Source: an uncultured Mycoplasmatota bacterium (lineage in GTDB: Bacteria > Bacillota_I > Bacilli_A > RF39 > UBA660). From it: DNA of 33,955 nucleotides. Position 1 is the first letter of the stretch; every line of letters starts with the position of its first letter. Made by a program: the position numbers and the translations under genes. The DNA is taken from positions 1-33,955 of the forward strand of contig CAMMBL010000005.1 of assembly GCA_946494015.1 (NCBI GenBank). The letters run 5' to 3'. Positions 1 to 33,955 of the stretch are shown here, piece by piece. Under the pieces are notes generated by a model. The model was given only the letters and a program-made list of their open reading frames with translations, ran no database searches and was not told the origin of the DNA.

Positions 1-531
1 ACAAGTAACATGAAACATTTCTCCAGCTCCTTCACAATCACTTGCTGTTATTAATGGAGCATGAAAGTAAATATAGCCTCTATCTTGAAAATATCTATGA
101 ATAGCATAAGCTGCTACACTTCTAACTCTAAATACTGCTTGAAACAAGTTAGTTCTAGGTCTAAGATAAGCTTGTTCTCTTAAAAACTCACGAGAGTGTT
201 TCTTAGGTTGTATTGGATAGTCTTCAGGACATTCTCCTAATAATACAACTTCCTTAGCTTGTACTTCAAAGGCCTGTCCTTCTTTAGGTGATTTAACAAC
301 TATACCTTTTACCTTAATAGCACTTCCTACATGATATTTTTGGATATCTTCAAAATCTTTTAAGCTATTATCATAAACAACTTGAATATGTTTAAAGCAT
401 GTCCCATCAGAAAAATCTATAAAACCAAATTCTTTTTGTTTACGGTGATTCCTAATCCATCCTTCTAATACTACTTCTTTATCCATAAATTCATCTATTT
501 CATCATATAATTTTTTTGCATCTATTACCAT
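1..531 (-). CDS. asnS: Asparaginyl-tRNA synthetase, N-terminal part (continues past window start)
   Basis: Reverse-strand translation from ATG at 531: MVIDAKKLYDEIDEFMDKEVVLEGWIRNHRKQKEFGFIDFSDGTCFKHIQVVYD...PRTNLFQAVFRVRSVAAYAIHRYFQDRGYIYFHAPLITASDCEGAGEMFHVT; OB-fold plus class IIb aaRS start. Absent from the ORF track because it is truncated. Confidence 0.9.
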   Translation of the reverse strand, partial: MVIDAKKLYDEIDEFMDKEVVLEGWIRNHRKQKEFGFIDFSDGTCFKHIQVVYDNSLKDFEDIQKYHVGSAIKVKGIVVKSPKEGQAFEVQAKEVVLLGECPEDYPIQPKKHSREFLREQAYLRPRTNLFQAVFRVRSVAAYAIHRYFQDRGYIYFHAPLITASDCEGAGEMFHVTC

Positions 532-569
532 AATTATCCATCTCCTTCTTAATTAGTATAACATTTAAT

Positions 570-1183
570 TTATTTTCTTAAAACTTTTTCTTTTTCTTTT
601 AAAGGAATATTAATTACATGTGCTTCTCTATTTATTGTTTTTAGAAAAGAAAAACATTCTTTAGGTTTTATAAAAATACTCATTCCATTATATAAAGGAT
701 GAAATGCAATATAATCAGCATTTAATAAATCTTCATCAATAATTATTTCTATTTCTTTTTTTTCATCATACATCATATTAAAAATAGAAACATTGCCTGG
801 TGTTGATCTTATTAAATCATACATATCATCAGGACTAACAAACTCTAATTTTCGGCATGCTAATTTATCTTTTAAAGATCTTAAATCTACTTGTTTAGAA
901 CTATCTGTTATTACTAAATATTTCTTCTTTTCTCCTTTTCTTTCTTGAATTAATAAATGCTTAGCAACAGCATAATTATCACCTAAATATGCATTCCATC
1001 TACTATAATCAACACAACTTGTAACTTCTTTATGCCTAATACAATAATCATATTTAATTCCTTTTTCATTTAAAGCATTACAAAATGCAAAGCCTTTTTT
1101 TTGTCATTTCAATTCTTTTTGATTGTTCTTTAGATAATACTAAATTTTTAGTAAATCTCTCTAAAATTCCCAACTTCTAACAT
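570..1183 (-). pseudogene. YbaK/EbsC (prolyl-tRNA editing)-like protein, frameshifted
   Basis: The 84-aa ORF 570-824 is only the C-terminus; the same frame is open upstream to ~1104 (GFAFCNALNEKGIKYDYCIRHKEVTSCVDYSRWNAYLGDNYAVAKHLLIQERKGEKKKYLVITDSSKQVDLRSLKDKLACRKLEFVSPDDMYDL...). Candidate starts at ATG 1107 (MTKK) or ATG 1183 (MLEVG) need one shift at an A8 run (1095-1102) and, for 1183, a second near 1170. Confidence 0.65.
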
Positions 1184-1202
1184 AATATCACCCTTTCTAA
1201 TA

Positions 1203-1487
1203 AATAATAAAAGACTAGTCTTATACCATAATACTTATAGTACTATGGGACGAAACTAGTCTTCCGCGGTGCCACCCAATTTATTATAAAGGCATTATTA
1301 ACTTTATAATCACTTTTTCGATTCTATCAAATCTAGCAACTGTAACGGGTTGCCCCCGGCTTAGTCTACTTAATTTCTTTAAGCACTCCGAAATGTTATT
1401 CACTATTCATCTTTTCTTGTTTCCACCAACCACAAGATCTCTATAAAAGACTAGAAATAGTTACTTCTTTTCATCAATGTTTTGATG
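1203..1487 (-). promoter_or_regulatory. T-box riboswitch leader, apparent Asn (AAC) specifier
   Basis: Minus strand has the T-box core TTGGGTGGCACCGCGG (1264-1279), a GGTTGGTGG-type stem I segment, GTGAATAACATTTCGGAGTG with AAC at 1395-1397, and a terminator stem AAGACTAGT/ACTAGTCTT (1211-1219 / 1255-1263) followed by a T-rich tail. Confidence 0.9.
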
Positions 1488-1492
1488 TTATT

Positions 1493-1521
1493 AATATACT
1501 ATTATTTTATGCACTTGTCAA
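1493..1521 (-). promoter_or_regulatory. Sigma-70-like promoter of the T-box/asnS transcript
   Basis: Minus strand TTGACA (1516-1521), 17-nt spacer, TATATT (1493-1498). Confidence 0.7.
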
Positions 1522-1541
1522 TTTTTTTATACAAAAAACAC

Positions 1542-2678
1542 TTAACCATTACTTTTTGTAAATCGTATAAATTTATCTACTTCGCTATCATCTAAATCAG
1601 TATTAGCTAAAGATTCAAATAGTTTTTTCTGTTCTTTTGATAATCTTTTAGGTGTAACTACTTTAAAAATAACATACATATCACCAGTTCTTCTACTGGT
1701 TGAATCTTTTATACCTTTACCTTTAAGTCTTTGTTTATCACCACTATCTGTACCACTAGGTATAGATAATTTTACATTACCATAAATAGTAGGTATTTCT
1801 TTCTTACAACCAAGTACAGCCTCAGCCATATTAATAGGTACTTCTAGATAAATATCAAGACCATCTCTTTCATAAAATTTATGTTCTTTAATATGAAATT
1901 CTAAATATAAATCACCTGAAGAACCACCATTTTCCCCAGCATGACCTTTGCCTGGTACTCTTAGTCTTTCACCATTATCAATACCACTAGGTACACTTAC
2001 AGTAATTGTTTTATGACTTTTAATTTGCCCTTTACCACGACATTTATTACAAACTTCTTTATAAGTTTTCCCTTTACCATTACACTCTGGACAAGTAGTT
2101 TTAGTCATAAATGAACCTAATATAGTTCTCTGTTCACTAGTAATAGTTCCACTACCATGACATCTTCTACAAGTTTCTTCATGGAAACCACCTTTTCCAT
2201 CACATTTATCACAAACACTAACAACATCTAAATCAAAATCTTTTTCACAGCCATAAATAGCTTCTTCAAAAGAAAGTTCTACTTGCATTAAAATATCACT
2301 ACCACGTCTTGCTCTACTACGACCTCTACTAGAACTTCCTCCAAAACCAAAACCACCGCCAAATAAATCATCAAAAATATCTCCTAGATCGCTCGCATCA
2401 AAACCAAAACCTGCTCCATTAAAGCCTCCAAAACCTGAAGTTGCTCCACTTTCTCCTACGCCAGCATGTCCAAATTGATCATAAGCTTTACGTTTATTAT
2501 CATCAGACAAAACCGAGTAAGCTTCTTGTACTTCTTTAAATTTTTCTTCAGCATTTTCTTCTTTACTTATATCAGGATGATACTTTTTAGCAAGTCGTCT
2601 AAAAGCACTTTTAATTTCATCTTTACTAGCACTTTTAGATACACCTAATACTTCATAATAATCTCTTTTTGCTGCCAT
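1542..2678 (-). CDS. dnaJ: Molecular chaperone DnaJ
   Basis: J domain with HPD, G/F-rich region, four CxxCxGxG zinc-finger motifs. Confidence 0.98.
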
Positions 2679-2709
2679 CTACTACACTTCCCTTCTAGTC
2701 AAAAATAAG

Positions 2710-4545
2710 TTATTCTTCATTTAATGATATAAATTTATCTAAGCTTTCTTTAAACATTTCCATCGCTTCTACAAATACTTTAGTATCTGTTAAATCTATA
2801 TCAATAATTTTTAAAACTTCAAGTGGATAATCTCTACCTCCACTTTTTAAAAATTCTAAATATTTATCTTTAAAATGAGGAGTATTACTTAAAATATTAT
2901 TAACTATATAACTTGCTATAGATAAACCTGTGGCATATTTATATACATAAAATGGAGTATAAAAATGGGGAACTCTCAAAGCTTCATATTTAATTTCTTC
3001 ATCAACTACTACATTAGAACCAAAATATAATTTATTTAAATCATAATAGTATTTACAAATATTATCACTAGTTAATATTTCCCCTTTATCAGTTAACTCA
3101 TGAATATATTTTTCAAATTCTGCAAACATAGTTTGTCTAAATACAGATGCTTTAAACAAATCAAGTCTTTCATTTAAAATAGCTAATTTTTCTTCTTTAG
3201 TTTTAGCATTATCTTCCATATAATAAGAGAGTAATAATTCATTAACTGTAGAAGCTATCTCAGCTAGAAAAATTGGATATCCTGAATTTTCATAAGAATT
3301 ATACTGATTTGAAAAATAAGTATGCATAGAATGTCCCAACTCATGAGCTAGAGTTGATACATCATTATATTCACCTACATAATTAAGTAAGACGAATGGT
3401 TTTGTATCATAACTACCACTTGAATAAGCCCCACTTCTTTTATTTAAATTAGGATATTTATCAATATAGCCATCCTTAAAAGCTTTAGCAAGTTCTCTAC
3501 TATATTCATCCCCTAAAACTTTTAATGCTTCTTTAACAATATTTTCCCCTTCTAAAAAACTATATTTTTTATCTATACTTTGAACTGTACTAACATAACC
3601 ATCATATAAATGAAATTCATCTAATCCTAATATTTTTTTCTTAATATCAAAATATTTATAAAGACTAGGTAAATTATCATGTACTACATTAATTAAATTA
3701 TTATATAAACTTACGGGAATAAAATCATTAAACAAACTAGCTTCTAAGCTTGAATTATAGTTTTTAAGTTTACTAGATACAGATAAAGCTTCACAAGTAG
3801 ATGCTAAAGTTGCTGTTAAAGTATTTTTAAAGTTACCAAACACTTTATGATAATTAATAAAGGCATCTTTTCTAACCCTTCTATTTTTAGAACTTAAAAA
3901 GGTGCTATAATTACTAGAAGTAAGTTCTATTATCTTATCATTTTCATCTTTAATAGTACCAAACTTCATATCAGTATCCATTAAAAAGTCAGCAATATCA
4001 CTACTACTATCTAATACTTTAGAAAAAGCTGTTATAATATGTTCTTCTTCTTTAGATAAAGTATGTTCTTTATATCTTAAAATATCTAATATTTGATGTC
4101 TATAATCAGCAAGATCTTTTTCTTTATCTAAATAACCAATAATAACACTTTTATCTTGTTCTAAAATCATAGGTACTACAAAAGCTGTCGCTTCACTATA
4201 AGCTTGATATAAATTATTAATTTTTCCATAAAGTTCTTGATAAGTGGTATTGCCTGTATCTTCATCATATTTGCGAGCAGCATAAGTATAAAGCTTTTCT
4301 AGCAATCTAGCTGTCTTACTGTCTATTAGTAATAATTCTTTAAAAGATGTACTACTATTTAAAAATTTATCTTGCATTTTACTTAATTTATCTATATTAT
4401 TTTTAACTTTATTATAATCTTTATTATAATCATCTAAAGATTTATAAATACTTTCTATATCCCATTTATCTGATGTTTTTACATCTTCTCTTTTTAATAG
4501 TTTATCCATATTATTATTAACAAGAAGTAGTCCTAAATATAGCAC
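2710..4545 (-). CDS. pepF: Oligoendopeptidase F (M3 metallopeptidase)
   Basis: HELGHSMHTYFS (HEXXH) and full-length M3B architecture. Start is either GTG 4545 or ATG 4509 (MDKLLKRED). Confidence 0.92.
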   Translation of the reverse strand: MLYLGLLLVNNNMDKLLKREDVKTSDKWDIESIYKSLDDYNKDYNKVKNNIDKLSKMQDKFLNSSTSFKELLLIDSKTARLLEKLYTYAARKYDEDTGNTTYQELYGKINNLYQAYSEATAFVVPMILEQDKSVIIGYLDKEKDLADYRHQILDILRYKEHTLSKEEEHIITAFSKVLDSSSDIADFLMDTDMKFGTIKDENDKIIELTSSNYSTFLSSKNRRVRKDAFINYHKVFGNFKNTLTATLASTCEALSVSSKLKNYNSSLEASLFNDFIPVSLYNNLINVVHDNLPSLYKYFDIKKKILGLDEFHLYDGYVSTVQSIDKKYSFLEGENIVKEALKVLGDEYSRELAKAFKDGYIDKYPNLNKRSGAYSSGSYDTKPFVLLNYVGEYNDVSTLAHELGHSMHTYFSNQYNSYENSGYPIFLAEIASTVNELLLSYYMEDNAKTKEEKLAILNERLDLFKASVFRQTMFAEFEKYIHELTDKGEILTSDNICKYYYDLNKLYFGSNVVVDEEIKYEALRVPHFYTPFYVYKYATGLSIASYIVNNILSNTPHFKDKYLEFLKSGGRDYPLEVLKIIDIDLTDTKVFVEAMEMFKESLDKFISLNEE

Positions 4546-4553
4546 TACTTCTT
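4522..4553 (-). repeat. 10-bp inverted repeat (hairpin) between dnaK and pepF
   Basis: AAGAAGTAGT - 12 nt - ACTACTTCTT, perfect arms 4522-4531 and 4544-4553; not followed by a long U tract. Confidence 0.7.
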
Positions 4554-4569
4554 ATTTTTATCCTTTCTC

Positions 4570-6390
4570 TTATTTTTCTTCAAAATCGGCATCTTTTACA
4601 TCATCTTTTTTATCTGATGTATCACTACTATTATTATCACTATTAGCTTGATTTTCTTTGTTTATATTTTCATAAACTTTAGTTGCAAGTGCCATAGCTT
4701 TCTCTTGTAGTTTATCTTTTTTAGCTTTAATATCATCTAAGTCATTCTTATCTAGAGCTTCTCTTAAGTCTTTAATTAAGTCTTCAGCTTCCTCTTTTTC
4801 CTTTTTATCAACTTTATCTCCTAAATCTTTTAATGATTTCTCAGTTTGGAATACAAGTTGTTCGGCTTCATTTTTAAGATCAGCTTCTTCTTTACGTTTT
4901 TTATCAGCTTCTTTATTTTCTTCAGCTTCTTTTCTCATTCTTTCAATTTCTTCATCAGATAAATTTGTTGATGAAGTAATAGTAATAGATTGTTCTTTAT
5001 TAGTACCAAGGTCTTTGGCAGTAACATTAACAATACCATTAGCATCTATATCAAATTTAACTTCAATTTGTGGAACTCCTCTTGGTGCTGGTGGTATATT
5101 GGTAAGTTGGAATCTACCAAGTGTTTTATTATCAGCAGCCATACTTCTTTCACCTTGTAATACGTGTACATCAACAGCTGGTTGATTATCAGCGGCAGTT
5201 GAGAATACTTCACTCTTACTTGTTGGTATAGTAGTATTTCTTGGAATTAATACAGTCATAACTCCACCTAATGTTTCAATACCAAGTGAAAGTGGTGTAA
5301 CATCAAGTAAAACGATATCATTAACATCACCTGTTAAGACACCACCTTGAATAGCAGCACCCATAGCAACTACTTCATCAGGGTTAACTTCACGAGATGG
5401 TTCCATACCAAGTTCTTTCTTAACTGTTTCATATACTAGTGGAACTCTTGTTGATCCTCCAACGAAGATTACTTTATCTAAGTCTTTAGCTTTTAAATCT
5501 GCATCTTTTAAAGCATTTCTAACTGGTTCAAGAGTTGAATCTACTAAATCACTTATTAAGCTTTCGAATTTAGCACGAGTTAGTGTCATATCTAAGTGAA
5601 GTGGACCATCTGATCCTTGTGAGATAAATGGTGCAGAAACCTGTGTACTTGTCATACTAGATAGATCTTTCTTAGCTTTCTCAGCAATTTCTTTTAATCG
5701 TTGCATAGCCATTTTATCTTTAGTAAGATCAATACCATTTTCTTTCTTAAATTCACTAACAAGATAGTCAATAACCTTATTATCAAAGTCATCACCACCT
5801 AAGTGGTTATTACCACTAGTAGATCTAACTTCTACAACACCATCGCCTAACTCAAGGATAGATACATCGAATGTACCTCCACCTAGATCATATACTAAGA
5901 TTGTTTGGTTTTTATCTTGTTTATCAAGTCCATATGCTAAAGCAGCAGCAGTTGGTTCATTTATAATACGTTCAACTTCAAGTCCTGCAATCTTACCAGC
6001 ATTCTTAGTAGCTTGTCTTTGAGCATCATTAAAGTATGCTGGAACAGTAATAACAGCTTTATTAACACTTTCTCCTAAATAGCTTTCAGCTGATTCTTTT
6101 AAATTACTTAAAATCATTGCAGATATTTCTTCAGGTGTATATTTTTTTCCTTCAGCTTCAACCTTTTTATCAGTACCCATTAATCTCTTAATAGATGAAA
6201 TAGTATTTGGATTAGTAATCGCTTGTCTTTTAGCAGCAGCTCCTACTATTCTTTCACCATTTTTAAAAGCAACTACTGATGGAGTTGTTCTTTCTCCTTC
6301 TTTATTAGGGATTACTTTAGGTTCCCCAGCCTCTAATACACAGACACAACTATTAGTTGTACCTAAATCAATACCAATTATTTTACTCAT
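4570..6390 (-). CDS. dnaK: Molecular chaperone DnaK (Hsp70)
   Basis: [16 protein letters not shown]; complete Hsp70 ATPase and substrate-binding domains. Confidence 0.99.
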
Positions 6391-7027
6391 TTATATCCTC
6401 TCCTTTATTATCATTATCATCATTATTTTCTTCTAATTTATTTACCCTAACAGAAGCCGGTCTAATAACTCTATCTTTAAGACGATAACCTTTAAGTAAT
6501 ACTTCAAGTACTTCATTATCTTTAAACTCTTTATCATTATCAGTCATTAAAGCTTCCATTGTATTAGGATCATATTCCATATGCTCAGCCTCAATTTCTT
6601 CAAGTCCATATTTTTTTAAGACTTCATCAAAGCTTGCATACATCATTTTAAAGCCTTTTAAAAATCTAGATAACTCATCAGTAAGATTATTATCATCAAG
6701 CCTAATAGCACGTTCAAAATTATCTAATATAAGGATAAGCTCACTAATTAAATCCCAATTAGCATATTTTAATCTATTACTAACTTCTTCTTCTTTCCTT
6801 TTACGATAATTAATAAGTTCAGCTTGATGATATTTAATTTTATCATTCAACTCGTTAATTATTTGATCTTTTTTAGCAATTTCTTCTTTTAATTCTTTTA
6901 TTTCTTCAGAATGCTTATCTTTCTTTTTAGGTTTATTATGACATTCACAACTTTCTTTATCTTTATTTTCACAGTCACATTCATGCTCATCTTTTGTAAC
7001 TTTTACTTCTTCTTCTTTAGTTTCCAT
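6383..7027 (-). CDS. grpE: Nucleotide exchange factor GrpE with Cys-rich N-terminal extension
   Basis: GrpE coiled coil and C-terminal domain ([23 protein letters not shown]); overlaps dnaK start by 8 nt. Confidence 0.93.
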
Positions 7028-7034
7028 ATCTTCA

Positions 7035-8030
7035 CTACCTTTCTATATTTTCTTTTAAATATTCTAGGATACTAACAACCCTATCATATTCCATTCTCTT
7101 AGGTCCTATGATAGCAAGTGTACCTTCTTCACTATCAGTTTTAAAGTTAGTTTTAATAATAGTAACATCATTATCTAGTTTATTTTCACTACCAATATAA
7201 ACTTCGATATTATTAGAATCATCTCTTTTAATTTCTTGCAATAAATCTTTATCATCAAGTTTTTTAAATAATTCTTTTATTTTATCAACATTATCAAATT
7301 CAGGCTGTTCTAAAAATTTAGTTCTCCCTACAACATTAATATCGGTATTGGTAATATCGGTAAAGACATTATAAATAGCATTATATAATTGTTGATGTTG
7401 TTCTACATATTTAGAGATGATAGGTTTAACTTCAAACTCTAATTTAATACTAACTTCATCAATTGGTGTACCAACTATTAAGTTATTAATTAAATCTACT
7501 GTTTTTTTAATATCATCCATACTTACATTTTCTAATGTAACAGTTTTATGTTCTACTTTACCTTTATCAGTTACTACAATAACTATTAACTGATTACTAG
7601 AAAGAGGTACAACACTAATTTCTTTAAGCAAATTTTCATGACTAGTCTTACCTAAAACAACAGCAGTATATGAAGTCATATCAGAAATAACTTGTAAGCT
7701 TTTATTGATACAATCATTTAATTCCAGCGATTGATTATGAAAAATAATTTGTAATTTTAACATTTCTTCTCCATTCATCTTTTTCGCTTCCATTAAATTA
7801 TCAACATAATAGCGATATCCTTCTTCACTAGGTACTCTACCACTAGAAGTATGAGTCTTTTCTAAGTAACCTAAATCTTCAAGATTTGCCATCTCACTTC
7901 TAATTGTGGCACTTGAACATTTTAACTTTTTACATATTTGATTACTACTAACAGGTTTAGCTTGCCTAATATAAGACTCAACAATTAATTTTAATATTTT
8001 TCTTTGTCTTTCACTAAGCATCCATCTCAC
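7035..8030 (-). CDS. hrcA: Heat-inducible transcriptional repressor HrcA
   Basis: MLSERQRKILKLIVESYIRQAKPVSSNQI... winged helix; CIRCE element directly upstream. Confidence 0.96.
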   Translation of the reverse strand: MRWMLSERQRKILKLIVESYIRQAKPVSSNQICKKLKCSSATIRSEMANLEDLGYLEKTHTSSGRVPSEEGYRYYVDNLMEAKKMNGEEMLKLQIIFHNQSLELNDCINKSLQVISDMTSYTAVVLGKTSHENLLKEISVVPLSSNQLIVIVVTDKGKVEHKTVTLENVSMDDIKKTVDLINNLIVGTPIDEVSIKLEFEVKPIISKYVEQHQQLYNAIYNVFTDITNTDINVVGRTKFLEQPEFDNVDKIKELFKKLDDKDLLQEIKRDDSNNIEVYIGSENKLDNDVTIIKTNFKTDSEEGTLAIIGPKRMEYDRVVSILEYLKENIER

Positions 8031-8036
8031 TACTTT

Positions 8037-8063
8037 CTAGCACTAATAATACCCAAGTGCTAG
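8037..8063 (-). promoter_or_regulatory. CIRCE operator
   Basis: CTAGCACTTGGGTATTATTAGTGCTAG: 9-bp arms with 9-nt spacer, matching TTAGCACTC-N9-GAGTGCTAA geometry. Confidence 0.92.
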
Positions 8064-8067
8064 TAAT

Positions 8068-8096
8068 ATTGTATGATAAAAATTAGCACTTGTCAA
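8068..8096 (-). promoter_or_regulatory. hrcA operon promoter
   Basis: Minus strand TTGACA (8091-8096), 17-nt spacer, TACAAT (8068-8073), immediately upstream of CIRCE. Confidence 0.85.
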
Positions 8097-8208
8097 CTGT
8101 TTTTGCTAATTTTTTTTCATATATAATGAAAGTATGTTTTTTGATGAATATCGAATTTATTTATTGATAAACATAGTCCATTTTAATTACTAAAGAAAGG
8201 CTTTAAAT

Positions 8209-8453
8209 ATGAAAATATATTGAACATATAAATTTAGATTATATCAAACAGAAGAATAAAGAATATTAATACATAAGACTTTTGGATGTAGTCGTTTTGT
8301 TTATAACTATTATCTAAATTATCAGAAAAATGGAGTACAAAAATTATTTGATTTATGTAAAGATTTAAGTACAAGAGAATAGATTTCCTAGAATGCGGAT
8401 TACATAATAATAGAGATATAAATACCAGTTTAAACATATTATTTATACTATAA
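8209..8453 (+). pseudogene. Decayed IS200/IS605-type TnpB remnant (N- and C-terminal ends, internal deletion)
   Basis: Plus strand 8209-8373 reads MKIY*TYKFRLYQTEE*RILIHKTFGCSRFVYNYYLNYQKNGVQKLFDLCKDLST (TnpB N-terminus with two stops); 8391-8453 in another frame reads ECGLHNNRDINTSLNILFIL* (TnpB Zn-ribbon/RuvC-III end). Confidence 0.85.
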
Positions 8454-8606
8454 TTTAAAAAGTTAAATATAGGTAATGCTTTAAATAGAAGAATAACAAT
8501 TAAATAAAAATTAAATTAGTATGGTAGTAATTATCAAAATTTAAGCCTATAAAGATGCGATGTTACTCTATATATGAAATAGGAATCCTTAAAGTAACAC
8601 AAGGGT

Positions 8607-8628
8607 GAAATAAAATTTATTTTATTTC
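8607..8628. repeat. 10-bp inverted repeat at the 3' end of the pilin-like gene
   Basis: GAAATAAAAT-TT-ATTTTATTTC (plus strand). Confidence 0.5.
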
Positions 8629-8810
8629 TTAGGTTCTTTATTACGTGCTATAGCAAATTCATTTAATTCTCTACTAATATTATCAACAAATTCATTATTG
8701 TTTTTTCTATTAAAATTTAAAAGACCAACTAATAAAAATAAAACCAATATTCCCATAGTAAGTAATCCATAAAGAATTGTTGAAATAGCAAAGCCTTTAT
8801 TATTAATCAC
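8622..8810 (-). CDS. Small membrane protein with type IV pilin-like N-terminus
   Basis: GTG start, GGGTG RBS; MINNKGFAISTILYGLLTMGILVLFLLVGLLNF: short basic leader, Gly-Phe, then a hydrophobic helix. Confidence 0.6.
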   Translation of the reverse strand: MINNKGFAISTILYGLLTMGILVLFLLVGLLNFNRKNNNEFVDNISRELNEFAIARNKEPKK

Positions 8811-8812
8811 AA

Positions 8813-9373
8813 TTACACCCCTTCTTCGACTACTTTAATAACAGCATGAAAATGACTATCTCTATCAATTACAAAATCACTATTAACAGCCCATATTCTA
8901 ATAGAATAATCTTCTTCACTATTAGCCTCTAAAACATCTTCAAGTAAAACATTATCGGCATATTCTGATAAAATTAAAGATTTAGGTGATTGATGATCTT
9001 TACGAAAACTAAGTTTTAATAATTCATGAGGTATTTGCTTATCATAACAATTGTCAGCATTAATAACTTTTTCATTATTTTCTAATACTATTTTATATTT
9101 AACTTCATTTGTTGTTCCATTTTTAACTGTAAAATCATAAGAAGTAGAACTTAATCCTACAGAATCAGTAACAGGATTAAATTTCGTTAAATTAATTTTA
9201 TTACCTTCTTTTCCATGAAAAACTACTTCCATTTTACCTGTATCAATATCTTTCTCACGTAAAGAAATAAATTTATTATAAATTAAATATGTAGATATAA
9301 TAGCAAATAAAAACAAAAAGGTAATAATAAGTCCACTTTTAATCATATGTTTTCTATAATACTTTTGATACAT
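8813..9373 (-). CDS. Membrane-anchored secreted protein, possibly TasA/camelysin-like
   Basis: Start more likely ATG 9373 (MYQKYYRKH) with GAGGTG RBS than GTG 9382; one N-terminal TM then a beta-rich ectodomain (YDFTVKNGTTNEVKYKIVLENNE). Family is by pattern only. Confidence 0.55.
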   Translation of the reverse strand: MYQKYYRKHMIKSGLIITFLFLFAIISTYLIYNKFISLREKDIDTGKMEVVFHGKEGNKINLTKFNPVTDSVGLSSTSYDFTVKNGTTNEVKYKIVLENNEKVINADNCYDKQIPHELLKLSFRKDHQSPKSLILSEYADNVLLEDVLEANSEEDYSIRIWAVNSDFVIDRDSHFHAVIKVVEEGV

Positions 9374-9393
9374 CCAAAACACCTCTTTAAATT

Positions 9394-9423
9394 ATTTTAA
9401 AACTAAAGTAGTTATATAGTCAA
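9394..9423 (-). promoter_or_regulatory. Promoter of the TasA-like/pilin-like pair
   Basis: Minus strand TTGACT (9418-9423), 18-nt spacer, TAAAAT (9394-9399). Confidence 0.55.
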
Positions 9424-9473
9424 ATAAAAGATTAAAAAGATATGTAAAACTATAAACAAATTACAAAAAAGGG

Positions 9474-9502
9474 TTGAAAAAGTGATTAATATGTTATATA
9501 TT
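9474..9502 (+). promoter_or_regulatory. Promoter of tRNA-Arg
   Basis: TTGAAA (9474-9479), 17-nt spacer, TATATT (9497-9502). Confidence 0.6.
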
Positions 9503-9521
9503 AATATTGTTCAAAGTTTAT

Positions 9522-9598
9522 GTCCGCGTAGCTCAGCTGGATAGAGCAATCGCCTTCTAAGCGATCGGTCACGTGTTCGAATCACGTCGTGGACACCA
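9522..9598 (+). tRNA. tRNA-Arg (anticodon TCT), CCA encoded
   Basis: GTCCGCG...CGTGGAC acceptor, GCTCAGCTGGATAGAGC D arm, ATCGC-CTTCTAA-GCGAT anticodon arm, ACGTG-TTCGAAT-CACGT T arm, then ACCA. Confidence 0.97.
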
Positions 9599-9611
9599 TT
9601 ATTTGGAAATT

Positions 9612-9636
9612 AAGCTCATTAAAGAGCTTTTTTTAT
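9612..9636 (+). terminator. Rho-independent terminator after tRNA-Arg
   Basis: AAGCTC-ATTAAA-GAGCTT followed by TTTTTT. Confidence 0.8.
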
Positions 9637-9642
9637 TTTATT

Positions 9643-9670
9643 AAAAAAAGAAAAAGAGATAACTCTTTCT
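9643..9670 (-). terminator. Rho-independent terminator downstream of the 71-aa ORF
   Basis: Minus strand AAAGAG-TTAT-CTCTTT followed by TTCTTTTTTT. Confidence 0.7.
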
Positions 9671-9686
9671 CAATCTTCTAAAACAT

Positions 9687-9902
9687 TTACTTTAATTCTA
9701 ATTTTTTAACTTTAAATTTAAATTTATAATTATCTGTAGTTTCCATATAAAAAATCTCTTGGTCTTGATTAATAACATATCTAATATTAATTATCTGTGG
9801 ATTTTCATTAAGATCAGAAACTTTTAAATATTCTTTATGATCTAGCAAATTATTACGTAATTTTAATAAATCATCTATTTCCCATGAATACGTATACTCC
9901 AC
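9687..9902 (-). CDS. Hypothetical 71-aa protein
   Basis: GTG start with AGGGG RBS, placed after the HPt-REC gene and before a terminator. Confidence 0.6.
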   Translation of the reverse strand: MEYTYSWEIDDLLKLRNNLLDHKEYLKVSDLNENPQIINIRYVINQDQEIFYMETTDNYKFKFKVKKLELK

Positions 9903-9919
9903 CCCCTAAAAATATATTA

Positions 9920-10696
9920 TTAATGTGCATATTGGACAGTTTTTTCTACCACTTCTTTAATATCCCTTTCATTAAAAGGTTTTCTTAACACATCAACAAT
10001 AGGATAATTAAAAGCTTTAGCAACTAATTCATCATTGCCAACTCCTGTAATAATAGATACTGGAATGCGATCAAATAAATTATTATTACGAAAATATTCT
10101 AAAACCTGAAAACCATTAAAATTAGGCATATTAAGATCAAGTAGCATTCCAACAATATGAACATCTTTATTATCGGCTATAAGTTGTAAAGCCTCTGTTC
10201 CATCATTCGCTACAAGAACTTCAAACTGATTATTAAAGATTTTCCCAATAAAGTTTTTGATAACTGCTGAATCATCAACTACAATAAGAGCTCGATCTTT
10301 TTTAGGCGCAACAAAAGCAGTAGTTGTACCGACCTCCTCAAGGCCTAAATACTGCTTAACTAAATGCACTATTCGATCGAGCTCATTAATTAATTGATCA
10401 AAATGTTCAGTAACATAATACATGTTATTCTCTTTACTAGCCATTTCATGCTCATAAGCATAATCAGCTAATTTATCGAAGCCAAAATATTTAGCATCAC
10501 TTTTTAAACCATGGACTAAAATAGCGTAATTAGCCATATCACCTACTTCTTTAGTTTGTTTAATCTTCATTTCCTTTTCATTAATATCTTGTAGGAAGTC
10601 GCCCAACGTATCATCATAAGTCGCCATATCTCCAAATAACTCCAGACTTTTTTTTACGTTTACCCCATTATTAATTAGCAAATTCACGTCTCTCAT
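9920..10696 (-). CDS. HPt-REC phosphorelay protein
   Basis: N-terminal helical region with VHGLKSDAKYFG (HPt-type His); C-terminal receiver with VVDDS, DLNMP and KPF motifs; no DNA-binding domain. Confidence 0.85.
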   Translation of the reverse strand: MRDVNLLINNGVNVKKSLELFGDMATYDDTLGDFLQDINEKEMKIKQTKEVGDMANYAILVHGLKSDAKYFGFDKLADYAYEHEMASKENNMYYVTEHFDQLINELDRIVHLVKQYLGLEEVGTTTAFVAPKKDRALIVVDDSAVIKNFIGKIFNNQFEVLVANDGTEALQLIADNKDVHIVGMLLDLNMPNFNGFQVLEYFRNNNLFDRIPVSIITGVGNDELVAKAFNYPIVDVLRKPFNERDIKEVVEKTVQYAH

Positions 10697-10729
10697 AACA
10701 ATACCCTCCTATAATCATTATAACATATC

Positions 10730-12568
10730 TTAATCTTTATTTAAATATTTATTTACAATAGCATCAAGCATTTTACGTTCAATTGGTTTTGGTAAATAGC
10801 TATTAAACCCTTCATTTAAATATTTTTCTTCCATTCCTGAAATTGCATTCGCAGTTAAAACAACAACTGGAGTTTTAAAATTAGGATCTTCTTTTAATTT
10901 ATGCAATGTTTCTGTTCCACTCATTTTAGGCATCATATCATCCATGAAAATTAAATCATATTTTATAACTTTTGATTTTTCCAAGCACTCAAATCCACTA
11001 GAGCAACTATCAACACTAATACCATAATCTTCTAGTAATCTAGTCGCTACTTTAATATTTAATTTATTATCATCTACTACTAAAACACTCTTATCTTTTA
11101 TATTATAATCCAAAGCTAAATCTTCTTTTTTTACTTCTAAAGTATCTTCTAATTTAATATCGTTAGGTGCAATTTTTTGATCAATAGAAACGGTAAATTT
11201 ACTGCCCTTTCCATAGACACTTTGAACAACTAATTCTCCATTCATAAGTTGAACAAGTTTTTTTGTAATAGCAAGCCCAAGTCCAGTACCTTCAATGGTT
11301 GTATTATGATCTTCATCAAGGCGTTCAAATTTATTAAACAGTCTATCTATCTTATCACGCTTAATACCAATACCAGTATCTTCTACTGATACAATAAGTC
11401 TACAAACATCTCCCTTTATCAAAGAATTAACTATAAATTCTATATGTCCTTCATCAGTATATTTAGCAGCATTGGTTAAAATATTTAAAATTACTTGCTT
11501 AACTCTAGTATGATCACCATATAAAACCTTAGGTATAGTTTCATCTATCTTAACAATTAGCTCAATAGGTTTTTCACCAATTCTTGCTTTAGTTAAAGTA
11601 ACTAGACTATCAAACATTTTATAAGGATTATAATTTTTATTAATAATTTCTAATTTATTAGCTTCAATTTTAGATATATCTAAAACCCCATTAACTATTT
11701 CAAGAAGACTATCACTGGCCATCAATATATCTTTAACATCTTCTCTAACTCGCTCTGGTAAATCTTTTTCTTCAGATAAAGCTTCAGAAAAACCAGTAAT
11801 TGCATTAAGAGGTGTTCTAATCTCATGTGACATATTAGAAAGGAAATCTGTCTTCGCATTATTAGCTTTCTCAGCTTGTGTTTTCGCTAAATTAAGTTCT
11901 TCTATTAATTTTATATCTGGATTTTCAATTGTAAAATACATTAAAAATGTAATAAAAGTTTCCATTGAAGTAACAAGTAAAATACCAGGATTAAACTTTT
12001 GGATTATCATAACAACAGTCCCAATAGAGATAAATGAAAAAATTGGTAAATATTTTTTACTTTTTATCTCTTTATAGTTTTTAAACATCATAATAAACCA
12101 TAAAAAGATGCAAACACCTGATACTATATACATCAAATTAGCACTTGGCCCATATGAATAAACAACATTATTCTCATGATGATAATAAAGTGGTAATACT
12201 AAAATTAACATTAAAAGAATAACTGATACTAAGCTATATCCTTTAATAATATTACTCTTTTCTTTAAGATTATCATAATTAATCTTATTAGAAATAACAT
12301 AAATATATGAAGTAAATAAAACCATATAAACCAAATAATAAACTATTAAAGATTTAGAAATAATAGCATTAGTAATAACTAAAACATCACTAACTTGAAT
12401 AAAAAAGTAAGATAACAATGCTAAAATTATACCAACTAAATTGGTTATAATCATCAAACTATATATTTTATTTTCTAATGTTGCTAGTCGTTTCTTCGAA
12501 AAAAATACAGCTGTTAATAAAATAATATAAAACAAACTGCAAGCGGAAAAAGTAAAACCTACACTCAT
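10730..12568 (-). CDS. Membrane hybrid sensor histidine kinase (multi-TM, HisKA, HATPase, REC)
   Basis: Multiple TM helices, [13 protein letters not shown]-box, GTGLGLAI G-box, C-terminal receiver (VVDDN, MDDMMP, LPKP). Likely start ATG 12568 (MSVGFTF). Confidence 0.93.
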
Positions 12569-12626
12569 TATATCCTCACTACTTTCTTTAATAAAATTAT
12601 AGCATTTATACAAAAAGAGTGCAAAT

Positions 12627-12653
12627 AAAAAAGTAGAGGTATTCTACTTTTTT
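12627..12653 (-). terminator. Terminator overlapping the acyl-CoA-synthetase stop
   Basis: AAAAAAGTAGA-ATACC-TCTACTTTTTT inverted repeat with T-rich 3' side on minus strand. Confidence 0.75.
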
Positions 12654-14530
12654 ATTAATTTTTTAGTCTTTGTTGCATCTTCTTTATCCATTTCTCTTAA
12701 TTTAATTTTATCCACCTTTAAAACTGGTGTTAAAGGTAATTGGTCATCAAATTTATAAAAATAAGCAACATCTCTTTCAGGAAGATTTTCATTACATAAT
12801 TTTCTTAACTCAAATTCAAGCTGTTCAGTTTTATTTTTATATAAATCATCTAAAACAACATGTGCTTTAGGATACTCCCCTTGTGGTTCTTCATAATTAG
12901 GATAAGGAACACCTACAACGGCACAATCTTTAACAGCATAATGAGTGCTAATAAGTTCCTCTATTTCTGAAGGAAAAACATTATGTCCATCAGGTCTAAT
13001 TATCATCTCTTTCGCTCTATCAGCAATAAAGTAATAACCATCTTCATCATAATAAGCATAATCACCTGTATTTACATACTTAATATTATCAATAGTTTTA
13101 AACATATCCTTGCTAGCTTCTTCATTTTTATAATAGCCATCAAACTGTGTTTCACTATTAACATACAATAAACCTATTTTATTAGGACCTAAAATTTCTT
13201 CTGTATCTTTATCAAGAATAAGTCCTTTAGTATCACCAATAGCCTTACCAACACTTTGTTCTTTAATGAATCCTGGCATATTTGTATAAGAAGCTGGTGT
13301 TAACTCACTTAAAGAATATCCTTGTGTTACTTTTAAACCTATCTTCTCTAAATGGGCATTAATTTTTCGTTCATGGCTCAAAAGCATCTTTGTTCCACCA
13401 ACAGAAACACTTTTAATATATTTAGGTGGCGTATCAAGTCTTTTATCTTCATCAAAACATAACATTTGTGAAGGGACACCAACTAAATGATTGATCTTTT
13501 TCTTTAATACTACATCTCCATATTTATAAGCAGTAATATCAGGAATAACTACATTTTGGACACCGCGGCAATAAGCCATATGCATAAAAGTTTCTCCATA
13601 CATTATAAAAGGTGGCATACTAAGCATTTTATCTTTAGCTTCTATTGGCATTGTTGTATCATAATAATAATCTCTAACTTTTACATTATAACTTCTACTA
13701 GTAGTTGGTACAGCCTTAGGTTTCCCTGTAGTACCACTAGTTAAAGTTATACTAGCTGGTATATCTTTATCGTAAATAGATGAAAAATCTTCTACATTTT
13801 TAGTCATTTTCTTCATCTCATTCCAATCTATATAACCTTCATGAGACTCTTTTGTATAATATAAATTCTTTAAAGCTACATCTTTTAAAGCTTCATAAGT
13901 TTTTAAGTGTTTAACAATCTTTTTCTCTTTAGAACTTAATGTTTGATACTTTTCTTTTTCCATATATTCATCTAGTAATTTCTTAACAACAAACTCATCT
14001 AAATCATTACTATTATTAACTTCATCAATTTTCTCTTTTAATTTATAGTATTCCTTAGTCTTTTTTAACTGATCAAAATGAAATATTTTTCCAAGAAGAA
14101 ACTTCATTGAAGTCATCGGACTAATAACTGTTACATGCTCTAATTTTGTCTTATCAATTATTTTATCTACTTTTCCAAAAGCTTGATCTAACATAACTGC
14201 TTGTCTAACTTCCGCTAAATTTAAAAAGTCTTGAATCCTTGAAGGATTAGTTCTAGGATCTATCGGAAAAAAAGTCGCCCCATTTTTACTAACACCATAA
14301 AATGATGCTACTACTTCTGGAAATAATGGTGAAATAACGGCAATTACATCACCTTTCTTAGCTCCATTATATTTGAATATTTTAGCAGCATTTTCTATTT
14401 CTTCTTTAGCCTTAGGATAAGAAATATTCTTTCCAAAATATTCATAAGCATAAAATTGATTATTATAATTTAAAGTTGCTTCTTTAGCATAATCATAAAC
14501 AGATTGATCTACATTTATATATGGTTTCAT
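12644..14530 (-). CDS. AMP-binding protein, acyl-CoA synthetase-like
   Basis: P-loop ASITLTSGTTGKPKAVPTTSRS; VNTGDYAYYDEDGYYFIADRAKEMIIRPDGHNVFPSEIEELI. Confidence 0.9.
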   Translation of the reverse strand: MKPYINVDQSVYDYAKEATLNYNNQFYAYEYFGKNISYPKAKEEIENAAKIFKYNGAKKGDVIAVISPLFPEVVASFYGVSKNGATFFPIDPRTNPSRIQDFLNLAEVRQAVMLDQAFGKVDKIIDKTKLEHVTVISPMTSMKFLLGKIFHFDQLKKTKEYYKLKEKIDEVNNSNDLDEFVVKKLLDEYMEKEKYQTLSSKEKKIVKHLKTYEALKDVALKNLYYTKESHEGYIDWNEMKKMTKNVEDFSSIYDKDIPASITLTSGTTGKPKAVPTTSRSYNVKVRDYYYDTTMPIEAKDKMLSMPPFIMYGETFMHMAYCRGVQNVVIPDITAYKYGDVVLKKKINHLVGVPSQMLCFDEDKRLDTPPKYIKSVSVGGTKMLLSHERKINAHLEKIGLKVTQGYSLSELTPASYTNMPGFIKEQSVGKAIGDTKGLILDKDTEEILGPNKIGLLYVNSETQFDGYYKNEEASKDMFKTIDNIKYVNTGDYAYYDEDGYYFIADRAKEMIIRPDGHNVFPSEIEELISTHYAVKDCAVVGVPYPNYEEPQGEYPKAHVVLDDLYKNKTEQLEFELRKLCNENLPERDVAYFYKFDDQLPLTPVLKVDKIKLREMDKEDATKTKKLIKK

Positions 14531-14544
14531 ATACTACTTCTCCT

Positions 14545-14733
14545 TTACTTCTTAACTATTATCTCATCATAAGTATAAGATGATACTGTATTATCTACCT
14601 TGACTTGATAAACTGAGCCAATTTTCATTACAACAACACCAACTAAATTAGTATTTTTTATGATAACTTCACTACCAATTTCAATATCATCATCAATTTC
14701 ATCAAAACGTGTATTTTTAACTAATAAACCCAT
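14545..14733 (-). CDS. Small 62-aa SH3/KOW-like beta protein
   Basis: MGLLVKNTRFDEIDDDIEIGSEVIIKNTNLVGVVVMKIGSVYQVKVDNTVSSYTYDEIIVKK; first gene after a good promoter. Confidence 0.7.
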   Translation of the reverse strand: MGLLVKNTRFDEIDDDIEIGSEVIIKNTNLVGVVVMKIGSVYQVKVDNTVSSYTYDEIIVKK

Positions 14734-14757
14734 ACTACATATATCCTTTCTAATGTT

Positions 14758-14787
14758 ATTATAGGTAAAATATATTTAATTTGTCAA
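14758..14787 (-). promoter_or_regulatory. Promoter of the 62-aa ORF/acyl-CoA synthetase unit
   Basis: Minus strand TTGACA (14782-14787), 18-nt spacer, TATAAT (14758-14763). Confidence 0.75.
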
Positions 14788-14814
14788 TTAGAATTATATA
14801 GGTATCTAAAAGCA

Positions 14815-16260
14815 TTAATTGCATTTTTTTCTAAATTCTTTTATTTTTCTCTTAGCTTTAGTAGTCTTTACTTTATCTAACCATTCCTCTCTAGGACCAT
14901 AAGATAATATATCTGTAATTATTCTCACTCTATCTTTATTATGCAAATGATAATCTACATCTACTATTTTATCATTTACAGCTGCTGATACCATGGTATC
15001 TCCAATATTAGAATGAATTTTATATGCAAAATCAATTGGGGTTGATCCTTTAGGTAATTCTAATATTTCGCCTTTTGGTGTATAAACATAAATCTTATCG
15101 GCAAACAATTCTCTTTTTACTTGATTAACAAATCCCTTATTATCAGAAAAAACACTATTAATTTCAACTAATGATTTAAAAAATTGGTATTTATCTTTTA
15201 AATCTTTTTGCATAAGGCTTCTAGCATTTCCTTTATTAATATCAAAGTAAGCTGTTAAACCAAAAGAAGCTATTTTATCCATATCGAATGTTCTAATTTG
15301 TGTTTGGACAAGTCTATCATCTTCTCCAAATACCGTTGTATGAAGTGATCTATACATATTAGTTTTAGGATTATATATATAATCTTTAAATTTCTCATTT
15401 ATTGGATGATACTTAGAATGAACTAAGCCTAAAGTCTGATAACAATTAGCAATTGTGTCAACCATTACTTTTAAAGCTAATAAATCATGAATATCTGATA
15501 ATTTATAACCTTGTTCCATTCTTTTATATATTCCATAAATATTTTTTGTTCTTACTTTTATTTCATGAGGAATGTTTTTATCAGTCAGTATTCTATTTAT
15601 TGTTTGTAACATTTCTTCTAAACAGTGCTTACTATTATCTTCGATTCTTAATTTAATATCTTCGATTTTCTTATATTTATCAGGATAAAGATATTGTAAC
15701 GATAAATCTTCAAGTTCACTTTTAATACGATATGCTCCTATATAATAAGCAAGTGGGACAAAAATATCCATAGTTTCCATAGCATTTTCTTTTTGTTTAA
15801 ATTCTGACTTAAATCCTAATGTTCTCATATTATGAAGTCTATCTGCGAGCTTTATAATAATAATTCTTACATCTTCAGTAATACCTGTAATTATCTTCCT
15901 TGTGTTTGCAAGGTTTTGATCTTGCTTTGATGAAAAATTCATCTTGCTAATCTTTGTTACTCCATCTACTAAATTAGCCACATCATCATTAAATATTAAG
16001 GCTATATCTTCTTTGGTCATCTTAGTATCTTCTAATGTATCATGTAAAAGTCCTGCACAAAGTGTATCTCTATCCGCATGCATATTAGCAAGAATATAAG
16101 AAACATGCAAAGGATGCGTAATATAATCTTCCCCACTTTGCCGCTTTTGTCCTTTATGTAATTCAAAAGCATAAGAATATGCCTTTCTAATAATTTCAAT
16201 TTCTTCATTATTATACTCAGCTACTTTAGCAAGTAAATCATTAATTGTTAAATTATCCAT
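14815..16260 (-). CDS. RSH ((p)ppGpp metabolism) protein: HD hydrolase, synthetase-like domain, TGS; no C-terminal ACT region
   Basis: GQKRQSGEDYITHP...LLHDTLEDT, LADRLHNMRTL, KFKDYIYNPKTNMYRSLHTTV, TGS domain; ends soon after TGS at 481 aa. Confidence 0.93.
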   Translation of the reverse strand: MDNLTINDLLAKVAEYNNEEIEIIRKAYSYAFELHKGQKRQSGEDYITHPLHVSYILANMHADRDTLCAGLLHDTLEDTKMTKEDIALIFNDDVANLVDGVTKISKMNFSSKQDQNLANTRKIITGITEDVRIIIIKLADRLHNMRTLGFKSEFKQKENAMETMDIFVPLAYYIGAYRIKSELEDLSLQYLYPDKYKKIEDIKLRIEDNSKHCLEEMLQTINRILTDKNIPHEIKVRTKNIYGIYKRMEQGYKLSDIHDLLALKVMVDTIANCYQTLGLVHSKYHPINEKFKDYIYNPKTNMYRSLHTTVFGEDDRLVQTQIRTFDMDKIASFGLTAYFDINKGNARSLMQKDLKDKYQFFKSLVEINSVFSDNKGFVNQVKRELFADKIYVYTPKGEILELPKGSTPIDFAYKIHSNIGDTMVSAAVNDKIVDVDYHLHNKDRVRIITDILSYGPREEWLDKVKTTKAKRKIKEFRKKCN

Positions 16261-16274
16261 ATAACACCTCCTAT

Positions 16275-16306
16275 AAAAGAAAAAAGCTGAGGCAAAATAG
16301 CCCCAG
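16275..16306 (-). terminator. Rho-independent terminator/attenuator upstream of RSH
   Basis: Minus strand CTGGGGC-TATTTT-GCCTCAG followed by CTTTTTTC; lies between the 35-aa ORF stop and the RSH RBS. Confidence 0.8.
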
Positions 16307-16309
16307 TAA

Positions 16310-16417
16310 TTAATTACAATTTAAAAAGAAGAAATAAACAAGCATAATTAAAGAAAGATCTGTAATAATTACAAAAAATTTAACTATATATTTTTCTTTT
16401 AAAAATACGCTCATCAT
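16310..16417 (-). CDS. Unannotated 35-aa hydrophobic leader/small protein
   Basis: MMSVFLKEKYIVKFFVIITDLSLIMLVYFFFLNCN*, RBS AGAGGTG 2-8 nt upstream, own promoter, stop 3 nt before terminator stem. Confidence 0.7.
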   Translation of the reverse strand: MMSVFLKEKYIVKFFVIITDLSLIMLVYFFFLNCN

Positions 16418-16442
16418 TTCACCTCTTTAAATATTAAAAATA

Positions 16443-16471
16443 AATTTATCACTTGAATATTATCTTGTCAA
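16443..16471 (-). promoter_or_regulatory. Promoter of the 35-aa ORF (and probably RSH)
   Basis: Minus strand TTGACA (16466-16471), 17-nt spacer, TAAATT (16443-16448). Confidence 0.7.
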
Positions 16472-16478
16472 TATAACT

Positions 16479-16916
16479 TTAATTTTTTTTCGTATTAATA
16501 TATTTATCAATATTTTTTTTATTATTTTTCTTTAAGTTTTCTATAAATTTAGGTTTAAATTGATCTAAATATTCAATAATTAAATCTGCATACTTTTCTA
16601 CATTTACATCTTTAACGATATCATTTAAATATTTACTTATACCTTTTTCTTTATTTATTCTATCTACATAAAACGCTAAATAATTACTATCACCTAATTT
16701 TTCTTTAGCAGCCTTAACAATAGATAATAATTCTTCTCTTGTAGCAGAATACCGTGCTTTAAAGCCATTACATCTTGAAAACATTATTAAGACACAACCA
16801 ATAAATAACTTATCAGTACCATCGCTTGGTAATGTCTTTTTAGTAAACTCTATTAAGCTATCAATATTACCTTTTTCATAGTCATCATATAGTTCCATCA
16901 AAATTCTATTAATCAT
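16479..16916 (-). CDS. Hypothetical 145-aa helical protein
   Basis: Intact ORF, probably cotranscribed with the gene at 16933-17976. Confidence 0.65.
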   Translation of the reverse strand: MINRILMELYDDYEKGNIDSLIEFTKKTLPSDGTDKLFIGCVLIMFSRCNGFKARYSATREELLSIVKAAKEKLGDSNYLAFYVDRINKEKGISKYLNDIVKDVNVEKYADLIIEYLDQFKPKFIENLKKNNKKNIDKYINTKKN

Positions 16917-16932
16917 ACCATTAACACTTCCT

Positions 16933-17967
16933 TTAATTACTAAATGTTAAGCCATCATCATTACTAACTAACTCTATATCTTTTAAATCATTACCATCTG
17001 GAACAGATACATCCAAAACTAACTTATCGCCTTTAAGACGAGGTGTATTATTAATATAATAGTAATCTAAACTACCATAACCATTTATAGTAATAGAAAC
17101 ATCACTAAAAGACTTCCCACCATCAGTAGTAACTAAGAACTTTTTATATCTATCATCTTTACCTAATAATCCTAAATCAAAGATAAAACCAATATTCTCA
17201 TTAACAAAAGTAACATCACACCCTCTATTTACAATTAAATATTTATCTTCATTTTTTAAAATATTTTTAAAACTTAAACCATTATCAGTAGATTTTTCTA
17301 CAACAATTACATCTTTACCTGCTAAAGCTGTATCAATAATTCTTACTCTAATTATATCAGTCTTATTAAATCTATTTTCATCTAAAATACTTGATAAAAA
17401 GCTCTTTATTGTTGTAGAACCATAACTACCATTTTTAACATCCATTACTTCTATTTCTTCTTCAATATTTTGACTATATGTATAATTGATTAAATTTCCT
17501 TCATCATCAAAAAACTCTGTCATTGAATAATTTTTTTTACTAATATTTTTATCATAATACATCTTCTTCTTTAAAATATTTCCTCTAACAAAAGGATTAA
17601 TATAATCATAATACAACACTGTATCTCTATTTAAAAATCTACTTCTTGTTTCTACCATCTTTTTATTATATAAAGTTACTTTATTTTCACTATCTCCTAA
17701 AAAATACCCTAAGATTAAGAACAATAATATAACAGTAACTATCTCAATAAATAAATATGAAGTAAAAAGCTTAATTTTCGCCTCTTTCTTTGTTTTATAT
17801 ATACTTACAATACCTAAAACTATAGTTATTAAAATTATTATAATAGAAACAAGTTTAATAATACCAAAGTAAGTATAATTATAATGAGCAAGTACTAGGT
17901 AACCAATAAAATATAATATTACATAAATAACTCCATAAAATAAAGGACTTTTTAATAAGTTTTTCAT
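16933..17967 (-). CDS. Membrane protein with extracytoplasmic BNR-like repeats
   Basis: Three TM helices then Asp-box-like TDNGLSFKN and TTDGGKSFSD motifs. Start likely ATG 17967 (MKNLLK) rather than 17976. Confidence 0.65.
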   Translation of the reverse strand: MKNLLKSPLFYGVIYVILYFIGYLVLAHYNYTYFGIIKLVSIIIILITIVLGIVSIYKTKKEAKIKLFTSYLFIEIVTVILLFLILGYFLGDSENKVTLYNKKMVETRSRFLNRDTVLYYDYINPFVRGNILKKKMYYDKNISKKNYSMTEFFDDEGNLINYTYSQNIEEEIEVMDVKNGSYGSTTIKSFLSSILDENRFNKTDIIRVRIIDTALAGKDVIVVEKSTDNGLSFKNILKNEDKYLIVNRGCDVTFVNENIGFIFDLGLLGKDDRYKKFLVTTDGGKSFSDVSITINGYGSLDYYYINNTPRLKGDKLVLDVSVPDGNDLKDIELVSNDDGLTFSN

Positions 17968-18132
17968 AAGTATCAAACTCCTTTATCTAATTATACTATC
18001 TTTTTTAATACTTTAACATAATTATTATTTTTAACTTAGCTCTTTTGATATATACTATACTTTACTATATAATGTTTGTGAATCACTTAAAGCATGAATA
18101 TGTGTAGGGTGATGTCTAATTAATATATCTAA

Positions 18133-18152
18133 AGTGTTCAAATTTGAACACT
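18133..18152. repeat. Perfect 20-bp palindrome
   Basis: AGTGTTCAAATTTGAACACT equals its own reverse complement. Confidence 0.9.
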
Positions 18153-18178
18153 AAAAAAGCCCGCCAGATTTGACGGGT
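18153..18178 (-). terminator. Terminator of the first BceAB-like operon
   Basis: Minus strand CCCGTC-AAATCT-GGCGGG followed by CTTTTTT. Confidence 0.88.
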
Positions 18179-18187
18179 TTAAATATA

Positions 18188-20248
18188 TTATTCTTTAATT
18201 ATTCTCTTACTACAGTAATAAGTAATTAATAAGTAACCACCATATATTACTACAAGGAATACTGCTGTTAAAACTATGGCAAGTAATAAGCTCTCATTAC
18301 CAAAGGTTTCTAAGATATAATTACAGAATATTATACCAAAGATAGAATGGATAATGGCAACTACAAGTGGTGCTAGGAAAAATATCGCTATTTGTCTAAA
18401 TAAAGCTTTATTAATAAGTTTCTCATCAGCCCCAATTTTCCTTAACATCTTAAATCTTTCTTTATTTTCAGTCGCTTCACTTAACTCTTTTAAAGCAAGT
18501 ATTGCAGCACTACTTATTAAGAAAATTACTCCAAGATATAGACCAATAAAGGTAACTAAAGCTCCAAGTCCTACACTACCTTCATATATAGAAAGTCTTG
18601 TACTAGCATCTAATGTCGATCCAATATTTTCAAGGGCATCACTTTTACTAATTAAAAGATTTTCTATCTCTTGTTTCTCATCATCTGTATCAGCTTTATA
18701 GTTAGCATATAAATATTCTTTTTCTACAGTTAAATTACTAACGGCATTATCTGGTACAATAAATATTCCATCATTAACATGACTATTAGATATCTCTAAG
18801 AAACCATCCATACATTTATCATATTTAGGATAATAGGTTTTACCATCAATAGTAATAGGTGTATCAATGGCTAAAGCTGCGTTTCTAACGCCAACCATAC
18901 TATCATAGTCTGCTATTACTAGATATTCATCATTATCTAATGTATGAGTATCAAGTCCAAGTATTTTAGCGACTTTATTATAATCACTTACTGTAACAAT
19001 TTCTTCTATAGCATCATAAGTCATAAATGGATATTTCTCTTTCATATAACTGTAAGTATTACCTAACGTATCTTTTAAAGTAAGATTGGGGGTAGCATAA
19101 GTATTAATATCAACTATATTTTTATAGTATTCATTTATATTAAAACCTATGCTATCTAAATCATCTTTAATACTTAGATAAGAATTATTAATTTGTGCTT
19201 CACTATAGCCATATTCTTCCATATATTCTCTTGGTATATTTTTGGTTTTAGCAAGCTGTATATCAACAGGTGCTAACTCTTTTAAGTTCGCTGTCATAGC
19301 ATTTTTCATTGACATACAACTTGAAAAGACACAGATTGTTACAAAAAGCATTAAACATATAACTGTCATTGAAAACACTGTAGTATTAATCTTGCTACTA
19401 AACTGTTTTATCGTAAAACTATTTAGTCCTTTATAATAGAACTTCTTAAAGTGTTGTAATACTCTTAAGACAAGTCCTGATAATGAAAAAAATAGTAAAA
19501 ATGTTCCTAAGGCACCAAGACCTATAATTAAGAATATTCGCCATGTCTCTCTTAGGTTATCTACACCAACAGTTACAGAATAATAAGAGTATCCTAATAT
19601 AGCAACAGCTACTATAAAGATATCTATACAAAGATATGGATTTTTTAATTTAACAGTTTCTGTTTTTCTATTAGCATTTATTAAATCTATCAACTTACAC
19701 CGTGAAACGCTAATAGTATTAAATATCATTACAAGTAAATACATGATACCAAAGTAAATAATGGTCTTGAAAATAGCATTAGTACTAATAACAAAAGTAA
19801 ACTCTGTAAGATCAGCTTCAAACATATTAGCAACGATAACACTCATAACTTGTGATAGGACACATCCTAATAATAATCCTACTATAAGTGATAATAAGCC
19901 AATTAAGAATGTTTCTAATACTAATATTTTAGATATTTTTCCTTTACTCATACCAAGAGTCATATAAATACCAAACTCTTTATTCCTTCGTTTCATTAAA
20001 AATCTTGATGCATAAATTATAAGAAAGCCTAAAACAAAAGAAACAAAGACAGATACTCCACTTAACATATTTAACATTAAATCTATGATATCTTTAGTAC
20101 TTTCAGATACCTTCATCATCGCTGTTTGTGAGTCTATTGCATTAAATACATAGAATATAGCAACCCCAAGTACTAAAGTAAAAAAGTAAATAGCATAATC
20201 ACTTATACTTTTCTTAATATTTTTAAAAGCTAGTTTAAAGAGCATCAT
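18188..20248 (-). CDS. BceB-type ABC transporter permease (FtsX-like)
   Basis: 686 aa, FtsX-type TM segments with large extracellular domain; paired with ATPase and BceRS-like TCS. Confidence 0.93.
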   Translation of the reverse strand: MMLFKLAFKNIKKSISDYAIYFFTLVLGVAIFYVFNAIDSQTAMMKVSESTKDIIDLMLNMLSGVSVFVSFVLGFLIIYASRFLMKRRNKEFGIYMTLGMSKGKISKILVLETFLIGLLSLIVGLLLGCVLSQVMSVIVANMFEADLTEFTFVISTNAIFKTIIYFGIMYLLVMIFNTISVSRCKLIDLINANRKTETVKLKNPYLCIDIFIVAVAILGYSYYSVTVGVDNLRETWRIFLIIGLGALGTFLLFFSLSGLVLRVLQHFKKFYYKGLNSFTIKQFSSKINTTVFSMTVICLMLFVTICVFSSCMSMKNAMTANLKELAPVDIQLAKTKNIPREYMEEYGYSEAQINNSYLSIKDDLDSIGFNINEYYKNIVDINTYATPNLTLKDTLGNTYSYMKEKYPFMTYDAIEEIVTVSDYNKVAKILGLDTHTLDNDEYLVIADYDSMVGVRNAALAIDTPITIDGKTYYPKYDKCMDGFLEISNSHVNDGIFIVPDNAVSNLTVEKEYLYANYKADTDDEKQEIENLLISKSDALENIGSTLDASTRLSIYEGSVGLGALVTFIGLYLGVIFLISSAAILALKELSEATENKERFKMLRKIGADEKLINKALFRQIAIFFLAPLVVAIIHSIFGIIFCNYILETFGNESLLLAIVLTAVFLVVIYGGYLLITYYCSKRIIKE

Positions 20249-21002
20249 TTAAATCCCCTCCTAAAAGGGTTACTACATCAATTATCTCATCAAAAAACTC
20301 TTTTCGACTCTTATCTCCTCTTATAATCTCATTAAAGATCTTTCCATCTTTAATAAAGATTACTCTTTTTGCATAACTTGCTGTAAAAGCATCATGAGTA
20401 ACCATTAAAATAGTTGCATCAAACTCATCATTTAAATAATTAAAACTATCAAGTAACATCTTACTAGACTTAGAATCTAAGGCTCCTGTTGGTTCATCAG
20501 CAAGTATTAATTTAGGCTCTGTAATAATCGCTCTAGCACTAGCAACTCTTTGTTTTTCACCACCACTCATCTGATAGGGATATTTATTTAGAATATGACT
20601 TATTCCAAGTTTTTTAGCCGTATCTTTAACAAGCCTATCTATTTCTTTATAACCTTTATCTTGTATAGATAAAGCTAAGGCAATATTTTCATATGCAGTT
20701 AAGGTATCTAAAAGATTAAAGTCTTGAAAGATAAAACCCAATTCTTCCCTTCTAAACTTATTTAAATCATTTCCTTTTAGTTTAGTAATATCAACCCCAT
20801 TCATATAAATATGACCTGAAGTTACTCTATCAATAGTAGAAATACAGTTAAGTAAAGTAGTTTTACCACTACCAGATGAACCCATAATAGCGACAAACTC
20901 ACCTTTACTTACTTCAAAAGAAATATTATTAATCGCTTTAGTTAAACCACTTCTTGACCCATAATACTTCTCAATATTATCAATCTTTAATAAATTTGCC
21001 AT
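20235..21002 (-). CDS. BceA-type ABC transporter ATPase
   Basis: Walker A GSSGSGKTT, MSGGEKQR signature, Walker B LILADEPTGALD. Confidence 0.96.
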   Translation of the reverse strand: MANLLKIDNIEKYYGSRSGLTKAINNISFEVSKGEFVAIMGSSGSGKTTLLNCISTIDRVTSGHIYMNGVDITKLKGNDLNKFRREELGFIFQDFNLLDTLTAYENIALALSIQDKGYKEIDRLVKDTAKKLGISHILNKYPYQMSGGEKQRVASARAIITEPKLILADEPTGALDSKSSKMLLDSFNYLNDEFDATILMVTHDAFTASYAKRVIFIKDGKIFNEIIRGDKSRKEFFDEIIDVVTLLGGDLNDAL

Positions 21003-21074
21003 AATTTCTCCTCCTCACAAAAGAAAATATACTACTATTTATGTCTTTTGTCGTTCGTTTAACCTTACAGAATC

Positions 21075-22082
21075 TTACTTTTTTGTAATATTATAAAAAT
21101 CTTTCTTATAAATTGTAATAATAACTTTAGTATATTTATCTATCTTAGAAGAAATCTCTATTTTATGACCAAGTTTTTCACATAACTCCTTACATAGATA
21201 AAGTCCCATACCTGTAGATTTAGAACTAGCACTTCTTCCATTATTACCTGTAAACGTCTTATTAAAGACTCTTGGTAAATCACTTTTACTAATACCTTTG
21301 CCATTATCATAAATACTAATAGTAACAAAGTTATCAAAGTCTTCACCACTTATTTCAATAACAGAATCTTTTTCTTTCTTATATTTAATACTATTACTAA
21401 CAATTTGATTAATAATAAACTCTAACCATTTAGAATCAGTTAATACTTTTAAATTACAATTATTAACTTTAAAATCTATATCTAAAGCAAGTAGATCATC
21501 TTTATTTCTTAATGCTACATTTTTAATAATTGTATCTAAATCCCATTCTTTAATTAAATAATCATTATTAGCATTTTCAATTCTTACATAATAAAGTATC
21601 TGTTCTACATAATCTTCTAATTCTTTTAATACTCTTAATACATTTTTATCTTTTCTATTCATTAAAGTAAGACTAGCAAGAGGAAGTTTAACTTCATGTA
21701 TCCATAACTCTATATATTCTTTAAAGTCATCCTGTTTCTTTTTTAATTTACTTATTAAATCATGTTCATTCTTATTAACTTCATCTAAAACATCATAAAG
21801 TATCTTACCTTCTAAAAAGTTAGGAACAAGCACCATCTCTATTAAAAGATATTTTTTATCTAAAGTGTTTAATTTATCAAGTAATTCATCATAAAACTTT
21901 CTTTTTCTAAAGTAATCATAAAGTAAAATGATAATAAAGATAACGACAGTGAAAACAGTTATAAAGATAATAATACTTCTAGTTAATTTTAAAGCTATTA
22001 AGAATAGTATTAATATGATTATATAAATAGCAAAGATTATAAAAGCATAAAGTTTATCTTTTAAATAAGTATTTAACTTCAT
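21075..22082 (-). CDS. BceS-type (intramembrane-sensing) histidine kinase
   Basis: Two N-terminal TMs with short loop, IHEVKLPLASL H-box, STGMGLYLCKELCEKLGHKI. Confidence 0.94.
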   Translation of the reverse strand: MKLNTYLKDKLYAFIIFAIYIIILILFLIALKLTRSIIIFITVFTVVIFIIILLYDYFRKRKFYDELLDKLNTLDKKYLLIEMVLVPNFLEGKILYDVLDEVNKNEHDLISKLKKKQDDFKEYIELWIHEVKLPLASLTLMNRKDKNVLRVLKELEDYVEQILYYVRIENANNDYLIKEWDLDTIIKNVALRNKDDLLALDIDFKVNNCNLKVLTDSKWLEFIINQIVSNSIKYKKEKDSVIEISGEDFDNFVTISIYDNGKGISKSDLPRVFNKTFTGNNGRSASSKSTGMGLYLCKELCEKLGHKIEISSKIDKYTKVIITIYKKDFYNITKK

Positions 22083-22744
22083 TTTAATAAATATCCTTCT
22101 TTCTTTCTTGTAACAATAACATCAGAATATCCCATATCATATAGTTTTCCTCTTAATCTACTAATATTAACTGTTAGGGCATTATCATTTATATAAAGAT
22201 CACTATTCCATAAATAACTCATTAAATCATCACGAGCTACTATATTTCCTCTATTATTCAAAAGATAGGTAAAGATTAACATTTCATTTTTAGTTAAATA
22301 AAACTCATTATTATCTTTAACAACTATCCCCTTATTAGGATATATCTTTAAATCTTCATATTCTAAATAATCAAAGCTTTTCTTCATTCTTTTAAAGATA
22401 TTATTAATTCTAAGTAAAAGTATAGTCGGATTATATGGTTTAGTAATATAATCATCCGCTCCATAACTAATAGATAACACTTCATCTATTGTTTTATTGC
22501 TACTAGTTAGCATAATAACAGGAGTATTTATTTTATCATCTCGAAGATTTTTAAGTAAAGTTTCACCATTTAAATAAGGAATATTAATATCTAAAAGTAT
22601 TAAATCAGGATTTAGTTTAATAATTTCTTCTTTACTATTTTTAAAATCTGTTAATATTAAAACCTCATATCCTGAATTAGATAATAAGTTAGATAATTCA
22701 TCACATAAAGTTTTATCATCTTCTACAATTAATATTTTCTCCAT
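22079..22744 (-). CDS. BceR-type OmpR-family response regulator
   Basis: MEKILIVEDDKTLC...; receiver plus winged helix. Likely start ATG 22744 with GGGTGAG RBS. Confidence 0.94.
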   Translation of the reverse strand: MEKILIVEDDKTLCDELSNLLSNSGYEVLILTDFKNSKEEIIKLNPDLILLDINIPYLNGETLLKNLRDDKINTPVIMLTSSNKTIDEVLSISYGADDYITKPYNPTILLLRINNIFKRMKKSFDYLEYEDLKIYPNKGIVVKDNNEFYLTKNEMLIFTYLLNNRGNIVARDDLMSYLWNSDLYINDNALTVNISRLRGKLYDMGYSDVIVTRKKEGYLLK

Positions 22745-22796
22745 AAATCTCACCCAATAATAGAATATCAAAAAAAATAGCATTATGCATTAAAAT

Positions 22797-22825
22797 TTGA
22801 TTAGTAACTAATATTAATTTATATT
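22797..22825 (+). promoter_or_regulatory. Plus-strand promoter divergent from the bceR-like gene
   Basis: TTGATT (22797-22802), 17-nt spacer, TATATT (22820-22825). Confidence 0.45.
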
Positions 22826-22919
22826 GTTTGTAGAAGATACGATAATTTCATTCTGTTACTTTTATAACGGGTATAGTGTCTCTTTAATTTTTTAAGTTTT
22901 TCTTGCATATTATTTAGTA

Positions 22920-23093
22920 CTTATGATATCTAAGTAGTAAGAGAAGTGAATATCATACCTCGGTATAATGCTGGGACATCCCCTTCTTTTAAAAGCTTTT
23001 AACAATACGTAATTAAAATGGTATATTAATACCGAGTAGTGCCAGAGAAAATTTAGAAGCCCCTGGTCATTTTATTTATAGGGTGGCATCTAA
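22920..23093 (+). ncRNA. Candidate structured 5' leader of the 38-aa ORF
   Basis: Pairs TGATAT/ATATCA (22924-22929/22950-22955), CTCGGTAT/ATACCGAG (22959-22966/23029-23036), and competing CCAG/CTGG versus CCCT/AGGG at the RBS. Confidence 0.4.
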
Positions 23094-23210
23094 ATGAAAG
23101 AATATATGAGTAATGAGCAATTAATTGATTATTTAATTTCTAAAAAAGTTAATGTTATTAATAAAGGAAGCATAAAGAAAATTGGAAATAATTACCGATT
23201 TCAATTATAA
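23094..23210 (+). CDS. Unannotated 38-aa ORF
   Basis: MKEYMSNEQLIDYLISKKVNVINKGSIKKIGNNYRFQL*, preceded by AGGGTGG at 7-nt spacing. Confidence 0.45.
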   Translation: MKEYMSNEQLIDYLISKKVNVINKGSIKKIGNNYRFQL

Positions 23211-23239
23211 CAAACATTTGCTAGTGTATATATTGACAC

Positions 23240-23269
23240 TTAAACATTTAAGCATTTAAACATTTAGAC
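23240..23269. repeat. 8-bp tandem repeat (TTAAACAT / TTAAGCAT / TTAAACAT / TTAGAC)
   Basis: About 3.75 units read directly. Confidence 0.7.
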
Positions 23270-23343
23270 TGTACCTTGCCGTCTCTATTTTTTATTCTTT
23301 TCTTTATAGGAATAATATATGTTCTATTACTCATAGCAATGAA

Positions 23344-23447
23344 CTTAATAAAAATAGCACCATCCATTTTAGGATAGTGCTGTAACCTAGCAAATAAAGG
23401 CAAGCACTCAAGTAGAGTGTCCTTTTTTATGAGATTATCTCTCACTT
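23344..23447 (-). ncRNA. Candidate ~100-nt small RNA overlapping a 65-aa ORF (23248-23445)
   Basis: Minus strand promoter TTGCAT-16-TATAGT (23454-23481), hairpins GAGAT/ATCTC and CACTC/GAGTG, terminator hairpin GCACTATCC-TAAAAT-GGATGGTGC followed by TATTTTTATT. Confidence 0.45.
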
Positions 23448-23497
23448 ACTTATACTATACAATAATTTTAAAATTATGCAACTACCAATATTTTCCA

Positions 23498-23977
23498 CTA
23501 ATCATTAGTAACTATTCCTAATATCTCTACATTATAAGTATTATCCCCTACTTTATAACTTACTTTATCTCCTACTTTTTTACCATAAATTGCAGAACCT
23601 AAAGGACTATTTAAGGTTATGCTATTATCATCGATATTACTATTAATATCACCAGTTAGAATATATTTTTCAACTGTATCATCATCTATAAATAATAACT
23701 CTACTTTCATATTAAGACTAACTGTGCCATTAGATTTCTTATCTACAATAACTATATCTTTTAACATGCTTTTCTTTTTATTATATTTTTGAAATAACTC
23801 GGCTTCCTTTCTCATAGCATCTTCATAAGCAAAGTTATCATGCCAGCCATCTCCATAAGCATCATCACTTACATATAAACTCATTAGTTTAGCATTGTCA
23901 TCTATTTCTTTTTTTATATCTTCAAGACTCTTTAAATAATTCTCATAACCCACTTTATCTAAATATATTTTACTCAT
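23498..23977 (-). CDS. GreA/GreB-family transcript cleavage factor homolog
   Basis: MSKIYLDKVGYENYLKSLEDIKKEI...SPLGSAIYGKKVGDKVSYKVGDNTYNVEILGI: GreA-type coiled coil and C-terminal domain. Start ATG 23977 overlaps the helD stop. Confidence 0.85.
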   Translation of the reverse strand: MSKIYLDKVGYENYLKSLEDIKKEIDDNAKLMSLYVSDDAYGDGWHDNFAYEDAMRKEAELFQKYNKKKSMLKDIVIVDKKSNGTVSLNMKVELLFIDDDTVEKYILTGDINSNIDDNSITLNSPLGSAIYGKKVGDKVSYKVGDNTYNVEILGIVTND

Positions 23978-25970
23978 AGATAATAAGCTCCTCTCTTGCT
24001 CTTGTACAAGCGACATAATATAGATATTTATTTTTCTTAAAGGTTTCATCATTATCTATTATAATAACACTATCAAACTCTAGGCCTTTAGCAATATAAC
24101 TAGGAACTACTACTAAATCTTTAATAAATGATTTAGAGTCTTCAGTTAATAAACTAATATTTAAATCATTTTTTAATAAGTCATAAATAACCTCGGCTTC
24201 CCTATTTTCTTTAGTGATGATAGCAAGAGACTTATATGTATTAGTTAGAGTATTTATATCAGTAAGTAATGTCTCTTTAATATCTTTAGGTTTTCTAATA
24301 AGAACATCTTTCTTATTACTCTTTTTAATAGCATTAACATAATCTAAATTTAATATTTTATTAGTATATTCTATTATCTCTTTAGTAGACCTATAAGTCT
24401 TTAATAACTCTAAGTAATTACTATCTGAAAATATCTCTTTTAATTCTTCAAGAGTATCATATTTATAATAAGGATTAATATTCTGATTAACATCACCTAA
24501 TATGGTAAAATCTGCTTTTTTAAACATCTCTTTAATAATTACATATTGTAAATAATTATAGTCCTGGGCTTCATCAATAACTACTTGTTTAATATAATTA
24601 TTATAAGGAAAACCAAATAATTTACCTTTTAAATATGATATAAGTAGGGCATCATCATAACCTATTACTTTGGTATTTTTAATCTCTAACTTATATTTAG
24701 CATAACTACTCTTAAAGAAGTCTTTATAGATATCTTTTATATTTAAAGAAACATTAATGTTTTCTTTAATTAATTTTCTAATCGGAGCCTTTCTCTTACC
24801 AGGAGTTCCATAATACTTTAATGATAAATATTTAGAGGCTTCATCAATTCTTTCTACTAAAGGGAATCTACTATATTTATCTTTAAGTAAATAGTTTAAC
24901 TCATCACTACTTACTTCATTTATCTTATCTAGTTCTATATTATTAATAACTTTAAAGTTCTTTATAAAAGCACTAATATAATTATCTAAGTCTTTAATAA
25001 TCTCTTTACTCTGTTTATATTTAATAATATCTACATCACTCTTATCACCTTTATAATACTTACTAATAAATGAGGGAAAACTCTCTATATTTTTATACTC
25101 TTTTAAGAAATAACTTAAGTAATCACTAAAGGTTGTCTCAAGAGTGTTCGCTTCTCCTAACTCAGGTAAGACATTAGAAATATATTCTAAAAATATCTTA
25201 TTAGGTGAAAAGATTAAAACATTATTAGAACTTAAATTATTAATTCTATATAGAAGAAAAGCGATACGATGTAAGGCTACAGATGTTTTCCCACTACCAG
25301 CGATACCTTGTACTATTAGATTATGGTCATCTAAATTACGAATTATTTTATTCTGTTCAGCTTGTATTGTATTAACAATGTTTTTCATCTTTTCATTATC
25401 AGTTGTAGCAATTACTTTTTGTAATAATTCATCATCTATATTTAGAGAATTATCAAAAACATTTATAAGATTTCTCTTATCTATTATATATTGTCTTTTT
25501 CTTAAAAGACTTCCTTTGTGAATATAGTCATCTACTCTATATTTACAAGGGCCTACTTCATAATCATAAAACAAACTGCAAATAGGACTACGCCAGTCAT
25601 AAAGAATATTATCATAATTCTCATCTTTTAAATAAGTTAAAGCCATATAAATATCATAAGTATTACCTTCATTATCTTTATAGAGAAAAGATGCAAAATA
25701 AGGCTTATCTTTAATATTAATTAAAGACTTATAATACTTTCTTTTACTGAGTACTCTTAAAGCTTCTAACTCATCGCTTGCCATTACTTGATTAAATTCA
25801 GCACTATCAAATGAAGATCTATCTTGATAATTAAATTTTCTAAAATTAATGAGTTCTTCTTCCCTTAAAAATAAGTCGCTACTAGATTTTTCAATTTCTT
25901 TATCAAGCGTTGCTAAAACATCCTGTAACTTCTTCTTTTCTTTTACTATTTCTTCTTTACTAATAGACAT
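23970..25970 (-). CDS. helD: HelD-like UvrD-family helicase (RNA polymerase recycling)
   Basis: Coiled-coil N-terminus, YDWRSPICSLFYDYEVGP, Walker A VQGIAGSGKTSVALHRIAFLLYR, VIDEAQDYN, VACTRAREELIIYE. Start ATG 25970 with GAGGGA RBS. Confidence 0.88.
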   Translation of the reverse strand: MSISKEEIVKEKKKLQDVLATLDKEIEKSSSDLFLREEELINFRKFNYQDRSSFDSAEFNQVMASDELEALRVLSKRKYYKSLINIKDKPYFASFLYKDNEGNTYDIYMALTYLKDENYDNILYDWRSPICSLFYDYEVGPCKYRVDDYIHKGSLLRKRQYIIDKRNLINVFDNSLNIDDELLQKVIATTDNEKMKNIVNTIQAEQNKIIRNLDDHNLIVQGIAGSGKTSVALHRIAFLLYRINNLSSNNVLIFSPNKIFLEYISNVLPELGEANTLETTFSDYLSYFLKEYKNIESFPSFISKYYKGDKSDVDIIKYKQSKEIIKDLDNYISAFIKNFKVINNIELDKINEVSSDELNYLLKDKYSRFPLVERIDEASKYLSLKYYGTPGKRKAPIRKLIKENINVSLNIKDIYKDFFKSSYAKYKLEIKNTKVIGYDDALLISYLKGKLFGFPYNNYIKQVVIDEAQDYNYLQYVIIKEMFKKADFTILGDVNQNINPYYKYDTLEELKEIFSDSNYLELLKTYRSTKEIIEYTNKILNLDYVNAIKKSNKKDVLIRKPKDIKETLLTDINTLTNTYKSLAIITKENREAEVIYDLLKNDLNISLLTEDSKSFIKDLVVVPSYIAKGLEFDSVIIIDNDETFKKNKYLYYVACTRAREELIIYE

Positions 25971-26016
25971 ATTATCCCTCCTTCTAATCATTAGTAAAGT
26001 TCTTTAGAAAACTAAG

Positions 26017-26062
26017 AAAACCCGCATAAATTAATATGCAGTTATGTAAGTAACCGAGTTTT
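26017..26062 (-). terminator. Terminator-like three-way-junction in the helD leader (candidate attenuator)
   Basis: Minus strand outer stem AAAACTCG/CGGGTTTT enclosing GTTA-CTTACA-TAAC and GCATA-TTAATT-TATGC, followed by CTTAGTTTTC. Confidence 0.55.
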
Positions 26063-26068
26063 AAGCAT
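26042..26068 (-). CDS. Candidate 8-aa leader peptide of helD (MLKTRLLT)
   Basis: ATG CTT AAA ACT CGG TTA CTT ACA TAA, start ~6 nt after predicted TSS, stop inside the hairpin. No SD. Confidence 0.35.
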   Translation of the reverse strand: MLKTRLLT

Positions 26069-26080
26069 AACGTCAATAAA

Positions 26081-26109
26081 AATATAACAAATTAACAATA
26101 TTTTGTAAA
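26081..26109 (-). promoter_or_regulatory. helD promoter
   Basis: Minus strand TTTACA (26104-26109), 17-nt spacer, TATATT (26081-26086). Confidence 0.6.
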
Positions 26110-26163
26110 TATTTTTTTAAGTATAAAAAGTATTTTTAAAGAAAACATAATAATGGTGATATT

Positions 26164-27108
26164 ATGCAAATAAATTTAGGTTATGTAGGTAATCCTCCTA
26201 CTCTTTTAGATATATATTCTCATACTTTAACTTTTAAAGAGTTTTCTAAATATAAAGAAGATAAAGGAATAGATTTACTAACAAAAAGAATAAAGCTAAA
26301 CTTTAAAAACTTTGAACAAGTCTTAAAATATAACTATGATAACAAGATTAAATTCTATCGAATGACTCATACTATGTTCCCCTTACTTACTCATCCAAAT
26401 GTTAATATTGATTATAAATATGTCTTTAAAGATGACTTTGAAAGATTAAAAAAAATTATAAACAACTATAATATTAGAATAGATACTCATCCTGATGAAT
26501 TTTGCTTATTGACAAGCATAAATGACAATGTCACTGATAATAGTATAAAAATATTAAAATTTCATTTAGAAATATTTAAATTATTAGATATAAATGGTAA
26601 ATGTGTATTACATCTAGGTAGTGCTATGCCAACTAAAGAAGAAGCGATAAAAAGATTTATAAATAACTTTAATCATCTAAAAAATGAGCTAAAAAATCTA
26701 ATAATCCTTGAAAATGATGATAAAACTTATACTGTTACTGATACCTTAATGCTATGTGAAAAATTAAATATACCTATGGTTTTAGATTATCATCATTATA
26801 ATTGTAACCATCTAAAAAATGAAAAAATAGATAAATTATTGCCTAGAATTATAAAAACTTGGGAGCATACAGGCCTTAGTCCTAAGATGCACTTTTCCTG
26901 TCCTTTAAATGCTAAACAAAAAAGAAATCATAGTACTTATTTAAACTATAACTCCTTTGTTAAGTTTTTAAAATTATTAAAGCCTCTTAATACTGATATA
27001 GATATAATGTTAGAAGCAAAAGGGAAAGATGAAGCTTTATTTAGATTAGTAAGACAACTTAAATTTTATAAAGATTTTAAAGTAAAAGGAACTACTATTA
27101 TTTTGTAA
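26164..27108 (+). CDS. uvsE: UV damage endonuclease UvsE/UvdE
   Basis: INLGYV...YRMTHTMFPLLTHP, RIDTHPDEFCLL, LENDDKTYTV, VLDYHHYNC, DIMLEAKGKDEALFRL: UvdE TIM-barrel motifs. Confidence 0.93.
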   Translation: MQINLGYVGNPPTLLDIYSHTLTFKEFSKYKEDKGIDLLTKRIKLNFKNFEQVLKYNYDNKIKFYRMTHTMFPLLTHPNVNIDYKYVFKDDFERLKKIINNYNIRIDTHPDEFCLLTSINDNVTDNSIKILKFHLEIFKLLDINGKCVLHLGSAMPTKEEAIKRFINNFNHLKNELKNLIILENDDKTYTVTDTLMLCEKLNIPMVLDYHHYNCNHLKNEKIDKLLPRIIKTWEHTGLSPKMHFSCPLNAKQKRNHSTYLNYNSFVKFLKLLKPLNTDIDIMLEAKGKDEALFRLVRQLKFYKDFKVKGTTIIL

Positions 27109-28102
27109 GAAAGTAATTGCCTTTAGGAAAAGTAATAGTAACTTTAGTATATTTTAAATAAACAGACTCTATTTTAATATCAATACCAAGTTTATCACAT
27201 AATTTCTTAGTAAGATAAAGTCCTATACCACTAGCATTCTTCTTATTTCTATTACTACCTGTAAAACCTTTTTCAAATACTTTAGATAAATCAGCTTCTT
27301 TTATTCCTACGCCATTATCATAAATTTCTAATTTAATATTATTATTATCGCTAATACCTTTAATTCTAACAAGTCTATCTTTTTTATTTTGATATTTTAA
27401 TGAATTATTAATTATTTGTCCTATAATAAAATTTAACCATTTAATATCAGTATAAACTACTAAATTATCCAAATTACTAACTTCTACTTTAAATGAATAA
27501 TTTAATAAATAATTCTTATATTCTAATAAAACAGGGTGAACAAGATCAGCTAGGGTTACTTCTTTAATAAAATAATCTTTTTCAACTACATCACTCTTAG
27601 CATAAAAAAGCATTTTATCAACAAGTCTACTAATTTTTAAAACTTCTTCTTTTATCTTTTTATCATTATTATTATCAGCATAAAGAGATAAAGCGGCAAT
27701 TGGTGTTTTAATTTCATGAATAAAACTATCTAAAAAATCAAGATATTCATCTTTAGAATTTAAAACTTCGCTAAGTTTATCATTTAAAGACTTACAAGCC
27801 TTATCTAAAGCATAATAATAAGCCTTATTTTCTAAATCCTTAGGTTTATCTATTACTTCTTTAATTAAATATTTCTCATCTAATGAATCTACTAAAGTAA
27901 TAATTTTTTTGTATCTTTTCTTTATAAAAAAATAACTAACTGCTAAATAAATAAAAATAAATATAATAATAAGTATTACAAGTAAGATAATTACTCCTAA
28001 ATCTGTACCTATTAATAATAGATATATACCAAGAAACAATATAAATAATAAACTAGCTATTATAAAAAATATCTTTTCTTCTAAATATTCTAAAAATATC
28101 AT
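27098..28102 (-). CDS. BceS-type histidine kinase (second module)
   Basis: Two TMs, FIHEIKTPIAALSLY H-box, ASGIGLYLTKKLCDKLGIDIKI. Confidence 0.94.
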   Translation of the reverse strand: MIFLEYLEEKIFFIIASLLFILFLGIYLLLIGTDLGVIILLVILIIIFIFIYLAVSYFFIKKRYKKIITLVDSLDEKYLIKEVIDKPKDLENKAYYYALDKACKSLNDKLSEVLNSKDEYLDFLDSFIHEIKTPIAALSLYADNNNDKKIKEEVLKISRLVDKMLFYAKSDVVEKDYFIKEVTLADLVHPVLLEYKNYLLNYSFKVEVSNLDNLVVYTDIKWLNFIIGQIINNSLKYQNKKDRLVRIKGISDNNNIKLEIYDNGVGIKEADLSKVFEKGFTGSNRNKKNASGIGLYLTKKLCDKLGIDIKIESVYLKYTKVTITFPKGNYFLTK

Positions 28103-28767
28103 AACTTATAACCAACACCTCTTATTGTCTTAATAAAATTACCAAGTCCTATATCTCTTAATTTATTTCTTAATCTATTAATATTAACTATTAAAATATT
28201 CTCATCTAAATAAAATTTATCATTCCATAAATACTCTATTAATGTATCTTTACTTAAAGTATTAGGATAATTTAAAAATAGATAATACATAAGTAAAAAT
28301 TCATTTCTCGTTAATTCTATTTCTTTATCATTATATTTAATTTTAGATAAATGTAAATCTAAAACTACCCCATTAACTACTAAGTCTTTATGATTTTTAG
28401 GATTAACTTCATCTAAACATTTTCTAATTTTTAAAAGTAATAATTCTTTATTATACGGTTTAGTAATAAAATCATAACCACCGCTTTTTAAACTTTTTAA
28501 TTCATCTTCAATTTTATTTCTACTAGTTACAAAAATAACAGGTTTAGTTGTAACCTTTTTTATATTATTAATTACTTCATATCCATCAGTATTAGGTAAA
28601 TTAATATCTAGTAAAATTAAATCTGGCTTAACATCTTTAATAACTTGTTTTATATTAAGAAAATCTATTGTACTACTAACTCTATAATTATTATTAGTTA
28701 AAAGAATAGAAAGTTCTTCTCTAATAACTTCATCGTCTTCTACTATTAATATTAAATCATTCAACAT
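28099..28767 (-). CDS. BceR-type OmpR-family response regulator (second module)
   Basis: MLNDLILIVEDDEVIREELSILLTNNNYRV..., winged-helix C-terminus. Confidence 0.94.
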   Translation of the reverse strand: MLNDLILIVEDDEVIREELSILLTNNNYRVSSTIDFLNIKQVIKDVKPDLILLDINLPNTDGYEVINNIKKVTTKPVIFVTSRNKIEDELKSLKSGGYDFITKPYNKELLLLKIRKCLDEVNPKNHKDLVVNGVVLDLHLSKIKYNDKEIELTRNEFLLMYYLFLNYPNTLSKDTLIEYLWNDKFYLDENILIVNINRLRNKLRDIGLGNFIKTIRGVGYKL

Positions 28768-29131
28768 TTCTCATCTTCTTTAACTTTTTAAAAGAGATAA
28801 CATCTCCTTTATAATTGGTTTTTCTAATCGCTTCATGATCTACATAATAAATTCCTTCTTCATCAAAAAAAGGTATAGTATCTCTTAAAATTCCACAACC
28901 ATTACGAAAATCTCCTAAAGCATTAACTTCATTATACATCTTTTTTAAATCTTTTTCTGTATTGATATCATCAATGTCTACATAACCATTACCTACTTTA
29001 ATAAGTAAGGCATCTTTTTTATAAAGAACACTAACAGTAGAAGTACAAAAACTATTTTGTTTAATCTTCTTTGTTACTGTTTGTTTCATATTAATATTAC
29101 TAATATATAAAGATGTTATTTTAATATTCAT
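28757..29131 (-). CDS. Hypothetical 124-aa protein in the second Bce-like module
   Basis: Intact ORF, RBS GGGAGGAATATAT, 11-nt overlap with the response regulator start. Confidence 0.7.
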   Translation of the reverse strand: MNIKITSLYISNINMKQTVTKKIKQNSFCTSTVSVLYKKDALLIKVGNGYVDIDDINTEKDLKKMYNEVNALGDFRNGCGILRDTIPFFDEEGIYYVDHEAIRKTNYKGDVISFKKLKKMRNVE

Positions 29132-29152
29132 ATATATTCCTCCCTAATACAT

Positions 29153-29181
29153 ATTTTATAAGGGTAAAAACCTTAAGTCAA
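29153..29181 (-). promoter_or_regulatory. Internal promoter with inverted-repeat spacer
   Basis: Minus strand TTGACT (29176-29181), 17-nt spacer TAAGGTTTTTACCCTTA, TAAAAT (29153-29158). Confidence 0.5.
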
Positions 29182-29183
29182 TA

Positions 29184-29741
29184 TTAAAGTAAATAATAAA
29201 AGATACTATAAAAAAGCAAAGTAAGTGGCTTACCTAGTAATATATAAATTATAAATTCTTTCATTTTTATACTACTAACTCCTGCAATATAACAAAGTAA
29301 ATCATCTGGTGCTCCTGGTATTAAAATACCTAAGAAAAATATCTTTTTAAAAGTATTATTTCTAATATAACCAAGATATTTATCTACTAAAGCTTTATCA
29401 AATAATTTATAGATTATCTTCTCTCCATACTTCAAAGATAAAGAATAGGAAATAATACTTCCAATAGATAAGCCTAAATAATTATAAATAAAGCCAAGAA
29501 CTGGTCCAAAAGCAAGAACGCCAGCAAGGCAAGAGGCTCCTCCTGGTATAATGGGAAATACAACTTGAAATGCTTGTAAAAACAAAAAGAAGAAAGAAGC
29601 TCCACAGCCAAGAGAATTTATATAAGAAACAAGTATTTCCTTATCTTCTAATAGTCCTAACTTAACTGCATAAATTATAAAACAAACAAGAAAAATAGTA
29701 ATAAGAATTGTTACTATTTTAATAAAAAATTTACTATTCAT
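29184..29741 (-). CDS. VTT-domain (TVP38/TMEM64-like) membrane protein
   Basis: VVFPIIPGGASCLAGVLAFGPVLGFIYNYLGLSIGSIISYSLSLKYG...GILIPGAPDDLLCYIAGVSSIKMKEFI. Confidence 0.85.
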   Translation of the reverse strand: MNSKFFIKIVTILITIFLVCFIIYAVKLGLLEDKEILVSYINSLGCGASFFFLFLQAFQVVFPIIPGGASCLAGVLAFGPVLGFIYNYLGLSIGSIISYSLSLKYGEKIIYKLFDKALVDKYLGYIRNNTFKKIFFLGILIPGAPDDLLCYIAGVSSIKMKEFIIYILLGKPLTLLFYSIFYYLL

Positions 29742-29744
29742 AAT

Positions 29745-31736
29745 CTAATACTCCAAACATCTTTTAAATGAAAAATAGGCAATTAAATAATATATTAAAT
29801 AAATAATTAGGAATAATCCTGAACTTAGTAAAATAAATAACAGATAAGATAAATCATTAGGAAGAAAAGCAGCAAATATATGATTTAAACTAGTTGTAAT
29901 AGAAATATTAATAATAAATGGAAGAATTACTGGAAATAAGAAATAAATTAATAATTGTTTTCTAACTGTCTTTAAAATCTTTCTTTTTCCAAGTCCTAGT
30001 TTATTTAAAATATTATAATACTTCTTATAAGTAATTGCATCATTTATACTTTGAACAGCAATTATAGTACCAGTTACTACAGTAAAGATAAAGGCTAGAT
30101 AAAATAAAGTAAAGTCCATAATCGTCATAACAGATTTATTAGTAGCCATATAATATCCTTTTACAAAAACATTAGCACTAGCATAACAATAAGTAGTGCC
30201 AGTATCAGGATCAGTTTCACAAATATCTTCATCTAGGATATTAAGAAGTTCATTATTTAATTCTTCTTTTGTTTCTTCTTTGGTATCAACTACTAAAGTA
30301 TCTGATTCTCTTTTTAAACTATTAACAATATCATCAGGTACAACAATAACAAAACCATTACCATAAGACCAACTAGAAGTATAATAAGCATCAGTTATAC
30401 CTTTTAATTTTAAAGATTTATCTCCTACTTTAATAGTATTAATTTTATCTTTTATATCTATAATACCATCATAACTACTACTAGATGAATGAATATAATA
30501 TTCATCTTTATCTAAAGTTATAGGACTTCTTCCTTTAAGTTCTAATAGTTTATTATAATCACTTAATCTTAAATAAGTATCAGTACCTCTCCATCCTTTA
30601 TAATCATAAGATAAGTTATCATCAACATAATTTATATCATTAAAATATTCATGATAAGTAAATACTTCTTTTATTTCATAATCCTTCTTAATATGATTAA
30701 TATATTTATCAAAGTTTTCTTCATCATCAATAACTGTAACATCATAAGGGGCGGACATATCTAATTGAATATCAAATATTTTATTAAACATTAAAGAAAA
30801 TGTTAAAGATACAAGTGTAAGAGTTATTAATAAAGATAGTGTACCTAAAGATTTTTTCATAGTCTTAACTTTAGTATCAAATTGTCTTACAACAAAAAGA
30901 TTATCTTTATTATATTTAATTTTCTTATGCTTTAAAACAAAGGATAAAATAAATTCGGCAAAAGATGAGATAAATAAGTAAATACCTAATATCAACATAA
31001 TAATAGATAGTAGTACTAATAAAGTATCAGGCTCTATTCCTACACCTATAAATTCATTATTAAAAATAACTAATCCTCCTATAATAAGGATTAAAGAAAT
31101 TATAAAAGAAATAACAGATTTCTTTTTATTAATTTTACTTTTTTCATTAAAATTATCTAAGTATAATAAATCATGTATTTTTAAACGTTTAATTCGTCTT
31201 CTAGTTAAAAATAATACTACTAAATAAATTAAAAGAAAATATCCTAAAGATAAAAGTATAGGTACTAAATAATTACTAGGTAATTTAACAATATATGGAG
31301 CGTTAAATATATTTAAAATAATGCTAGATATAATAGTACTTAATAAAATTCCTCCAAAAAAGGATAGGACTAAAGAGATAAAACCTAGTATTAAATTTTC
31401 TAAAATAAACATTTTAGAGATATCTTTTTTACTTATTCCAAGTAATAAATATAAACCAAACTCTTTACTTCTTCTTTTAAAAATAAATTTAATCATATAG
31501 TTAATTAAAAATCCTAAAACAAAACAGACAATTAAACTAACAAAAATAACAGCAATCTTAAAATTTTTCATCATATCAGCAAGTTCTAAAATATCTTTAG
31601 AATTAGAAATAAGATTAAATGAAAACATAAGAGAAAAAGCTATTGTAATAGTAACTATATAAATTAAATAATCTTTTATACTTTTCTTAGCATTACCTAA
31701 AGCAAGTTTTTTAAGCATTTTAGACATCTCCTCCAA
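29745..31736 (-). CDS. BceB-type ABC transporter permease (second module)
   Basis: 663 aa, same architecture as 18188-20248; FKRRSKEFGLYLLLGISKKDISKMFILENLILG. Confidence 0.93.
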   Translation of the reverse strand: MEEMSKMLKKLALGNAKKSIKDYLIYIVTITIAFSLMFSFNLISNSKDILELADMMKNFKIAVIFVSLIVCFVLGFLINYMIKFIFKRRSKEFGLYLLLGISKKDISKMFILENLILGFISLVLSFFGGILLSTIISSIILNIFNAPYIVKLPSNYLVPILLSLGYFLLIYLVVLFLTRRRIKRLKIHDLLYLDNFNEKSKINKKKSVISFIISLILIIGGLVIFNNEFIGVGIEPDTLLVLLSIIMLILGIYLFISSFAEFILSFVLKHKKIKYNKDNLFVVRQFDTKVKTMKKSLGTLSLLITLTLVSLTFSLMFNKIFDIQLDMSAPYDVTVIDDEENFDKYINHIKKDYEIKEVFTYHEYFNDINYVDDNLSYDYKGWRGTDTYLRLSDYNKLLELKGRSPITLDKDEYYIHSSSSSYDGIIDIKDKINTIKVGDKSLKLKGITDAYYTSSWSYGNGFVIVVPDDIVNSLKRESDTLVVDTKEETKEELNNELLNILDEDICETDPDTGTTYCYASANVFVKGYYMATNKSVMTIMDFTLFYLAFIFTVVTGTIIAVQSINDAITYKKYYNILNKLGLGKRKILKTVRKQLLIYFLFPVILPFIINISITTSLNHIFAAFLPNDLSYLLFILLSSGLFLIIYLIYYLIAYFSFKRCLEY

Positions 31737-32469
31737 GTAAAGTTAAAACATTTATAATTTCATCATAAAATTCTTCTCTTTTCTTATTAGCTTTATTTAT
31801 TTCGTTAAATATTTTCCCATCTTTAATAAATAAAACTCTAGCAGCATAACTAGCTGAATATGCATCATGAGTAACCATTAAAATAGTTGAATTTAATTCT
31901 TCATTCATTTGTTTAAATGTTTCTAATAAAACTCTAGCATTACGAGAATCTAAGGCTCCAGTTGGTTCATCAGCAAGAATTAGTTTAGGATTATTAATTA
32001 AAGCTCTAGCACTAGCACATCTTTGTTTTTGTCCTCCACTTACTTCATAAGGATATTTATCTAAAATATCACTAATTCCTAATTTTTTACTAATATCTAA
32101 AACTAAATTATCAATCTTAGTTTTATCTTTTTTATTAATAATAAGTGATAAAGCAATATTTTCTTTAATAGTTAAAGTATCAAGTAAATTAAAGTCTTGA
32201 AAAACAAAGCCAAGATTATTTTTTCTAAAATCAGATAACTTTTCTTCATCTAAGGTTGTAATATCTTCACCACCAATAAAAATATGACCACTAGTAACAG
32301 TATCTATAGTTGAAATCATATTAAGTAATGTTGTCTTACCACTACCACTAGCCCCCATAATAGCGACAAATTCATTATCATTAACTATAAAAGATATATT
32401 ATTCAAAGCTTTAGTAATATTATTATTTCCATAATATTTCTTTAAATTATTTACTTTTAAAACTTCCAT
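31720..32469 (-). CDS. BceA-type ABC transporter ATPase (second module)
   Basis: Walker A GASGSGKTT, VSGGQKQR, LILADEPTGALD. Confidence 0.96.
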   Translation of the reverse strand: MEVLKVNNLKKYYGNNNITKALNNISFIVNDNEFVAIMGASGSGKTTLLNMISTIDTVTSGHIFIGGEDITTLDEEKLSDFRKNNLGFVFQDFNLLDTLTIKENIALSLIINKKDKTKIDNLVLDISKKLGISDILDKYPYEVSGGQKQRCASARALINNPKLILADEPTGALDSRNARVLLETFKQMNEELNSTILMVTHDAYSASYAARVLFIKDGKIFNEINKANKKREEFYDEIINVLTLLGGDV

Positions 32470-32499
32470 TATACTCTCCTTTCCCTATAACTATATCAC

Positions 32500-32528
32500 A
32501 AAAAAACTGTAACTTTTATTACAGTTTT
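32500..32528 (-). terminator. Terminator of the DUF6273-like gene
   Basis: Minus strand AAAACTGTAA-TAAAAG-TTACAGTTTT with T tract; perfect 10-bp arms. Confidence 0.85.
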
Positions 32529-32557
32529 GTCATCTTAATTAATGTTAGTTTTATAAA

Positions 32558-33955
32558 TTAGCTATCTAATGCTATTTGAAAAGGATTATTCTTAGTTCCA
32601 TCTCCCGAAGTTATTATTACTTCTTCTTTTAAATTTAAAGCTGGACGAATTCCTTTAATATCTGTACTATTACCTCCATTATATCCACTACCAAAAACAT
32701 CCAGAGTACGCACTGTAGAAAAATGAGGAGTTAAAGTCCAATAAGCTATATTATTCTCACTTCTATCAAATTGACCTGACATTAATTCTCCTAATCTAAG
32801 CAAACCAACTGTAGAAGATACTCTGCTTGTTGTTAAACTAGTACTAGTAGCATCACTATATTTAGCTAATCGATAACTTCTACCATCAGTTACACTACCC
32901 AAATACCACGTAGTACTACTTTTAATCAAACTTCTATAATCACTGCCAACATAATTTGTTAAATAACTTCCACTTAAAAATGTTCCTATCGTATTAGTAG
33001 TTGAATAAGTTGAATTACTTCCAAAAGCACTTTCTCTAAATGCACCGGAATCTTTTAATGGTTTAGCAATGGTTACTTTAGTAAATCCTTCTATTTCATG
33101 ACTTACTATTCTATATAAGTTATTTTCCCCATTACCAAAAGAAATATATTCTCCGCTATATCTTGTATTTAATTTTGTATCGTTTAAATCTGTATCATAA
33201 TCGCCAGTTAAACGATAAGGATCATTAATGGTTCCTGTGCCATTAGCTATTTCTATATCAGCTTTTAAATTTATGGATGGTCGTACACCATAGGCATAAC
33301 CTGAACTAAAATATGCTTTAACTCCAGAAGAACTTATAAAATTAATATCATAATCTTCAGCATATGGGGTAATAGTAAACCACTCAAGTCCATTATTTAA
33401 ATAACCATCAGTTCCTCCATTATTGCTAGACTTATATTCATAGATATTAAGCAAACCAACAGCATCTTCTACTATTGTTGTTCCATTTGGTTTTTGTATA
33501 CTTCCTAAATCAGTTGAAGAATCCATTGTTGCATCCCATTTTGCATCCATTACTATAAATTTTTCTGGTTCTCTTAAATTGCCTAAGAATCCATCGACAC
33601 TTTCATCATTTAACCATTCTTCCATATAACTTCCTTCAAAAGCTGTATTACTACCACTTGCATATGGTATTGCGCTTATATTCCATTGAGTTACTAATTT
33701 CGTTGTTTTCGCTTCATTATTTATAGATACCGCTCTCCATAACTTTCCACTATACCAAATATAATTATTTGGATCTGTTCCTGTTATAAATGTATCTGTC
33801 CCATCATCATAGGTACTCCCACTATCTCCTATATTATCTACTATTACATCTGATACATCTTCTCCCACAGGCTCTCCTTCTTTCCCATAAACATTAACTT
33901 TTATACTAAAGGTTAATCCTCCTCCATCTCCTTGCGGATTATATTCTTCTGTTAC
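32558..33955 (-). CDS. Secreted/surface protein with two DUF6273-like domains (partial; continues past window end)
   Basis: Repeated ends YAYGVRPSINLKADIEIANGTGTINDPYRL and IKGIRPALNLKEEVIITSGDGTKNNPFQI. Frame stays open from 33868 to 33955, so the ORF-track start is not the real start. Confidence 0.8.
   Translation of the reverse strand, partial: VTEEYNPQGDGGGLTFSIKVNVYGKEGEPVGEDVSDVIVDNIGDSGSTYDDGTDTFITGTDPNNYIWYSGKLWRAVSINNEAKTTKLVTQWNISAIPYASGSNTAFEGSYMEEWLNDESVDGFLGNLREPEKFIVMDAKWDATMDSSTDLGSIQKPNGTTIVEDAVGLLNIYEYKSSNNGGTDGYLNNGLEWFTITPYAEDYDINFISSSGVKAYFSSGYAYGVRPSINLKADIEIANGTGTINDPYRLTGDYDTDLNDTKLNTRYSGEYISFGNGENNLYRIVSHEIEGFTKVTIAKPLKDSGAFRESAFGSNSTYSTTNTIGTFLSGSYLTNYVGSDYRSLIKSSTTWYLGSVTDGRSYRLAKYSDATSTSLTTSRVSSTVGLLRLGELMSGQFDRSENNIAYWTLTPHFSTVRTLDVFGSGYNGGNSTDIKGIRPALNLKEEVIITSGDGTKNNPFQIALDS

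Follow-up and report, generated by a model that had tools for sequence, protein, structure and literature searches.

The helD locus

HelD frees stuck RNA polymerase, recycles the enzyme and protects against rifampicin. The window (the whole stretch of 33,955 nucleotides analysed) is contig 5 of a 1.23-Mb genome and carries a helD gene, the product of which scores 430.4 bits against the whole-protein NCBIfam model HelD_BACSU; since the curated cut-off is 419, the protein is assigned to class I HelD. The closest matches in named records are from Candidatus Onthousia and other uncultured Bacilli. The start codon is the ATG at 25970, and the longest called ORF begins in the same frame at 25991. 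The GreA-like ORF downstream scores under the NCBIfam GreA equivalog cut-offs and is probably the operon partner of helD, in a HelD plus Gre-factor operon. The features of the locus are listed in Table 1.

Two response regulator/sensor kinase pairs flank helD (20235-22783 and 27098-28767, minus strand), and an ABC transporter ATPase gene adjoins one of them. An Rfam search of the window returned no family above the gathering threshold over the helD leader; elsewhere it found one tRNA and a T-box leader at 1243-1486 on the minus strand (RF00230, 137 bits).

Table 1. Genes and leader elements at the helD locus, in positions of the window
Feature	Position	Strand	Basis or remark
GreA-like ORF, overlapping the 3' end of helD	23498..24052	-	Pfam GreA_GreB, 6e-17
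helD, class I HelD, 666 aa	23970..25970	-	NCBIfam NF041464 HelD_BACSU
Long-range helix of CTTTACTAAT (25999-25990) with ATTAGTAAAG (25964-25955, helD codons 3-6)	25955..25999	-	RNAalifold, pair counts
Copy 2, GTTTTCTTAGTTTTCTAAAGAAC, complementary to boxA GTTCTTTGAAAACTAAG(C)AAAAC; starts in the terminator U-tract	25999..26021	-	RNA duplex energy
Intrinsic terminator, hairpin CTGCATATTAATTTATGCGG plus interrupted U-tract GTTTTC	26016..26041	-	scan, folding, conservation
Eight-codon ORF MLKTRLLT of the initial annotation, judged no gene	26042..26068	-	no fixed stop; L027 and L053 lack the ATG
Copy 1, GACGTTATGCTTA, at the predicted start of the transcript; complement of TAAGCAAAACGTC in own pre-16S leader	26062..26074	-	near-invariant in genus
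helD promoter, -35 TTTACA, 17 bp, TG-n-TATATT (extended -10)	26081..26109	-	predicted; shared by every complete orthologous leader in the genus
uvdE	26164..27108		divergent from helD

Promoter, terminator and folds of the helD leader

The initial annotation had described the helD leader as a three-way-junction terminator with an embedded eight-codon ORF, resembling an attenuator of the antibiotic type. Its promoter, TTTACA-17-TATATT, is confirmed on the minus strand at the place given, with the -35 hexamer at 26109-26104, the -10 hexamer at 26086-26081 and a TG preceding the latter. The predicted transcription start site (TSS) lies ~104 nt from the helD ATG. TTGACG was considered as the -35 element of a second promoter and rejected, because no conserved -10 element lies downstream of it.

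The terminator hairpin occupies 26041-26022 and is followed by GTTTTCTTAG. A scan of 4.5 kb yielded three terminator-like sites, compared with 0.5 expected from shuffles. Taken from the TSS to the end of the terminator, the RNA of 61 nt does fold as a three-way junction (-10.1 kcal/mol), but with a z of only -1.8, 12 of 200 shuffles being equally good, and when the full leader is folded the terminator hairpin alone persists. Among 20 distinct orthologous leaders this hairpin is 100% paired, with a compensatory change at one pair (GC/AU/GU); the figures are 91% for the outer A:U stem of the junction and only 33% for its first arm (GTTA/TAAC), which is therefore not conserved. The exclusive fold GTTATG/CATAAC, which had also been proposed, exists, but in the window species only.

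A cis antiterminator in which copy 1 pairs with the 5' arm of the terminator (UAUGC/GCAUA) was rejected, as it leaves the terminator probability unchanged and the pairing is lost in two orthologous leaders (L027 and L053). The predicted probability of the terminator is ~0.83-0.99 whether the 5' end is free or blocked, which argues against a switch in cis, and no competing, mutually exclusive antiterminator fold is predicted in 23 leaders.

The eight-codon ORF is present (26068-26042), but it is unconserved and has no Shine-Dalgarno sequence, its ATG standing about 6 nt from the predicted TSS. Its counterparts in orthologous leaders read MLKT* (n = 11), MLKI, MLNL, MLKTYI and others, from 4 to 34 residues, and some of the longer frames run through the terminator; in the L027 and L053 leaders the ATG is absent altogether.

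Downstream, CTTTACTAAT, which precedes the Shine-Dalgarno sequence, is exactly complementary to helD codons 3-6 (ATTAGTAAAG) over 10 pairs, and the resulting long-range helix would enclose both the Shine-Dalgarno sequence AAGGAGGG (25983-25976) and the start codon. This suggests that the translation-initiation region of helD is structured; all 10 pairs are invariant in the genus, so that a covariation test is impossible.

A terminator-like sequence, AAAACTGTAATAAAA(G/T/C)TTACAGTTTTTTTGT, recurs near gene starts in several species; it is found at the start of an ORF of the window (31720-32469, minus strand) and in L042, L048 and L049.

Leader terminators across the family

The helD upstream regions were gathered across the taxonomic family. 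Of these 110 regions, which are not phylogenetically independent of each other, 44 have a hairpin with a T-run immediately before helD, compared with five of 86 control genes (other genes in the window and its relatives) under the same test; one of the five control positives is a helD leader reached from another start. The helD terminators are unrelated in sequence, as illustrated by CTACATA..TATGTAG, ACGGACC..GGTTCGT and GCGTTCTTG..CAAGGAACGT, and what recurs is the layout: a near-consensus promoter, usually 15-47 nt, a terminator and a Shine-Dalgarno sequence. The predicted promoter, the intrinsic terminator and helD are real and conserved in Candidatus Onthousia-type Bacilli, and attenuation of helD is a trait of the family. 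Of the attenuator originally proposed, a terminator gating helD is thus well supported by conservation and by recurrence across genera, while its assignment to the leader-ORF antibiotic type is unsupported.

Complementarity to the pre-16S rRNA leader

The strongest conservation within the genus lies in the first ~13-14 nt of the transcript (GACGTTTATGCTTA) and in a block after the terminator (GTTTTCAAAGAAC), and exceeds that of the terminator. Because the latter block is the reverse complement of the boxA of rRNA leaders, the rRNA operons were examined. Within the genus, pre-16S leaders carry TGTTCTTTGAAAACTAAGCAAAACGTCAA, found on contig 1 in the window's own genome, and the reverse complement of this stretch, TTGACGTTTTGCTTAGTTTTCAAAGAACA, matches both helD blocks in order. 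The complementary target in the pre-16S leader is boxA plus the next 15 nt.

With the rRNA leader of the same genome as partner (L289, G000:C1), copy 1 alone pairs at -16.3 kcal/mol and copy 2, almost over its full length, at -23.6 kcal/mol, a value that none of 200 shuffles equals. Swapped partners beat the own pair of helD and rRNA leaders in 1 of 40 cases. When the full helD leader is co-folded with the rRNA leader, the joint energy is -52.2 kcal/mol, compared with -22.3 and -9.3 separately, so that the complex is favoured by ~20 kcal/mol; in it the rRNA leader bridges the two copies, while the hairpin of the terminator survives as an arm. The same stretch of rRNA normally pairs with the 16S trailer (leader:trailer co-fold, -55.3 kcal/mol), and the helD leader therefore appears to imitate the trailer.

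In 35 congeneric genomes, near-exact copy 1 is found in helD leaders only, and anti-boxA matches fall mostly in rrn itself and in helD, with a few single other sites. Matches to copy 1 with one or two mismatches were considered as paralogous sites and rejected, since the surroundings of those read in context are unrelated and include no helD-like leader. Plasmid-borne helD loci of Bacillus, Priestia, Paraclostridium, Peptoclostridium and Niallia have no similar leader.

Two further patterns are seen among the helD leaders. Three helD relatives that have no leader terminator (L145, L205 and L232) carry a contiguous anti-boxA segment, such as TTGCTTAGTTTTTAAAGAGCAA, directly upstream of the Shine-Dalgarno sequence, which suggests that the same complementarity may be used post-transcriptionally there. 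The helD transcript of L091 (genus g41) starts with TACGCAGCTTGATTAGAGCAAAAAA, which looks like the rRNA leader's 5' end in the sense orientation (AACGCAGCTTGAGAAAAAGCAAA) and not like its complement, and a similar CAACTTG is present in L104, L140, L190 and L195; such starts possibly represent another form of rRNA-leader mimicry.

Tracking of the rRNA leader between genera

The 5' end of helD follows the rRNA leader in 12 genera. An rRNA CGTC is matched by a helD GACG in seven (g1, g30, g38, g230, g267, g302 and g310), TGTC by GACA in two (g28 and g239), and AAGTC by GACTT in three (g211, g224 and g306), and copy 1 sits at the predicted +1 each time. When partners were permuted at the genus level among 22 genera, the observed pairing energy was reached in 1 of 2000 permutations. 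On the HelD protein tree one clade unites the TGTC/GACA genera and a separate one the AAGTC/GACTT genera, which indicates two independent paired changes, and two only. Nature appears to have already made the one-base swap on each RNA that leads from GACG/CGTC to GACA/TGTC.

In genus g265 the rRNA leaders have lost the GTC and the helD leaders retain only the contiguous anti-boxA block. There rRNA GATC or GTTC is matched by helD AAAGAT or AAAGAAC; in particular, the helD of L145 has GAT and not GAA, as its boxA (GATC) requires. In genera g31, g41, g55 and g244 a leader terminator is present but no clear copy 1. The assemblies of g227, for which the predicted rRNA leader is TAAAGTAAAAAGTCAA, yielded no rRNA leader. 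The genomes were assembled from metagenomes and often lack their rRNA operons, and their promoters and TSSs are predicted ones.

A proposed mechanism and its alternatives

The reading that we favour, and to which we give slightly better than an even chance, is that the helD leader is of the attenuator type and reads the pre-16S leader by base pairing, helD being low during rRNA synthesis. The transcript would open with copy 1, which complements the ~13 nt immediately 3' of boxA; an intrinsic terminator would follow after ~20 nt, and copy 2, from the U-tract onward, would cover boxA. Free rRNA leader, abundant during rRNA synthesis, would pair with the nascent 5' end of helD and help the weak terminator, its A-rich strand (GAAAAC) pairing with the interrupted U-tract. 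Any helD mRNA that is read through would form an RNase III-like duplex with the rRNA leader and become a processing substrate. When rRNA synthesis falls, the polymerase being inhibited or depleted, the leader would be gone and HelD would be made, probably together with the GreA-like factor. Since free leader would both aid termination and render read-through processable, helD is expected to rise as rRNA synthesis falls, which agrees with the induction of B. subtilis helD by rifampicin (PMC12802891). That the two RNAs pair in cells, with this sign and to this signal, we infer; what the computations show are the promoter, the terminator, the complementarity, its tracking between genera and its specificity for rrn and helD.

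Some points stand against this mechanism. The terminator forms by default, so that switching by a repressive partner is not obvious; pairing in trans before the terminator has only about a second; and copy 2, downstream of the U-tract, cannot join the termination decision. The small number of paired changes, the genera that lack copy 1 and the plasmid loci without a similar leader also count against it. More broadly, we propose, tentatively and at somewhat below an even chance, that the leader of the 16S precursor is a trans-acting regulatory RNA, with the helD 5' UTR mimicking the 16S trailer and with its terminator and the fate of the mRNA reporting the amount of unpaired leader, possibly with boxA acting in trans.

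A serious rival is the opposite sign, because the leader is OFF by default and an ON input is needed. Where a polymerase stalls on rRNA short of the trailer, the pre-rRNA leader would stay unpaired, bind copy 1 and switch helD on. It would do so either by delivering boxA-bound NusB/S10 in trans to the polymerase ahead of the terminator or by protecting the mRNA 5' end. We know of no case of boxA acting in trans. HelD acts on stalled polymerase, for which unpaired leaders would be an apt signal, and copy 1, which pairs just 3' of boxA, would leave boxA free. Copy 2, however, would hide it, and rifampicin, which induces helD in B. subtilis, removes nascent rRNA (PMC12802891). We regard the opposite sign as unlikely, although deserving of weight.

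In B. subtilis, helD is controlled by convergent promoters, PhelD and Panti-helD, of which the antisense one represses and rifampicin relieves the repression (PMC12802891). If the same mechanism operated here, the complementarity to rRNA would be incidental. The leaders are of similar length, the TSS of the B. subtilis ortholog being 98 nt from the ATG with 39 bp between the sense and antisense TSSs (PMC12802891), and a weak antisense element, TTGAAA-16-TAAATT, would in most of the genus place its start ~35 bp away from the sense TSS. However, the score of this element is rarely above those of shuffles (5-18% at best, 58% in the window species), it is absent in L027, and in many genera the Shine-Dalgarno sequence follows the terminator within ~20 nt, which leaves no room for an antisense promoter. 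The sense terminators and the tracking of rRNA would also be left unexplained, and we consider this mechanism improbable here.

We assign a similarly low probability to plain constitutive attenuation or a DNA-level operator, in which the conserved 5' end would be a protein site or a determinant of promoter escape, with no rRNA contact. The conservation of the initial transcribed sequence right after a strong promoter would fit, as would the dependence of B. subtilis PhelD on slow promoter escape (PMC12802891), but neither the tracking of the rRNA leader between genera nor a second block complementary to boxA is predicted. The ribosome-mediated leader-peptide attenuator of the initial annotation, for which the window species offers a terminator and a short ORF, deserves hardly any credence, as it is contradicted by an unconserved ORF without a ribosome-binding site and by a pre-terminator leader (~33 nt) that is too short, with no antiterminator.

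Comparison with known systems

The helD leader shares with the leader-peptide attenuators of Firmicute resistance genes the order of promoter, short leader, terminator and gene, and an intrinsic terminator is indeed found between promoter and gene. Unlike them, it has no conserved or translatable ORF, nor is an exclusive antiterminator found.

The B. subtilis helD alarm is likewise built on an orthologous class I HelD, strong control in a ~100-nt leader and low basal expression, and inhibited RNA polymerase is a plausible shared signal. The difference is that the present leader has no convincing antisense promoter, but does carry a sense terminator and blocks complementary to the pre-rRNA leader. 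A link to rifamycin through the B. subtilis ortholog is plausible (PMC12802891).

In pT181/pIP501-type attenuators (PMC4878617 for pT181) a trans RNA is complementary to the leader upstream of an intrinsic terminator, and the pairing and covariation computed here give the helD leader the same property. However, pT181 needs a default antiterminator, and since none is predicted in the helD leader, the latter is not filed as a member of this type. Moreover, the partner would be an rRNA precursor, whereas that of pT181/pIP501 is a dedicated, cis-encoded antisense RNA.

Small RNAs from rRNA and tRNA operon spacers, such as rrA, rrB and rrF of E. coli, have been described (PMC8144298). Like the pre-16S leader here, these are stable-RNA by-products proposed as regulators, but they come from positions other than the 16S 5' leader. 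The sponges made from tRNA external spacers are also by-products of stable RNA that are proposed to serve as regulators. To our knowledge, no rRNA/tRNA spacer RNA pairs with helD or uses the 16S 5' leader.

An antisense RNA on the 23S-5S rRNA leader of H. pylori resembles the present case in that an RNA complementary to an rRNA leader gives a processable duplex. Such an antisense RNA on an rRNA leader is described as driving RNase III processing (PMC8708148); it is a convergent cis RNA acting on rRNA, whereas here the mRNA leader is encoded elsewhere and the mRNA is the likely target. The actinobacterial rifamycin-associated element (RAE), a 19-bp DNA palindrome (PMC12802891), is likewise a leader or promoter element of helD-type genes, but copy 1 is not a palindrome. 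A limited search of the open-access literature found no report of an mRNA pairing with a bacterial 16S leader.

Implications

Synthesis of rRNA is the largest consumer of RNA polymerase, and the sequence comparisons suggest that HelD levels may be set by sensing it. If so, the helD leader would sense rRNA transcription directly, as an RNA, and RNA would link rRNA synthesis with a polymerase-recycling, rifampicin-protecting factor, two things not known to be connected in that way. The discarded pre-16S leader would gain a regulatory role, and Firmicute-like bacteria would have a second route to the control of helD beside the convergent promoters of B. subtilis.
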